Assembly (NCBI RefSeq): GCF_000510645.1
Contig: NZ_KI783301.1
Coordinates: 3,053,788-3,117,787, forward strand
Source of the DNA: Thermicanus aegyptius DSM 12793
GTDB taxonomy: Bacteria > Bacillota > Bacilli > Thermicanales > Thermicanaceae
Reading direction: 5' to 3'
DNA: 64,000 nt
Below, piece by piece: positions 1-64,000 of the stretch. Below the pieces are notes generated by a model. The model had not been told where the DNA came from. It worked only from the letters and a program-made list of their open reading frames with translations, and ran no database searches. How positions within the stretch are numbered: the first letter of the stretch is position 1; every line of letters starts with the position of its first letter. A program made the translations under genes and the position numbers.

Positions 1-650
1 TTCAACCAGCCGAAAAACGCACTCCAACTGGCTTCAGACTCGCTATCCCCGATGCGCATTCCTAGCACTTCACGGTATCCGTCTTCACCCACACCAGTAG
101 CAATCAAAGCAGCCCTCGAGCGCACCCTGCCATCCTCACGAATCTTTAGCACCATGGCATCCACGATCACAAAGGGGTATTCCTTGTCCTTCAGGCTTCG
201 TTCGTTCCATCCTTGGACAACGGGGTCCAATCGTTTACAGAGCTCCGATACGGTAGACTTGGAAAACTCTTCTCCACATAGCTCCTCCGTGATAGCGGCT
301 ACCTTCCTTGTGGATACACCATTAATAACCATCTCCATCATCGCCAGTAAAAGTGCCTGTTCACTGCGCTGATAACGGGCAAAAAGCTCTGTGGAAAACT
401 TGCCGCTACGGAGTCGTGGCACCCGCAATACCAGCGTACCGACGCGGGTCGTGATGGGATGGGGGCGAGTACCATTGCGATAACCCTGACGATCTTCAGA
501 CCGTTCGTAGGGCTCTGCATTCAACTGCTCAGTGGCCTGGGCTTGAAGAACCTGATTCAGCACCTGTTCTAGTAAGACAGCCACCCCCTTATCTCCAGAA
601 AATAGATCTTTCAAAATTTCATCGTTCAAGGTAATATTATATTGTGCCAT
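1..650 (-). CDS. IS256-family transposase, 3' part beyond the window
   Basis: DDE-type transposase of the IS256 (mutator) family, read without a stop from ATG at 650 to the window edge (216 codons). Residues near the start read MAQYNITLNDE; the segments EPYERSEDRQGYRNGTRP and VPRLRSGKFSTELF are typical of the family N-terminal half, and VDAMVLKIREDGRV holds the first catalytic Asp. A GGGAGG ribosome-binding site lies 8 bases before ATG 650; an ATG two codons upstream sits too close to it. The reading frame is intact as far as it can be seen, so the element may be active. The C-terminal catalytic part lies outside the window. Confidence 0.93.
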   Translation of the reverse strand, partial: MAQYNITLNDEILKDLFSGDKGVAVLLEQVLNQVLQAQATEQLNAEPYERSEDRQGYRNGTRPHPITTRVGTLVLRVPRLRSGKFSTELFARYQRSEQALLLAMMEMVINGVSTRKVAAITEELCGEEFSKSTVSELCKRLDPVVQGWNERSLKDKEYPFVIVDAMVLKIREDGRVRSRAALIATGVGEDGYREVLGMRIGDSESEASWSAFFGWL

Positions 651-769
651 CTCCATACCTCCCTGTAGATTTTGTTCACAAACTCATTCTACCAGAGAAG
701 GGCGGGGGTGGCACCTGTGTATTATGTCACCCAGCTGAACGATTGATTTTACACCAATTATACGGACTC
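1..769 (-). mobile_element. IS256-type insertion sequence, one end inside the window
   Basis: The transposase and about 120 bases of non-coding DNA beyond its start. A likely terminal inverted repeat is GAGTCCGTATAATTGG reading inward on the minus strand from about 769, followed by TGTAAAA, which resembles IS256-family ends. The other end is outside the window, so the repeat pair and the target duplication could not be checked; the boundary is approximate. Confidence 0.5.
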
Positions 770-830
770 AACTCAAATAAGACCCTATAACTTTATTATA
801 CCAAAGAACTGAGGTGATTGTTAGATTTAG

Positions 831-980
831 ATGCGACAAATCATTATTTCTATGTTCATCATCGCCTTTTTTCTCTTCTCTGCTACTTACACCACAGATG
901 ATATTAAGGTTATTACAGGTAAGGGTACCGGTTCAACTCAATTATTCCCTCATGAGGACGATCCGATCGATGGGAAATAA
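831..980 (+). CDS. Small exported peptide, 49 aa, unknown
   Basis: Reads MRQIIISMFIIAFFLFSATY, a hydrophobic signal-like segment, followed by a polar tail TTDDIKVITGKGTGSTQLF and an acidic end PHEDDPIDGK. A stop codon lies directly before the ATG. A GAGGTG at 811-816 is a possible ribosome-binding site but its spacing of 14 is long. The gene is AT-rich and precedes a secreted hydrolase gene by 28 bases on the same strand. Size and layout recall processed signalling peptides of Bacillales (Phr type), but no Rap-like receptor gene is adjacent. Function unknown. Confidence 0.5.
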   Translation: MRQIIISMFIIAFFLFSATYTTDDIKVITGKGTGSTQLFPHEDDPIDGK

Positions 981-1008
981 TTAAAAAAACATTTAAAGGA
1001 GACTTAAA

Positions 1009-1731
1009 ATGAAAAATGTCTTTTTCAAAAAGGGTAAATTGGGAGTAACTATTTTTCTTTCACTTCTGTTGATGATGCTTTCGCAACCAATGTACGCTGA
1101 AGAACCAAATAAGTTTGATAAGGATCAGGCGCTTAAGGAGTTGCAAGAAGATTTGATTGTGGTAGAAAAAAAGAGAAATGAAACAAAGAGCGTGTCGCCG
1201 AAGGAGTATGTGAAGGTATTGAATCAATTGAAGAAAAACGCTCCTCAGAAATACGAAAAAATTATGTCTGAGGAGTTGAACTCTCCTAGGTACGTACCAA
1301 GTTACTCTGGTCAAGTTGGAACAGAGGGGGATATTTTAGTCACATACGACAATAAAACCAGCGGTTGGCATCACGGACACGCTGCAATTGTGAGGTGGGA
1401 TAACACATATATTATCGAAGCATGGCCTGATGATGGTGTCCGATATTATGTGAACAACTGGGCTAGTCGCTTTATAGATGCACGTGGTTTTTGGGTAACA
1501 GGTGCAAGTGAAGATGATTATGATTATGCCGAAGACGTCGCTCAACGCCAAATAGGAGAACCATATTCGCTCACGACTAGTAAAGATGACACGACCAGAT
1601 GGTATTGCTCAAAGTTAGTCTGGTACGCCTGGAATCAACAAGGGTATGATTTAGACCCAGATGGTGGGTATTATGTACTTCCGTCTGATTTGGAAGATAG
1701 CGACTTAACTTACCGATTCTTCATTCAATAA
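1009..1731 (+). CDS. Secreted permuted NlpC/P60-like (YycO/YiiX-type) hydrolase
   Basis: Signal peptide of about 30 residues ending SQPMYA, then a Lys/Glu-rich helical linker (about 35-95), then a papain-like domain with circularly permuted order: GHAAIV with His124 comes first, an acidic IIEAW (Glu137) follows, and the probable nucleophile Cys200 lies in WYCSKLVW. This order is known for the YiiX/YycO group of the NlpC/P60 superfamily, which cleaves amide bonds in lipids or peptidoglycan; the substrate here is not known. AGGAGA precedes the ATG. A terminator follows. Base composition is clearly more AT-rich than the backbone. Confidence 0.72.
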   Translation: MKNVFFKKGKLGVTIFLSLLLMMLSQPMYAEEPNKFDKDQALKELQEDLIVVEKKRNETKSVSPKEYVKVLNQLKKNAPQKYEKIMSEELNSPRYVPSYSGQVGTEGDILVTYDNKTSGWHHGHAAIVRWDNTYIIEAWPDDGVRYYVNNWASRFIDARGFWVTGASEDDYDYAEDVAQRQIGEPYSLTTSKDDTTRWYCSKLVWYAWNQQGYDLDPDGGYYVLPSDLEDSDLTYRFFIQ

Positions 1732-1740
1732 AATTAAGAT

Positions 1741-1782
1741 AGCGTGATTTTCTCCTACATGGAAATCACGCTTACTTTTTAA
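1741..1782 (+). terminator. Rho-independent terminator after the YycO-like gene
   Basis: Perfect 10-bp stem AGCGTGATTT (1741-1750) with AAATCACGCT (1763-1772), loop of 12, followed by a T-rich tail at 1773-1782. Confidence 0.8.
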
Positions 1783-1803
1783 AGTCAACGATCACTGGAG
1801 GTA

Positions 1804-2898
1804 ATGATGAAAAAAGGATTATGGCTTTTTCCTGCAGTGATTATCATAACTGCAGGTATAATTGCATATATTGCGTACAAAAATTCCAACAACGTTATGA
1901 ATAATGTAGGTTATTCTCCATCGGCCGGAACAACTGTGGAATTCGAGTACATTAATGCTAAAAATGAAGGACAAATTGATGTTCCAATAGGAATTATTTA
2001 TTCACATCCTTTTTATAACAAATCATACTTCGTCAAGATTTCAAATGATAAAATCACATCCGCTAAAATTAAAGCAGCAGGTATTTTAAAGATGGAACAA
2101 TCAAGCGAAAATGAACGGGAAATATGGATGTGGTCAGATCGAGTAGATCAACTTTATCGATTTGATTATGAAACAATGAGGTTGTTGGAAATGCGGAATT
2201 TAAAAGCCCCACTCAGTTTATTTGAAGATCATAAACAAACGATACTTAAGGGACTTAACATTGATTTTAAAGAAAATCGACTGGAATATACCTTCAAAGA
2301 TAAAGAACATTCCATTCAGTTACCACCATTTCTTCTTCAAGCACTTATCGACAGAAACCATATTTACCTGTTTTCGGATATCGTAGAAAAAAAGAAATCC
2401 GTTCTCTATGTGATCAATATAAATGATGGAAAAATCATCCATACCATATCTTTGAATGATTCTTTTGCATCTGACATCGTTCATTACCGTCACTACATTG
2501 TTTTAAGCACAAAACGGCATGTTTCTGCTGTAGATACTCGGGACTGGAGTGTGAAGTACATTGAGCTTCCCAATTCAACTATCCAACCCGATCACTTTTA
2601 TCTTTTCGAAAACAATTTATACGTTTCTTACGGAGACAATGTTACGCATGAAGCAGGATTGCTAAGAATGAATGAAAGCTTGAACATAATAGCGAATTAC
2701 CGATTTCATTTTCCGTATAATAGTGCCGAATTCTTTAATGATCGAATCTATGTTTTATCCCAATTGCCATCTTACAACCACAAAAGTTTTAATGGAATAA
2801 TAGGGGTCTTCTCAATTCACGACGGGAAGAAACTGGCACAACGCTTACTGCCAAATAAGGAAGTAAAAGTACAGGATTTCATCATTCTGCCCAGATAA
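1804..2898 (+). CDS. Membrane-anchored extracellular protein, possibly beta-propeller, unknown
   Basis: One N-terminal membrane anchor (about residues 5-25, LWLFPAVIIITAGIIAYIA) followed by about 335 residues predicted outside the cell. The outer part has repeated patterns of the kind NHIYLFSD, DGKIIHTI, DRIYVLSQ and HDGKKLAQRL, typical of WD40- or PQQ-like propeller blades, but no family was recognised. ATG 1804 and ATG 1807 are both possible; GGAGGT at 1797-1802 is close to both and favours 1807. AT-rich like its neighbours. Followed 13 bases later by a small membrane protein, suggesting one transcript. Confidence 0.6.
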   Translation: MMKKGLWLFPAVIIITAGIIAYIAYKNSNNVMNNVGYSPSAGTTVEFEYINAKNEGQIDVPIGIIYSHPFYNKSYFVKISNDKITSAKIKAAGILKMEQSSENEREIWMWSDRVDQLYRFDYETMRLLEMRNLKAPLSLFEDHKQTILKGLNIDFKENRLEYTFKDKEHSIQLPPFLLQALIDRNHIYLFSDIVEKKKSVLYVININDGKIIHTISLNDSFASDIVHYRHYIVLSTKRHVSAVDTRDWSVKYIELPNSTIQPDHFYLFENNLYVSYGDNVTHEAGLLRMNESLNIIANYRFHFPYNSAEFFNDRIYVLSQLPSYNHKSFNGIIGVFSIHDGKKLAQRLLPNKEVKVQDFIILPR

Positions 2899-2911
2899 AG
2901 GAGAAAAGAAA

Positions 2912-3244
2912 ATGCCGTTACCCGATTATGTATGGTTCATCTATTACACGTTCTTCGCTCTAACCTTGGTGTACGGAATCTTGGTTTTAATCAAAGGGGT
3001 GATCCCCCGCCTCTGGTCGACTATAGCCGTCGTAGGAACCATTTCGTTTCTACCCCTCGCCTTTAGTTACAGTTTTTATCGGCCCGAAAACGAAAATGAA
3101 TGGGAACATTTCATAAACGGGATTGTGCGAGGCGATCCTTATGCCTGGTTGCTTTTACTCTTTTTCTTATACTTGATCATTTGGTGGTTTTTTGCGATAC
3201 GCGGGATCATGAAACAGGGTCCGGCTTCTCGAACCAAATCCTGA
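2912..3244 (+). CDS. Small integral membrane protein, 110 aa, unknown
   Basis: Three hydrophobic segments are visible: about residues 6-29, 35-53 and 77-98, the last rich in Leu/Trp/Phe (YLIIWWFFAI). An acidic stretch RPENENEWEHF lies between segments two and three. AAAGGAG precedes the ATG by a normal spacing. It follows the anchored protein gene by 13 bases and is the last gene of the cassette. No family recognised; the spacing suggests it works with the preceding gene. Confidence 0.55.
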   Translation: MPLPDYVWFIYYTFFALTLVYGILVLIKGVIPRLWSTIAVVGTISFLPLAFSYSFYRPENENEWEHFINGIVRGDPYAWLLLLFFLYLIIWWFFAIRGIMKQGPASRTKS

Positions 3245-3284
3245 TAACTCATGGAATGGATAAAACAATCTCCTCCCATATAAA

Positions 3285-3313
3285 CAAAAAAAGATCCCCT
3301 CAAGCGGGGGATC
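3285..3313 (-). terminator. Terminator of the alpha/beta hydrolase gene
   Basis: On the minus strand GATCCCC (3313-3307) pairs with GGGGATC (3299-3293), loop of 7, followed by a run of seven or more T. The plus strand has no T run after the stem, so it mainly serves the minus-strand gene. Confidence 0.75.
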
Positions 3314-3356
3314 TCCACGTAGGATGAAATCAAATCCGCTTTAACCGGCATTTCCT

Positions 3357-4259
3357 CTAGGAACGGATAAATTCCACCATGATCTCCACCAATCCCGGCA
3401 AATCATCCACAATGGGAGAATGGCCCCAATTTTCTTTGATCACGAGCTTCGCATTCTCACCAATCGCCAGTGCGGTGGATGTGGCCATATATTCGGGAAC
3501 GACCAGATCTTGCTTGCCCCATAAGACGAGGGTGGGAATCTCAATCCGGTCGATCCGGCCGCTTCCTTCGGTTACCCCGTTAAACCCGTGCCCCATATTG
3601 AAGGAGGCGAGGGCGTAATCCACATCGACCAGGTTCCGTTGGGTCAGCATATCTTCCAGATAGGCTTCATATTCCTCCGGATCCGGTTGATTCCGGTTAT
3701 AGATGACGGCGTTCCAAATCATGCGCAGGGTTTCTTTATCCCGGTTCGCATAGGCATTTACTATGGGAATCACCTTCACCGGATCGTTGGCGATCTCTTC
3801 CTTCGTCGTCAGGTAATCCCCCGGAATCTCCTCCCCTCTCTCATTCTTCCGAAAGATGGGGTAGCCTGTATACCCCACGCTCTCCAGGAGGATCAACTTC
3901 TTTGCATATCCCGGAAAATTGGCCACAAACTCCATCGCCACCCCTCCGCCGGTGGACCAGCCGGCGATGGTGAAGTCCTTTAAACCCAGAAGATCTACGA
4001 AAGCCTTTACATCCGCGGCGAAATCAAAAAGAGAGTCGATCGGCTTATGGTACGTAGATAAACCAAATCCCCTTAAGTCGACCGCCACCATCCGAACTCC
4101 CTCGGGCATGGCCATTAAGACCGGTTGCCAATGCCGGGAAGAGGTCATGTTGCCATGAATGAGGAGCAAGAGCTCCTCTCCCTCCCCCGCCGTCCGGTAC
4201 CCCATCCTCTCCCCATTGGGCAGCAGCACCACCTCATGAACTTCAATCGTTCGCTCCAT
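3357..4259 (-). CDS. Alpha/beta-fold hydrolase
   Basis: Full-length alpha/beta hydrolase of 300 residues. Oxyanion-hole motif LLIHGN at about 32-37, nucleophile elbow GWSTGG with Ser102, acid in LVLWGKQDLVVP, and catalytic His280 in ENWGHSPIV. The start has GAGGAGG upstream. This group includes esterases, lipases and dehalogenase-like enzymes; the substrate cannot be read from the sequence. Stands alone between the AT-rich cassette (convergent) and selD. Confidence 0.8.
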   Translation of the reverse strand: MERTIEVHEVVLLPNGERMGYRTAGEGEELLLLIHGNMTSSRHWQPVLMAMPEGVRMVAVDLRGFGLSTYHKPIDSLFDFAADVKAFVDLLGLKDFTIAGWSTGGGVAMEFVANFPGYAKKLILLESVGYTGYPIFRKNERGEEIPGDYLTTKEEIANDPVKVIPIVNAYANRDKETLRMIWNAVIYNRNQPDPEEYEAYLEDMLTQRNLVDVDYALASFNMGHGFNGVTEGSGRIDRIEIPTLVLWGKQDLVVPEYMATSTALAIGENAKLVIKENWGHSPIVDDLPGLVEIMVEFIRS

Positions 4260-4510
4260 CCCGAATCCTCCTCTCCTAAGATACGTTTATTCTACAATAC
4301 GGCAGTTACAAAAGAGAAACATGCGGAGGTCGCCGGGATGCCCCAAGATTTGGGGCCATATGGTGGAGCCATCTCCGCCCTCAACCTGGGGAGGAGACTC
4401 TTTTCGGGGAATGGGATGATTACGAAAAAAGGAGATACTGCGGCTGAAAATACCGAAGAGCCTATTCAACTTTGATGGGGGTGCGCATGCAACAAGGGAG
4501 ACCGGAAAGA

Positions 4511-4544
4511 TAAAAGGAAGGAGCTCCTAGAGGGTGAGCTCCTT
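4511..4544 (-). terminator. Terminator overlapping the selD stop
   Basis: Nine-base stem AAGGAGCTC / GAGCTCCTT, loop of 9, followed on the minus strand by CCTTTTATC. The stem lies across the selD stop codon. Confidence 0.65.
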
Positions 4545-5585
4545 CACCACATGGATGATGCCCGGATGCTCGGAAACGACCCTCCCGATGGCCACGGCAC
4601 CAATCCCCTGCCGGTTCATCTCCTTCACCATCTTCCACCCTTCTTCAGGGGGCAGGCTCAAAAGAAGCCCTCCGGAGGTAACGGCGTCTGAGAGGATGAG
4701 ACGGTCCGTTTCATCGATCTCCCGTTCATAATCCACTTTATCCCTTAACCAGCGGTAATTTGCTTTCGATCCCCCGGGAAAAACCTGCTGCTCCGCCAGT
4801 TCCCTCGTCTTGGGAAGGATGGGTACCCGGGAGAAGGCGATTTCCATTCCTACCGAACTCCCCCGCGCCATCTCTGAGGCATGTCCCAGGAGTCCAAATC
4901 CCGTCACATCTGTGGCCGCATGAACCGGATAACGGCGAGCGATTTCGGCCGTCTCCCGATTGAGGGTGGCCATCAACTTCATCACCTGCTCAATGCTTTC
5001 CTGATCCAGTTTCTCCCTTTTGATGGCGGTGGTTAAGACGCCGATCCCGATGGGCTTCGTAAGGATGAGGAGGTCGCCCGGACATGCCCCTGCGTTGGTC
5101 CATATCTTTGCCGGATGGATGAGGCCGGTTACCGCCATGCCGAACTTCGGTTCCTCATCGTCGATGGAATGGCCGCCCAGGAGCGTTACCTCCGCCTCCT
5201 GTAGTTTATCGGCCGCGCCTCGGAGGATCTCGGCTAAGATCCTCTTCTCCACCTTGCTGATCGGAAATCCTACAATATTTAAAGCGGTGACCGGCTTTCC
5301 TCCCATCGCATAAACATCGCTTAACGCATTGGCCGCCGCGATCTGTCCGTACATATAGGGATCATCCACAATGGGCGTGAAGAAATCGACCGTCTGCACG
5401 AGGGCCAAATCATCGGAGAGTTTGTAAATTCCTGCATCATCCGCGGTGTCCAACCCGACGAGTAGATCGGGATGAGGTGTTCCTCTCGGTAAATGACGCA
5501 GAACCTGCGTCAGGTCCTCCGGACCGATTTTACAGCCTCAGCCGGATTTGGAAGAAAGCGATGTTAATTTGAACGGGTCGCTCAC
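4527..5585 (-). CDS. selD: Selenophosphate synthase, itself a selenoprotein (in-frame UGA)
   Basis: Makes selenophosphate from selenide and ATP, the selenium donor for selenocysteine. The obvious reading frame without stops begins inside the protein at 5453, but the same frame continues upstream through a UGA at 5540-5538 to a GTG start at 5585 preceded by AAAGGGGG. The protein then begins MSDPFKLTSLSSKSG-Sec-GCKIGPEDL: the UGA falls exactly where SelD has its catalytic Cys or Sec before GCK, giving Sec16 and the partner Cys18 in a protein of 352 residues, the usual length. Conserved VQTVDFFTPIVDDPY and ATDVTGFGLLGH segments follow. A SECIS-like hairpin lies 25 bases past the UGA. An automatic gene caller would truncate this gene. 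Confidence 0.93.
5494..5512 (-). promoter_or_regulatory. SECIS element of selD
   Basis: In the mRNA an 8-bp stem UGACGCAG / CUGCGUCA closes a GUU loop, beginning 25 bases after the UGA codon. The top, GCAGGUUCUGC, closely resembles the apical part of the well-known fdhF SECIS (GCAGGUCUGC), where the loop G and U are read by SelB. Position, loop and stem all fit a bacterial SECIS. Confidence 0.85.
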
Positions 5586-5613
5586 TGAACTCACCCCCTT
5601 TAGCCATAAGCCC

Positions 5614-5643
5614 ATTATAGTACAGCCAGGGGGAGCATGCCAA
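5614..5643 (-). promoter_or_regulatory. selD promoter
   Basis: On the minus strand TTGGCA (5643-5638), 18-base spacer, TATAAT (5619-5614). Transcription would start near 5607, some 22 bases before the GTG start of selD, which supports that start over the internal ATG. Confidence 0.7.
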
Positions 5644-5751
5644 ACATAACCGTTAGGGGAAAAGCTGCAGGTCGGTGAAATGATGGGGATAAGACGCTCC
5701 GCTTTCCAGCGCGACGGAAGGGATGAAAAGCAAACAGGTGAAAAGCACTAT

Positions 5752-5783
5752 AAAAGGCATTCCACGAAGGAATGCCTCTTTTT
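5752..5783 (-). terminator. Terminator after tRNA-Thr
   Basis: Perfect 9-bp stem AGGCATTCC (5755-5763) / GGAATGCCT (5769-5777). T runs occur on both strands, longer on the plus strand, but the gene it follows is the minus-strand tRNA. Confidence 0.7.
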
Positions 5784-5791
5784 CCTATGTA

Positions 5792-5865
5792 TGGTGCCGA
5801 GTGGGAGAATCGAACTCCCAATTACGCATTACGAGTGCGCCGTTATACCATTTAACTAACTCGGC
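5792..5865 (-). tRNA. tRNA-Thr (anticodon CGT)
   Basis: Cloverleaf: acceptor GCCGAGT / ACTCGGC, three-pair D stem GTT/AAC, anticodon stem GCGCA / TGCGT with loop CTCGTAA giving anticodon CGT, T arm GGGAG TTCGATT CTCCC, discriminator A, encoded CCA. Decodes ACG. Confidence 0.95.
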
Positions 5866-5882
5866 GAAAAGTCACATACTTT

Positions 5883-5910
5883 ATTTTACCCATGTTACGG
5901 AGAATGTCAA
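5883..5910 (-). promoter_or_regulatory. tRNA-Thr promoter
   Basis: TTGACA (5910-5905), 16-base spacer, TAAAAT (5888-5883) on the minus strand, about 18 bases before the tRNA. The -35 box overlaps the stop codon of the upstream Nudix gene. Confidence 0.75.
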
Positions 5911-6539
5911 ATATTCTTTTTTACCAACTGCAGAAATTGCTGGAGAATCCGGGCCGTGAGGCCCCAAATGACATAATTCTTATAGAAGAAAAAGTACTCG
6001 GGGATCTTTTTGCGACGGAAACGATACTCTTTCCCACCTGTAATGTGCTGGTAAGGAAAATTCTTGTCGGGAATCAGGCGAAGGTCTAATTCATAAACCT
6101 CCGGTTCCTGGGCGAGCAAGGTCTCCAAAGGGACGGTGAAAACCTCCTGCACCTCCTCCGGATTAAAGGAGATAAGCTCCGCCCTTTTCAAAATGCCTAC
6201 AAAGGTATGAATCGCCATCTGGTACGGGGGAACGATGACACCCAGATCATGAATCACCTCAATCTCTTCCCGGGGAAGGCCAAGTTCCTCCGCCGTCTCC
6301 CGTACCGCCGTCGTCTTGGGGCTTCCATCCCCATTTTCCATCTTCCCGCCCGGGAAGCTGATCTCTCCCGGCTGCCTGCGTAAAGAGAGGGACCGGACTT
6401 CAAAGAGAACCTCCACTTCACCCTCGTTCTCCACGAGGGGAAGTAGAACCGCATACCGGGTGAGCTCGGCGAAACCGTACACTTCCGGCTTTTCATGCTG
6501 AATCGCTGAAACCACCTCATGAAGCTGAAGTCTTCCCAT
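5907..6539 (-). CDS. Nudix hydrolase, CoA pyrophosphatase (NudL/YeaB) type
   Basis: Hydrolyses nucleoside diphosphate derivatives; this subgroup acts on coenzyme A and its derivatives. The UPF0035 motif LRRQPGEISFPGGK comes directly before the Nudix box, of which GGKMENGDG, RETAEELGL and EEIE are visible. The start is placed at ATG 6539 (MGRLQLHEVV), preceded by AAAGGGGAGG at normal spacing; this gives 210 residues, the usual length. A longer frame back to 6656 adds 39 residues rich in Lys/Arg with no support. Monocistronic, ahead of tRNA-Thr. Confidence 0.85.
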   Translation of the reverse strand: MGRLQLHEVVSAIQHEKPEVYGFAELTRYAVLLPLVENEGEVEVLFEVRSLSLRRQPGEISFPGGKMENGDGSPKTTAVRETAEELGLPREEIEVIHDLGVIVPPYQMAIHTFVGILKRAELISFNPEEVQEVFTVPLETLLAQEPEVYELDLRLIPDKNFPYQHITGGKEYRFRRKKIPEYFFFYKNYVIWGLTARILQQFLQLVKKNI

Positions 6540-6790
6540 CCTGCCATCCTCCCCTTTTACGGACACTCTGTTTCTCCTCACAGCCCGCTTCCACTTGACC
6601 TTATTCCGATTCTCCCCACGCCGGGCCATCCCCATGCCACAGTCCGATTTATTCATGATGCTTCATGCGTCCTTTACTCTATATTCCCCACGTTCCTCTA
6701 AACTCCTTCCCATCAAATTCATTTTTTATCTTAAAGGCCATTCATCCCGAGAGCAAGCCCTCCGGTTTTCTGGCTTACTTTTTTATAACG

Positions 6791-6824
6791 TGTTAAAATG
6801 AATCCGTAGTGAGAATAATTCTTA
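6791..6824 (+). promoter_or_regulatory. Extended -10 promoter with Fur-family-like operator, upstream of chdC
   Basis: TGTTAAAAT at 6791-6799 is an extended -10 element; the -35 region is weak. Just downstream TGAGAAT-A-ATTCTTA (6810-6824) is a 7-1-7 inverted repeat with one mismatch between halves, the geometry of Fur/PerR boxes. It would cover about +4 to +18 of the transcript. Confidence 0.5.
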
Positions 6825-6841
6825 TGAATAGAGGTGGCAGA

Positions 6842-7576
6842 ATGAGCGAAGCAGCACATACGATTGAAGGCTGGTATACCTTGCACGATTTTCGCACCAT
6901 GGATTGGCAGGCATGGAAGGCCGCTTCGGATGAGGAACGGGCGGAGGTCCTCCATACGCTTGAGGGATTTCTGCACGGCTGGCAGGATATCGAAGATCAA
7001 GGCAAGGGAAGCTATGGCCTCTACTCCATCGTCGGACATAAGGCGGATCTCCTCTTTCTCCATATGCGTCCTACCTTAAAGGAGTTAAACGAGATTGAAA
7101 ACGAGGTGAATAAAAGCCGGCTCGCCCAGTACCTTTACCCGACCCGCTCCTATGTCTCCATCGTGGAGCTGGGTGGATACACCGGCGATCCGGAAAAGGA
7201 TCCCACCGTAAAATCCCGTCTCTACCCGATCCTCTCCAAGGATAAACACATCTGTTTCTATCCCATGAACAAAAAGCGGCAGGGAAACGAGAACTGGTTC
7301 ATGCTGCCTACCGAGGAACGGATCCGCATGATGAAAAACCACGGGGCGATCGGAAGAAAATATGCAGGCAAGGTACAGCAGATCGTCACCGGTTCCGTCG
7401 GATTGGATGATTGGGAATGGGGCGTTACCCTCTTTGCCGAGGATCCTCTCCAGTTCAAAAAGATCGTCTATGAGATGCGGTTCGACGAGGTGAGCGCCCG
7501 CTTCGGCGAATTTGGCGATTTCCTCGTGGGATACGGGATTCCTAAAGAGGATCTAAACCGGTATTTCCGCATATAA
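6842..7576 (+). CDS. chdC: Coproheme decarboxylase (HemQ)
   Basis: Last step of the coproporphyrin-dependent haem pathway of Gram-positive bacteria: peroxide-driven oxidative decarboxylation of two propionates of coproheme to give haem b. Chlorite-dismutase fold of 244 residues. The substrate Tyr140 in ICFYPMNKKR and the proximal iron ligand His167 in KNHGAIGR stand 27 residues apart, as known for the Geobacillus enzyme. WYTLHDFR near the start is family typical. ATG 6842 has GAGGTGG upstream; an in-frame ATG at 6809 lies on top of the putative operator and is rejected. Confidence 0.93.
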   Translation: MSEAAHTIEGWYTLHDFRTMDWQAWKAASDEERAEVLHTLEGFLHGWQDIEDQGKGSYGLYSIVGHKADLLFLHMRPTLKELNEIENEVNKSRLAQYLYPTRSYVSIVELGGYTGDPEKDPTVKSRLYPILSKDKHICFYPMNKKRQGNENWFMLPTEERIRMMKNHGAIGRKYAGKVQQIVTGSVGLDDWEWGVTLFAEDPLQFKKIVYEMRFDEVSARFGEFGDFLVGYGIPKEDLNRYFRI

Positions 7577-7603
7577 ACGGGCAATCGAAAGGGTTACAAA
7601 AGA

Positions 7604-7643
7604 TGTGCTGCTCATCCGGCGAGGTGGGCAGCACATGATTTTT
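7604..7643 (+). terminator. Terminator of chdC
   Basis: Thirteen-pair stem starting TGTGCTGCTCATC and ending GGTGGGCAGCACA (two G-U pairs) followed by a run of six T. Confidence 0.85.
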
Positions 7644-7771
7644 TAAAAGATGGCAGGCAAATGGTGAAATGGGCTCGTGCAGGATGCACATTTATCCCGC
7701 CCACTCTATATCTTAATATGGAATCCCATTTCAAAAGAAATTCTTATTGAAATCAAAAGGAGGGTTTATGT

Positions 7772-8128
7772 GTGTATTACACGGTCCAACCCGGCGACAC
7801 CCTGTGGAGCATTGCCAATCGATTTGGCACCACGTATCAGTCGATTATGGAAGCGAACAACTTGACTTCGCCCAATTTACAGGTAGGACAGCGTCTCTTC
7901 ATTCCCACGCCAACCCCTCATATGCCGACGCCAATCTATCCCCATTTTCCACCCCATCCTCCCATGCCACCATATCCCATGCCTGACGGTATGCCCGGGC
8001 GTCATCTGATGGAACGGGTAGACCGCCTGGAGAGGAGAGTAGCCCAATTAGACCAGCGTCTGGACCGTCTGGAAAGAAGGGTGGATCGGCTGGAGCAACA
8101 TCTGCCTGCTCCAAGATCGGAATCGTAG
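7772..8128 (+). CDS. LysM protein with proline-rich linker and coiled coil
   Basis: Begins at GTG 7772 with AAAAGGAGGG upstream. Residues 2-45 are one LysM motif (YTVQPGDTLWSIANRFG ... LQVGQRLFIP), which binds peptidoglycan or chitin-like glycans. A proline/methionine-rich stretch (46-75) follows, then a heptad coiled coil (about 80-113) built from repeats of the form VDRLERRV / LDQRLDRLE. No signal peptide is present, as in several spore coat and cortex LysM proteins (SafA-like arrangement), so a spore role is a reasonable guess rather than shown. Stands alone between two terminators. Confidence 0.75.
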   Translation: MYYTVQPGDTLWSIANRFGTTYQSIMEANNLTSPNLQVGQRLFIPTPTPHMPTPIYPHFPPHPPMPPYPMPDGMPGRHLMERVDRLERRVAQLDQRLDRLERRVDRLEQHLPAPRSES

Positions 8129-8174
8129 AAGACCGGACCCATTGTGATTTTCCCATCCGATCTCTCTCTTCATG

Positions 8175-8205
8175 AAAAAACCTGGAGATATGCCGGGTTT
8201 TTTCT
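8175..8205 (+). terminator. Terminator of the LysM gene
   Basis: AAAAAACCTGG (8175-8185) pairs with CCGGGTTTTTT (8193-8203) with one G-U pair; T run on the plus strand, and on the minus strand too. Confidence 0.75.
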
Positions 8206-8285
8206 TTGGTATCCATTAAACACTCTTCCTTTTCCCCTTGCTCTTTCCTAAAATAGAACTATACCTTTTCGCAGGAGGCAATCCA

Positions 8286-9446
8286 TTGGAAGAGAAGTTA
8301 AATCCCCGTGTCCGGGAAATCCAAATCTCAGGCATCCGCAAGTTTTTTAACCGATTATCCCAATATCCCGATGCCATCTCCTTAACATTGGGACAACCCG
8401 ACTTTCCCACGCCGGAACATGTGAAAGAGGCAGGGGTCCTGGCTATCCGGGAGAACCATACCACCTATACCCCGAATGCCGGGATTCTGCCCCTCCGCCA
8501 AGCCATCTCTCGTTTCCTTCACGCCCGCTATGGACTTTCCTATGATCCGGAAGGCGAGATCATCGTCACGAACGGGGCGAGCGAAGCCATCGACATCACC
8601 CTCCGCACCCTTCTCACCGAAGGAGATGAGGTGGTTCTCCCCGGCCCCATCTATCCCGGCTATGAACCCCTCATATTCCTGGCCGGGGCTCGTCCCATTT
8701 ACCTTGATACGCGGAATCATCACTTCTTGATGACGGCGGAAACTTTAGAACCTCTCCTTACGGAGCGGACGAAATTGGTACTCCTTCCTTATCCGTCCAA
8801 CCCGACCGGAAGAGTTCTGCCTGGCGGCGAATTGAAAAAAATTGCTGACCTTTTGGAGGATCGGGAGATTTTTCTCCTCTCCGATGAAATTTATAGTGAA
8901 TTAATCTATGAGGGAACGCACCGCTCCATCGCCTCTTTTCCAGGCATGCGAAAGAAGACGATTTTAATCAACGGATTGTCCAAATCCCACTCCATGACCG
9001 GATGGCGCATCGGATACACCGCCGCACCTGAAGAGATAAGCCGCCATCTGCTTAAAGTACACCAATACAACGCCACCTGCGCCTCTTCCATCAGCCAATA
9101 CGCCGCCTTGGAAGCCCTGGAGAACGGGCTCGGAGATCCTGAGGGAATGCGGGAGGAATACCGGAAACGAAGAGATTTTGTGTGGGAAGAATTGAACGGC
9201 ATGGGCCTTCCCGTGACCAAACCAGAAGGCGCCTTTTATCTTTTTCCCTCGATCCGTTCCTTTTCCCTTACTTCATGGGAATTCGCAGAAAAACTGCTGG
9301 AGAAAGAACAAGTGGCCGTCGTCCCGGGAAGTGCCTTCTCCCCGTACGGAGAAGGGTATGTCCGGATTTCCTATGCTGCAAGCATGGATCACTTGAAGGA
9401 AGGAATGAAGAGGCTTAGGCGATTTGTCAAAACCTTAACATCATGA
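8286..9446 (+). CDS. patA: Aminotransferase A (class I/II, PLP enzyme)
   Basis: Aspartate-family aminotransferase of 386 residues; closely follows B. subtilis PatA along its whole length as recalled (NPRVREIQISGIRKF, YTPNAGILPLRQA, NGLSKSHSMTGWRIGY, LKVHQYNATCASSISQ). PLP is bound by Lys233 in NGLSKSHSM with Asp200 in LLSDEIYSEL. The start is TTG 8286, preceded by AGGAGG at 8273-8278 with 7-base spacing; this matches the family N-terminus better than an upstream ATG. Its substrate in the cell is uncertain. Convergent with the next gene. Confidence 0.9.
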   Translation: MEEKLNPRVREIQISGIRKFFNRLSQYPDAISLTLGQPDFPTPEHVKEAGVLAIRENHTTYTPNAGILPLRQAISRFLHARYGLSYDPEGEIIVTNGASEAIDITLRTLLTEGDEVVLPGPIYPGYEPLIFLAGARPIYLDTRNHHFLMTAETLEPLLTERTKLVLLPYPSNPTGRVLPGGELKKIADLLEDREIFLLSDEIYSELIYEGTHRSIASFPGMRKKTILINGLSKSHSMTGWRIGYTAAPEEISRHLLKVHQYNATCASSISQYAALEALENGLGDPEGMREEYRKRRDFVWEELNGMGLPVTKPEGAFYLFPSIRSFSLTSWEFAEKLLEKEQVAVVPGSAFSPYGEGYVRISYAASMDHLKEGMKRLRRFVKTLTS

Positions 9447-9459
9447 AAGAACCTCCCCC

Positions 9460-10056
9460 TCATTCCTCCCCGTCGAAAATCCACTCATCCTCCCGTTCTC
9501 CCTCCTTATCGAGGATCATGGTAAAAATGCCTTTTACATAATGGCTTGAGTAGTGTTTTGTGCTTACAGGATAGGGTAAACGGATGGAACGGTTCACCTC
9601 ATGATGAGGAAATTCGGAGTGGACGAGGCGGCTCTCCTGCTGCGGTTTTAAACTGGGAAACTTTACTTTAACGAGCAGGGTTGTCGGATCCTTGAGGGTA
9701 AACTGAACATCCTGCTCGCTTTTCAGTCCAGGAAGAAAAGCTTGTAGATAAAATTTGTCTCTCGATTCCCAAAGTTGAACGGGGAAACTCTCCTTCAAGT
9801 TGGTCCTGATCTCTTCGGTAAAAGGGGCTCCCTGTACCGTCTCTCCTGTCATGGACCGGAGTTGGTCCAGCATCTTCCCCAATTGATCCATGTCCATTCC
9901 GGGAAAAGGAAATGAGAAAGGCGATGAAAAGCTATTCATGCGAGATCGCTGAAGATCAGTGATAGCACCCCAAAAGTCCCCGTTCATCATTCTCTGTAAT
10001 TGGGCGAATAGTTCGTTCAGATGATTCTGGTCAAAAAAAGAATTCTTCTCCCCCAT
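9460..10056 (-). CDS. Hsp20/alpha-crystallin-like protein, possibly spore-associated
   Basis: The C-terminal part (about 90-190) has the pattern of an alpha-crystallin domain: LWESRDKFYLQAFLPGLKSE, then beta segments LLVKVKF and NRSIRLPYPVS and a closing GIFTMILDKEG. The first 85 residues are Met/Phe/Gln-rich and not conserved. Proteins of this layout in Bacillales include the spore coat and germination proteins CotM, CotP and GerT as well as ordinary small heat-shock proteins. GGGGGG precedes the ATG. Convergent with patA with 13 bases between stops. Confidence 0.65.
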   Translation of the reverse strand: MGEKNSFFDQNHLNELFAQLQRMMNGDFWGAITDLQRSRMNSFSSPFSFPFPGMDMDQLGKMLDQLRSMTGETVQGAPFTEEIRTNLKESFPVQLWESRDKFYLQAFLPGLKSEQDVQFTLKDPTTLLVKVKFPSLKPQQESRLVHSEFPHHEVNRSIRLPYPVSTKHYSSHYVKGIFTMILDKEGEREDEWIFDGEE

Positions 10057-10295
10057 GGGAATCCCCCCTTGTATTGTCCACCTAAGGTTTTCCCCTTTGA
10101 ACTTTCCTTTTTCCCTTTACCGGAATGTATACTCTATCCTATTCACTCCGTTTCCCTTCGTTCCAAAAGAGGTCCCGTACAAGCCCCCCCATTTTCCGGG
10201 AGCCCATTTCGTATTGGGTAAACAGCCCGTTCGAAACGAGAAAGCACATCATACGATATAGGAGGCGAATGGATATAAATGATGGGGGTTTTGCG

Positions 10296-11546
10296 ATGAT
10301 CTTACAAAACCAAGAAGTGATCCACGTATTGCTGGCCGCTTCGATTTTGTTAGCTTTTGCCCGCCTTTTCGGTTGGATTATGGAGAAGCTGGGGTCCCCC
10401 CGGGTGATCGGAGAAATAGGCGCAGGAATCCTCCTCGGCCCAACCCTCCTGGAGTGGCTTCTTCCTGATCTATGGCGATTTATCTTCACAGGTGTATTGG
10501 AGGAAGATCTTCTCCTCTCTGTCCTCTATTGGTTGGGATTTTCCTTGCTCATGTTTATCTCCGGCGTTGAACTCAAATTGGAATGGAAAAAGGAATACAG
10601 CCGATTAACGGCGACCCTTGTCCTGCTCACGACGACAATCCCTTTTCTAACCGGGATTATATTTACAGATCTCTTCCATTGGGAGGTCTTTTTTGGAGAA
10701 GCCAAGAACCCATTGGCGTTCTCTCTGGTCATGGGAATCGCTTTCGCCGTCATCTCCATACCCGTCATCTCAAAAATTTTCTTTGATCTGGGAATATCCC
10801 ACACCTCATTTGCCCAGATTAATTTAACCATCGCCGGAATACATGACCTTTTCTTATGGGTGATCCTTGCCTTTGCTACGGCACTGGTTCATGAGGGCTA
10901 TGGATCTTACTCCCTCCTTACCCCCCTCATTACCACAACAGGGTTTATCCTTAGTTTTGCCTGGTTTCTCCCCAACCTAATTTCACGATTCAGATGGTCG
11001 TTGGCTTCGGAGGAGAACAGCCTCTCTTCGACCATGATCCTTCTTTGGGTTTCCGTGAGCCTGGCCGGTTTATTGAGCATTGATATGATGTTTGGCGCTT
11101 TGGCCGCCGGTTTATTCGTGCGAAGAGTGGAAAACGCATCGGTTAAAACCGGAAAAATGGTGGAATTGTTAAAGAAGGTCTCCTTGTCCAGTTTCATTCC
11201 CCTTTATTTTTCACTGGTGGGATTCCAGCTTGACCTACTTCACCATTTTCCTCTCTTCTCCTTTCTCCTGATCCTCTTTCTAGCCACCCTCATTCAAGGC
11301 TCGCTGGTTTGGCTGGGAGCGAAATGGATGGGGCAGACCCCTCTTACTTCCCTCAATTTTGCAGCTGCCTTAAATGCCCGGGGAGGGCCAGGAATCGTGC
11401 TGGCCACGGTAGCGTACCAGGCGAAAATTATTAACCAGGATCTTTTCGCCATCTTTGTGATGCTCTCCCTCGTAACCTCCTGGATTGCGGGAACATGGCT
11501 TCGTTACGCCCTTCACCGGAAATGGTCCTTGATGAAGGAAGAATAG
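10296..11546 (+). CDS. CPA2-family cation:proton antiporter
   Basis: Membrane protein of 416 residues with about 11-13 hydrophobic segments. CPA2 hallmarks: GSPRVIGEIGAGILLGP near the N-terminus, VISIPVISKIFFDLG, and the conserved NARGGPGIVLATVAYQA near the C-terminus. Exchanges protons for a monovalent cation in this family; the ion is not known here. ATG 10296 is chosen because MILQNQEVIHVLLAAS aligns with the start of the second antiporter at 12432; an ATG at 10269 directly after GGAGG is a possible alternative. No cytoplasmic regulatory domain is attached, unlike its downstream paralogue. Confidence 0.85.
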   Translation: MILQNQEVIHVLLAASILLAFARLFGWIMEKLGSPRVIGEIGAGILLGPTLLEWLLPDLWRFIFTGVLEEDLLLSVLYWLGFSLLMFISGVELKLEWKKEYSRLTATLVLLTTTIPFLTGIIFTDLFHWEVFFGEAKNPLAFSLVMGIAFAVISIPVISKIFFDLGISHTSFAQINLTIAGIHDLFLWVILAFATALVHEGYGSYSLLTPLITTTGFILSFAWFLPNLISRFRWSLASEENSLSSTMILLWVSVSLAGLLSIDMMFGALAAGLFVRRVENASVKTGKMVELLKKVSLSSFIPLYFSLVGFQLDLLHHFPLFSFLLILFLATLIQGSLVWLGAKWMGQTPLTSLNFAAALNARGGPGIVLATVAYQAKIINQDLFAIFVMLSLVTSWIAGTWLRYALHRKWSLMKEE

Positions 11547-11580
11547 ATAAAGCCCTGTACAGTTGAACAGGGCTTTATCT
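11545..11580. terminator. Bidirectional terminator between antiporter 1 and the repeat protein
   Basis: Perfect 14-bp stem AGATAAAGCCCTGT (11545-11558) / ACAGGGCTTTATCT (11567-11580), loop of 8. Both strands carry only short T stretches, so termination may rely on the stem; it separates two convergent genes. Confidence 0.6.
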
Positions 11581-11588
11581 CCTTGCTC

Positions 11589-12242
11589 TTAATCCCGATC
11601 CCATCGATCATCATCCCGTTCCCATCGATCGTCTCGCTCCCATCGATCGTCTCGCTCCCATCGATCGTCGTCCCGCTCCCATCGGTCATCGTCCCGTCGC
11701 CACTTTTCCTTGCTTCTCTTCTCTCCTTTTTCCCATTCCTTTTTCTTAGGGTGGTCTTTATCCCCTCCTTTCTTATCCTGGGTTCCGAACTTTACATTCC
11801 CACTCTCCGTTCGGTCCCTATGGATGTTCTCTTTATTCTCCAATTTCCACGATCCAACATCTCCTTCTGTCCAACGATCATCCTCATCCCATTCGTCATC
11901 ATCATTGCACCACATATAATGATGGTTCTTAACCCGGGCGATATACTCTTTAAGCATCCGGAGATGCCTCTCCTTCTGTCCTTTTTCCATCGCCCCAAAT
12001 TCTACATAGGACTGAAAGAGCCTCTCATAATCCTGATAGAGCTGCTCATAGGCTTTATCCAATACTTTTTTTTGGGCTTCGGAATATTCCACTTTCTTGA
12101 CGCAATCATCATCAAATGCGCGCCCGACCGAGGTAGGCGCAGGGGAAAGGTCTACGTTCATAGTCGATGGGGCACTTTTCGCCTCAGCAGCCACCGTTAA
12201 ACTGAGCAAAAGAGCCATGATGAGGGATAATCTCTTCTTCAC
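11589..12242 (-). CDS. Secreted protein with Arg-Asp-Trp repeats, DUF2680-like N-terminal half
   Basis: Start GTG 12242 (AAGGAG 8 bases upstream) gives MKKRLSLIMALLLSLTVAAEAKS, a clear signal peptide. Residues about 40-105 contain SEAQKKVLDKAYEQLYQDYE and YVEFGAMEKGQKERHLRML, which resemble the helical DUF2680 (YckD-like) exported proteins. The C-terminal third is highly charged and ends in about five copies of RDDDRWE or RDDRWE. The repeats are also repeats at DNA level. Sits opposite in direction between two antiporter genes. Function unknown. Confidence 0.6.
   Translation of the reverse strand: MKKRLSLIMALLLSLTVAAEAKSAPSTMNVDLSPAPTSVGRAFDDDCVKKVEYSEAQKKVLDKAYEQLYQDYERLFQSYVEFGAMEKGQKERHLRMLKEYIARVKNHHYMWCNDDDEWDEDDRWTEGDVGSWKLENKENIHRDRTESGNVKFGTQDKKGGDKDHPKKKEWEKGEKRSKEKWRRDDDRWERDDDRWERDDRWERDDRWERDDDRWDRD
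11596..11702 (-). repeat. In-frame tandem repeat, 18-21 bp units
   Basis: About five units built on CGATCGTCTCGCTCCCAT (plus strand), of 18 or 21 bp, coding RDDRWE / RDDDRWE. Unit length is a multiple of three, so copy-number change keeps the frame. Confidence 0.85.
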
Positions 12243-12431
12243 ACCTATCACTCCTTGTTCATACTCTTTTTTAGGCAGTTTTTAGTATCACCCCAACGTA
12301 AAGACCTATCCCAACTGGAAAAAATACCTATTCTCGCCCGAAAACGACCGGCTATAGTCCCTTAACCATACAACATGAGCAAACAACTCATAGGATAATA
12401 CACATACTTCGTCTGAAAGAGGTGCTTGTAC

Positions 12432-14078
12432 GTGTCATTAACCAGCACGGAAGTGGTTCATCTTCTCCTGGCCGCTTCGACTCTCCTTCTTTGTGCTCGC
12501 CTATTCGGGATGTGGATGGAGAAAATCGGTTCTCCTAGGGTCGTGGGGGAGATCGGGGCAGGAATCCTCCTAGGGCCTTCTTTCTTCGGGATGGTGGCCC
12601 CGGATTTATGGCAATGGCTTTTTGCAGGGATTAAAGGAGAGGATCAGCTTCTTTCTGTCCTCTACTGGCTCGGCTTTGCTCTTCTCCTTTTTGTAACGGG
12701 GTACGATATGCAATTCCGTTTCTATAGAGGGGAAGGAAAACTGATCACCACCTTGTTACTCGCAACGACGATCCTTCCCTTTTCCATCGGTTTTTTTTAT
12801 AGCGACCTTTTCCCTTGGCGTCATTATATGGGGGCTTCCGGAAACGAACTTTCTTTTTCCTTGGTCATGGGAATCATCTTTTCCCTCACTTCCATCCCCG
12901 TGATTTCCAAGATATTTCTTGATCTGCACATCTCACACACCTCATTTGCGAAAATCATTTTAATTATTGCAGGATTTCATGATTTAATCTTGTGGGGGAT
13001 TTTATCGGTCGCTTTGAGCGTTTCTCTGGGAACCACTCTTTTCGTTCCTTCGCTGTACGCCTATTTCGTCCCCATCCTTCTTCTCATCCTGCTCATTGGG
13101 GTTATTCTGTGGAGAAATGGAAGCTCAAAATTTCCCCGGTTTCCCATCGCCATCCACGAAGAAGGAGCGATCGCATTCTCCCTTGTTTTTTTATGGTTTT
13201 TCTCCAGCATGATCAGTTCCCTAGGGATGGATATCCTCCTTGGCGCATTGATCACGGGGATCTTGATGCGCACCATCGTCGATGCGAAACAATTCACCTT
13301 AGGGAAAAGCTTGCATGCCATCTCGATGTCCATCTTCGTTCCGATCTATTTTGCATTGGTGGGTTTCCAGATTGACTTACGTCATCCGTTTCCCCTTCTT
13401 GATTTTCTACTCCTCTTTATCTCTGCTACGATTTTACAAATCCTCCTAGCATGGTTCGGAGCCCGTTTCAACGGGCAATCTCCCAGGAGTGCCCTGAATT
13501 TCGCGGCAGCCTTAAATGCGAGAGGCGGTCCTGGAATCATCGTGGCATCCGTCGCCTACCAGGCAGAAGTGATTAACGGTGATCTTTTCACGATGTTTAT
13601 CTTTCTCTCCGTCCTTACTTCCTGGATGGCAGGCGCCTGGTTAAAAAGGGTGATGAAAAAAAAGGAGCCGCTCATGAATGAGCTGAAGACCGAAAAAAAA
13701 TTCCCTTCCCCCTTTTATTATCAAAAAACGGAACGTCCCCTGAAACAATTGGCGATTTATCTTTATGAACAGGACCGTCATCGATCGGAACCCCTCCATC
13801 ATCTCATTTTGCAAAACGCCCGGGAACACAACATGCTGGGGGTTACGGTCTTTCGAGGCATTGCAGGGTTTGGAAAAAGCAAACGCATTCAATCGATTCT
13901 GAAATTTGAAGCACTCCATTATCTTCCTGTGATGATTCACATCATCGATACGGAAGAGAAAATTAACTCTTTTCTTCCCAAAGTAGAGACACTCCTCCGG
14001 GAATACGGGAGCGTTGGAGGGGTTTTCACCCTCTCTTCTGTGGAAGCTACGTTCTTTCATCCGGAAAGATGGGAATAA
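12432..14078 (+). CDS. CPA2 cation:proton antiporter fused to a DUF190-like domain
   Basis: Residues 1-405 are a paralogue of the antiporter at 10296: GSPRVVGEIGAGILLGP, SIPVISKIFLDLH, NARGGPGIIVASVAYQA. After the last membrane segment a linker leads to a cytoplasmic domain (about 425-548) with QLAIYLYEQDRHR, LHHLILQNAREHNMLGVTVF, RGIAGFGK and LPVMIHIIDTEEKI: this matches the PII-like DUF190 domain as recalled. DUF190 proteins often lie beside crcB; here crcB is the next gene. Start GTG 12432 has AAAGAGGTG 7 bases upstream. The domain probably senses a ligand and gates transport, which is inference. Confidence 0.82.
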   Translation: MSLTSTEVVHLLLAASTLLLCARLFGMWMEKIGSPRVVGEIGAGILLGPSFFGMVAPDLWQWLFAGIKGEDQLLSVLYWLGFALLLFVTGYDMQFRFYRGEGKLITTLLLATTILPFSIGFFYSDLFPWRHYMGASGNELSFSLVMGIIFSLTSIPVISKIFLDLHISHTSFAKIILIIAGFHDLILWGILSVALSVSLGTTLFVPSLYAYFVPILLLILLIGVILWRNGSSKFPRFPIAIHEEGAIAFSLVFLWFFSSMISSLGMDILLGALITGILMRTIVDAKQFTLGKSLHAISMSIFVPIYFALVGFQIDLRHPFPLLDFLLLFISATILQILLAWFGARFNGQSPRSALNFAAALNARGGPGIIVASVAYQAEVINGDLFTMFIFLSVLTSWMAGAWLKRVMKKKEPLMNELKTEKKFPSPFYYQKTERPLKQLAIYLYEQDRHRSEPLHHLILQNAREHNMLGVTVFRGIAGFGKSKRIQSILKFEALHYLPVMIHIIDTEEKINSFLPKVETLLREYGSVGGVFTLSSVEATFFHPERWE

Positions 14079-14191
14079 ACCCCTCGCTTCTTTATTCTTT
14101 TTTGGCTCATTTCACGAATAAAGGAAAATAAGATATAATTGGGGGTAGGTTTTTGTCCGGAGTCTTCCGGTGAAATGAAGGAGCGATATGA

Positions 14192-14581
14192 GTGGAAAAA
14201 TTACAGTTTTTAATCGCCGTTGCGACAGGGGGGGCTTTAGGGGCAATCGCTCGGTACTTGGTCACGCTTTTTATCGGGGATCGAATCGGAGGGGTTTTCC
14301 CATGGGGCACATGGGTGGTTAATCTGGTGGGCTCTCTTTTGATTGGCTTTATCTTTACCCTGAGCGTGGAGACCACAGCCCTTTCGACGAACCTGCGGCT
14401 CTTTCTTATCACCGGCTTTTTAGGCGGCTTTACCACCTTTTCCTCTTTCGCGAACGAAAGCCTTCTTCTGTTCCGCCAAGGGTTTAATACCATGGCTCTT
14501 CTGTATATGGTAAGCACCAATTTTCTGGGCATTCTCTTCGTCATCCTAGGCTCCGCCTTGGCCCATTGGTTCATCCGATAG
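14192..14581 (+). CDS. crcB: Fluoride ion channel CrcB/Fluc
   Basis: Dual-topology fluoride channel, 129 residues, four membrane segments. Family motifs: GGALGAIARYL, GTWVVNLVGS (the Asn that lines the pore), and TGFLGGFTTFSSFANES with the Phe box and the Thr/Ser-rich sodium-site loop. Start GTG 14192, with AAGGAG 8 bases before; an overlapping ATG three bases upstream is out of frame. Only one crcB copy is seen, so it would be a homodimer. No fluoride riboswitch could be recognised upstream. Confidence 0.93.
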   Translation: MEKLQFLIAVATGGALGAIARYLVTLFIGDRIGGVFPWGTWVVNLVGSLLIGFIFTLSVETTALSTNLRLFLITGFLGGFTTFSSFANESLLLFRQGFNTMALLYMVSTNFLGILFVILGSALAHWFIR

Positions 14582-14663
14582 CTAAACCACTACGGTCTTT
14601 CTGTGGCCGCCTCTTTCTCCACACCCGTTACATTGCATCTGCGCTACTTATTTACAAGGTTTA

Positions 14664-14677
14664 TGGAGTCGAGGGGA
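14664..14677 (+). repeat. Att-like copy of the ssrA 3' end
   Basis: TGGAGTCGAGGGGA matches TGGAGGCGAGGGGA at 15695-15708 (3' end of ssrA, plus strand) in 13 of 14 positions, same orientation. Its right end touches the stop codon of the toxin gene. Candidate remnant attachment site. Confidence 0.4.
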
Positions 14678-15136
14678 TTATCTAATTCTTTGATCCGACA
14701 TGTTCATGAAGTTAATTCGACGATGAATTCCCTTAGTGGTAGAATCAGATGCCGTGCTGGTCTGCTGAAGCATCCCAAAGAAGCAGTTCGATCGGCTTAC
14801 TGCGCGCGGTTGCGGTGAGGTAGGGTGGCAACGAATCAAATAAATTTGGAGTAAAAACTGTTTAGAATTGGAATCTACAATACTTTGGGATAAGGTATAA
14901 ATTTTATCTACCCTTATGCAGGAATCCACCTTTAAGGTTCCCTCATCAAGTTCGCTACCGGTTAACATCACAATATAATCTTTTGCTGCTAAGTTCGAAG
15001 TAATAGCCGCAACCACTATATCCGCTGTTCTGATGTTATAATCATCATTAGATAAAACAAGAACAGGGCGTTTTTTATTCGAAGTCAAATCACTGAAAGG
15101 AATAGGAACTAATAAAATATCGCCCTGTTTATACAT
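14678..15136 (-). CDS. MazF/PemK-family toxin with unusual C-terminal tail
   Basis: Type II toxin, a probable mRNA endonuclease. Residues 1-90 fit the family: MYKQGDILLVPIPFSD, KRPVLVLSNDDYN, IVVAAITSN, CIRVDKIYTLSQSI. The start ATG 15136 overlaps the antitoxin stop by 8 bases (ATGTATAA). Beyond about residue 93 the usual KKIG/L-rich ending is missing and is replaced by a Cys/Ser/Arg-rich tail that looks like a chance frame (SRSNCFFGMLQQ); base composition changes there too. The protein may be a truncated toxin extended into foreign DNA. Confidence 0.7.
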   Translation of the reverse strand: MYKQGDILLVPIPFSDLTSNKKRPVLVLSNDDYNIRTADIVVAAITSNLAAKDYIVMLTGSELDEGTLKVDSCIRVDKIYTLSQSIVDSNSKQFLLQIYLIRCHPTSPQPRAVSRSNCFFGMLQQTSTASDSTTKGIHRRINFMNMSDQRIR

Positions 15137-15326
15137 TATTCCAAACCTCGTCATCAATATCATTGTCCCAAAAATCTATGCCGCTCTCACCGGCAGACAA
15201 TAAATCCTTGAATACCTGATTATTCTGCTTATTTTTTAAAAATAAAATATAATCAATAACTTCTCGTACTTGATTTTCTGGAATTTCATCAATTAATTTT
15301 AATAAAATGCTCTTACCTGCATTCAT
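15129..15326 (-). CDS. Antitoxin of the MazF-like pair, 65 aa
   Basis: Starts MNAGKSILLKLIDEIPENQV with GAGGTG upstream at ATG 15326. The pattern ENQVREVIDYILFLK followed by an acidic C-terminal half (ESGIDFWDNDIDDEVW) is typical of DUF2281-like antitoxins, whose acidic tail blocks the toxin. An ATG 30 bases upstream (at 15356) lacks a ribosome-binding site. Translationally coupled to the toxin through an 8-base overlap. AT-rich compared with the backbone. Confidence 0.68.
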   Translation of the reverse strand: MNAGKSILLKLIDEIPENQVREVIDYILFLKNKQNNQVFKDLLSAGESGIDFWDNDIDDEVWNNV

Positions 15327-15424
15327 TAATTTCACCTCAAAATTATTATACCACAATGACTCACCAAAATTTACAACTGAACTTTCGAGGATACTGTCAA
15401 AAAAGTTGGTATAAAGAAACTTAG

Positions 15425-15660
15425 GTTCCTCATTCGCTCAAGATTCTTTTCGATAGCGGCTGTGCTTCCAAGATATTAACAGAAGATTTAGGGAATATCG
15501 AAAAAGAAAAAACGGAGCTGGAGCCCCGCCTCCATGAATGATAAACGTACAACCTTAGAACGATAAGTGACGAGAAAACGCTTATCGAGATTTTTCTGCA
15601 GTTCCGCCAGTTTGTGGAAAACAAAAAAAGTACCCCATTTATGAAGAGCCCATTAAAGTG
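15425..15660 (+). pseudogene. Remnant of a serine-recombinase C-terminal region
   Basis: Two pieces in different frames on the plus strand: one at about 15431-15541 reads LTEDLGNIEKEKTELEPRL, the other at about 15554-15657 reads SDEKTLIEIFLQFRQFVENK. Together they resemble the coiled-coil and end segments of large serine recombinases (pattern of the form L..I..E...LE..L then FR.F.E). Stops and a frame change make it non-functional. It lies directly next to the 3' end of ssrA, a common integration site. Identification is from pattern only. Confidence 0.38.
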
Positions 15661-15691
15661 ATCTGCAAACTGCACATAATGTAGCTTCATT

Positions 15692-16050
15692 TGGTGGAGG
15701 CGAGGGGAGTCGAACCCCTGTCCGAAGATCTCGTCACATCCGTTTCTCCGAGCGCAGTTACAGTTTTAAGATTCGCCCTCACAGCTCCCTGTAACCGGAT
15801 CTCCTTCAGGCTAGCCTGGTTTAACTCTTCAGTTCCCTACAGGCGGAAGGGAGACTGCGTATCCCACTGAAGTGGCCCCTGTTCACGCCACATGGGCGAT
15901 GGCGTGGCAGAGGTTAGCCGCGATTAAGCAGCTAAAGCTAAACGATTATTGTTGCCAGTTATTCTTGGCTTCCGCGTTTTTTACGAGTCCGCAGCCCCTC
16001 GGCTCGCTACGAATGCTCGAACAATCCCCGTCGAATCCAAAAACGCCCCC
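15692..16050 (-). ncRNA. ssrA: Transfer-messenger RNA
   Basis: Rescues stalled ribosomes with SmpB and tags the product for ClpP-type proteases. 5' GGGGGCG (16050-16044) pairs with 3' CGCCTCC before an encoded ACCA; the 5' end continues TTTTTGGATTCGACGGGG and the 3' end has GGTTCGACTCCCC, both tmRNA hallmarks. The tag frame ends TTAGCTTTAGCTGCTTAA, so the tag ends LALAA. Length 359 is usual. Integration relics lie next to its 3' end but leave the mature sequence intact. Confidence 0.96.
15924..15956 (-). other. tmRNA proteolysis tag reading frame
   Basis: Counting back from the stop at 15926-15924, the frame reads GNNNRLALAA after the Ala brought by tmRNA itself, giving a predicted tag AGNNNRLALAA. 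The resume codon GGC at 15956 is chosen by comparison with the B. subtilis arrangement (AACAAC then GGC); it could lie one or two codons upstream. Confidence 0.6.
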
Positions 16051-16068
16051 GTTTAGGTGACACCTTAT

Positions 16069-16097
16069 AGTATAAAATACCTCTACGGATGTGGCAA
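16069..16097 (-). promoter_or_regulatory. ssrA promoter
   Basis: TTGCCA (16097-16092), 17-base spacer, TATACT (16074-16069) on the minus strand. Start of transcription near 16062, about 12 bases before the mature 5' end, as expected for RNase P processing. Confidence 0.75.
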
Positions 16098-16294
16098 AGG
16101 GAAATTTCCCCTTATCAATATCCACAGCGCCATTGCCGGATATCCATTTCGATTTCTCCCCTTCGCTGGTCGAGAGTTCGCTTCCCCTCCATCCAGGCGC
16201 CCCATCGGGAATATCCCCTTCACTCCAGGATGATTGCAGATCCCTGTTTGGATGGAAGGACCAGGATCGCGGGGTTCCTTTCATTTCAGTCTCA

Positions 16295-16759
16295 TTATCC
16301 CTTCTGCCGTTCCCGGAAGACCCGTTCGATCTCCCGTTTGGAATCCCGCTCTTTCATGGACTCTCGTTTATCGTAGAGCTTTTTCCCTTTAGCCAAAGCC
16401 AATTCGATTTTTGCAAAGCCTCCCTTGAAATAAAGCTCCAGCGGGATGAGGGAATATCCCTTTTCCTTTGTAAGACCCATCAGGCGGAAAATCTCCTTTT
16501 TCCGTAGGAGCAGTTTCCGAGTACGCAAAGGATCCTGATTATAGCGATTTCCTTGTTCATAGGGACTGATGTGCATGTTCATGAGGAAAGCTTCCCCGTC
16601 TTTAATTCGGGCAAAGCTATCCTTTAAATTTACTTTCCCCCGACGAATCGATTTTACCTCGGTTCCAGCCAAGACGATCCCTGCTTCGAAGGTATCTTCA
16701 ATAAAGTAATCGTGTCGGGCTTTTTTGTTCTGTGCCACCACCTTTTTTCCGTCTGCCAT
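16295..16759 (-). CDS. smpB: SsrA-binding protein SmpB
   Basis: Binds tmRNA and places it in the ribosome A site. OB-fold protein of 154 residues with the motifs [39 protein letters not shown] and HISPYEQGN, and the basic C-terminal tail [19 protein letters not shown] that mimics mRNA in the entry channel. ATG 16759 has GGGAGAAGG upstream; an in-frame ATG 21 bases earlier has weaker support. Follows rnr (141 bases) and precedes ssrA, the standard order. Confidence 0.95.
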
Positions 16760-16900
16760 TTTCCTTCTCCCTTTCTTCACAATGATAAGACAAACGGTAC
16801 TTAGATGAATCCGTAAACTATATTTTACATCATATATGGATAAAACGTCAAATACTATTTTTATCCAGGCGAAGATGAGCTCCCCTGTTCACCCCGGGAA

Positions 16901-19189
16901 TTATTTCTTCCCCTTTTTTCTCTTCTTTTTCTTCTTACGCTCCATTTGGTGATTCAAAGACTTTAGCTTTCCTCCCACAGGAGAAAACGTGTGCTTTTCC
17001 TTTTTCTCTTTGCCAGGAGCGAGGATCACCTTAGGTGTCTTCTTCCTCTTCCAGGTTCCCTCCGTCTTATCGCCAACCAGTTCAAAGTCAATCGTCCGTT
17101 CCTCTTTATGAACGGCGATACAACGGACCCGAACAAGGTCCCCGATTCGGTATGTCTTCCCTGTTCTTTCCCCAACCAAGGCATATTGTTTCTCGTTATA
17201 ATGGTAGTAGTCATCGGTTAAATAGCTGACGTGAATCATCCCTTCGATGGTGTTGGGCAGCTTCACGAAAAGGCCGAAAGAGGTTGTTCCGCTGACCACG
17301 GCATCAAATTCCTCCCCAATATGATCCATCATGTATTCGGCCATCTTCAGGGCATCCGTCTCTCTCTCCGCTTCCATGGCGATCCGCTCCCGGTCGGAGG
17401 ATTGTTTCGCAATCTCCGGGAGTTTTTCCTTTAACTCATCGATTCTCTCCTCATCCACCTCCCCGGAGAAGAGATACTCCCGTATGAGGCGGTGTACCAT
17501 CAGATCAGGATAGCGGCGAATGGGGGAGGTAAAATGCGTGTAATAGTCTGCCGCCAATCCAAAGTGACCCGCATGGTAGTCGGCATACTTAGCCTGTTTC
17601 ATGGAACGGAGGAGAACCGTTGAGATCACGTTCTCTTCGGGGGTTCCTTTTGCCTCTTCCAGAACCCTCTGCAAGGCTTTGGGGGAGATGCGGGCTGCCG
17701 TTCCACCCCGGATGAGATATCCCAAGGTAGAAATAAACTCTAAAAAGGATTGCATCTTTTGAGGATCCGGGTCTTCATGGATGCGGTAAATGAAGGGGAC
17801 TTTCAGCCAAAAGAAATGCTCGGCAATCGTTTCGTTGGCAGCCAGCATAAAATCTTCGATCAGCTTCTCGGCCACTTGCCGCTCCCTGAGCAACACATTG
17901 ATCGGTCTACCGTCTTCATTGACGATCACCTTGGCCTCATCCAATTCAAAATCAATGGCTCCCCTTTTCTCCCTGGCTCTTCTCAGGATACGGGAAAGTT
18001 CTTCCATCCGTTGAAAGAGGGGAACCAATTCCTCATAACGGGACGTCATCCCTTTATCATGCTCCACCAGGATTTGATTCACCGCCGTGTAGGTCATCCG
18101 TTCCTTGGTTCGGATCACACTGGGGAAAATCTCATAATGTTCCAGGCTTCCTTGTTCGGTAAATTCCATCACGCAGGAGAGGGTTAAACGGTCCACCTTT
18201 GGATTTAAACTACAAATTCCGTTGGAAAGGCGATGGGGTAACATGGGAATCACCCGGTCAACCAGGTAAACGCTTGTCCCCCGTTGGTATGCTTCTCGAT
18301 CAAGGGCTGTGCCTTCTTGAACATAATAACTCACATCGGCAATATGTACTCCTAAGAGGTAATTCCCATTGGGCAATCGCTCTACTTCTACCGCATCGTC
18401 CAAATCCTTCGCATCTTCCCCGTCAATGGTTACGATGATACGCTCCCGCAGATCCCGCCGTCCTGTTAAATCTTCCTCCCTGATCTGATCGGGAATTTCT
18501 TCCGCTTCCCTCAGGACCTCTTCCGGGAACTGTTCCGGGAGGTTAAACTTGCGAATAATAGAGAGAATATCTACTCCCGGATCATTCTTGTGTCCCAAGA
18601 TTTCCACGATACGCCCTTCTCCGTTTTTTCGTCCGTCGGGAAACTTGGTCATCTCCACCACCACTTTATGCCCATCCACCGCCCCCATGCTCATCTCCTT
18701 TGGGATGAACACATCCGCGGTGATCCTCGTGTCATCCGGAACGACAAAACCGAAATAGGCGGAATCCTGGTAGGTGCCCACAATCCTCTGGTTCGCCCTC
18801 TTTAGGATCCGAACCACTTCTCCTTCAACTCGCTTGCCGAAAGGAGCTTGGTTGACTCGTACCAACACCGTGTCTCCATTTAATGCCCCATTTAGATCAC
18901 TTCCATTAATGTATATATCTTCCTGATCTTGATCATCTGGGATTAGGAAGGCAAAACCCTTCGCATTTCCCTGTATCCGCCCTTTCAAGAGATTCATATG
19001 CTCCGGCAAACCATACCTGTGGGTACGCGTCTGAACAATCTCCCCCTCTTTCTCCAAACGGTTCAGCATTTTCACCAGCGCTTTAAACTCTTCCGGATCG
19101 GTGATGTGAAGCGCCTTCTCCAATTCTTGTACGGTCATGGGTTTATAGGAAATCTGATGCATAAGATCCATCAGGCGTTCTTCCATCAT
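16901..19189 (-). CDS. rnr: Ribonuclease R
   Basis: Processive 3'-5' exoribonuclease that degrades structured RNA and non-stop mRNA with tmRNA/SmpB. 762 residues: N-terminal winged helix (about 1-60), cold-shock OB domains (about 68-225), RNB catalytic domain with the metal ligands in [16 protein letters not shown] (Asp256, 262, 264, 265), S1 domain (about 630-715) and a Lys-rich tail ending [11 protein letters not shown]. Starts 5 bases after the est stop, with part of the est 3' end as ribosome-binding site, so translation is probably coupled. Confidence 0.95.
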
Positions 19190-19194
19190 TTTAT

Positions 19195-19947
19195 CTATTC
19201 CATCCCTTCTAATTTTTGGATGAATTCATAGACATCCTGGAAAATTTTTTCCCGATCATGATCTAGGACGAGAATATGAGAAGAATTGTCGTAATAATGG
19301 ATCTCTTTTTGCTGAGAGCCGATTGTTTCATAGATGATCTTCGCATCGGTAGGAAAGATGGTTTCATCTCTTTTCCCTTGGACAATCAATACCGGCGTCC
19401 GGATCTCGGGCAGACCTCGCCGTACGTCTTGCATCAACCGCTTTAACTCTGCCACCGATTTCACCGGCATTTTTTCGTAAGGAACGATCACCTCTTCGAT
19501 ATGGGGAGCTTTTTGAGGCCCTCTTCCCACATAAGGGATAAAATGGTGGATGAAAAAAGCAAAGTGTGCGGTCCGATCCCGAAAGCGGATGGGAGCCGCC
19601 ATGGAGATGGCTCCTTGAACCTTTTTTTCCCTGGCCAGTCGAAGGGCTAAAAGACCGCCCATGGAAAGGCCGCCTACATAAATTCGCTCGCATCCGGCTT
19701 CCTTTAACCGCTCATATCCATGAACGGCCGATTGCCACCAATCTTTCCAACCTGTTTTCGCCATCTCCTCCGGGGTGGTTCCGTGTCCGGCAAGAAGCGG
19801 GCCATGAACCGTCATCCCCTTGGAATGAAAAAACGTACCCATGGGAATCATTTCCGCTGTAGACCCCGTAAAACCGTGAATCAGTAAAAGTCCCCTTTCA
19901 TCTCCCGGATAAAAAAAGGGGGAGACTTCTCTTCGGTTTGTTTTCAT
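19195..19947 (-). CDS. est: Carboxylesterase (Est30/YvaK type)
   Basis: Serine esterase of 250 residues, close to the Geobacillus Est30 group that sits between secG and rnr in many Bacillales. [13 protein letters not shown] gives the oxyanion loop, GLSMGG the nucleophile, GKRDETIFP the acid and SSHIL the His. Start ATG 19947 has GGGGAG upstream; a longer frame from 19971 is not supported. Natural substrate unknown; monoacylglycerols or short esters are hydrolysed by relatives. Confidence 0.88.
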
Positions 19948-20052
19948 GCTTTGCTCCCCTTTCTCCCACACGCTTTCCTTTTTTCCAGTATATCACAAAA
20001 AGGAGGGGAAAAGAATTTCCCCCACTTTGTAATCTCGTGGCTCTGAAGCGAT

Positions 20053-20745
20053 TTACGGAAGCCGGCTCAACGGAGATGGGACAAAACGCAAAACCAGCTC
20101 CTTCAATAGGGCTGCCTCCTGATCACGGCAAATCATATGTTTGGAATTGGGTAAAAAATAGAGATGTTTTTCCGTCGCGGCGATTTGATTATAAATCTCC
20201 TGCGAGCTTTTCGGATGAACGATGTCATCCCGATTTCCATGAATGATCAATGTCGGGATCTGTACCCGGGGAAGGTCCCGGCTGAGCGTCTTTACCAACT
20301 GGTGAAACTGCCACACGGGTCGTTTTGGTATGGTGAGCAGCTTCCATAAATAATCCCACAATTTGACCGGCACTTTCCATCCTTGAAGCCGGCTTTCCTC
20401 CCAAAGGTCCATAAAAATTTGCCGGAAATTGGGATAGAAAAGGGGAGCGCTTAACACGACGAGCCTCGTTACCGGATAACGGGTGGCCAGATGGGCGGCA
20501 ATCATGCCGCCCATGGAAAACCCAACGATCATCACATCGGGGGTAAGACGATACAGCCGATTTAAAGCATCTTCCGCCGTGTATACCCATTCCTTCCACT
20601 TTACCCGCTTTAGTTCTTCCCGATTTCCATGCCCGGCCAACACCGGGATCTCGATCAAATACCCGTTTTTCACCAGTTCTTCCCCCAACGGCTTTACTTC
20701 TTCCGGATTCCCGGTAAAGCCGTGGATCAATAAGCATCCAGGCAT
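20053..20745 (-). CDS. Second carboxylesterase/lysophospholipase-like hydrolase
   Basis: Alpha/beta hydrolase of 230 residues, a diverged tandem paralogue of the est product: [36 protein letters not shown] (nucleophile), GNRDDIVHP (acid) and NSKHMI (His) line up one for one with the neighbour. GGAGG precedes the ATG. It lies between secG and est, where B. subtilis has no extra gene, so it probably arose by local duplication. Substrate unknown. Confidence 0.83.
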   Translation of the reverse strand: MPGCLLIHGFTGNPEEVKPLGEELVKNGYLIEIPVLAGHGNREELKRVKWKEWVYTAEDALNRLYRLTPDVMIVGFSMGGMIAAHLATRYPVTRLVVLSAPLFYPNFRQIFMDLWEESRLQGWKVPVKLWDYLWKLLTIPKRPVWQFHQLVKTLSRDLPRVQIPTLIIHGNRDDIVHPKSSQEIYNQIAATEKHLYFLPNSKHMICRDQEAALLKELVLRFVPSPLSRLP

Positions 20746-20804
20746 GATTTATCATCCTCCGGGTGTAAGATACCTATATTCTCTCCGTGAAGAATAAAAA
20801 GATG

Positions 20805-20835
20805 AAAAAGAGGTGAAGGGGGTTCCCTCCACCTC
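20805..20835 (-). terminator. Hairpin with T run after secG
   Basis: Minus strand GAGGTGGAGGG pairs with CCCTTCACCTC (one G-U), followed by TTTTT. Because downstream hydrolase genes have no clear promoter of their own, it may only partly stop transcription. Confidence 0.65.
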
Positions 20836-20866
20836 GTGCACTTGTTGGGATTCAAACCGAACGATT

Positions 20867-21100
20867 CTACTTGAGGAAAAAACCAACCACCACGGCCAGA
20901 ACCATAAAGAGTCCGGCCAAGATGCGGGTAATATTATGAAGCAGCCGATCAATCCCGCGACCCTTCTGTTTTCCCATGAGCTGCTCGGCTCCACCGGCGA
21001 TCGCTCCGGAGAGTCCGGCGCTTTTTCCCTGTTGCAGAAGGACCACGGCGATAAGCGCAATTGCGTCGATAAGTAACAGGATTGTAAAGAAGGTTGCCAT
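20867..21100 (-). CDS. secG: Protein-export membrane protein SecG
   Basis: Small Sec translocon subunit of 77 residues with two membrane segments (about 3-22 and 54-75) and the conserved loop [20 protein letters not shown]. Preceded by a GGGGGTGG ribosome-binding site and its own strong promoter. First gene of the transcript that continues to the hydrolases and rnr. Confidence 0.93.
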
Positions 21101-21142
21101 CTTTCCACCCCCTTGAAATGCCGAACCTTCACAAGCAGGTTG

Positions 21143-21171
21143 ATTATATCATAGGCGGTCGGTCACTTCAA
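21143..21171 (-). promoter_or_regulatory. secG promoter
   Basis: TTGAAG (21171-21166), 17-base spacer, TATAAT (21148-21143) with TGA just before it (extended -10), minus strand. It separates the secG-rnr operon from the glycolytic operon. Confidence 0.75.
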
Positions 21172-21187
21172 GGATTCCTCTTCTCAT

Positions 21188-24029
<2,842 letters not shown>

Positions 24030-24033
<4 letters not shown>

Positions 24034-24800
24034 CTTCCTTTTCTCCTTCCAGCTATTTCAACCATTTTCACAAAGCTCTCCGGTTTCAGACTGGCTCCGC
24101 CCACCAATGCCCCGTCGATCTCTTCTTCTGCCATAAATTGATCGATGTTTTCCGCATTCACACTGCCCCCGTAAAGAATGCGAACCTCACGGGATACTTC
24201 CTCGCTGACCAGGGTGAAGATTTGTCTCCGGATCCATCCGATCACCCGGGCCGCCTCTTCGGCAGAGGCGGTCTTCCCAGTGCCGATCGCCCAGACCGGT
24301 TCATAGGCGATGACGAGGGAGCTGATTTTTTCCTTTGGGAAATTCTTCAAACCTTGAAGTTGCCGGGAGATCACCTGCTCCGTCTCTCCCTTCTCCCTCT
24401 CCGCCAATGTTTCTCCCACGCAGAGGATGGGAGTAAGCCCATGGGCAAAGGCCGAAAAGACTTTTTTTTCGATCTCCGCATCGGTCTCATGAAAGTAGGC
24501 TCTCCGTTCCGAATGCCCCAAAATCACATAATCCACTTCCAATTCCTGCAGCATCAAAGGGCTAATCTCTCCTGTATATGCCCCTTTTTCTTCCCAATGC
24601 ATATTTTGGGCACCAAGCTTAATCGAAGCATGGCTCCTCCCCAATGCTTCCCTTAGGGGAGGAAGAGCCGTGAAGGGCGCACAGAGCACCGCCTCTACCG
24701 TTTCTCCTTTGACGGACTCTTTAACGGCGGAAAGAAACTCCCTGGCTTCCTCCCCGGTCTTATGCATCTTCCAATTTCCGGCTACCATCGGGTTTCTCAT
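24030..24800 (-). CDS. tpiA: Triosephosphate isomerase
   Basis: TIM-barrel enzyme of 256 residues with Lys11 (GNWKMH), His96 (ILGHSERR) and Glu167 ([11 protein letters not shown]) as catalytic residues, and phosphate-loop YGGSVN. The reading frame is open far upstream into pgk, but the protein must start at ATG 24800 ([12 protein letters not shown]), 4 bases after the pgk stop, with AGGTGA upstream. Confidence 0.96.
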
Positions 24801-24804
24801 GAGA

Positions 24805-25992
24805 TCACCTATCCCTCTCTTCCAGAACGGCGACGCCGGGTAATTCTTTCCCTTCCATAAATTCAAGGGAGGCGCCCCCTCCCGTGGAGATGTGGGAGAT
24901 TTTCTCGGCCAATCCCGCTTTCTCCACAGCAGCCACCGAATCCCCGCCGCCGATGATGGTCTCGGCATCGCTTTCGGCGCAGGCTTTCGCCACGGCGAAG
25001 GTGCCCTTTGCGAAATTCTCCATTTCAAAAACGCCCATGGGGCCATTCCATATGACCAGTTTGGAGCTCTTAATCACATCCGCATATCGTTTCACCGTCT
25101 CAGGACCGATATCTAAGGCTTGCCATCCTTCCGGAATGGAATCGATGGGAACCACTTTACTTTTCGCCTCATTGGAGAAGGAATCTGCCACCACCACATC
25201 GATCGGGATAAGGAAGGAGGCGCCCTTCGCCTCTGCCTTTGCCATCAGTTCTTTGGCAACTTCTACTTTCTCTTCTTCATAGAGAGAGGCGCCCACCGAG
25301 TAACCCTTTGCCTTAATGAAGGTGTTGGCCAACCCCCCTCCGATGAGGAGGTGATCTACCTTGTCCAACAAATTTTCAATCACGCCGATCTTATCCTTTA
25401 CCTTCGCCCCACCGATAATCGCCGTAAAGGGATGCTTGGGAGAAGTTAACGCTTTGCCGATGGTTTCAATCTCCTTTTCCATCAGGAAGCCGGCCACGGC
25501 AGGAATATAGGAAGCGATTCCCGCTGTGGAGGAATGGGCCCGGTGGGCACTCCCAAAGGCGTCGTTAACGAACAGGTCGGCGTAGGAGGCCAGCTCTTTG
25601 GACAGCGCCGGGTCATTCTTCGTCTCACCGGGATGAAAACGGACATTCTCCAGCAGGAGAACTTCGCCCTCTTTCAAGCCGTTGACCAATTCTTCCACTT
25701 CCGGACCCGTAACCTCATTTGCCTTTTTCACCGGTTGGTTAAGCAGTTCCGACAGGCGCTTTGCCACCGGAGTAAGGCGAAACGGCTCCAAATTCCCCTC
25801 CTTCGGCCTGCCCAGATGGCTGGCTAAGATAAGCTTGGCTCCATGATCCAGTAAGTATCGAATCGTGGGTAGAGCTGCCCGGATGCGGGTATCGTCGGTG
25901 ATAACGCCGTTTTCCAAAGGAACATTAAAGTCAACGCGGCAAAAAACCCGTTTCCCCTTCACATCTACATCCCGAATGCTTTTTTTATTCAT
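24805..25992 (-). CDS. pgk: Phosphoglycerate kinase
   Basis: ATP-forming step of lower glycolysis. 395 residues in two domains: substrate domain with [19 protein letters not shown] and HLGRPKE, nucleotide domain with [11 protein letters not shown] and [19 protein letters not shown] precedes the ATG. Separated from gapA by 133 bases that contain a weak terminator-like hairpin. Confidence 0.96.
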
Positions 25993-26043
25993 TCAACTCT
26001 CTCCATTTCCTATGGATTAATCGCCCAATGGATGGTCATCCGA

Positions 26044-26074
26044 GAAAAGGGGAAGAGGGAAGCCCCTCCTCCCC
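26044..26074 (-). terminator. Weak hairpin between gapA and pgk
   Basis: CCCCTCCTCC-type arm (26074-26065) pairs with GGGGAAGAGG (26049-26058) with one mismatch, followed by TTTT on the minus strand. Could give partial termination or mark an mRNA end formed by processing, lowering pgk output relative to gapA. Confidence 0.35.
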
Positions 26075-26125
26075 CATTCATTATACTTGAACGGAACGAA
26101 TATGGCAATCTTTTCCTATTTCGCT

Positions 26126-28194
<2,069 letters not shown>

Positions 28195-28209
28195 ATCACC
28201 CACCCTCTG

Positions 28210-28244
28210 GACGTATATAGTCCCGTGTGACGTTTTATGTCCCG
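28210..28244 (-). promoter_or_regulatory. CggR operator, two direct repeats
   Basis: Minus strand: CGGGAC-N6-CGTC, three bases, CGGGAC-N6-CGTC. This is the tandem half-site arrangement known for CggR in B. subtilis (CGGGAC-N6-TGTC twice). It lies about 41-75 bases after the predicted transcription start, so bound CggR would act as a roadblock. Confidence 0.85.
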
Positions 28245-28291
28245 CGCCAAGCAAAAATATACGGCGAATCTTTTCCGCCTTTACCGTTTTT

Positions 28292-28320
28292 ATCATATCC
28301 CAATCAATGAAAAAATACAA
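28292..28320 (-). promoter_or_regulatory. Promoter of the cggR-gapA operon
   Basis: TTGTAT (28320-28315), 17-base spacer, TATGAT (28297-28292), minus strand. Start near 28285, leaving about 90 bases of leader that carries the CggR operator. Confidence 0.7.
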
Positions 28321-28353
28321 GGAGGATAGAAAAATTTACAATGCGTTTTATCA

Positions 28354-28382
28354 TTGATTTTTTATCTCTCATCCCTTATAAT
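28354..28382 (+). promoter_or_regulatory. tRNA-Arg promoter
   Basis: TTGATT (28354-28359), 17-base spacer, TATAAT (28377-28382), 20 bases before the tRNA. Divergent from the cggR promoter. Confidence 0.75.
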
Positions 28383-28401
28383 AAACTTTGCTGTTTGAAT
28401 T

Positions 28402-28476
28402 GCACCCGTAGCTCAGTGGATAGAGCGTTGGTCTCCGGAACCAAGCGCGGGGGTTCGATTCCCTCCGGGTGCACCA
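28402..28476 (+). tRNA. tRNA-Arg (anticodon CCG)
   Basis: Acceptor GCACCCG / CGGGTGC, D loop AGTGGAT, anticodon stem TTGGT / ACCAA around loop CTCCGGA giving anticodon CCG, T arm with GGTTCGATTCC, encoded CCA. Decodes CGG. Confidence 0.95.
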
Positions 28477-28496
28477 TACATAATAGAGCGGATTGT

Positions 28497-28730
28497 TTAA
28501 CTTACATAACGGGACCCCGCTTTTTTTTCTAAACTTCTAATTCGATTCAGGTAGATGACCAGCATGCGGTCCATATCCCCACCCGTCCGGACACGAAAGA
28601 TAATCGCTTCCTCAATGAGCTGCAGAATTCTCCCTCCCAAGGTCCAAGAACTCCCTTCCCCATCAAAAAAGGTAAGATAAACCCTTTCTCCGCTCTGGAT
28701 CAATTTCAGAATATCGGATCGGTGGATCAC
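28497..28730 (-). CDS. Small conserved-looking protein, 77 aa, unknown
   Basis: Starts at GTG 28730 with GAGGAGG 8-9 bases upstream: MIHRSDILKLIQSGERVYL. Alternation of hydrophobic residues (VYLTFFDG, WTLGGRILQL, AIIFRVRT, RMLVIYLNRI) suggests a small beta barrel, perhaps SH3- or LSm-like, after one helix. A longer frame from ATG 28769 adds a Lys/Glu-rich stretch without better support. Lies between tRNA-Arg and the divergent clpP promoter. Family not recognised. Confidence 0.5.
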   Translation of the reverse strand: MIHRSDILKLIQSGERVYLTFFDGEGSSWTLGGRILQLIEEAIIFRVRTGGDMDRMLVIYLNRIRSLEKKAGSRYVS

Positions 28731-28858
28731 TCTTTCGCCTCCTCTTTCCTTTTCATAGTTTTTCTCCAATCCAAAGCCTTAATCCTGCTCCTCGACAAAT
28801 CTAGTCGTATGATTCTGTTTATTTACAATCTTTACTCACCATTTCGTCAAACCTCGTA

Positions 28859-28875
28859 TTTGACCTTTTTTGACC
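28859..28875 (-). promoter_or_regulatory. CtsR operator of clpP
   Basis: Minus strand GGTCAAA-AAA-GGTCAAA matches the known CtsR heptad repeat with three-base spacing exactly. It overlaps the -35 region of the clpP promoter. Confidence 0.85.
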
Positions 28876-28888
28876 TTTGTAGTAATAT
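28860..28888 (+). promoter_or_regulatory. clpP promoter
   Basis: TTGACC (28860-28865), 17-base spacer, TAATAT (28883-28888). The -35 box is part of the CtsR operator, so CtsR would block RNA polymerase directly. Confidence 0.65.
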
Positions 28889-28984
28889 AAAAATAACCGA
28901 GGGATATTCTATTCCCGTAACAAACCTTGTACTATGCAATAAACCCGATAGCGAAAGCGCACAGAACGAAGAGGAGGCTAAAAA

Positions 28985-29587
28985 ATGGCATTGATTCCAA
29001 CCGTGATTGAGCAGACGAATCGAGGCGAACGAGCTTATGATATTTACTCCCGTCTCTTGAAAGACCGGATCATCTTCCTGGGAACAGAGATTAATGATCA
29101 TGTGGCCAACCTCGTGGTAGCCCAGCTGCTCTTTCTACAAGCGGAAGATCCGGAGAAAGATATCTCCCTCTATATCAACAGCCCCGGAGGCTCCATCACC
29201 GCCGGAATGGCCATCTACGACACCATGCAGTACATTAAGCCGGATGTCTCCACCATCTGCATCGGTCTTGCGGCTTCCATGGGGGCGTTTCTCTTAGCTG
29301 CCGGAGCTCCTGGAAAGCGCTTTGCTCTCCCCAACAGTGAAATCATGATTCACCAGCCGTTAGGTGGAGCTCAAGGGCAAGCGACCGATATTGAAATCGC
29401 TGCGAAACGAATCTTGAGGATGCGGGATAAGTTAAACCGAATTTTATCCGAAAGGACCGGGCAACCCCTCTCTCGCATCGAGCTGGATACGGACAGGGAT
29501 CACTTCATGAGTGCAGAAGAAGCGAAAAATTACGGCCTCATCGACAGCGTAATTACCCGACCCACCGATATACGGGCCAAACATTGA
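28985..29587 (+). CDS. clpP: ATP-dependent Clp protease proteolytic subunit
   Basis: Serine protease that forms the tetradecameric chamber served by ClpX, ClpC or ClpE. 200 residues with the triad Ser98 (GLAASMGAF), His123 (MIHQPLGG) and Asp172, the same numbering as in B. subtilis; [20 protein letters not shown] at the N-terminus forms the axial loops. GAGGAGG precedes the ATG. Monocistronic, with CtsR operator upstream and terminator downstream. Confidence 0.97.
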
Positions 29588-29602
29588 CGGAATCGCATAG
29601 CA

Positions 29603-29640
29603 AAAGGGGCAAATCGATGGAGATGCCCCTTTTTGTTTTA
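29603..29640. terminator. Terminator between clpP and the GH18 gene
   Basis: AAAAGGGGCA (29603-29612) / TGCCCCTTTT (29625-29634), followed on the plus strand by TGTTTTA and on the minus strand by TTTTGC. Serves two convergent genes. Confidence 0.8.
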
Positions 29641-29714
29641 TCATCCTTTGGCTTCCGTCACCCGCTTCACCGTCGTTTCATCGCTTCGTAATCTTGAAGC
29701 GCGTCCCTGATCCG

Positions 29715-30992
29715 TTATTTTTTGGACCGAATCCGAAACTGATCGGCAAGAAGGGTCCAATTTTGCGGGAACGCTCCCCCTAATTTCCAAAAACTGATCC
29801 CTCGCAAGCGGTACTCTTTCACCAGGTTAAACTTTGCCTGCATGCTTCGGACATCTTCGAACCAAACCACATGCTCCCTTCCTTCCCGGTCATAATAACG
29901 GAAGGTGGGCGCCTCAGCAGTGGCATCATATTGAATCGACACCCCGACACGGGCAGCCAGGTCCACAGCCTCCACAGGGCTAATCACACGAGCAAACGCA
30001 CCGCTGGGAACATAGGGCAGGGTCCAATCATACCCATAAAGGGGCGCACCCATTAAGATTTTCTCCCGCGGTATGACGGAAACCGCATAATCAAGAACCC
30101 GCCTCACTTGCGGGATGGGGGCAACCGGCATCGGCGGACCGCCGGACCAACCCCATTCATAGGTCATGATCACCACAAAATCGGCAATCCGCCCATGGGC
30201 CGGATAATCGTGTCCTTCATACCAGGTACCCACTTGCGCACCGCTCGTTTTAGGAGCCAGGGCGGTGGAAAGAAGATATCCCTCCGCATGCAGGCGCCCG
30301 GCAATCCGTTCCAAAAAGCGGTTATAGACGGTCCGATCCGCCGGAAAGATATGCTCAAAATCGACCTGAAGAGCCCGATATCCTCTTGCTTTTAAGAGGC
30401 GGAGCACATTCTCAATGAGGCGATCCTGCACGTTATCACTGGAAAAGATGGCATGGGCCAACTCCGGAGAAAAAGTGCCTGCTCGGAAATTGGTTATCAC
30501 CAACATGGGAATGGCCTGTGAATCACGAACCGCCTCCAACGCCCGCATATCCTGCAGAGGTGAAAGCCCGCCGCTTTCCTCCACATGGGCGCTAAATAGA
30601 CTAAGGTAGGTTAAAAAGCCTTCCACTTCATTGACGATCTGGACATCCCTTTCCGTTCCGGAAGGCTCAAGATAAGCATTGACCTCAATCTCCATTTTTT
30701 CCTTCTCAGGAATAATGATGGACATTCCCGGCATGATCCGGTTTGGATCCTCAATCCGATTGATTTGAAGCAGAGAATCCAAAGAAACGCCATACCTTCT
30801 TGCGATCAACCACAGCGATTCGCCGGGCTGTACCCGATGAATATTCTTCTGCGGAACTAAAAGGGCTTGCCCCGGGACAAGGCGCTCCGGATGAGTCAAC
30901 GCATTGGCTTGGACCATTTCATCCACCGAAACTCCGAAACGTCTGGCGATCGTCCAAAGGGAATCTCCCTGGTGTACGACAACGATCTGCAC
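29715..30992 (-). CDS. LysM-GH18 spore peptidoglycan hydrolase (YaaH/SleL type)
   Basis: 425 residues: two LysM motifs (about 4-46, VVHQGDSLWTIARRFG; and 50-95, HRVQPGESLWLIARRYG), then a glycoside hydrolase family 18 barrel with the acid pair Asp211 and Glu213 in LQVDFEHIF. YaaH/SleL proteins are N-acetylglucosaminidases that act on cortex fragments during germination and enter the spore through LysM; no signal peptide is present, as in that family. Start GTG 30992 has GGGAGG 8 bases upstream; the frame opens 10 codons earlier. Confidence 0.88.
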   Translation of the reverse strand: MQIVVVHQGDSLWTIARRFGVSVDEMVQANALTHPERLVPGQALLVPQKNIHRVQPGESLWLIARRYGVSLDSLLQINRIEDPNRIMPGMSIIIPEKEKMEIEVNAYLEPSGTERDVQIVNEVEGFLTYLSLFSAHVEESGGLSPLQDMRALEAVRDSQAIPMLVITNFRAGTFSPELAHAIFSSDNVQDRLIENVLRLLKARGYRALQVDFEHIFPADRTVYNRFLERIAGRLHAEGYLLSTALAPKTSGAQVGTWYEGHDYPAHGRIADFVVIMTYEWGWSGGPPMPVAPIPQVRRVLDYAVSVIPREKILMGAPLYGYDWTLPYVPSGAFARVISPVEAVDLAARVGVSIQYDATAEAPTFRYYDREGREHVVWFEDVRSMQAKFNLVKEYRLRGISFWKLGGAFPQNWTLLADQFRIRSKK

Positions 30993-31095
30993 TCCATTAA
31001 CCTCCCATCTTTTACTCCCCAACAGGGGAAGGGGGTAAAAACGATATACTCTATCCTATGGGTATTCATCGGGGAGATGGGAGGTTCTTAAAAAA

Positions 31096-31135
31096 CAAAA
31101 AAACCACCTAGCAATCCTGCTAGTGGTCTTTTTTC
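31096..31135 (-). terminator. Terminator of the yvcI-crh operon
   Basis: Minus strand ACCACTAGCA pairs with TGCTAGGTGGT (one bulged base), loop GGAT, followed by a run of seven T. Confidence 0.8.
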
Positions 31136-31405
31136 TTAACGGGGAGTGTAATTCTCCTGGCTTACAAGGGAAGCAAGGGCATCCAGAGCTTTTTCCGCGT
31201 CGGCTCCCTCTGCTGCCAAGATGATTTCACTCCCGGAGGCAACGGCCAAGCTCATCACCCCCATGATGCTTTTCGCATTGATTCTTTTTCCATCCTTCTC
31301 CACGTAAATCTCCGATTTATATCGGTTCGCCTCTTGAACGAAGAGGGCGGCCGGTCGGGCCTGCAGACCCGTCTTTAAACGCACAGTTACTCTTCTCTCC
31401 ATCAT
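31136..31405 (-). CDS. crh: Catabolite repression HPr-like protein Crh
   Basis: HPr paralogue of 89 residues. HPr carries His15 for sugar uptake; here the site reads LKTGLQARPA with Gln15, so it cannot take part in PTS transfer. Ser46 in NAKSIMGVMSL is kept and is the target of HPr kinase. Crh-Ser-P is a co-repressor for CcpA. The double-Met start at 31405 gives the family numbering. Last gene of the operon after whiA, the usual place. Its kinase (hprK) is about 21 kb away in this window. Confidence 0.95.
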   Translation of the reverse strand: MMERRVTVRLKTGLQARPAALFVQEANRYKSEIYVEKDGKRINAKSIMGVMSLAVASGSEIILAAEGADAEKALDALASLVSQENYTPR

Positions 31406-31440
31406 GTTCCCTTCCCCCAGTTCAAAAGTAGATGTTTTTA

Positions 31441-32394
31441 TTATACCATTTTTTGATCCTTTGTAACTTCCATCTTGAGAGCGATTTCATATATTTTTCT
31501 CAATCGATGATTAACCCCGGATTTGCTTACCGGCCCACCGGGAAGGAGCTGTCCCAGCTCCGCCAAATTCATATCCGGATGGGAAAGACGCAATTCGGCC
31601 ACCTCCCGGAGGCGCTTCGGCAGTTGGTCGAGGCCGATCTTTTCTTCAATTCTCCGAATCGCCTCAATCTGCTTCATGGAGGCGGAGACCGTCTTATTCA
31701 GATTGGCTGTTTCACAGTTTACCAAGCGGTTGACCGAATTTCTCATATCCTTCATGATCCTTACATCTTCAAAGTGGAGCAGCGCCGAATGGGCCCCGAT
31801 GATATTGAGAAACTCGGTTATTTTCTCCCCTTCTTTCAAGTAGAGGATAAACCCCTTTTTTCGCCTGAGAAGCCTGGCATTTAGCCCAAAATGTTCCGTC
31901 AAGCGAAGAAGGCTTCGTGCATGCTCCTCCTCCGCCGTGAAGATCTCCAGATGATATGAATTGGACTCGGGGGAGTTGACGGACCCTCCTGCCAGAAAGG
32001 CCCCTCTGAGATAAGATCGCTTGCAGCAAGCATTTTGGATCACCTCCGCATCGATCTCATCCTTTAGCTGGAATTGTTCATCAATCAGGGCTAGTTCCTC
32101 CATCACTTCCTCAGCGCGGTCGGGTATTCGGATGATATACGTGTTGTTCTTCTTTAAACGCATCTTCTTCCGAACCAGCACCTCTCCTTGGATTCCAAAT
32201 CTCTCCTTGAGCAAGGTATAAATCCTCCGGGCAATTGCTGCATTTTCCGTGGTGATATCGAGGATCATCCGATGGAGATGGAGATGAAGGGAGCCATTCA
32301 TCTTGATCATGGCCGATAGTTCCGCCCTTTGGCAGCACGGTTCCAATGGGATCCGGGTCAACTCCTTTTTTGTCTGCGAAGCAAAAGACATCAT
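31441..32394 (-). CDS. whiA: Sporulation/cell-division regulator WhiA
   Basis: DNA-binding protein of 317 residues with an N-terminal LAGLIDADG-homing-endonuclease-like domain that lost its catalytic residues ([22 protein letters not shown] is the core; this copy keeps the family sequence) and a C-terminal helix-turn-helix ([31 protein letters not shown]). Influences FtsZ-ring formation and chromosome segregation in Bacillus. Ends 35 bases before crh; starts 8 bases after yvcK. Confidence 0.94.
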
Positions 32395-32402
32395 GATCCC
32401 CC

Positions 32403-33377
32403 CTATTCCCCGCTTCGAAGGATTTTCATCAGCGTCTCCCCCACTTTTTTAGCGTTGTGACGAAGTAAAGCATCATAGAGGAGAAAATCTTCAACAATCA
32501 CCTTATATCCCGATTTGGACAGGGAATCTTGATCATAGCGGACCACTTCCTGATTTTTCTCCAAATATTTGGTATAGACATGGGAGGGAATCTTTCCGTT
32601 GTTTACCAGGATATAATCGAAGAAAGAGTCGCCCACATGATCGTGAACCGCACGAAGATGATCGGAAGCCGTGTAATGGTCTGTCTCGCCAGGTTGGGTC
32701 ATGAGATTCACGATAAAGATTTTCTTCGCCCGGGAGTTCTTTATCGCCTCCGTAATCCCCCCGACTAAAAGATTGGGCAATATACTGGTGTACAGGCTCC
32801 CTGGGCCCACGATGACAAGATCCGCATCCCGAATCGCTTCGATCGCTTCCTTTAATGGATGAGCATCGGCCGGTTCAATAAAGACGCGAGAAATCCGTTT
32901 CCCCGCCAGCGGAATGAGCGATTCTCCCATGACGGTGGTTCCATCTTCCATGATCGCTCCCAAGTGAAGAGGCTCAGAGGCAGAGGGAAGAACTTCGCCC
33001 CGTACGGCCAAGACCCGGCTCAACTCCCGAATCGCAGAGACGAAATCCCCTGTGATTTCCGTCATCGCCGCGATCAAGAGATTTCCCAAATTATGTCCGT
33101 CCAACTCTCCCCCATGGTTGAAGCGAAATTGGAGCAATTGATCCAATAACGGCTCCACATTGGAAAGGGCGAGTAAAACATTGCGGACATCGCCGGGAGG
33201 GGGAATCTGCATCTCCTTCCGCAGGCGACCGGAACTCCCTCCATCATCGGCAACCGTAACGATCGCCGTAATAGAGAAAGGAAATTCTTTAAGACCCCGC
33301 AAAAGGACGGACAACCCGGTCCCTCCGCCTACGGCGACAACCTTTGGCGCCTTCTCCTGTTGTATTCCCGGTTTCAT
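32403..33377 (-). CDS. yvcK: Gluconeogenesis factor YvcK (CofD-like)
   Basis: CofD-family UDP-GlcNAc-binding protein of 324 residues, needed for growth on gluconeogenic carbon sources and for normal peptidoglycan synthesis. Motifs [52 protein letters not shown] and [16 protein letters not shown] are family hallmarks. Lies between rapZ and whiA in the conserved order. Confidence 0.94.
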
Positions 33378-33409
33378 GGAACACCTCTCGTTTAAGGTTC
33401 TATTTCTCT

Positions 33410-34282
33410 CTAGTTATCTTTATCCATATCCCGGTGCATGGTCCGGACCGGATATTCACCTTCAAATGCGTTTTTTAAAGCCTCTGCGATGGTGACCGAA
33501 CGGTGCTTGCCGCCGGTGCATCCGATCCCCACCACCAACTGTCCCTTCCCTTCCCGTTTATAGTGGGGGAGAAGGAAACGAAGAAAATCGGTCAGACGCT
33601 GCAAAAATTGTTGCGTTTCCGTCCATTTTAGCACATACTGGGCCACTTCGCCATCACAACCGGTAAGGGGCCTAAGCTCAGGAACATAATGGGGATTTGG
33701 GAGAAAACGGACGTCAAATACGAGATCGGCGTCAATCGGAATCCCATATTTAAATCCGAACGAGACGATGTGAAGCGACAAATTATTCCCGGCATGATCG
33801 CCTCCCCCAAAACGCTGTATGAGCGTCTCCTTCAATTCCGCCGGTTTTAGGCGGGAAGTATCGATCACATGATGGGATCTTCCCTTAAGCTCGCTGAGCA
33901 AGCGCCTTTCCCTTTTGATCCCTTCGATCGGTGTTGCCTCTAATGCGAGGGGATGTTTTTTTCTGGCTTCTTTATAACGCTGAACCAAAACCTCGTCACT
34001 CGCATCGAGGAAAAGGATTTGGTAAGGGACACCCATCTCATCCAACTCTGCTAAAGCGGTGAAGAGAGAATCAAAAAATTCTCTCCCCCTCAAATCGATC
34101 ACCAAGGCAATCCGGTCGATCTTCCCCTCCGAATGCTTAATCAGTTCTGCGAATTTAGAAACCAACACAGGCGGAAGGTTATCAATGCAGAAGTAACCCA
34201 TCTCTTCAAACGATTTAACCGCAATCGTTTTCCCTGCCCCGGACATTCCGGTAATTATTAACAATTGTATTACCTTCTGCAC
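33410..34282 (-). CDS. rapZ: RapZ/YvcJ nucleotide-binding protein
   Basis: 290 residues with Walker A GMSGAGKT at 12-19, FCIDNLPP, and the C-terminal [19 protein letters not shown] and [12 protein letters not shown] signatures. In E. coli RapZ is an RNase E adaptor sensing glucosamine-6-phosphate; in B. subtilis YvcJ is a GTPase/ATPase linked to competence, so the Gram-positive role differs. Follows yvcI by 24 bases. Confidence 0.93.
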
Positions 34283-34306
34283 AGAGATCCCTCCTTTTCC
34301 TCTTCT

Positions 34307-34777
34307 TTACCCCTGTTGCAGATCATATCGAATCAGCTCATAATCGGGGGTATAAACAAATCTCCCGATCCACATCCCCTTTTCAGAAAGCACTTTCTGC
34401 AAAATGATCCGGTCCCCTTCCGGCATAGGCAGAGTACTCACCTTTTCCCTCTCAATCCATCGCAACGTCCCTTCGTGGGTTCCCTGCCGAACCTCGCCGC
34501 GCCACTCTCTGGCCAAAAAAGTAAAAAGCATCCATTCATTGATGGGGATGGAATTTTCTTCAATCCGGATCGTAAAGACCCCCCTCAATTGGGGGCGGAC
34601 AAGGGTTAAAGAGGTTTCTTCTTCAGCCTCCCGTACGGCAGTCTCTAAAATGGTCTCTCCTTCATCCATCTTCCCTCCAGGGGGATACCACCAACCCCTG
34701 CGAGGCTTTTCCAACATCAGGATTCGTTCATCGTTTCCTTTTCCATCCAAGATGAGACAATTGCTTACACGTTGCAC
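34307..34777 (-). CDS. yvcI: Nudix hydrolase YvcI (8-oxo-dGTP diphosphatase-like)
   Basis: 156 residues with Nudix box parts PPGGKMDEGET, AVREAEEET; YTPDYELIRYDL at the end is typical of YvcI. The start is GTG 34777, giving MQRVSNCLIL, which matches the B. subtilis start as recalled (MQRVTNC); GAGGTG lies 8 bases upstream. An in-frame GTG 12 bases earlier is almost at the transcription start. First gene of the yvcI-rapZ-yvcK-whiA-crh operon. Confidence 0.85.
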   Translation of the reverse strand: MQRVSNCLILDGKGNDERILMLEKPRRGWWYPPGGKMDEGETILETAVREAEEETSLTLVRPQLRGVFTIRIEENSIPINEWMLFTFLAREWRGEVRQGTHEGTLRWIEREKVSTLPMPEGDRIILQKVLSEKGMWIGRFVYTPDYELIRYDLQQG

Positions 34778-34800
34778 GCGAATCTTCACCTCTGTTCCTT

Positions 34801-34829
34801 AGCATACCACTTATCAAGGTTGAGAACAA
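34801..34829 (-). promoter_or_regulatory. Promoter of the yvcI-crh operon
   Basis: TTGTTC (34829-34824), 17-base spacer, TATGCT (34806-34801), minus strand. Leader of only about 18 bases. Confidence 0.6.
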
Positions 34830-34856
34830 CAAGGCAGACGACCCTTCCTCAGAGGC

Positions 34857-34886
34857 AAAAAAAAGGCGCAGGCGAAACACCTGCGC
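34857..34886 (-). terminator. Terminator of trxB
   Basis: Minus strand GCGCAGG / CCTGCGC, loop of 7, then a run of eight or more T. Overlaps the upstream edge of the yvcI promoter region. Confidence 0.85.
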
Positions 34887-34986
34887 AATCAAATTTATAT
34901 TTAAGGGGGTCAATTTGATTATCTTTACTTTACCCCATAAATATTTCAGCCATATTACAGAAAGTTAAAAAGTTGGTTTCAAAGCG

Positions 34987-35940
<954 letters not shown>

Positions 35941-36033
35941 CTATTCTTCCCTCCTAACCAACATACTCCCATTAAATCGAATTTTACCGATATAATGGTC
36001 TCCTCCTATATTACTCTTCCCACCATGAAATGT

Positions 36034-37677
36034 CTAGTATTCGAAAATATTCTTCAAATACCGGTTTAACGTAGCCGGAGCAATGCCGTAACGGGCAGCC
36101 AATTTGCTCTTGCCAATTTTTTGCTGTTCATGGAGCAACACATATTCCAGTGCCGCTGCCAACGCTTCCCATTTACGGATCTGGAGAAGCCTTTCCGCAT
36201 CCATGTAAAAGAGGGAATAGTACCATTGCCGCAATCTTTTCCTGGCTTTCCCGGAGAACTTCACCCCTTGCGCTTGGAAAATCTGCTCCATTCGGTCAAT
36301 AGCCGTGAGGCGAAGAAAGAGAAACTCCAATTTGGGATATGAAACCAAGCGAAACAGGGTGCTTCCCAGACGAATCTCAATCGGCAACGGAGCCCCCATT
36401 TGCACCAGCATCGCAAGGATTCTCTCTTTTGCTCCCCGATCTTCTTCCCTATCGCGGAGCAGGTCCCGAAAGTTCGTTTCTACCACTCTGCCTCCCAATT
36501 TTCCCAAAAGCTCAATCGCTTCCCTTTTTACCTTCTCATCTCCGAAATGAAGGCCCCATAGCAAGGAAATACGGGAGTGTCCGTTTCCCTCCATGTTTGC
36601 TCTCTTTTGCCTTTCGTCTTCCTTTTTCGGCAAAACAGGGGGATAGCGATAACTGAGGCGTCTCTCTTTATCCCCTCCCTGAAGAAGAGAAAGGTAGGCG
36701 GCGGCAATTTCTTTTCCTTCCTCATACGTGTATAGCCTTCCCCACCAGTATTTCGCGTCGGCCCATTTGTTTTGATTATACGCAGAAACGGCCAATAAAT
36801 GGAGGAGAGGCAGTGTCTCCCCTTGCAATCGATAGAGATGGCGGAATAGGCGGTATGCTGTTTCATCTTCTTGAAGGAATCCCATGGTGGTCGCCAATTT
36901 ATAGCCTAATTCCAGTGGAATGGGGTATACCTTCGCCAGTCCTTCGACCAGCTTTTTTCCCTTTTCCTCTTCCCCGACGTTTTTGAAGAAGATGGACAGA
37001 TTACACAGGGCGTGAAGGTTTTGGGGGTCCAGTTCAAGAACGCGATACGCCTCATGAATGGCCGCTTCCACCTGCCCCAAATAGTAATAGGTGAGGGAGA
37101 GATTGTTTCGCGCCGGTAAAAAGAAGGGATCCCTCTTCACCAAAACCTGAAGTTTCTTAAGGGCCGCTTTAAATCGCCCTTTTCCCAGCAGTCTCCTGGC
37201 CTCCTCATGTTCTTCAAATTCGGGAGAAAAAACTCCTTCTTCTTCCTCGTTTTCTTCTCCCGAAACCTCCGCCAGGTATTCAAGAAGTTCCTCTGCATCC
37301 GCCACATACTCTCCTTCCGGTTCTTTCTCGAGGTAACGGAGCGCATACTTCTTTGATGAGGAATATTCCCCCATGCTGGCATAGTTATGTCCCAAGAAAA
37401 GGTTACATTCATGGAAATCGGGGGAGAGTTGCTCCAATATATAATGAAGGATCCGATTTGATTCTTCGAAACGGCCTACTTCCGCCAAAATTCCTGCCAA
37501 ATTGCAGTGATTTACAGGGTTCTCCGGTTCCAATTCCACCGTTCGCCGAAAATAACGCAGAGCATTCCCATAATCTTTTTTCTTCATCGCCTGCATGGCT
37601 TTTTGATAATAAAACTCTGCATTAAGGACGAGGGGGATTACTTTCCCCCTCTCTTTTTTTAGACGTTCTTTACCCAT
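36034..37677 (-). CDS. TPR-repeat protein with C-terminal helix-turn-helix (YvcD-like)
   Basis: 547 residues from ATG 37677, preceded by GGAGGAGG. Several tetratricopeptide repeats can be seen: MKKKDYGNALRYFRRTVELE (about 26-45), CNLAGILAEVGRFEES, LPARNNLSLTYYYLGQVEAA, ALCNLSIFFKNVGEEEKG. The last 60 residues end KIGKSKLAARYGIAPATLNR, a likely helix-turn-helix. B. subtilis has a TPR gene (yvcD) at this place beside trxB. Role unknown; TPRs bind protein partners and the tail may bind DNA. Confidence 0.8.
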   Translation of the reverse strand: MGKERLKKERGKVIPLVLNAEFYYQKAMQAMKKKDYGNALRYFRRTVELEPENPVNHCNLAGILAEVGRFEESNRILHYILEQLSPDFHECNLFLGHNYASMGEYSSSKKYALRYLEKEPEGEYVADAEELLEYLAEVSGEENEEEEGVFSPEFEEHEEARRLLGKGRFKAALKKLQVLVKRDPFFLPARNNLSLTYYYLGQVEAAIHEAYRVLELDPQNLHALCNLSIFFKNVGEEEKGKKLVEGLAKVYPIPLELGYKLATTMGFLQEDETAYRLFRHLYRLQGETLPLLHLLAVSAYNQNKWADAKYWWGRLYTYEEGKEIAAAYLSLLQGGDKERRLSYRYPPVLPKKEDERQKRANMEGNGHSRISLLWGLHFGDEKVKREAIELLGKLGGRVVETNFRDLLRDREEDRGAKERILAMLVQMGAPLPIEIRLGSTLFRLVSYPKLEFLFLRLTAIDRMEQIFQAQGVKFSGKARKRLRQWYYSLFYMDAERLLQIRKWEALAAALEYVLLHEQQKIGKSKLAARYGIAPATLNRYLKNIFEY

Positions 37678-38029
37678 TTCCTCCTCCGCGTCTCCTGGAA
37701 TCTCTGTTTTCAGTATACCATACCGGAATTTTTTCTGCAGAGGGAAAAGTTCCTCATTCCACATCTTTTGACGGATCGATCTTTTGACACTTCACATGGT
37801 TCAAACCGCGGGATACTTGGAAGCACTCCGGTACCCGAAAGTTCTGTTTTTATGCGGCAGGCGATCTCCGCCTCTCCCACGGGGAACCGACCGAGGACCG
37901 CGTACATTTTTCTGTAGATGCCCTATAAGCGACGCGGAGCTCTCCTTTTTTACTCATAAGAAGAGAAAAAGCTCGGCAAGTGATTCATCGCCGAGCAGAG
38001 AGAATCGGTTCCAAACCTGGGGATACAAT
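37678..38029. other. Gene-free stretch upstream of the TPR gene
   Basis: No convincing gene. It holds the terminator of the upstream gene (37964-37996). On the minus strand two hairpins precede the TPR gene: CGGGTAC / GTATCCCG with one bulge (37837-37809) and GGCG-GAGAT-CGCC (37872-37860). They might belong to a leader RNA; no known riboswitch was recognised. Confidence 0.5.
37964..37996 (-). terminator. Terminator of the SurA-N-like gene
   Basis: Minus strand GCTCGGC / GCCGAGC, loop of 12, followed by TTTTTCTCTT. Confidence 0.75.
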
Positions 38030-38722
38030 CTATTGGAGCAGAGAATAGTTTATATGGAGGTCCCCCTTTTTTTCGGCGTAAAGATTCTCTTTAAAACGTG
38101 TGAAATCCATAACGTCCTTTATGGTTCCTTCTTCCACCAGCTTATTGGCCAGCTTGGAGCGCAGGAGCGCCTTTTCGTACATTTCCCGCACTTCACTGCT
38201 GTTCCAAAACTGATCTTCGGTCAAGCCTGTAATTTTGATACGATTGGCCATCAGTTCCTTGATGACGTAGCCATTCTGATCGTCCGCTTGCTCGAGGAGG
38301 GATCTTTGGAGTTGTACCACATCATCCACTTCCTGCGGTGAAACGTTTAGGCCAAGCGCCTTTGCATACTGAACTGCCAATTCATCTTTGATCATGTTGT
38401 CAAGGATCGCTTCATCGCTGAGCTTAGGTTGAGCATTAGGACCAAGCTGACTGATCAGATCTACATTTTCCCTGTAAAAGACAAATCGTTCGAGGGGAAT
38501 CTCAATGCCTCCTCCGTGAACCAATATCTGATCTTTTTTCGGTCCGAGAAGATCCAGCTTCGCTCTGATGGCATCGAAACCCTTTTGAATGGTCTCCCGT
38601 ACCTCCTGCGGAATGCCCAACGATTCCGCCTCGGTCACCTGCGAGATGGAAAAAACGGCGAGAGTGCCCAAGAAAAGGAGGGAAAGAAACAAAGAGAAAA
38701 AAAGAGGAATTTTTCTTAACAC
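38030..38722 (-). CDS. Secreted protein with SurA/PrsA-N-like domain, no isomerase domain
   Basis: 230 residues from GTG 38722. Hydrophobic N-terminal signal or anchor (IPLFFSLFLSLLFLGTLAVF). The middle part SDEAILDNMIKDELAVQYAKALGLNVSPQEVDDVV has the helical pattern that starts SurA- and PrsA-type foldases, but no parvulin domain follows; the protein stops after a further helical part. It could be a chaperone without isomerase activity. Family assignment is by pattern only. Confidence 0.55.
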   Translation of the reverse strand: MLRKIPLFFSLFLSLLFLGTLAVFSISQVTEAESLGIPQEVRETIQKGFDAIRAKLDLLGPKKDQILVHGGGIEIPLERFVFYRENVDLISQLGPNAQPKLSDEAILDNMIKDELAVQYAKALGLNVSPQEVDDVVQLQRSLLEQADDQNGYVIKELMANRIKITGLTEDQFWNSSEVREMYEKALLRSKLANKLVEEGTIKDVMDFTRFKENLYAEKKGDLHINYSLLQ

Positions 38723-39048
38723 GAGACTTCAACCCCTCTCTCATTCATGGTTTATCGTACATGAATCTGCCACGTTACCTCCACCATACCATTTACTTGG
38801 TGAGGGTAATACATAACCTTCATTTTTGACATTTACAGAGAAAGGAGAAACTTTCCTGCCGTACTTTTTGGCATTGAGCAAATCATGCATTATCTATTCG
38901 TAGAATAACATTCTTCTTTTGGAACGTCAAGAATAGTATAATAAATTTTTAATAAACAGATTTATCTTTTCCATCCAAAATAAAACCGCCATTCATCCCA
39001 CCAATTTAGAAGCGCGGATGAATGGCGCGTGAGAGATAAACGAAGCGA
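38723..39048. other. Gene-free stretch
   Basis: Contains the terminator of the downstream-facing DUF4097 gene (38980-39027) and an AT-rich segment at 38880-38960 with a TATAAT on the plus strand that leads to no gene. Nothing else recognised. Confidence 0.5.
38980..39027 (-). terminator. Terminator of the DUF4097-like gene
   Basis: Minus strand CGCCATTCATCC pairs with GGATGAATGGCG (12 bp), loop of 17, followed by GTTTTATTTTG. Confidence 0.8.
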
Positions 39049-40101
39049 TTACCAGGTGGCGCCGGTGGAAGAGGCTCTGTCCGTCAGCGTGATCCGGATG
39101 CTTCCATTGGAGGTATCTACGGTGAGTGGGAATTGACCGCCGTTTACCACGCCCTGGTAATGATCATCCCCCTTGTTCCCGCTGAAGGGAGGGTCCGGAA
39201 CATCAATGCTCCCGTTCCCCGTTCTAAGATCATAGGCGTAACTCCCAGAAGGGGACAGGGTAAGGCGAACCGAACCGTTGAAGGTATGGATGCTCCACGC
39301 TCCCGTCATCTCCCCGCCCGCCTCGATTGTACCGTTGCTCGTTTTGGCGTTTAAACTCCCCTTATATCCCGTAACCACAATTTTACCGTTTGAAGTATCC
39401 AGGTCCGCCTCACCGGCGCTTTCTCTCAAATCGATTTCTCCATTTGATGTATGAATGCGTCCAACCCGATCCATACCGACAACGGTAATCTTCCCGTTGC
39501 CGGACTCCCCTTCGATTTTCATCCCCTTGGGTGCATACACTTTCAGATCGACGGAGGTCATAAAAGGAGTAAAGAGGAGTTGATCTTTCGGCCACTCCAC
39601 CTGGACGATCAGCTGATTTCCATTTTCCTGCAGGTGAACGGGAATTTTCTCCATCTCTTGCCGGAGACTTTCTTCATCGGCCATCGCCATTCGATACGTG
39701 GGAATAACGGTAATTTTCCCATCGGTGGAAGGAGAGATTTCGATGTCCCCATGCGCGGACAGGACACGAAGGGAAGTGAAATCGCCGGGGTCCCGGACCC
39801 TGCTCTCCGCCGTGATGGAGGCCGTTTTGCCGATGTCATTCCAGTTGATGCGCCCGTCCGTAAAGGAAAAGATAGGAACGAGCCCCAAAACGACAACGAC
39901 CAGGATCGCTCCTCCCCAGTCGAAGCGGACGGGACCCTCTTTTTTCCCGAACAAAAGCATTTCCAAGCCGTAACCCACGATGATGAGGGGCCAAAACTTA
40001 TGGAGTTCGGCCACCCATTCCCCTTGCCCGCTCATCCCTAAAAGAAGAATGATGCCAATGAGAATCAGTGAAACCCCTGTAGTCGCTCTCCCGACTCGCA
40101 T
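39049..40101 (-). CDS. Membrane protein with LiaF-type TM region and DUF4097-like beta-helix
   Basis: 350 residues. Three hydrophobic segments in the first 90 (VSLILIGIILLLGM, FWPLIIVGYGLEMLLF, GAILVVVVLGLVPIF) as in LiaF-like proteins. The rest is a repetitive beta-structure with repeats of the form TSNGEIDL, TSNGKIVV, TSNGTIEA, TFNGSVRL, TGNGSIDV and TSNGSIRI, the DUF4097 pattern. Proteins like this are common near envelope-stress systems of Bacillales, but no two-component genes are adjacent. GGAGTG precedes the ATG. Confidence 0.75.
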   Translation of the reverse strand: MRVGRATTGVSLILIGIILLLGMSGQGEWVAELHKFWPLIIVGYGLEMLLFGKKEGPVRFDWGGAILVVVVLGLVPIFSFTDGRINWNDIGKTASITAESRVRDPGDFTSLRVLSAHGDIEISPSTDGKITVIPTYRMAMADEESLRQEMEKIPVHLQENGNQLIVQVEWPKDQLLFTPFMTSVDLKVYAPKGMKIEGESGNGKITVVGMDRVGRIHTSNGEIDLRESAGEADLDTSNGKIVVTGYKGSLNAKTSNGTIEAGGEMTGAWSIHTFNGSVRLTLSPSGSYAYDLRTGNGSIDVPDPPFSGNKGDDHYQGVVNGGQFPLTVDTSNGSIRITLTDRASSTGATW

Positions 40102-40296
40102 GCCTCAACACTCCTTTTTCTTTCCCGATCCAATCAAACCTTTTAGCCGACATGCGCAGGTTTAAAGAGGCAGGCACGCTCCCGTTCCCCTCTTTTCCCA
40201 CATCATATCATGAATCAGGAGAGAACAAAACATGCTCCGGATAGGGAGATGATCCGCCTTGAGACGGATGGGAGCGGCAAGAGATCGACCGGCGGG

Positions 40297-40935
40297 TTAT
40301 CCTTTTTTCACCTCAAAGTGAATCGTTCCCGCCACTCCGGCGGTCATCCCTGCCCTCCACGGTCGGACGGTGAGTGCCTCCCTTAGAGCCTGGCCGAAAG
40401 CTCGAAACGCACTCTCCCAAATATGGTGCCCATGGCCGGGCCTCCCTTTTAGGAGATCGAGATGAAGGGTGGCTCCTGCCCCCTGGACAAATCCCTCAAA
40501 AAATGCGACGAGATCTTCCGAATTCATCCCCTCCATGGCGGGGGGAAGTTTTACGTCTCCCGGGTTAAAATCGAGATAGGCACGACTTTCAAAGCTAAGG
40601 ACCGCCCGGGTGAGGGATTCGTCGATGGTGCCGTAGGCATAGCCGTAACCCACCACCCCTTCTCCGTGATGGGCTGCGATGTATTCCTTAATCGCTTTGC
40701 CAAAGGTGATCCCCACATCCTCGGTAATCACATGGACGAGATCGAAATGATCCAACTTCACCGTCACGGCCAGATTCATCTCTCCCCTCCATGCCACATG
40801 TTCCAACATATGATTAAAGAAAGGGAGAGGGGTGGCGATCTTCTCTTTTCCCCGGGGATCGCGCGGCCCAAAATCAAGCTTCACCTGAATGAGGGATTCT
40901 GAGGTGGTCCGGGTCACTTCAATTGGTTTCTCCAT
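40297..40935 (-). CDS. hisB: Imidazoleglycerol-phosphate dehydratase
   Basis: Sixth step of histidine synthesis. 212 residues; metal-site motifs FFNHMLEH, DHFDLVHVITEDVG, and HHIWESAFRAFGQAL. Monofunctional, without the phosphatase domain of E. coli HisB. AGGAG precedes the ATG. Last gene of the his cluster, 4 bases after hisD. Confidence 0.96.
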   Translation of the reverse strand: MEKPIEVTRTTSESLIQVKLDFGPRDPRGKEKIATPLPFFNHMLEHVAWRGEMNLAVTVKLDHFDLVHVITEDVGITFGKAIKEYIAAHHGEGVVGYGYAYGTIDESLTRAVLSFESRAYLDFNPGDVKLPPAMEGMNSEDLVAFFEGFVQGAGATLHLDLLKGRPGHGHHIWESAFRAFGQALREALTVRPWRAGMTAGVAGTIHFEVKKG

Positions 40936-40939
40936 GGGT

Positions 40940-42241
40940 TTATCTCCTTTCCTCTACAGCGAGGCGATGGCTGTCGAAGCCCTCCACTTTCGCAAAGTGG
41001 GCCGCATAGGATCTTACCCGTTCAAACCCCTCCTGGGTTACATACCCGATCGAGGAACGCTTCAGGTAATCCCACACCGAGACGCTGGAATAGCTTTTCG
41101 CAAATCCCCCGGTGGGAAGAATGGCATTGGGACCGAGGAGAAAATTGCAAAGGGTGATCGGCGTATATTCTCCTAACAAAATCTCTCCGGCATTCTTGAT
41201 CTTCGGCAATACGGAGAAGGGATCTTCCACCAAAATCTCCATATGCTCCGGCGCGTACCGGTTTACAAATTGAATCGATTCCTCCAGACTTTGGGTAAGC
41301 AGAATCCCGCCGAAATTGCTTAAAACCTGCTCCACAAACTCTCGCCGCCGGGGGGAGAGTTTCGGCAGCTGTTTCTCCACAATCTCCGCCACTTTCTCCG
41401 CCAAGGGACGGGAATGGGTAACGAGGAGGGAGGCGGAGTCGGGACCATGTTCCGCTTCAATCATGAGGTCTAACGCCGCTTTCTCCGGGTCCGCGTTCTC
41501 ATCGGCCAAAATGATCGCTTCACTGGGGCCGGCCGGAAGTCCCACATCGATGAGTCCGGTTAAAAGGCGTTTTGCCGCGGTAACATAGGGGTTTCCGGGA
41601 CCAAGAATTTTCCGGACGCGGGGGATCGTCTCCGTTCCATAGGCTACGGCGGCCACCGCCTGGGCTCCACCCACCTTATAGATCTCTCTGATTCCGGTTA
41701 CCTTCGCCACCGCCAGCAGGGAATCGTCCAACGTCCCTTTTTCATTGGGAGGCGTCACCACGATGATGCGGGGAACACCTGCCACCACCGCCGGAACTCC
41801 CAGCATAAGGAAGACGGAAGGAAAACTTCCCTTACCCCTTGGAACATAGAGGGCAACATCGGAGATGGGAGTGACCTTCTCACCGGCCATGATTCCCCTG
41901 TCGATCTCTGTAAACCAGAATTCCTTCGGCATCTGTTCCTCATGGAATTTCCGAATATTCCGGTAGGCCACTTGGATTGTCTCCACCATCAGGGGATCTT
42001 CCCGCTTTAAGCGTTCATATCCTTCATCGATCTCTTCTTCCTTTACTTTCAATCGATCCGAGGTGAGTTCTACCCGATCAAAACGAGCGGTAAAGCGGAT
42101 GAGGGCGCGATCGCCTTCCTCTCTCACCGCTGCGATGATCTCTTGAGCGATCTCCATCTGCGTGGTAATTTCCTTTTCCGCCCGGGTGAGGATTCTTCTT
42201 TTCTCCTCTTCCCCCAGCTTTGCCCACTCCAACCACTGCAT
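40940..42241 (-). CDS. hisD: Histidinol dehydrogenase
   Basis: Zinc- and NAD-dependent, oxidises histidinol to histidine in two steps. 433 residues with VALYVPRGKGSFPS, KVGGAQAVAAVAYGTETIP, LPAGPSEA, EAEHGPDSAS and the C-terminal VWDYLKRSSIGYV. AAAGGAGG precedes the ATG. Separated from hisIE by 116 bases, the only real gap in the cluster, so hisD-hisB may have their own promoter. Confidence 0.96.
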   Translation of the reverse strand: MQWLEWAKLGEEEKRRILTRAEKEITTQMEIAQEIIAAVREEGDRALIRFTARFDRVELTSDRLKVKEEEIDEGYERLKREDPLMVETIQVAYRNIRKFHEEQMPKEFWFTEIDRGIMAGEKVTPISDVALYVPRGKGSFPSVFLMLGVPAVVAGVPRIIVVTPPNEKGTLDDSLLAVAKVTGIREIYKVGGAQAVAAVAYGTETIPRVRKILGPGNPYVTAAKRLLTGLIDVGLPAGPSEAIILADENADPEKAALDLMIEAEHGPDSASLLVTHSRPLAEKVAEIVEKQLPKLSPRRREFVEQVLSNFGGILLTQSLEESIQFVNRYAPEHMEILVEDPFSVLPKIKNAGEILLGEYTPITLCNFLLGPNAILPTGGFAKSYSSVSVWDYLKRSSIGYVTQEGFERVRSYAAHFAKVEGFDSHRLAVEERR

Positions 42242-42357
42242 TCTATTTCCTCCTTTAGGGATACTTTCATAGCCATTGAACGCATGATAGATCTCTATTT
42301 TGCCTGCCGGCGAAAGGGAAACTTCCCGAACGATCGGATTCCGACGGGTGGGCGCAT

Positions 42358-42999
42358 TTAGCCTTTCCGTTTCTCCTCCGGTTTCATCCTTCCTTTTAGT
42401 TCTTCCAACACCTTCTCAAAAGGAAGCCCCTGCTCCCGCAGGAGGACAAAGAGATGGTAGAGGAGGTCGGAAACTTCATAACGGAGTTCCTCTGGGCTTC
42501 GGTTCTTCGCCGCAATGATGACTTCGCTCGTCTCCTCCCCCACCTTCTTTAAGATCTTGTCCAACCCTTTTTCAAAGAGGTAGGTGGTATAGGAGCCCTC
42601 CGGCCGCTCCTTCTCCCGCTCCGCCACCGTCCGTTCCAATTGGGCCAACACATCGGGCAGCTTCTCCTCCGGTTCATCCCCCCACAATGCCTGATGGAAA
42701 CAACTCCACTCCCCCGTATGACAGGCCGGGCCTGCCGGCCTTACCTTCACCAGGAGAGCATCCCCGTCACAATCGAGGGAGATGGAGACCACCTTTTGCA
42801 GATTTCCGGAGGTTTCCCCTTTATGCCAGAGGGACCGGCGGGAACGGCTGTAAAACCAGGTCTCTCCGGTTTCTATGGTTTTCTCCAGGGACCGGCGGTT
42901 CATATAGGCCAGGGTGAGAACTTCCTTTGTAACGGCATCGGTTACAACCGCGGGGATGAGGCCCTGTTCATCCCATTTTATCCGTTCAAGATCGATCAT
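42358..42999 (-). CDS. hisIE: Bifunctional phosphoribosyl-AMP cyclohydrolase / phosphoribosyl-ATP pyrophosphatase
   Basis: Second and third steps of the pathway in one chain of 213 residues. The HisI part (about 1-115) has [24 protein letters not shown] and [11 protein letters not shown] with the zinc-site Cys and His; the HisE part (about 120-205) has [23 protein letters not shown]. The ATG overlaps the hisF stop by four bases. Confidence 0.95.
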
Positions 43000-43754
43000 C
43001 GCACCTCAACTCCCCTTTCCCTCACTTTTTCTTTTACTTCTGCAATGCGAATCAAACCGTAGTGAAAAACAGAGGCGGCCAAGGCGGCATCGGCCTTCCC
43101 TGCCGTTAACACCTCCGCAAAATGTTCCGGAGTACCGGCCCCTCCCGAGGCGATGACCGGAATCCCCACCTCTTCCGCCACCCGACGGGTGAGGGGCAGG
43201 TCGAATCCATCCTTGCGCCCGTCCGTATCCATGCTGGTGAGAAGGATCTCTCCGGCTCCCAATGCCTCCACCTGTTTCGCCCAGGCGACGGCATCTAACC
43301 CGGTGGCCCTCCTTCCTCCATGGGTATAAACCTCCCATCTCTCCTTTTCCCCGTCCCATTTGGCATCGATGGCGGCCACAATGCACTGGGAACCGAACTT
43401 CCTCGCCCCCTCGGTAATCAGTTCGGGATGGAGGACGGCGGAGGTATTGATCGATACCTTATCCGCCCCCGCCAAGAGGAGCTCCCTCATCCCCTCCACA
43501 TCGCGGATTCCGCCACCCACGGTAAAAGGGATATTGACCTCCGCAGCCGTCTTTCGGACCACATCCACCATCGTCTTCTTTCCTTCATGGGAGGCGGAGA
43601 TATCGAGGAAGACGAGTTCATCCGCCCCTTCCAGGCTATAGCGCCGGGCCAGCTCCACCGGATCTCCGGCATCGCTAAGCCGGAGGAACTGAACCCCCTT
43701 TACCACCCGTCCCTCTTTTACATCAAGACAGGGTATAATTCGTTTCGCCAGCAT
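42996..43754 (-). CDS. hisF: Imidazole glycerol phosphate synthase, cyclase subunit
   Basis: TIM-barrel subunit of 252 residues that uses ammonia from HisH to make IGP and AICAR. Catalytic Asp11 in [14 protein letters not shown] and the second acid in [23 protein letters not shown] is also typical. Overlaps the end of hisA by 32 bases, so it is tightly coupled. Confidence 0.96.
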
Positions 43755-44499
43755 CCCTTTCGCTCCCCTCCAAGATTTCTAAAGCCTCCTTCAGCGGAAC
43801 CATCCCGGAGTAAAGTGCCTTCCCCACGATGGCCCCCGTTATTCCTTTTCCTTGATGCTCCTTCAACCGGACAAGGTCTGCCATCGAAGAGATCCCCCCT
43901 GAGGCGATCACCCGTTTTCCGGTCGCCTCCGCCAAAGCGATCGTTGCCGGAAGGTTCGGCCCTGTTAAGGTTCCATCCCGCCGTATATCCGTGAAGATGA
44001 AGGTCTCTGCCCCCCACTCCGCCAGCTGTTGGGCCAGTAGGGTTGCCTCCACCCCTCCTTCGGCAAGCCATCCCCGGGTCTTAACACGACCATCCCGGGC
44101 ATCGATGCCGATGGCGATCTTCTCTCCATAATGGGAGAGGGCCGCCCGTATGAAGGCGGGATCCTCCACCGCCTTGGTGCCGAGGATAAGGCGGGCTACC
44201 CCTTTTTGCAAATACTCTTCCATGTCGAAAAGGGTCCGGATCCCTCCCCCCACCTGAACGGGGATGGGAAGGCTCTCCACGATGGAGAGAATTACCTCCT
44301 TCTGCACGGGATATCCCTCTTTCGCCCCATCCAGGTCGACGAGGTGAATCCACTTAGCCCCCTGGGAATAAAAGGAGCGGGCCAACTCCAAGGGATCTCC
44401 GTAGACCGTCTCTTTCCCGTAATCGCCCTGGTAAAGCCGAACCGCTTTCCCGTTCCTCAGGTCGATGGCGGGATATAGAATAAACGGTTCCATCGGCAT
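43723..44499 (-). CDS. hisA: ProFAR isomerase (HisA)
   Basis: Amadori rearrangement step, TIM barrel of 258 residues, homologous to HisF. Asp in [27 protein letters not shown], and [14 protein letters not shown] with the second Asp. ATG 44499 overlaps the hisH stop by one base (TAATG); a second ATG two codons on is also possible. Confidence 0.95.
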
Positions 44500-45158
44500 T
44501 ACTCGTCCCCCCTTTGTGAGATCTTCGATGATGATTCCTTGGACGGGAGATACTCCTGGGGAGGATAGGAAAGAAAGCGCCCTAGAATCTTCATGCCCAC
44601 CTCTCCGCTCTTTTCCGGGTGAAACTGGACACCAAAGAGATTCCGTTCCCCTACGATGGCAGGAACCTCCTGATGATAATCGGTCACCGCCAGGAGCGTT
44701 TCCCTCCTCTCCGGCACCACGTAATAGGAATGGACAAAATAGACATACCCTTCCTCTTCCTTATGAAAAAGGGGAGAATCGGTCAACCCGCGAAGACGGT
44801 TCCACCCCATATGGGGAATTTTATACCCCCCCTGAAAGCGAACCACACGTCCGGGAAGGAGGTGTAATCCTTCATGCCATCCATGCTCTTCGCTCTCATC
44901 GAAGAGAAGCTGCATTCCCAGGCAGATCCCCAAAAGGGGCTTCTCCTTTTCAACGTGACGGCGAATCGCCTTCACCAAGTTCCGCCCCTTCAGTTCCTCC
45001 ATGGCATCCCCAAATGCCCCTACGCCCGGAAGAATGAGGCGGTCCACCCGTTCTACCTCCTCAGGTTTTGAGATGATTTCGCAAGGGTGGCCTAAACGCT
45101 CCAATGCCTTCCCCACACTGTAAAGATTCCCCATTCCGTAATCCAGGATCCCGATCAT
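44499..45158 (-). CDS. hisH: Imidazole glycerol phosphate synthase, glutaminase subunit
   Basis: Class I glutaminase of 219 residues that passes ammonia to HisF. Nucleophile Cys in [12 protein letters not shown], His and Glu in [10 protein letters not shown], oxyanion strand [14 protein letters not shown] overlaps the hisG stop by four bases. Confidence 0.96.
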
Positions 45159-45781
45159 CTTCTTTCCCCTCCCAGCCGATCGATCAATTCCTGAAATATT
45201 TTGCCCCGCAGACGATAGCTGGAACGGTTCGCAATGAGGCGGCTTGTGATCGGTGCGATCGGCTCCAGCTCCACCAATCCGTTTTCCTTCAAGGTCCTCC
45301 CCGTGGAGACGATATCTACAATCCGGTCCGCCAACCCCAGGATGGGGGCCAGTTCAATGGAACCGTTCAAGTGGATGATCTCCACCTGCTCTCCCTTGTC
45401 CCGGAAGTAACGCTCCGCCACATTGGGGTATTTGGTCGCAACCCGTCTCATCAAACCGGCGGAAGGCGCCGGCTCAGGAAGCCCCGCCACCGAAAGACGG
45501 CATGGACTAATCCCCAAATCGAGCAACTCATAGACATCCCGCTCTACCTCCATCAAGACATCTTTTCCCACGATGCCCACATCGGCGACACCGTACTCCA
45601 CATAGGTGGGAACATCCATCGGCTTCGCCAGGATCAGTTCTAATCCCGCTTCGGGTACAGCGAGGAGTAGCTTGCGGGTATCGGCAATCTCTTCAGGGAG
45701 CGGATACCCCTGTTCCTTCAGCAGAAGGAGGGCATCGTCCAAGATTCTCCCTTTCGGGAGCGCTAAACGTAACTCCCTCAT
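45155..45781 (-). CDS. hisG: ATP phosphoribosyltransferase, short form
   Basis: First committed step of histidine synthesis. 208 residues, the short form that lacks the C-terminal histidine-sensing domain and works with His[27 protein letters not shown] and [14 protein letters not shown] (PRPP-binding) are typical. Start ATG 45781 has GGAGGAAGG upstream and overlaps the hisZ stop (ATGA). Confidence 0.95.
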
Positions 45782-47082
45782 GCCTTCCTCCATCCCCCTT
45801 CCCTTTCCCTCTCTCTGGAGGCGCCTCTTCCAAGCCGTCTTACACCTGATGAATCGATGAACAGGATCTCCTCAAACTCCCCTTCCCATTTTCGGAAGGC
45901 TTCCATTTGTTCCTCTCCTTGCTGAGGCCAATCGATCGCCTGGAAGGAAGATGCTCCTTCCTCGGCAAACTCTTCATTCTCCCGGTTTAAACAATGAATG
46001 GCCACGATCTCTCCTTGGGCCCGCCTCTCCATCGCCCACTGAAATGCTTCCTCCATCTGTTCCGGAGGATAGAGGAGAAGGCTCTTCTTTTTCTTCTCTA
46101 TCGGGAAATGGGCCGCCTCCAGAAGGCGATCCACTTTTATAGCAAAACCGGTGGCAGGAGCCTCCCTCCCAAACTCGGCGGTTAAGTGATCGTACCGCCC
46201 TCCATTTAAAACGGAAGAAGCAACCCCCTCGGCAAAACCTTCAAAGAAGAGGCCGGTGTAGTAATCCTGTTTTGCCATCATGGTGAGGTCAAAGGTTAAC
46301 CACTCCGCAAATCCCAATTTCATTAAGAGGCGATAAACCTCCTCCATCTCCCCGACGCACTCCTCCGTTTCAGGGAAAGGGGAGAACAAACGGGCTTCTT
46401 CCAGCACCTCTACCCCACCATGCCAACGGAGGATGCGATACAAGGCTTCCTTGGCCGCCCCGGAAAGGGAGCTTGCCTTCACCTTTTCCCTAAATCCCAC
46501 ATGATTTTTTTCTTTTAAAGCCGTTTTTAACGCCGACACCAGGGAGTCATCCCCTGTCCAAACTGAAAAATAGGCATCCAGAAATCGGGCATGGCTCATG
46601 GCGATGCGAAATTCCTTTACTCCCGCCTCTTTCACTGCCGCAATCGCTAAAGCCATCTGCTCCGCATCGGCGAATAAGCCCTTTTCCCCAATAAGCTCTG
46701 CGCCCATCTGGGTAAATTCGGCACTTTTGCCTGCCTCTTTGCTGGGAGACCGGAACACATTCCCCAAGTACATCAAACGGATGGGAAAGGGGTGCGAATA
46801 GAGGAGTGAAGCGACAACCCGAGCGATGGGAGTGGTCATCTCCGGACGCAGGACCAAGGTTCTCCCTTGCCGGTCCAGGAGTTTAAATAACTTCCCCTCT
46901 TCCGTTTTGCTCAATACCCCTAAGGTGTCAAAAAATTCCACCGTTGGCGTCTCAATCTTTTCATAACCCCACTTCTCCATGAGTGATAAAATCCGCTCCT
47001 CTAATTCCCCTTTCCTTCGCAGCGGCCCCGGCAATATATCATGAAAGCCATTCGGTTTCTCAAAAACTAGTGGTTTATTCAT
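45778..47082 (-). CDS. hisZ: ATP phosphoribosyltransferase regulatory subunit
   Basis: HisRS-like protein without charging function that forms the octamer with short HisG and senses histidine. 434 residues with motif 2-like [36 protein letters not shown] and GGRYDHL. ATG 47082 is preferred to a TTG 9 bases upstream; the ribosome-binding site is weak. First his gene, with a candidate promoter and a dyad upstream. Confidence 0.92.
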
Positions 47083-47114
47083 CTCGCTCAACTCTTTACT
47101 TTGATAATATGGTA

Positions 47115-47166
47115 GTAGACTAAAGGATTTAGGGATAGTCTACCATCTCCTTCTCCCCTCCGTCAA
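47115..47166 (-). promoter_or_regulatory. Candidate his promoter with dyad
   Basis: TTGACG (47166-47161), 18-base spacer, TAGACT (47142-47137), minus strand. The dyad GTAGACTA-N13-TAGTCTAC (47143-47115) covers the -10 and the start region. It may be an operator or a leader hairpin; no T-box elements were found. Confidence 0.4.
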
Positions 47167-47276
47167 CCCTTTTTTTCTCCTCCTGTGAAAACTCGTAGTC
47201 TCGGCAAAGGAGCACCCGCCCATCCTGGCGAAAACGTCCAACCCGGTTGCTTCTAAAACTCGAAAAAAAAAGAGGG

Positions 47277-47843
47277 TTATTCTTTCGCCTTCCTTCTCTC
47301 CCGCTCCTCGGCCGTATAAATAATGCGAATCGGATTCCCCCCGGCCAATGCGCCCGGGGGGATATCCCGATTTACGAGGGAGGCCGCAGAAACAACCGCT
47401 CCGTCGCCGATGGTTACCCCAGGCAAAATGGTGCTGTTCGCTCCGATCATCACCCCATCTCCGATGACCACATCGCCTATGCGATACTCCTCCACGAGAT
47501 ATTCATGGCAAAGAATGACCGTGTTATACCCGATAATGCTGTTCTTGCCGATGGTAATCCGCTCAGGGAAGAGAATATCGGGCATCACCATAAACGCAAG
47601 GGCACTTTTCTCTCCCACCTTCATTCCCAACAGATGCCGGTACAGCCAATTCTTCCAAGAAAAAAAAGGAAGATAGCGGGCGATGAGGATCACCGCCACA
47701 TTGCGAAAAACCTTCCAGAAAGAGACCGTCTTATACACTTGCCAAAGGGAATTTACCCCTTTCACCTTGAACGTTTCCGTCCTGCGCCCCACTTTCGCTT
47801 CACCCTTCCCAGGTTTTCTACCGCATACCCCATCATCATTCAT
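47277..47843 (-). CDS. yvoF: Acyltransferase YvoF (hexapeptide-repeat family)
   Basis: Left-handed beta-helix transferase of 188 residues. Hexapeptide repeats ITIGKNSIIGYNTVIL, VVIGDGVMIGANSTILPG and VTIGDGAVVSAASLV, ending AGGNPIRII, resemble maltose/galactoside O-acetyltransferases. In B. subtilis yvoF follows ppaX; here an IS200/IS605 element lies between them. The GGGGGAGG ribosome-binding site of ATG 47843 overlaps the element end. Confidence 0.83.
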   Translation of the reverse strand: MNDDGVCGRKPGKGEAKVGRRTETFKVKGVNSLWQVYKTVSFWKVFRNVAVILIARYLPFFSWKNWLYRHLLGMKVGEKSALAFMVMPDILFPERITIGKNSIIGYNTVILCHEYLVEEYRIGDVVIGDGVMIGANSTILPGVTIGDGAVVSAASLVNRDIPPGALAGGNPIRIIYTAEERERRKAKE

Positions 47844-47853
47844 GTGACGTCCT

Positions 47854-47873
47854 CCCCCGAATAAATTCGGGGG
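47854..47873 (-). repeat. Right-end hairpin of the IS605-type element
   Basis: Perfect palindrome, 9-10 pairs, CCCCCGAATAAATTCGGGGG. A second hairpin GGCGGCTCAAGCCGCC (47881-47896) lies next to it across the tnpB stop codon. Together they form the likely scaffold of the TnpB-bound omega RNA, whose guide would be the DNA just outside the element. Confidence 0.7.
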
Positions 47874-47886
47874 CATCCCAGGCGGC

Positions 47887-49125
47887 TCAAGCCGCCGGAG
47901 ATGTCGGTTCGTGGACCGTGTGCCAACCCAGCCGGATCGGCACGACCACGGGGGTCGCCACATCCCCACTACTCCGTCGCTCTGCGACCGGAGATACCTT
48001 GTACGCCGCCAGGAACAGGTTCGCCGCCCCGTTCGCATCGGCATGGGTTCGCCATCCGCAGTCACACCGATACAAGCCCCGGAAGACCCGGTTGCTCTTC
48101 CGGATCTCGCCGCACCCGTGGCACCTCTGGGAAGAATACGTTTCGCTGACCTTGATCACTTCAATGCCGTACAACCCGGCTTTGTACTCGATCATCTTGA
48201 TGATCTTCCCATACGGCCACGCATGAAGGCGTTGGTTCAAGACAGGACCGTAGTCGATCCGCTCCCGGATCGCCTTCAAATCGCCAATGGCAATGGTGTC
48301 CACGCCCGCTTCCCAGCACCGGCGCACAAAGTCGGCCGTCATGATGTGAAGCAGGTGGTTCACCTGCCGGGATTCTTTCCGTTCGATCCGGCGGTACCGC
48401 CGACTCTTGCGCGGGTTCTCCGCAGTTGGTGGCTTGACCTTGGCCCGGACCTTCTGCCAGTACCGTCGGATGGACTTGATCAGCCGGCCGTTGTACATGA
48501 GCGCCGTTCCGTCGTCAAATACTGCCGTGATCGCCTGGGTCTCGCCCAGATCCACGGCCACCTTGCGATGTCCCAACGGCTCCTTCGCTTTGACCTCCAC
48601 CACCAGATGGGCTCTCAGCCCAGTTTTCGCATCGTAGGTGAGGAGGACATTGCGAACCCGAAGGATCGGCACATTGCGTCCCACCTGAAGGGTGACCGTC
48701 ACTTGGCGAACGCCATCTGACCGTCCTGTCCCCAGACTCAGGGTGAGCCGATCCCCCTCCAGACTGAACCCGTACCCGTCAAAGTACCGGAGCGGAGAGT
48801 ACATCCCTTTGCGCCGGAACCCCGGCATCTGGTGCCGGGTTCGCTCTGCCTTCCGCAACGCAAAGAAACTACGGTAGGCTTGGATCACCTCGTCGCGGGT
48901 CGCCTGAACCGACAAAGAGTAATATCCCTTCGCCCGCGGCAACGTCTTCAGGATCGCGTTCAAGCGTTGACGGGTGACCTTGGTTGTTCCGGTGTTTTTG
49001 AATTCTTCCCGCAGGTGCCACAGGAGGCCGTTGTACACCTTCGTGGCGCACAGCATCGCGTCAAGAAGGACCCGTTCGGTCTCCGGATCCGCGAGAACTT
49101 TTGCTTGGAGAGTCAGCATCGGCAT
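47887..49125 (-). CDS. tnpB: TnpB RNA-guided nuclease of the IS605-type element
   Basis: 412 residues from ATG 49125 (GAGGAG upstream). RuvC-like domain: Asp192 in VAVDLGETQAIT and Asp363 in THADANGAANL. Where most relatives have Glu in the second motif (VVEDL) this copy reads IAIGDLKAIRERI, a pattern seen in one branch of the family. Zinc ribbon CHGCG (Cys335, 338) and CDC (Cys354, 356). TnpB cuts DNA next to a short target motif using an RNA from the element end and helps retain the element. Overlaps tnpA by 65 bases. GC-richer than neighbours. Confidence 0.9.
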   Translation of the reverse strand: MPMLTLQAKVLADPETERVLLDAMLCATKVYNGLLWHLREEFKNTGTTKVTRQRLNAILKTLPRAKGYYSLSVQATRDEVIQAYRSFFALRKAERTRHQMPGFRRKGMYSPLRYFDGYGFSLEGDRLTLSLGTGRSDGVRQVTVTLQVGRNVPILRVRNVLLTYDAKTGLRAHLVVEVKAKEPLGHRKVAVDLGETQAITAVFDDGTALMYNGRLIKSIRRYWQKVRAKVKPPTAENPRKSRRYRRIERKESRQVNHLLHIMTADFVRRCWEAGVDTIAIGDLKAIRERIDYGPVLNQRLHAWPYGKIIKMIEYKAGLYGIEVIKVSETYSSQRCHGCGEIRKSNRVFRGLYRCDCGWRTHADANGAANLFLAAYKVSPVAERRSSGDVATPVVVPIRLGWHTVHEPTSPAA

Positions 49126-49528
49126 GTGTTTTCTGCTCCTCGATGTACCGTTTGATCGTCTCTGCACTCACGTGTCCGGCGGTGCCGACGTAATACGAGG
49201 GATTCCACTGATGTCCACCCCATAGCTGGCGCTTGAGTTGTGGGTGTGTCATAAACAACCTGCGGGCGCTTGTTCCTTTCAAAATCTTGGCGATGACCGT
49301 AGGACTGACCGCAGGCGGCGCGGAAAGGAAGAGATGCACGTGATCAGGCATCACCTCCATCCCGAGCATTTCGTAGCCATGCTCATCGGCCGTCTGAGCG
49401 AGCACTTTCTTCAACGTCTCGTCGACCGGCGGGACAAGCACAGACTTTCGATACTTGGTGGACCATACAAAATGATAGTTGATCTCGTATACCGCATTCG
49501 GCGTGGATTTCCATGATCCTTTTCTCAT
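49061..49528 (-). CDS. tnpA: TnpA, Y1 HUH transposase (IS200/IS605)
   Basis: Single-strand transposase of 155 residues. HUH motif MPDHVHLFLS with His63 and His65, catalytic Tyr128 in AETIKRYIEEQ, and WSTKYRKSVL near the start. Longer at the C-terminus than the usual 135-140 residues, the extra part overlapping the tnpB start. An extended -10 TGATATAAT lies just upstream (about 49543-49535). Confidence 0.92.
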   Translation of the reverse strand: MRKGSWKSTPNAVYEINYHFVWSTKYRKSVLVPPVDETLKKVLAQTADEHGYEMLGMEVMPDHVHLFLSAPPAVSPTVIAKILKGTSARRLFMTHPQLKRQLWGGHQWNPSYYVGTAGHVSAETIKRYIEEQKTHADADSPSKSSRGSGDRTGPS

Positions 49529-49545
49529 ACCATCATTATATCATA

Positions 49546-49600
49546 GCGAGGGGGGCCGTGTATCCCCTCAATGAATTGAGGGGGATTACGGCCCCCTCGC
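49546..49600 (-). repeat. Left-end hairpin of the IS605-type element
   Basis: Outer arms GCGAGGGGGGCCGT (49546-49559) and ACGGCCCCCTCGC (49588-49600) and inner arms CCCCTCAAT / ATTGAGGGG. The whole forms one long imperfect hairpin upstream of tnpA, the structure bound by TnpA. Confidence 0.75.
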
Positions 49601-49614
49601 GCTCCCCCATTTCT

Positions 49615-50301
49615 CTAAACGCCTGCCGTTCCGGAATCACCCCAAGCCACACTTTGATTCATGAGCGGCGTGGCAAGATGGAGAAGCTCGCGAATATCGT
49701 GGAGAATATATTCAGGATTGCAGCTTCGCAGAAGCTCCAACGGTTTCAAACTCCAAGCGACGGCAGCCGCATCTACTCCGGCGGCATGGGCAGCATCCAG
49801 ATCAAAGGTGCTGTCCCCGATCATTAAAGCCTCCTCCTTCTCGGCTTTTAGCCGTTCTAAGGCCGTAAGAACCGGTTCGGGATGCGGTTTATGCGCCTTA
49901 ACATCCTCCATGGTGACGATGGCGGAGAAGTAATTTTCCAATCCAAAATAGCGAAGCCCCATCAGGGTGGTCAGGCGCTGTTTCGAAGTCACCACGCCAA
50001 GCTTAGCCCCCCTCAGAAAAAGTTCCTTCACCGTTTGGCTGACGTGGGGAAATTCCCGAATTAAGGCATCATGCATGGCGAGATTATATTCCCGATATAC
50101 ACGGACCAGTTCTTCAGCCCGATCCGGTCCAAAGAGGCGCATCTGGTCCAAGAGAGGCTTACCCATCACGGGGAGGATCTCTTCCCTGGTATACTTTCCC
50201 GGATAAAAACGGTTTAACGTGTAAAGAAAAGACTGGAGAATTAACTCATTGGTATCCAGAAGAGTTCCATCGAGATCAAAAAGAAAGGTGTTATACTTCA
50301 T
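49615..50301 (-). CDS. ppaX: Pyrophosphatase PpaX
   Basis: HAD-family pyrophosphatase of 228 residues. Splits the PPi that HprK/P forms when it removes phosphate from Ser46 of HPr or Crh. Motif I FLFDLDGTLLDT (Asp9, Asp11), motif II VVTSKQR, motif III/IV KPHPEPV and MIGDSTFDLDAA. Follows yvoD with an 11-base overlap. The last residues before the stop at 49615 are intact, so the nearby IS did not damage the gene. Confidence 0.93.
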   Translation of the reverse strand: MKYNTFLFDLDGTLLDTNELILQSFLYTLNRFYPGKYTREEILPVMGKPLLDQMRLFGPDRAEELVRVYREYNLAMHDALIREFPHVSQTVKELFLRGAKLGVVTSKQRLTTLMGLRYFGLENYFSAIVTMEDVKAHKPHPEPVLTALERLKAEKEEALMIGDSTFDLDAAHAAGVDAAAVAWSLKPLELLRSCNPEYILHDIRELLHLATPLMNQSVAWGDSGTAGV

Positions 50302-51295
50302 ACGCTTCTCCTTTCCCGATTTTATTCCGCCAGAGCCGATCTACGATACGGGCGGCCAAGATGGTAACGATAAAGGCGACGATGACTCGAATGAGGAGAA
50401 GTCCCCATACGGGGATCCCTAAAGGGACAAAGATCAGCGTATCCTCTACCACAGAATGGCAGGCGACCAAAAAGAGGAGAAGGAGATGCAGATCCCGTTT
50501 GGAGAGAGGCTCTTCCTTAACCGCTTCAATCATCACTCCCGCCCCATAAGCGAGACCGAAAAGAAGCCCGGCGAGGAGCATCACCGCACTGTGGCGGGCA
50601 ACTCCGAGGAGCCCGGTAACCGGCGCCATAAACCGGGTCAAACGCGGAAGAACCGACCAATCCTTTAAGGCTTGTATCCCCACCATCAGAGGGAAAACGA
50701 TGAGCGCGATCTGAAACACTCCCAAGAATGCCTTCACCATCCCTAACCATAGAACAGGCAAAAAACCTGCAGCGGTCGTTTGGGTAGCTTCCACCAGTCC
50801 ATAGCGAGCCATCTCATTTCCCCCATGCCAGAAAGAGGAAAGGAAAAGAGCGGAAGCGAAAGCGAGGGTGAGTCGAGTCCCCAACATGAGCCACGGATTT
50901 ACCCCAACCTTTTTGGCCAAGGTGGTCTCTATGGGTAAGCTATGGGAAAAACTTAACATCATGGCTAAAATAAATACGCTTTTCACCGTTAAGGGGAGGG
51001 AGAGCATCGCCCCAATCCCCGCGTAAAGATTTAGCGCATTTCCTAAAACGAGGGGGATCGCCGCTTCGCCCGGTAGGCCGATCCATCCCATGATTGGTTT
51101 AAAAAAAGAGATGATCCACCCCAAAACCGGCGTGTGAGATAAGAGGGTCATGAGAAAGGTGATCGGGAAGACCACCTTCCCCAACACCCAGGTGGTCCGT
51201 AGGCCTGATTTCAGGCCATTTATGATGGTTTCCATTCCACGGGGCAATTTCTCTCTCTCCTCCGCTTTTTTATCTGTTTTTAACCGGAAAATCAT
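50291..51295 (-). CDS. yvoD: Membrane protein with Gate/nucleoside-recognition domain (YvoD-like)
   Basis: 334 residues with about eight to nine hydrophobic segments. ALNLYAGIGAML, SFSHSLPIETTLAKKVG and ACHSVVEDTLIFVPLG are typical of the nucleoside-recognition (Gate) transporter-like family found here in the lgt-ppaX operon of B. subtilis. Substrate unknown. Starts 13 bases after lgt; no clear ribosome-binding site, so coupling with lgt is likely. Confidence 0.8.
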   Translation of the reverse strand: MIFRLKTDKKAEEREKLPRGMETIINGLKSGLRTTWVLGKVVFPITFLMTLLSHTPVLGWIISFFKPIMGWIGLPGEAAIPLVLGNALNLYAGIGAMLSLPLTVKSVFILAMMLSFSHSLPIETTLAKKVGVNPWLMLGTRLTLAFASALFLSSFWHGGNEMARYGLVEATQTTAAGFLPVLWLGMVKAFLGVFQIALIVFPLMVGIQALKDWSVLPRLTRFMAPVTGLLGVARHSAVMLLAGLLFGLAYGAGVMIEAVKEEPLSKRDLHLLLLFLVACHSVVEDTLIFVPLGIPVWGLLLIRVIVAFIVTILAARIVDRLWRNKIGKGEAYEV

Positions 51296-51308
51296 GGTTT
51301 CTCAATGT

Positions 51309-52229
51309 TTATTTTCTCCCGAGCGCATCATCAATCCGATTCTCCGGGCCGCCAAGCGTCTCTCCGGACATCGGATCTTCCTCTCGCGGCGCTCTTCCCC
51401 TCTGCTTCTCTTCCCCCACGTATATCGGATCAAGATAATGCCGGTCGGCATATCCTTTCACCCGGCGATAAATGAGGAGGATGATCATACATGCAATGAG
51501 AAGCAGGCTTAAGAATTGGGCAATGCGAATCGTATCGGTCAGCATGAGGCTGTCCGTCCGCATCCCCTCGATATAGAAGCGTCCGATCGAGTACCATATC
51601 ACGTACGTGAAGAATAGTTCTCCTCGTCTCGGGTTAAAGCGGCGCAGAATGATGAGGAGTATGAACCCGAGGAGATTCCAGGTTGATTCATAGAGAAAGG
51701 TCGGGTGATAATAGACGCCGTTGATATTCATTTGCTCGATGATCCAATCGGGCAAACGAAGGCTCTCCAGGAATTGCCGGGATACAGGTCCGCCATGCGC
51801 CTCTTGGTTGACAAAGTTCCCCCACCGTCCGATGGCCTGGCCTATGATGAGACTGGGGGCCGCAATATCGGCCAATGCCCAAAAGGAAATCCGCCGCATC
51901 CTCGCAAAGATGATTCCAACAAGAATAGCGCCGATGAGGGCTCCATGAATCGCCAGTCCCCCTTTCCAGACGGCAAATATATCTTCAGGATGGGCCGAAT
52001 AGTACTCCCATTCGAAGGCCACATAATAGAGACGGGCAAAAAGGATGGAAACGGGGACACCATAAAGAATAAGGTCAAGAAAAAGATCTGGACTTAAATT
52101 CCATTTTCGCTTCCCCTCCCGGATGGCGAGAAGAAGCCCTACCAAAGCCCCGGTTCCCAGAATAATTCCATACCAATGAATGGAAATGGCTCCGATCTGA
52201 AGGGCAACTTTATCAATGACAGGACTCAT
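51309..52229 (-). CDS. lgt: Prolipoprotein diacylglyceryl transferase
   Basis: Transfers diacylglycerol from phosphatidylglycerol to the lipobox Cys of lipoproteins, in the membrane. 306 residues, seven membrane segments. [29 protein letters not shown], and the signature [14 protein letters not shown] are present. The C-terminal about 35 residues after the last membrane segment are charged and not conserved. GGAG-type ribosome-binding site upstream. Confidence 0.95.
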
Positions 52230-52349
52230 TCTTTACTCCTTTCAGAGAACGATTCTCCATATTTTTTAGGTAAGTATACCTACAATTTCTGCAATTCTTC
52301 TCTTTCGGAATCCAGATCGCGATCTTCTCCCTCAAGGGGGTGGATATGG

Positions 52350-53288
52350 CTACATATCGTCGGTGTCCACTCCGAGGGTACCATCTAAACGCTTGGAGAA
52401 CTGCTGGGCCGCATCGTACCCCATCTTCTTCAGGCGGTAATTCATGGCAGCCACTTCCACGATGACCGCCAAGTTCCTCCCGGGACGGACAGGGATGGTG
52501 ACCATGGGAAGTTCCGTATCCAGAATCTTCATCTTTTCTTCATCCAAGCCAAGACGGTCATACCCTTTGCGGGAATCCCAATATTCCAGATGGATAACCA
52601 GGGTGATCTTCTTCCTGCTTCGGACAGATCCGGCGCCAAACAACGTCATAATATTTAAGATGCCCAGCCCGCGAATCTCCATCAGATTTTGAATCAGCTC
52701 CGGCGCTTCGCCGATCAGCTCATGTTCCGCCGTTTGCCTGATTTCCACCGCATCATCGGCGACGAGCCGGTGCCCCCGCTTTAACAGTTCCAGAGCGGTT
52801 TCACTTTTGCCGATACCGCTGGAGCCCGTCAGTAAAATACCCACCCCATAAACCTCGACGAGAACCCCGTGAAGCGTCGTCCGGGGAGCTAGCTCCGCTT
52901 CCAGATAGTTGGTCAGGTTGCTGATCAGCTTTGTGGTCGGGACATCCGACCTTAATAAGGGAACCTCATCTTTATCGGCTTCATAGATTAATTCGGCAGG
53001 CGCTTCTTCCCCATGGGCGACGACGATACACGGGGTCTCCGGATTACAGAGTTTATCAAAACGGAATTTGCGCACCTCCGGTGGGAGGTCGGCCGCGAAA
53101 GAGAGCTCCGTTTTCCCCAGGATCTGGACCCGTTCCGGAGGATGATAGGCAAAATAACCGGCGATTTCCAATCCCGGCCGATGAATATCGCTCACGGTAA
53201 TCTCCCGATTTAACCCTTTTACCCCGGCCAAGACTTGAAATTGGAACCGTTCCACCAAATCCCGCGTCTGAATCTTGATGTCGCTCAT
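52350..53288 (-). CDS. hprK: HPr kinase/phosphorylase
   Basis: Phosphorylates or dephosphorylates Ser46 of HPr and Crh in response to fructose-1,6-bisphosphate, ATP and Pi; central to catabolite repression. 312 residues from ATG 53288. Walker A GSSGIGKS at about 155-162, [11 protein letters not shown] before it, and the signature [10 protein letters not shown] and [16 protein letters not shown] after it. An in-frame ATG 18 bases upstream is less likely. First gene of the hprK-lgt-yvoD-ppaX operon. Confidence 0.95.
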
Positions 53289-53351
53289 CGCTTCTACCCT
53301 TTCCATGGCTTAACCTTTTCCGTTTTATTGTATCACAACTTCAATCTTTTC

Positions 53352-53537
53352 TCACTCTTTTGGTACGACAAGCAGGGCAATCACGTAAGCGATGATCCCC
53401 GGGAAAATTCCTGTGAAAATGGTCAAAAAGACGTAAAGGAGCCGTACGACGGTGGGATCCACGTTTAAATATTCCGCAATTCCGCCCAATAAACCGGACA
53501 ACATGCGGTCGGTCTGCGAACGGACGAGTCGTTTCAT
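53352..53537 (-). CDS. PspC-domain membrane protein, 61 aa
   Basis: MKRLVRSQTDRMLSGLLGGI, AEYLNVDPTVVRLLYV and a hydrophobic C-terminal half (FLTIFTGIFPGIIAYVIALL) are the PspC domain of phage-shock protein C, membrane-associated and linked to envelope stress. An overlapping frame of similar size has no family features. GGGGTGAT precedes the ATG. Sits ahead of hprK, 63 bases away. Confidence 0.85.
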   Translation of the reverse strand: MKRLVRSQTDRMLSGLLGGIAEYLNVDPTVVRLLYVFLTIFTGIFPGIIAYVIALLVVPKE

Positions 53538-53697
53538 GGTCTATCACCCCTTTTTATCACATCCTGCCCGATCTCCGGGATTTTGATCCGATGAACCCGG
53601 AAGGGCCCATGGATGGGCTGCAGAGCATATCCATAGCTCCCCTTCATTCTTTTTCTATTTTACCACTCTTTATCTCGGATTGTCGCTTCCAAGGCAA

Positions 53698-53725
53698 ATC
53701 CCCATCTTGTTCACAAGATGGGGAT
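53698..53725 (-). terminator. Hairpin after uvrA
   Basis: Perfect 12-bp stem ATCCCCATCTTG / CAAGATGGGGAT, loop of 4. Only short T stretches follow on either strand. Confidence 0.6.
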
Positions 53726-53736
53726 GATTTTCCTGT

Positions 53737-56622
53737 TTACACCTCTGCCGTTTCATTCGCTGCCGAAAAAGCGGAAGACCGCCTCTCCATCCGCTTCCGG
53801 TCCCGTTCCAACACCGGTTTTAAATATCGCCCCGTATAGGAGAGGGGATGTTCCGCCACTTCTTCCGGGGTCCCGGTGGCAACCACCGAACCTCCCCGGG
53901 CTCCCCCCTCAGGGCCCAAATCGATCAGGTAGTCGGCCGTCTTGATCACATCCAGGTTATGCTCAATGATAAGAACCGTATCCCCTTGGTCCACCAGACG
54001 CTTAAGCACATTGAGAAGGCGGCCGATATCATCCACGTGAAGCCCTGTGGTGGGCTCATCCAAGATATAAAGGGTTTTCCCCCGGCTCTTCCGGTAAAGC
54101 TCCGATGCCAGCTTCACCCGTTGTGCTTCCCCTCCGGAAAGGGTGGTCGCAGGCTGGCCCAATTTCATATACCCTAAACCCACGTCGTTTAAAACCTCCA
54201 GTTTCCGCTGGATTCGGGGAATATTGTTGAAAAACTGCAAGCCTTCTTCTACCGTCATCTCCAGAACTTCGGAGATATTTTTCCCTTTATAGCGAACCTC
54301 CAAGGTTTCCCGGTTATATCGCTTCCCCTTGCATACATCGCAAGGGACATACACATCAGGCAGGAAGTGCATCTCAATCTTTATGATGCCGTCCCCCTTG
54401 CAGGCCTCACACCGGCCCCCTTTCACATTGAAACTGAAGCGTCCCTTCTTATATCCTCTCATCTTTGCCTCATGGGTTGACGAGAAAAGATCCCTGATGT
54501 CGTCAAAGACACCGGTATAGGTGGCAGGGTTGGACCGTGGCGTCCGGCCGATGGGAGACTGGTCGATGTCAATCACCTTTTCCAGATGCTCCAATCCCTC
54601 AATTCCATCATGCTCGCCCGGCTTATGGCGGACTCCCTGCAGCGCTTTGGCCACTCCTTTGTAAATAATTTCGTTGACGAGGGTACTCTTCCCGGAGCCG
54701 GAGACACCGGTAACACAGGTAAAGGTCCCTAAGGGGATGGAGACGGTGATGTTCTTCAGGTTATTTTCCCGGGCCCCCTTCACCGTCAGCCATTTCCCGT
54801 TCGGCTTTCGCCGCGAAGCCGGAAGGGGAATAAAACGCTTCCCCGAAAGATATTGCCCCGTCAAAGATTTCTCATTCTCCATGAGCTCGCGGGGAGTTCC
54901 CTGGGCCACCACCTCGCCCCCGTGCGCTCCTGCGCCGGGGCCAATATCGATGATGTAATCGGAGGCAAGCATCGTATCCTCGTCATGTTCCACCACAATG
55001 AGGGTGTTGCCCAAATCCCGCATCTTCTTAAGGGCGGCGATCAGCCGATCGTTATCCCGTTGGTGAAGGCCGATGCTCGGCTCGTCCAAAATGTAAAGGA
55101 CACCCATAAGGCTTGACCCGATCTGCGTGGCCAGGCGGATCCGTTGGGCCTCCCCTCCCGAGAGGGTTCCGGCAGCCCGGCTTAAGGTGAGATAATCCAG
55201 CCCCACGTTGATCAAGAATCCCAGCCTTTCTTTGATCTCCTTTAAGATGAGGCGGGCAATTTTCTCCTCTTTCTCGGTTAATACCAATTGATCAAAATGG
55301 GCATAAGCCTCCCGGATGGAAAGGTCCGTCACATAGGCAATGTTCTTTCCCCCCACCTTTACGGCTAAACTCTCCGGCTTCAGCCTCTTCCCTTCACAGG
55401 CCGGACAAGGAGTTTGGCTCATGTAACCCCCCACCAGTTCCCGAACATATTCGGAAGTGGTCTCCCTATACCTCCGTGCCAGAGAGGGAATCACCCCTTC
55501 AAAGCGGATGGCCGTCTCCCTCGTATGCCCAAATTCGTTCGTATAACGGAAGGAAATCCGGTCCTCTCCCCCGTAGAGGAGAATCTTCTTCTCCTCTTCA
55601 CTCAAATCCTGGAAGGGACGATCCCGATCGATGCCGTAATGATCGGTTACCGCAGCAAGAAGCTGCTCATAATACTCACTGGTGGAATTGGCCCAGGGAT
55701 CAAATACCCCCTCACTTATGCTCTTCGAAGGATCGGGGATAACCAATTCAGGGTCTACCTCCATCTTGCTTCCCAGGCCGTCGCAGACCGGACAAGCCCC
55801 AAAAGGGCTGTTAAAGGAAAACATCCGGGGAGAAAGTTCAGGAATGCTGAACCCGCACTCGGGGCAGGCCAATTTCTCGCTAAAGAGGAGCTCTTCCACC
55901 CCGATCACTTCCACGATCACTTTCCCATCCCCCAGCTTAAGTCCCGTCTCTAAAGAATCTGCAAGGCGGGACTCGATCCCTTCCTTTATGATGATCCGGT
56001 CCACCACCACCTCAATCGTATGCTTCTTATTCTTCTCCAACTTAAACTCCTCGGAGAGATCCCGCACCTCTCCGTCTACCCGGACGCGGACAAATCCCTG
56101 TTTCCGAATTTCCTCAAAGAGTTTCGCATGTTCCCCTTTTTTCCCTTGTACCAGTGGCCCTAAAATCTGGAGCCGCGTCCTTTCCGGATATTCCATAATT
56201 CGGTCCACCATTTGCTCCACGGTCTGCGCGGCGATCTCGATGCCATGGATCGGACAGTAGGGTCTTCCGATACGGGCATAGAGAAGGCGGAGGTAATCAT
56301 AAATTTCCGTGACGGTTCCCACCGTGGAGCGGGGATTGCGGCTCGTCGTCTTTTGATCGATGGAGATGGCCGGGGAGAGACCCTCGATGGAATCCACATC
56401 CGGTTTATCCATCTGCCCTAAGAATTGGCGGGCATAGGCGGAGAGAGATTCTACATAGCGCCTTTGCCCTTCGGCATAAATGGTTTCAAAGGCCAGGGAG
56501 GACTTCCCGGACCCGGATAATCCCGTAAGGACGACAAACTGATTGCGCGGGATTTCCACATCAATATTCTTCAAGTTATTGACTCGTGCGCCTTTTATTA
56601 CAATTTTATCCTGCGCCATCAT
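53737..56622 (-). CDS. uvrA: Excinuclease ABC subunit A
   Basis: Damage-recognition ATPase of nucleotide excision repair. 961 residues: two ABC ATPase halves with Walker [14 protein letters not shown] and [16 protein letters not shown] signatures [13 protein letters not shown] and [13 protein letters not shown], and zinc modules with CPECGF and CEACKGDG / CDVCKGKR. Start overlaps the uvrB stop (ATGATG with TGA inside), so it is coupled to uvrB. Confidence 0.97.
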
Positions 56623-58604
56623 TTCGCCCCTTTCAGTTCAATAATGAGATCCCTCAGTTCTGCAGCCCGTTCAAAGAAGAGGTCCTTCGCCGCCTCTTTC
56701 ATTTCCTTCTCTAAGCGCGCAATCAGTTTCCTCCTCTCTTCCCTGTCCATGGCCAGGTCGCGGATGGAGGTCACATAATCGGCCTTCTTTTCCGCAGCAT
56801 GAGTTGCCTCAATCACTTCATAGACGCTCTTCTTAATCGTCTCCGGCGTAATGTGATGAATCCGGTTGTATTCCATCTGAATCGACCGCCTGCGGTTCGT
56901 TTCATCGATGGCCCGCCGCATCGATTCGGTTATGGTGTCGGCATACATAATCACCGTCCCATTCGCATTCCGGGCCGCTCGTCCGATCGTCTGAATGAGC
57001 GACGTTTCGCTGCGGAGAAATCCCTCTTTATCCGCATCGAGAATCGCCACGAGGGAGACTTCCGGAATATCCAGTCCTTCCCTCAGGAGATTAATTCCCA
57101 CCAAGACATCAAACTCTCCAAGGCGAAGTTCCCGGATGATCTGCATCCGTTCAATGGTCTTGATGTCGGAGTGGAGATAACGTACTTTAATCCCCGTCTC
57201 CTTCAGGTAATCGGTTAAGTCCTCCGCCATTTTTTTCGTCAAGGTGGTGACGAGAACCCGTTCATTCTGTTTGACCCGTTCCCGCACCTCATGGATGAGA
57301 TCGTCGATCTGTCCTTTAATCGGCCTGACGATCACCAGGGGATCCAGGAGACCGGTGGGTCGAATAATCTGTTCCACCACTTCCGGCGCTTTTTCCAATT
57401 CATAAGGCCCCGGCGTAGCCGAGACAAAGATGATCTGGTGGATGTGCTCTTCAAACTCTTCAAAGGTTAAGGGACGATTATCCGCCGCAGAGGGGAGGCG
57501 GAATCCGTGTTCAATCAAGGTCATTTTTCGGGAATGGTCTCCGTTATACATCCCCCTCAGCTGGGGAATGGTCACATGGGATTCGTCGATCACGATGAGA
57601 AAATCGTCGGGAAAATAATCCAAAAGCGTATAGGGAGGGGCACCGGGAGGCCTGCCCGTTAAATGCCGGGAATAGTTTTCGATGCCGGAACAAAAGCCCA
57701 TCTCTGAAAGCATCTCGATGTCGTAGCGGGTTCTCTGCTCCAACCGTTGCGCTTCCAAGAGCTTCCCTTCCGACTTTAGCTCTTGCAAACGCCGGTTAAG
57801 TTCCGCTTCAATGCTTTGAATCGCCCGCCGCATCGTTTCTTCCCGGGTCACATAGTGGGAGGCGGGGAAGATGGCGATATGGTCCCTTCGTCCCAGGACT
57901 TCACCGGTCAGGACATCAATCTCGGTAATTCGTTCAATCTCATCGCCGAAAAACTCGATGCGTACCGCCTGTTCCCCCAAGGAAACAGGAAAAACCTCCA
58001 GCACATCCCCCCGAACCCGAAAGGTGCCCCGGGTGAAATGGAGATCGTTCCGGGTGTATTGAATATCCACCAATTTTCGCAGAATCTCCTGCCGGCTTCG
58101 TTCCATGCCGACCCGGAGGGATAAGACCAGGTCCCGGTACTCATTCGGATCCCCTAATCCATAAATGGCAGAGACGGAGGCCACAATAATCACATCGGAC
58201 CGTTCAAAGAGGGCGGACGTGGCCGAATGGCGCAATTTATCAATCTCATCATTTATGCTGGAATCCTTCTCGATATAGGTATCGGTCGAAGGAATATAAG
58301 CTTCCGGCTGATAATAATCGTAATAGCTGACGAAATACTCTACCGCATTGTTTGGGAAAAACTCCCGAAATTCGCTGGCGAGCTGGGCGGCTAACGTTTT
58401 GTTATGGGCAATCACCAATGTGGGCCGATTGACCCGGGCGATCACTTGGGCGATGGTATAGGTTTTCCCCGTCCCCGTCGCTCCCAACAAGGTCTGAAAC
58501 TTCTTTCCGGACCGTATGCCCTCAACCAGCTTTTCAATCGCTTGCGGCTGGTCTCCGCTCGGTTGATACGGGGAGATCAATTCAAAAGGCCGGTTTTCCA
58601 CCAC
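56619..58604 (-). CDS. uvrB: Excinuclease ABC subunit B
   Basis: Helicase-like core of the UvrABC nuclease. 661 residues: Walker [11 protein letters not shown], beta-hairpin [16 protein letters not shown] that opens damaged DNA, DESH box IVIDESHVT, motif VI IGRAARN, and a C-terminal UvrC-binding coiled coil ([20 protein letters not shown]). Starts at GTG 58604 with AAGGAAG upstream. A LexA box and an extended -10 promoter lie upstream. Confidence 0.97.
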
Positions 58605-58633
58605 AATTCTTCCTTTCTCTTCATCATGTTAAC

Positions 58634-58641
58634 ATTATAAC
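58634..58641 (-). promoter_or_regulatory. uvrB extended -10 promoter
   Basis: Minus strand TG-T-TATAAT (58641ff to 58634), start near 58627. The -35 region is poor (TTTTCA at 16 bases). Lies between the LexA box and the GTG start of uvrB. Confidence 0.6.
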
Positions 58642-58661
58642 ATAATCTTTCCCTTTGAAAA

Positions 58662-58685
58662 CAAAAAAACGGAACATGAGTTCCG
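58662..58685 (-). promoter_or_regulatory. LexA (DinR) box of uvrBA that also forms a hairpin followed by T7
   Basis: CGGAACATGAGTTCCG (58670-58685) contains GAAC-N4-GTTC, the Gram-positive LexA operator core. On the minus strand the same 6-bp palindrome is followed by TTTTTTT, so it also looks like the terminator of minJ. Known SOS control of uvrBA in B. subtilis supports the operator role. Confidence 0.75.
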
Positions 58686-58795
58686 AAATCATTCATTGGA
58701 TAGATCCGTTTCAGCTGGCCAGCGTTTCGTCTTTCAACGGCGGTTCGCTACGATCCTGAGCCTTTCATACGAATCCTTCACGAATCTTTTTCTGC

Positions 58796-60094
58796 TCAAC
58801 CTTGGAGCACCTCATTCCCTTTACTGTCCTCTTCTGCGGTCCCAGGTTTTTGCTTGGAAGAGAATCGACCACCCAAGAGTAAACCGAAAAGGCTCCTCGG
58901 CGGGGATGGGATCTTCTCATGCCACTTCTCTCCAGGAGCAAAGATTAATCCTAAAAGATAATGCTCTCCCAAATAAAGAGACCGCTGGGGAAATGTAATG
59001 TTCCCCTCCCGATTCAACACTTCCAGCTTGCAAAAAGCGGAATTTCTCTGCAAAGCCTTGTAAAAAGAAGATTCATCCCTCACCGGAATGCCGTTTGCCT
59101 TTGTCACCCGATCGCCCACCTCGATTCCCATCTCTTGGGCCGGGCTTTTCGGGAGCACGGCCAATACGGACAGACCTTCGTAGGAATTTGAAAAATATGG
59201 AGGGCTTTGCCGCTCCCTCTTCTCTCTGAACCGTTGAAAGAGAAACAGTAATACGTAGAAGAGGAGCAAAAGAGGAAGGGCCCAAAGGGGACGGTAGAGG
59301 GAAACGACGGCAAAGATCGACTCACAAATCCCCCTTCCCATCCGCACGAGGGAGATTCTCCTTAACCCCGTAAGGGGATGGGTTTTAATAAAAAAATGTC
59401 TTGCCCCGATAAGGACCGGCACGAAAAGTGGAACTGCCCCGCCATGGCTCCAGGAAACGGGAAGGATGGGCCACCAGGAAAGAAATGAAGGCAGCATTCC
59501 TCCACCGCCGGGAAAAGGGACAAAGAAGAACAGGGGGATGGGCCAAATTCTTTGCAATAAATATCCGCCAATGGCCTTTCCCCTCGAACCGAGAATGTGA
59601 ATGGGTTGAATCGTGGAAAAACGCTCCGTAAGGAGCAAGAAGCCTTCCAATAAGGTTAATCCGCCGATAAAGAAGAGATAAGAGGGAATATGAGCATGGT
59701 TCAACAGGTTCGACAGCCATGGGCTTGATCCCTTTTCCACTCGCAAAAATCCGTTTTGTTCTAAGTAGGCGAAAAGGGTAAAAAGGAACATTCCGACCCT
59801 CAGATCCAAGAAAGAAAGGCGAACCAATCCGGATAAGAGGGCGAGGAGATAGATGATCCACATCTCTTCCATTCGTACTTGAAGGCCCAAAAGGCTTACG
59901 AAAAGAGAGAAGAAAAAACCCCCTGCGAGACTACGCCATAAAACGCTTCCCATTCGATGCGTATGCGGAGAGATCCGCACCTTAAACCATTTTCGTTCCA
60001 ATCTTTCCTGGGTGAGGTGCAGCAGCCAAAAGAAAAAAAGCGAAAGAAGAAGAAAGGCGATGGGTACAAGATATGGGATGACGACGTAGGGCAT
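58796..60094 (-). CDS. minJ: Cell-division topology factor MinJ-like PDZ membrane protein
   Basis: 432 residues: about six to eight membrane segments over the first 320, then a PDZ domain (about 320-390) with GLSVLAVLPKSPAQEMGIEVGDRV. In B. subtilis MinJ (YvjD) bridges DivIVA and MinD and the gene lies between ctpB and uvrBA, as here. Start ATG 60094 has GGAGAGG upstream. Assignment rests on layout and synteny, as the membrane part is weakly conserved. Confidence 0.75.
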   Translation of the reverse strand: MPYVVIPYLVPIAFLLLSLFFFWLLHLTQERLERKWFKVRISPHTHRMGSVLWRSLAGGFFFSLFVSLLGLQVRMEEMWIIYLLALLSGLVRLSFLDLRVGMFLFTLFAYLEQNGFLRVEKGSSPWLSNLLNHAHIPSYLFFIGGLTLLEGFLLLTERFSTIQPIHILGSRGKAIGGYLLQRIWPIPLFFFVPFPGGGGMLPSFLSWWPILPVSWSHGGAVPLFVPVLIGARHFFIKTHPLTGLRRISLVRMGRGICESIFAVVSLYRPLWALPLLLLFYVLLFLFQRFREKRERQSPPYFSNSYEGLSVLAVLPKSPAQEMGIEVGDRVTKANGIPVRDESSFYKALQRNSAFCKLEVLNREGNITFPQRSLYLGEHYLLGLIFAPGEKWHEKIPSPPRSLFGLLLGGRFSSKQKPGTAEEDSKGNEVLQG

Positions 60095-60195
60095 AAAAAT
60101 CCTCTCCACTTCTGTCTATAGTCCGTACAGTATCACAGAATCCCCGGCCGCGGGATGGCGCAAAGATGAACCGATCGATTGGGAAGGAAGGTAAG

Positions 60196-60221
60196 AGAAA
60201 AACCACGGAAAGCCCGTGGTT
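60196..60221 (-). terminator. Terminator of ctpB
   Basis: Minus strand AACCACGG / CCGTGGTT, loop of 5, followed by TTTTTCTC. Confidence 0.75.
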
Positions 60222-60282
60222 ATATTTTCGACAACGGAAACTCTTATTCCTTCTTTATCCTTGCGGATGGGTGATTTGCCGT

Positions 60283-61845
60283 CTACTTTACCATACCCGC
60301 GAGCAGGGTATAAGCAGCTTGCAACTGGGCGTCATTCGCGGGATTTTTTATTTTCGCGATGAGCTGTTCCTGCAATTTTTCCGCCGTAATCTTATCAACG
60401 ACCCCGGTTACGGGGAGCTTATTTTTCTGTTGGAAGAGACGGACGCCCGCTTCCGTCGAAGCATCGAAATAGCCATCGTTTCGTGAAAGAGAGTATCCCA
60501 ACCCCGCCAAAACTTTCTGCAGGTTTTGAACTTCGGATCCGTTCATTTCCCGTTTTAGGGGAGTCTCCGCGTGTATGGGGGCGGCCTGAAAATATTCGGG
60601 TTGATCGACCGTAAGGGTAGGTTGAATCCCTTTCTTGTGAATCCAGGTTCCGTCCGGCGTTAACCATTTGGCGACGGTAATCTTTATGGTACTTCCATCT
60701 TTCAAATCTTTGGTTACCTGGACAGTTCCTTTACCAAACGAGTTCTTCCCTACAATCGGATAACCTGCCGCCTTCAGGGCCCCCGCCAATATCTCGGAAG
60801 CGCTGGCGCTCCCTTCATCGATGAGGGCAACGATGGGGAAGCCTTCTCCCTTCAACTTCGAAGTGTACTTTACTCTTTTTCCGTCCCTGTCCTCTATCTG
60901 AAGAATAACCCCTTGTTTGGGGATGATTCTTTCACCGATCGATAATACCGCATCGAGATAACCTCCCGGATTGCCGCGGAGATCAATGACCACCCCTTTG
61001 ACCCCCTCTTGCTTTAAGCGGTCGAATTCCTCAAAAAAACGATCCGCCGTATTTTCCGAGAAGGAGGTGATTTCCAATCTCCCCAGCTTCTTTCCATCCA
61101 CCACCTCGACACTGCGGTAAACCGATTCCAAAGGAATGGTATCCCGGGTTACAATCACCGTGAGGGGATCCGTTAACCCTTCACGAAGAATCCCTAATTT
61201 CACCTTGGTTCCCTTGGGCCCCCGAATCTTTTTAACCGCTTCTTGCAAGTCAAGCCCTTCAATATTCACCCCATCGACGGAGATGATCTGGTCATTCGGC
61301 TTAAGTCCCGCCTTCTCCGCCGGGGAATCCTTAAAGGGTGAAACGATGGTAACTCTGTTATTAAGCATCATCACCTCAGTTCCTATGCCTTCAAAGGATG
61401 AGCTCAGGGAATCCTGAAATTGAGCGTTCTCCTCCTTATCCATGTAGGTGGTATAGGGATCGTCCAAAGCCTCGATCATCCCTTTAATCGCCCCATCGAG
61501 AAGCCGGTTTTTGTCGAGGGCCTTTTGGTCATAATAGGAACTTAAGATCATTTGATACGCCTCGGCCAATTTGGAAAACTCGGAAGGAAGTCCTTGCGAA
61601 TTTTCATTTCCGGCGGCCTGTACCTGACCCTTAACAGGAGAGGAAGCGGGTTGGTCTCCATTCAATGCGAGGCTGTGGTTGGTATCCCCCACCAAAAGGG
61701 AGGAAAGAACCTTCCCCATCGCCTCCTGCGTAGGAGGAGAGAAGAGGAGCAAAGCCGTCAGCCCGATGGCTAATACCGCCGACACGAGGAGAGTCATTTT
61801 TTTTCGGTCCAATTTCCTCACAGGGTCCACCGCCTTTATCATCAT
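60283..61845 (-). CDS. ctpB: S41 C-terminal processing protease (CtpB type)
   Basis: 520 residues: N-terminal anchor (TLLVSAVLAIGLTALLLF), PDZ domain (about 150-235, SPAEKAGLKPNDQIISVDG), S41 protease with Ser348 (DEGSASASEI), Lys372 and Gln376 (FGKGTVQ), and a C-terminal peptidoglycan-binding domain (LQKVLAGLGYSL ... GVRLFQQKNKLPVTG). In B. subtilis CtpB cuts SpoIVFA to switch on sigma-K. No good ribosome-binding site at 61845; a GTG at 61821 (MRKLDRKKMTLL) is better placed after GGCGGTGG. Confidence 0.92.
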   Translation of the reverse strand: MMIKAVDPVRKLDRKKMTLLVSAVLAIGLTALLLFSPPTQEAMGKVLSSLLVGDTNHSLALNGDQPASSPVKGQVQAAGNENSQGLPSEFSKLAEAYQMILSSYYDQKALDKNRLLDGAIKGMIEALDDPYTTYMDKEENAQFQDSLSSSFEGIGTEVMMLNNRVTIVSPFKDSPAEKAGLKPNDQIISVDGVNIEGLDLQEAVKKIRGPKGTKVKLGILREGLTDPLTVIVTRDTIPLESVYRSVEVVDGKKLGRLEITSFSENTADRFFEEFDRLKQEGVKGVVIDLRGNPGGYLDAVLSIGERIIPKQGVILQIEDRDGKRVKYTSKLKGEGFPIVALIDEGSASASEILAGALKAAGYPIVGKNSFGKGTVQVTKDLKDGSTIKITVAKWLTPDGTWIHKKGIQPTLTVDQPEYFQAAPIHAETPLKREMNGSEVQNLQKVLAGLGYSLSRNDGYFDASTEAGVRLFQQKNKLPVTGVVDKITAEKLQEQLIAKIKNPANDAQLQAAYTLLAGMVK

Positions 61846-61881
61846 CGTTCAGTGTAGTAAAACCTTAGTCCCTATTATATC

Positions 61882-63057
61882 TTATTTCCCTAGAAATTTC
61901 ATCGGATCGGTGTACTCGCCGCCTTTAATCACGCCAAAATGGAGATGGGGCCCGGTGGAAAGCCCGGTTGATCCCACTTCGGCAATTTTTTCTCCCCGCT
62001 CTACGATATCGTTTACCTTCACCATGATTCCACCGTTTCGAATATGGGAATATTGGGTCACCAGACCGCTGCCATGGTCAATCATTATGGTATTCCCGTA
62101 CGCCCCATAATATTCGGCCATAATCACCCGCCCCTTATCTGCTGCCAAGATATCTGAACCTTGTGGAGCTCCGATATCGATCCCCGCATGGAGGCTCCTC
62201 ACCTTTTTGATGGGATGGTACCGATAGCCGAACGGAGAGGTAATCCGATGGGAATCCGGGACGGGCCACACCAGTTTTCCGCCGCTCCATTTTAACTTGG
62301 TAAGCTCATTATTCACCTGGGTGATTTGTTTGGCGATCTCCAGGAGCTGATTGTTTAATTTTTCCTGTTCCAATTCAAACTCTTCTGCCTGTTGTTCAAG
62401 AGAAGCAATCTGTACGCTTCGCTGTTTGCTTAGGGAAGCAAGCTGTTCCTTTTGCTTGCGCTGCTCTGCATATTTTTTTTCCAAATCGGCCAGATACGCA
62501 TCGATCTCTTTCTTCCGCTCCGCGATGAGAGCCTGGTCCTTTTTATTTTTTTCCAGGATGGCCTTGTCCGATGCAACCACTTTCTCCACCATATCCAGCC
62601 TGGAGAGAAAATCTCCTAAAGAAGAGGAGTCAAGGAGAACTTCCAAATAAGAAACATTTCCTGTTTCATAGATCGCCTTTACCCTTGTCTTTAGGAGCTT
62701 GTCCCGCTCGGCCACACGCTCAACCGCTTGATCCAGCTCTTTGGCTGCCTGATTCGCTTTAACCTCCGTGGCGTCGATCTCTTGTTGGAGTTGATCAATC
62801 TTTCCTTGCAATTCATTCATTTTTAAATCAAGGTAGTAGATTTCATCCTTCAGCTTCTTCTGGGTCGACTGATTCTGCTTCAGTTTCCCTACGATTTCAT
62901 TGCTCTTCGATTGAACGCTCCCCTGCTGTTTCTTCAACTGAGACAACTTCTCCTTCAATTGCTGTTCTGTATTGCCCGCCCCCAAACCCGTCTGCATGAA
63001 GAGCCCGAGCAAGATGAGAACGACCAATGCGAGAAGTAAACCCTTCCTTTCTCTCAC
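61882..63057 (-). CDS. EnvC-like murein hydrolase activator/M23 peptidase
   Basis: 391 residues: signal peptide (about 1-26), long coiled coil (about 30-255, rich in Lys/Gln/Glu with KLSQLKKQQGS and LQGKIDQLQQEID), then an M23 LytM domain with zinc ligands His290 and Asp294 (LHAGIDIG) and His371, His373 (GPHLHFG). All metal ligands are present, so it could be an active endopeptidase rather than a pure activator. Follows ftsX, which often controls such coiled-coil hydrolases across the membrane. Confidence 0.9.
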   Translation of the reverse strand: MRERKGLLLALVVLILLGLFMQTGLGAGNTEQQLKEKLSQLKKQQGSVQSKSNEIVGKLKQNQSTQKKLKDEIYYLDLKMNELQGKIDQLQQEIDATEVKANQAAKELDQAVERVAERDKLLKTRVKAIYETGNVSYLEVLLDSSSLGDFLSRLDMVEKVVASDKAILEKNKKDQALIAERKKEIDAYLADLEKKYAEQRKQKEQLASLSKQRSVQIASLEQQAEEFELEQEKLNNQLLEIAKQITQVNNELTKLKWSGGKLVWPVPDSHRITSPFGYRYHPIKKVRSLHAGIDIGAPQGSDILAADKGRVIMAEYYGAYGNTIMIDHGSGLVTQYSHIRNGGIMVKVNDIVERGEKIAEVGSTGLSTGPHLHFGVIKGGEYTDPMKFLGK

Positions 63058-63113
63058 TACATTCTCCTCCTCCTCTAATAGAATGAGAGTCTTGATGATG
63101 GATTACATCGGCA

Positions 63114-64000
63114 TCAGACGCGGAGAAAACGGCGGATGGAGGTAATGGTCCCCCATATGCCGATTAAGATTCCTAGACCGATGAGCAGCAAGGTGAGATC
63201 CTGCCACACTTCTTGAATGGGAAGCAGGGGGACAAAGAGGGTGATGGCAATCTGCTCATTGGCCGACCGGTAGAGATATTGATAGCCTCCCAGGAGAATG
63301 GCTAAGGGAAGAAGAGCGCCAACCATCCCCAGCAGAGATCCTTCAATAAAGAATGGCCAGCGGATAAATCCATTGGTGGCACCGACCAACTTCATGATCT
63401 CGATCTCCCGACTGCGGGAAAGAATGGTTAACTTAATCGTATTGGCGATGAGGAACATGGCCGTAAATGCAAGGCCGATAATGAGAACAATGCCCACATT
63501 GCGTATGGTATCGGTGATTTTAAACAGTCTTTCCACCACATCTCTGGCGTAACGAACCTTTTCTACCTGTGGAATCTTGGCGATCAGCTCCGCCACTTTC
63601 CCCGTCTCTTGTGGGATACGGGTTTTAACGACGAAGGCGTCCGGCAGGGGATTTTCTTTCTCCAATCCGGCGAAAAGATCCGCTTCTTCACCGAACCCTT
63701 TCTTCAATTCTTCTAATCCCTGTTCCCGGGGAACAAATACCACTTCCGACACTTCGGGCATTCCTCTGATCTCATTTTCAATCGCTTTAATCTGATCATC
63801 GGTGGTATCCATCTTGAGGAATAGTCGGATTTCAACGGTTTTCTCTACGCTTCCCGTAATATGGTCAAGGTTTAAGGCTAAGAGAACGAAAGCTCCCAAG
63901 ATTAAGAGCGTGACGGAAACGGTACTAATCGACGCGAAGGTCATCCACCCATTTCGCCAGATGTTCCTAAAGGCTTCCCGGATATGTCTGACCAGCGTTC
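63114..64000 (-). CDS. ftsX: Cell-division protein FtsX, N-terminus beyond the window
   Basis: Membrane partner of FtsE. The frame runs off the right edge: before the internal ATG at 63944 it continues TLVRHIREAFRNIWRNGW, the normal FtsX start region, so only a few residues are missing. Four membrane segments, with the large outer loop between the first two (about 50-160) that contacts peptidoglycan hydrolases or their adaptors. NTIKLTILSRSREIEIMKLVGAT is the FtsX-type conserved stretch. ftsE would lie just outside the window. Confidence 0.95.
   Translation of the reverse strand, partial: TLVRHIREAFRNIWRNGWMTFASISTVSVTLLILGAFVLLALNLDHITGSVEKTVEIRLFLKMDTTDDQIKAIENEIRGMPEVSEVVFVPREQGLEELKKGFGEEADLFAGLEKENPLPDAFVVKTRIPQETGKVAELIAKIPQVEKVRYARDVVERLFKITDTIRNVGIVLIIGLAFTAMFLIANTIKLTILSRSREIEIMKLVGATNGFIRWPFFIEGSLLGMVGALLPLAILLGGYQYLYRSANEQIAITLFVPLLPIQEVWQDLTLLLIGLGILIGIWGTITSIRRFLRV

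Follow-up and report, generated by a model that had tools for sequence, protein, structure and literature searches.

The antiporter-DUF190 fusion gene and its neighbors

The analyzed window is a stretch of 64,000 nt from the genome of Thermicanus aegyptius DSM 12793. It contains a gene for a CPA2-type cation/proton antiporter that carries a DUF190 domain at its C-terminus, and the next gene in the same direction is the fluoride channel gene crcB (Table 1). The reading frame of the fusion gene is open from TTG 12426 or GTG 12432 up to the stop codon at 14076–14078, and an SD-like GAGGTG is found 9 nt upstream of the GTG. In a Pfam search, amino acids 21–410 matched Na_H_Exchanger (PF00999, E 4.2e-39) and amino acids 439–538 matched DUF190 (PF02641, E 2.6e-25, 89 bits compared to a cut-off of 23.4). 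The DUF190 match covers profile positions 2–96 of 97, and the in-frame joining of an antiporter to a complete DUF190 domain is confirmed. The linker between the two domains was modeled with low confidence at amino acids 421–434 (AlphaFold).

Table 1. Features of the fusion locus (positions refer to the window)
Feature	Position	Strand	Remarks
Tail-less paralogous antiporter, HD/Q type	10269..11546	+	ATG 10269, AGGAGG upstream; transcription unit of its own
Strong terminator-like hairpin	11545..11580		14 bp, 3′ of the tail-less paralogue
Gene for a secreted-looking repeat protein, convergent	11589-12251	-	no Pfam match
Fusion gene: cation/proton antiporter of the CPA2 type, PII-like DUF190 at the C-terminus	12432..14078	+	548 aa
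Antiporter domain PF00999	12492..13661	+	Pfam; NapA closest solved structure
HD motif, aa 183-184	12978-12983	+	position of the NapA TM5 Asp-Asp
Internal Shine-Dalgarno (SD) motif AAAAGGAG	13660..13667	+	
Linker, aa 411-438	13662..13745	+	from last transmembrane helix to DUF190
Candidate internal ORF, free DUF190	13674..14078	+	134 aa from ATG 13674; inferred second product
DUF190 domain PF02641	13746..14045	+	TVxRGIxGFG motif intact
Promoter-like site TTCACG-17-TATAAT	14111..14139	+	ahead of crcB; consensus match only
crcB, fluoride channel (Fluc)	14192..14581	+	PF02537 E 2.4e-27

The assignment of the downstream gene as crcB, made in the initial annotation, was corroborated by the Pfam match and by a TIGR00494 score of 90.1 bits (cut-off 80.45). 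The gene starts 113 bp 3′ of the fusion stop codon. It is present as a single copy in the genome, and thus a CrcB homodimer is expected. The promoter-like site ahead of crcB makes operon control together with the fusion gene uncertain; in the scan, such sites were no commoner than in shuffled sequence. A fluoride riboswitch had been reported as missing, and this holds far beyond the locus: RF01734 was found neither in the window nor genome-wide, and even at a permissive threshold no degenerate fluoride aptamer was detected at the locus.

Upstream of the fusion gene, the terminator-like hairpin separates the tail-less paralogue, which is 50% identical to the fusion antiporter, from the fusion/crcB unit. 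The convergent gene in between encodes a protein with a (R)WERDD run at its C-terminus, which corresponds to about five DNA copies of an 18–21 bp unit. Directly after crcB lies a gene for a PemK/MazF-like toxin (14678–15163, minus strand, PF02452, E 1.5e-14). The C-terminal third of this toxin seems unlike the family, and an antitoxin-like frame may sit just upstream.

The tail and its predicted fold

The tail had been described as resembling the PII-like DUF190 domain. Matches to another family would have pointed elsewhere, but the best matches of the tail in both Pfam and the PDB were DUF190 proteins, and its fold matches were PII-like. A sequence search of the PDB with the tail gave two DUF190 proteins, TM0021 (1o51, E 9e-16) and PH1503 (2dcl, E 2e-11). 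In the full-length AlphaFold model of the fusion the tail was poorly confident because the underlying alignment contained no other tails, and a tail-only model (pLDDT 84) was used in its place. An alignment that combined antiporters with DUF190 proteins put the DUF190 rows in the wrong place and was left out. Foldseek matched the tail-only model to 1o51 with an E value of 8e-8 and a TMt of 0.86, and also to 2dcl and to the PII-like regulators CPII and SbtB, including the SbtA-SbtB transporter complex. Hence, the AF2 monomer model and Foldseek predict a PII-like ferredoxin fold like that of TM0021 and PH1503.

With these stand-alone DUF190 proteins encoded beside crcB the fusion shares the domain, the TVxRGxxGFG motif, the PII-like fold, and the crcB neighbor. 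It differs from them in that its DUF190 domain is attached to an antiporter, and in that the RIHxARILxLSxDLP stretch is partly changed (RIQSILKFEALHYLP). DUF190 is present as a single copy in the 3.66 Mb genome. A function as a GlnK-like transport modulator has been proposed earlier for DUF190 (PMC3543383).

The active-site signature of the antiporter domain

The Na+/H+ antiporter NapA of Thermus turned out to be the closest solved relative of the membrane domain by profile as well as by fold, and KefC was the second. The fusion scored 88.9 bits with the NCBIfam CPA2 subfamily TIGR00932, below the cut-off of 238.3. The NapA-type electrogenic signature, which consists of Asp-Asp in TM5 and Lys in TM10, is absent from the fusion, which instead has His183-Asp184 and Gln336, and NapA has no such tail. 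In NapA, the Asp-Lys pair is linked with electrogenic exchange, and therefore electroneutral exchange is plausible for the fusion, as judged from its sequence. Among 24 aligned antiporter sequences, HD was paired with Gln in 20 of 20 cases and ED or DD with Lys in 4 of 4. This covariation of HD/Q versus ED-or-DD/K in NapA-like antiporters might mark whether the exchange is electroneutral or electrogenic.

A CPA2 membrane domain with a cytosolic ligand-sensor tail is also found in KefC/KefB and other CPA2 antiporters with KTN/RCK tails. The sensor of KefC/KefB is a Rossmann KTN domain, whereas that of the fusion is a PII-like DUF190 domain, and the fusion additionally has the HD/Q active-site signature. 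The fusion is real, and it belongs with the CPA2 antiporters that have a sensor-domain tail.

Search for further antiporter-DUF190 fusions

The initial annotation had suggested a search for the same fusion beside crcB in other organisms. DUF190 was searched in 398 genomes of the phylum, 399 genomes of the class, and 26 + 29 genomes of two further Bacillota classes, which overlap in part with the phylum sample. No further antiporter-DUF190 fusion was found in these approximately 850 sampled Bacillota genomes, and none on plasmids among the records listed. As a consequence, the link between the antiporter and fluoride rests on a single locus. The antiporter alignment was also run against about 85,000 species genomes and yielded 24 relatives, all of them tail-less, from Alicyclobacillus, Desulfosporosinus, Nocardia, Hydrogenibacillus, and others; the scan was based on two peptide patterns only, so that absence from it is not proof. 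Neither DUF190 nor crcB was present beside any of the 24 tail-less relatives within the flanks of up to 5 kb. Together with the lack of a second fusion in the sample, this makes the fusion look lineage-specific.

Several candidates were rejected. A 585-aa open frame (G445, L039) is a stand-alone DUF190 gene whose frame is open by chance antisense to a metX-like gene. Of the FtsK-like matches, L057 belongs to an FtsK protein whose DUF190 score is below the cut-off, and L059–L061 resemble it in length and position. The long-frame proteins of G355 (by Pfam) and G805 (by reading of the sequence) are DUF190-CBS proteins (L062:4927-7883, with four CBS domains by Pfam and two copies adjacent, and L195:520-1806). 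They are like the antiporter fusion in that DUF190 is a module of a larger regulatory protein, but their partners are CBS domains, whereas the partner in the fusion is a transporter.

Linkage of DUF190 and crcB in other genomes

The evenly drawn phylum sample of 398 Bacillota genomes contained DUF190 in 72 cases. From these, 40 loci were taken, mostly better-scoring ones, with flanks of 8 kb where the contig permitted. At 38 of these 40 loci crcB was located at most about 1 kb from a stand-alone DUF190 gene, and one of the two remaining loci sits near a contig end. As a genome of 2–3 Mb has one or two crcB genes, a chance crcB neighbor within 1–2 kb is expected in well under 1% of cases. A CPA antiporter within 8 kb of a stand-alone DUF190 gene was not found at any of the 40 loci. 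Fluoride riboswitches were present at 11 of 27 different DUF190 loci that were scanned, in 7 cases upstream of the crcB/DUF190 pair and in 4 just downstream. The window's own class was different: crcB was nearby at only 7 of 29 DUF190 loci, and many of these 29 loci encode tandem double DUF190 proteins. The earlier claim that DUF190 genes often neighbor crcB thus stands for the phylum, where the link is strong but not universal, and is weaker in the class.

The four downstream riboswitches are located just 3′ of crcB-DUF190 (L147:8415-8474, L015:1311-1371, L017:1917-1977, L028:1414-1475). Where readable, the genes that follow appear to encode a dynamin-like GTPase, and a MoxR-type ATPase at three of the four loci; they are unexpected candidates for a fluoride regulon. 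Another observation was the frequent occurrence, in the window's class, of double DUF190 proteins, whose chain contains two of the domains (L063, L065, L066, L072-L084). Most belong to one family, and most have no crcB nearby.

Relatives from the same order have paired crcB genes and no DUF190. The single crcB and the DUF190 of the fusion locus may therefore have a different history, and they were possibly acquired by transfer.

A putative internal start between the domains

The motif AAAAGGAG stands 6 nt upstream of the in-frame ATG 13674, between the two domains. This SD match is longer than the 6-nt match at the start of the fusion gene. Internal ATGs were counted in the second half of each of 365 ORFs, drawn from 400 kb of the genome plus the window; an SD match of at least 7 nt was found at 5 of 1270, ATG 13674 included. 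None of 21 tail-less antiporters had an SD motif of such strength at the homologous codon; the methionine itself is also conserved among them. A small hairpin is predicted around ATG 13674, which makes the efficiency of the internal start uncertain. As Lys-Lys-Glu codons alone could give the SD match, the case for free DUF190 from this site is only suggestive.

CPA antiporters are dimeric and PII-like proteins are trimeric, with their ligand site where the subunits meet, and a free DUF190 subunit would resolve the mismatch between dimer and trimer. The PII-like PstA, for example, is trimeric (PMC4316997). In MthK, free RCK domains are co-expressed from the internal Met107 (PMC9440719). This membrane protein with a tethered sensor and an internal in-frame start that gives the free sensor resembles what is predicted for the fusion. 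Its transporter and sensor families are different, however, and the internal product of the fusion is only predicted.

Possible function of the fusion protein

We favor the explanation that the fusion is a proton antiporter under PII-like control that takes part in the fluoride/pH response, but only tentatively, and would not quite give it an even chance. After a tandem duplication of an HD/Q-type CPA2 antiporter gene, one copy probably became joined to DUF190 from a unit of DUF190 and crcB. The encoded protein would be a cation/proton antiporter similar to NapA, expected to be a dimer, and its cytoplasmic C-terminal PII-like domain would sense a small molecule. An adenine nucleotide or a related signal is the probable ligand. 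Upon entry of HF and acidification of the cytosol the tail would adjust the exchange by the antiporter, and fluoride would leave through CrcB, driven by the membrane potential. Free DUF190 may be added from the internal SD motif and ATG; it could make up the third subunit of PII-like trimers on the dimeric antiporter, affect CrcB in trans, or do both. The ligand, the transported cation, the gating and the direction of control, the internal product, the dependence on fluoride, and the origin by merger are all inferred.

Action of a PII-like protein on a membrane transporter is known from SbtA-SbtB and AmtB-GlnK. There, regulator and transporter are separate proteins and both are trimers, whereas in the fusion the sensor is covalently attached and the transporter is an expected dimer. 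HF enters the cell, acidifies the cytosol, and releases fluoride, CrcB exports fluoride by the membrane potential, and antiporters restore the pH (PMC11139923). The initial statement that fluoride-responsive genes can include cation/proton antiporters agrees with the literature: among the genes with fluoride riboswitches, only those for exporters are commoner than Na+/H+ antiporter genes (PMC11139923). We also counted for this explanation that the sole DUF190 and the sole crcB of the genome sit side by side, that both domains of the fusion are full-length and above the Pfam cut-offs, and that DUF190 and crcB are adjacent, with riboswitches, at other loci. Against it stand the restriction to one locus, the lack of a riboswitch, the perhaps separate promoter of crcB, the absence of antiporters near stand-alone DUF190 (0/40), the order relatives devoid of DUF190, and the weak link in the class (7/29).

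The same observations bear on other explanations. The real target of DUF190 could be CrcB, the fusion being just a membrane anchor and the antiporter a passenger or loosely coupled. In the phylum, DUF190 accompanies crcB (38/40) and not antiporters (0/40), the internal start could provide free DUF190, and the role is vacant, since a natural regulator that acts on Fluc at the protein level is not known (PMC11139923). However, the in-frame joining to the antiporter suggests an at least compatible function, and Fluc channels are described as passive, with no known regulator. We regard this explanation as unlikely. Rather unlikely, in our view, is a general exchanger of K+ or Na+ against H+ that keeps pH or osmolarity in balance under PII-like or nucleotide control, with a crcB that was inherited from the DUF190 donor and is now irrelevant. 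Control of a CPA2 antiporter by a sensor domain is known from the fold match KefC, crcB is not nearby at 22 of 29 DUF190 loci of the class, crcB has a candidate promoter of its own, and no fluoride riboswitch was found in the genome. Yet the only DUF190 and the only crcB of the genome are still adjacent and co-directional, and the tail-less paralogue could already cover general pH balance.

A neutral read-through fusion of proteins that were once separate, or a stop codon or indel missed in the assembly, with DUF190 made mainly from the internal ATG, would account for the singleton status among the sampled genomes and for a strong SD motif with an ATG exactly between the domains. Nevertheless, the genome is a single contig with an unbroken reading frame (one isolate), and the conserved C-terminus of the antiporter continues without a stop into the 28-residue linker; this explanation is very improbable. 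Improbable as well, though less so, is one gene with two products, a tethered antiporter and a free DUF190, that form mixed trimers as a sensor shared by the antiporter and CrcB.

The domains were all known previously; their combination, the adjacency to crcB, and the possible dual product appear to be new, and similar fusions may already be listed in databases. Although DUF190 is often encoded next to fluoride channels, hardly any experimental literature on it was found in the library searched, and its covalent attachment to an antiporter provides a specific target that is open to testing. The fusion bears on the question of whether fluoride efflux is controlled at the protein level, for which a 2024 review names no natural example (PMC11139923). 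If true, a mixed-trimer sensor shared by antiporter and channel would be a natural, previously undescribed protein-level control of fluoride efflux and pH.

Follow-up and report, generated by a model that had tools for sequence, protein, structure and literature searches.

A palindrome upstream of uvrBA as a predicted LexA operator and possible terminator of minJ

The palindrome in the minJ–uvrB gap

Can one short palindrome hold the SOS repressor of one transcription unit and also end the transcription of the unit in front of it? This question is raised by the gap between a MinJ-like gene and uvrB in a 64 000-nt stretch of DNA (hereafter, the window) that belongs to a genome of 3.66 Mb in a single contig. 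Judged by its gene content, the class is probably Bacilli. The genomes used for comparison included none other from the same genus or family and five more from the same order. Four genes on the minus strand follow one another at this locus: a ctpB-like gene (60283–61845), the MinJ-like gene (58796–60109), uvrB (56619–58604; TIGR00631, 1112.7 bits) and uvrA (53737–56622), which overlaps the end of uvrB to form a uvrBA operon. We take the second gene to be minJ from gene order, from a PDZ domain at residues 306–356 and from homologues that lie upstream of uvrB in relatives; no NCBIfam model matched its product above the cut-off of that model. Just past uvrA, a hairpin of 11 bp at 53699–53724 is flanked by T-rich tails, one on each strand; the uvrBA operon probably ends there, at a terminator far stronger than the hairpin considered below (58670–58685).

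The minJ–uvrB intergenic stretch is 191 nt long (58605–58795). On its minus strand it contains CGGAACTCATGTTCCG at 58685–58670, followed at once by seven T (T7) at 58669–58663; on the plus strand, 58663–58685 reads AAAAAAACGGAACATGAGTTCCG, and 58672–58683 reads GAACATGAGTTC. In the direction in which minJ and uvrB are transcribed the palindrome is CGGAAC-TCAT-GTTCCG and is continued by TTTTTTTG. A LexA-like operator, the 14-mer GGAACTCATGTTCC with the full GAACN4GTTC core, occupies 58671–58684, and a hairpin of six pairs (four of them G-C) with a 4-nt loop occupies 58670–58685, its outer C-G pair lying outside the 14-mer. T7 can be read as the U-tract of a terminator or as an A/T tract of the uvrB promoter. 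Farther along the minus strand are a weak −35-like hexamer, TTTTCA (58656–58661, from a consensus scan only, 16 nt ahead of the −10), and a TATAAT box (58634–58639) with TG before it. This extended −10, TGTTATAAT, which follows CGGAACTCATGTTCCG-TTTTTTT in the gap, presumably belongs to the uvrBA promoter, and its spacing is conserved in relatives. A sequence-only reading of this DNA had described the palindrome, the 6-bp hairpin and the seven T at this place, and our own reading of the letters confirmed both the coordinates and the description.

In this gap the LexA core, and above all the hairpin with at least six T, exceeds chance expectation. The core arose in 18 of 5000 shuffles of the 191-nt stretch, and a 6-bp hairpin with at least four G-C pairs followed by T6 in only one of 5000; the 64-kb window has two such hairpins, at 58670–58685 and near 3292. 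The only place in the genome with the composite GGAACN4GTTCCNTTTT is the minJ–uvrB gap. The bare core GAACN4GTTC was rejected as a genome-wide finder of the SOS regulon, as it occurs at 40 places compared with 41 for the reversed control pattern. The window has two of these places (0.95 expected; 25 of 100 shuffles reach two), and the other 38 are mostly within open reading frames (ORFs). One of the sequences with this core, AGAACATATGTTCC at L020:1500-1513 (G000:C1:1031800-1031813), lies in the same genome between a divergent gene for a Na/Ca exchanger and a 170-aa ORF that matched no Pfam family, and is a candidate for a further LexA site.

The predicted LexA operator

The 14-mer at 58671–58684 is very probably a LexA operator. 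All eight bases of the core are matched (8/8), and the distance from the end of the operator to TATAAT, 31 nt, is the commonest single value at uvrB boxes of the class (20/75). The spacings between box end and −10 at these boxes peak at 30–32 nt (32/75) and at 19–21 nt (15/75), and 11 of the 75 have no −10 by the motif used. The boxes derive from the upstream regions of 112 class uvrB loci, taken from 249 matching genomes, among the better-scoring matches listed; 32 loci had no box at −170 to −40, and the 80 boxes in the others were reduced to 75 by removal of duplicates. A scan of genome contigs yielded mainly Clostridia and other distant matches, many of them boxless, and the 80 loci from that scan were kept out of the counts. 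For comparison, lexA boxes (49 loci, three without a box, 45 boxes after removal of duplicates) and recA boxes (50 loci, four without a box, 44 after removal of duplicates) were collected from 60 genomes, the genome's own lexA and recA being treated separately.

LexA was found in all 60 genomes searched, including the one studied here (TIGR00498, 260.9 bits, above the cut-off), in which the boxes of lexA and recA themselves are imperfect and lie at −74 and −97, respectively. The LexA site that had been proposed upstream of uvrB is thus supported by its spacing to the −10 and by the same architecture in class relatives.

The Gram-positive LexA (DinR) consensus is CGAACN4GTTCG, with outer C and G, and the outer bases of the window operator are G and C. 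This difference speaks for a palindrome that simply ends minJ and resembles a LexA box by accident, as does the lack of an 8-of-8 box in all four order relatives that have a uvrB match, three of which have 7-of-8 matches (at −329; at −147 and −341; at −283). An accidental likeness is nevertheless most improbable, since the genome encodes LexA, the gene downstream is a core SOS gene and the full core has the spacing to the −10 that is found most often. Furthermore, G and C are also the outer bases at other uvrB boxes of the class, and for that reason they were not treated as excluding an operator. According to the available part of one report, LexA of C. difficile bound the uvrB operator AGGAACTAATGTTCGA in a surface plasmon resonance (SPR) test (PMC4234289).

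In two of these four order relatives, minJ and uvrB overlap. At L105 and L106 (order relatives G001 and G002) the gap between the two genes is −4, with neither a LexA box nor a terminator between them, and uvrB may therefore be co-transcribed with minJ there.

Hairpin and T-run: terminator tail or promoter tract

That the predicted operator also terminates transcription has a chance of about even, and a terminator function of 58663–58685 is plausible from the sequence. Of the proposal that the site ends minJ, the part that rests on context holds up well; the hairpin itself is weak, and the T-run can alternatively be read as an A/T tract belonging to the promoter.

As for context, the palindrome is the only terminator candidate in the 191-nt gap. 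At many class loci uvrB is preceded by a minJ homologue. Under a loose rule, 25 of 31 minJ–uvrB junctions (33 loci less two with overlapping minJ and uvrB, the window being one of the 31) have a candidate at −9 kcal/mol or better. The gaps range from 88 to 1128 nt, some contain other genes and several junctions come from one genus. A similar loose rule applied to the window gives 181 candidates of −9 or better on the two strands, about 1.4 per kb, of which 36 are non-coding; therefore some of the 25 junction candidates must be due to chance, above all in long gaps. The LexA palindrome itself is the best candidate at the junction of genome G257. In G016 the best one is a hairpin with a 9-bp stem at its core, GGGAACAAC/GTTGTTCCC, in which the right half of the LexA box is paired with an arm outside the box. 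A test of complementarity gave no significant result: another terminator was lacking at four of seven terminator-like boxes and at nine of 38 others (P 0.17).

As for strength, the bare hairpin at 58670–58685 has −7.7 kcal/mol, and would be weaker still in hot-growing cells. The RNA fold of 46 nt has −9.3 kcal/mol and a centroid of −8.4 in which this is the only hairpin (z −1.7; folds as good or better in 12 of 200 shuffles). Among the 18 strictly T-tailed non-coding candidates in the window (at least six T in eight) it has the best T-tail score; 13 of the other 17 lie between −11 and −25 kcal/mol and four are weaker than it. Terminator-like sites are in themselves common: a general scan found 22 in 9 kb, and shuffles gave 12.0 (sd 3.3).

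A/T tracts upstream of a −35 region, resembling UP elements, can help promoters. It may well be, at somewhat less than an even chance, that the palindrome is a LexA operator only, that T7 is such a tract aiding the uvrBA promoter and that minJ transcripts enter uvrB or end in some other way. The weakness of the hairpin is in keeping with this reading, and so are the flanks of other LexA boxes. TTTT and AAAA were found within 12 nt after 27 and 13 of 75 uvrB boxes, and after 17 and 16 of 44 recA boxes, respectively. In the window genome itself T5 follows the recA box and T4 the lexA box, both without a good stem, and A/T tracts are commoner where the box stands 30–32 nt from the −10 (17/32) than at 19–21 nt (3/15; P 0.056). 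A T-tract next to a LexA box thus seems to be in good part a promoter habit: such tracts, or A-tracts, are common there without any stem, so the T-run may serve the promoter, and a palindromic operator that happens to lie beside one will look like a terminator. On the other hand, T-tracts outnumber A-tracts about two to one at uvrB and also prevail at lexA (8 vs 2 of 45), unlike at recA, and the excess at uvrB mildly favours the terminator reading. An operator without terminator function also has to accommodate a joint occurrence of outer pair and T7 that is rare, and a junction of a kind at which most of those examined have a terminator, the window's having no other.

Several tests bear on the class as a whole, those by genus using one locus per genus, the first by number. 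The flanks outside the 14-mer pair in 22 of 75 cases, equal to the 22.3 in shuffles; two flank results stood out (uvrB flank 4, P 0.008; lexA flank 2, P 0.031), and relatedness may explain them. In a symmetric stem test of outer pairing against the T-run the association was not significant (8/24 vs 8/37 genera, P 0.24; Mann–Whitney P 0.09). These two results, together with the T-tract habit, are the main evidence against the terminator reading. When arms outside the box were allowed, hairpins of −7 or better were found in eight of 25 T-run genera and in four of 41 others (P 0.027; Mann–Whitney P 0.015). This test was designed after the junction examples had been seen, its P values are uncorrected for several tests or for shared ancestry, and seven of the eight strong T-run genera are from one family, f7; it gives a weak indication of a class-wide terminator signal. 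Against shuffled upstream sequence the two groups are alike, with p of 0.1 or less for the hairpins of five of 25 T-run genera and eight of 41 others.

Relatives, proposed insulation and known systems

The composite recurs at uvrB in family f7, where 20 of 41 genomes have GGAACN4GTTCCNTTTT and 19 of these 20 have it upstream of uvrB. Counted as matches, 20 of 21 are at uvrB (one genome matches on both strands), and the reversed control gave two hits. The uvrB regions were read in 39 of the 40 f7 genomes with a uvrB match, G263 being left out. Genus g9 has AGGGAAC/GTTCCCT with T4 or more, and with differing loops, in 15/15 genomes; in G261 the outer C-G pair is identical to that of the window. 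In four genomes (G016, G265, G269 and G189) the 5' partner of the arm beside the T-run lies outside the LexA box, and these outside-arm stems argue against a purely operator role. In the last three, which have an imperfect LexA box, the upstream arm is GGGAAC, GGGAGC or GGGGGC and pairs with GTTCCC or GCTCCC beside the T-run. Other f7 genera (g40, and two of three in g98) keep the T-run without a good stem, which fits the promoter reading. In the class as a whole, SGAACN4GTTCSNTTTT has matches in 78 of 250 genomes; by hand count there are 115 matches, and the reversed control has 65 in 47 genomes. No more than 12 matches could be placed at uvrB by coordinates, so that class-wide the composite is less than twofold above background and is not special to uvrB.

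The explanation that we prefer, at a shade under an even chance, is a dual use in which the palindrome is both the LexA operator of uvrBA and a short intrinsic terminator of minJ, and acts as an insulator. From the observed sequence, geometry, rarity and recurrence at uvrB we infer the following course of events. LexA would bind the palindrome just upstream of the −35 region of uvrBA and bar polymerase from the promoter until DNA is damaged, and while bound it would also be a roadblock for polymerases coming from minJ. The same sequence, with the outer C-G pair and T7, would form a short intrinsic terminator halting many minJ transcripts ahead of uvrB. Once LexA is gone, the hairpin and T-run would still halt minJ polymerases and the output of uvrBA would be set by its own promoter. 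There would be a cost, in that polymerases passing from minJ would displace LexA. The two uses would share the same DNA and exclude each other in time, with no cooperation; since minJ transcripts would be kept out of uvrBA in both states of LexA, the predicted device is an insulator and not a coupling device.

A coupling had in fact been suggested earlier, in which LexA bound to the palindrome strengthens termination of minJ and DNA damage raises read-through into uvrBA. The operator and hairpin sites do overlap, and transcription from minJ reaches the T-run 2–8 nt past the 14-bp operator. Given the footprint of RNA polymerase, an enzyme stopped at T7 would have crossed the operator and would be covering it, so LexA could hardly be there to help the hairpin, and the two would act at different moments; the suggestion is thus unsupported, and nothing in the sequence comparison demands cooperation. 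LexA bound before the hairpin forms could be a roadblock, and LexA is among the roadblocks listed in the available part of a review (PMC10310618). In the accessible portions of other reports, Mfd frees polymerase that LacI has stalled and the roadblocks by CcpA and CodY are weaker in Mfd mutants (PMC4132739), and a roadblock assists hairpin termination by RNA polymerase I (PMC12366685). By analogy, cooperation between LexA and a hairpin would be possible in principle; it is doubted here because LexA would occupy the very DNA that encodes the hairpin, and we regard coupling as highly unlikely.

More generally, we tentatively suggest, as one possibility among several, that a LexA operator with an intrinsic terminator may be a recurrent uvrB device in several lineages of the class (the window genome, f7 and G016), insulating SOS control from upstream read-through in the repressed and in the induced state, with outside arms supplying the stem where the palindrome is imperfect.

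The components have close counterparts among known systems. Like the uvrB operator of Bacillus-type LexA (DinR), the window site has a GAACN4GTTC core upstream of uvrB at a fixed distance from the −10; it differs in having G/C in place of the outer C/G, and in the extra outer C-G pair and T7. The site shares with intrinsic (Rho-independent) terminators a G-C-containing hairpin that leads directly into a T-run, and a position between a stop codon and the gene that follows. With 6 bp and −7.7 kcal/mol, however, its stem is less stable than most of the window's T-tailed non-coding candidates, and the element stands 24 nt upstream of a −10 box, unlike an ordinary terminator. In Neisseria and Pasteurellaceae, DNA uptake signals serve as terminator stems, as far as the available text of that study goes (PMC1852404). 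There, too, a DNA motif with another task forms the stem, but the motifs are paired and number in the hundreds, whereas the window has a single repressor operator. The E. coli uvrB promoter region, with its LexA boxes, shares LexA control of uvrB and the presence of more than one promoter; its operator sequence is unrelated, and a terminator hairpin is not mentioned in the available part of that account (PMC6015884). In a full-text literature search, no title or opening of an abstract described a LexA operator doubling as an intrinsic terminator. Thus the parts are known, and their combination at a LexA operator is new as far as that search shows.

If the dual use is true, the end of one transcription unit and the control of the following one reside in a single 23-bp element, which protects SOS control of uvrBA against read-through even without LexA. 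There is also a warning in these results, in that T- or A-tracts next to operators are frequent at SOS promoters of the class and terminator predictors can mistake LexA operators for terminators.

In all 15 genomes of genus g9 (L360-L362, L365, L368, L370-L377, L379 and L380), the terminator-like LexA box at uvrB is preceded by a TATAAT at a distance of 34–41 nt. This TATAAT is probably a second uvrB promoter, which would transcribe through the box, and the g9 device could then also attenuate that promoter. A TATAAT upstream of the box is a further likeness of g9 to E. coli uvrB, as the latter is described in the accessible part of its report (PMC6015884). In genus g19 (for example G084, G096 and G247), LexA-like palindromes with T-tracts occur at other loci: CGAACTTTTGTTCGTTTTT and CGAACACACGTTCGTTTTT recur there, each in 12 genomes by hand count.
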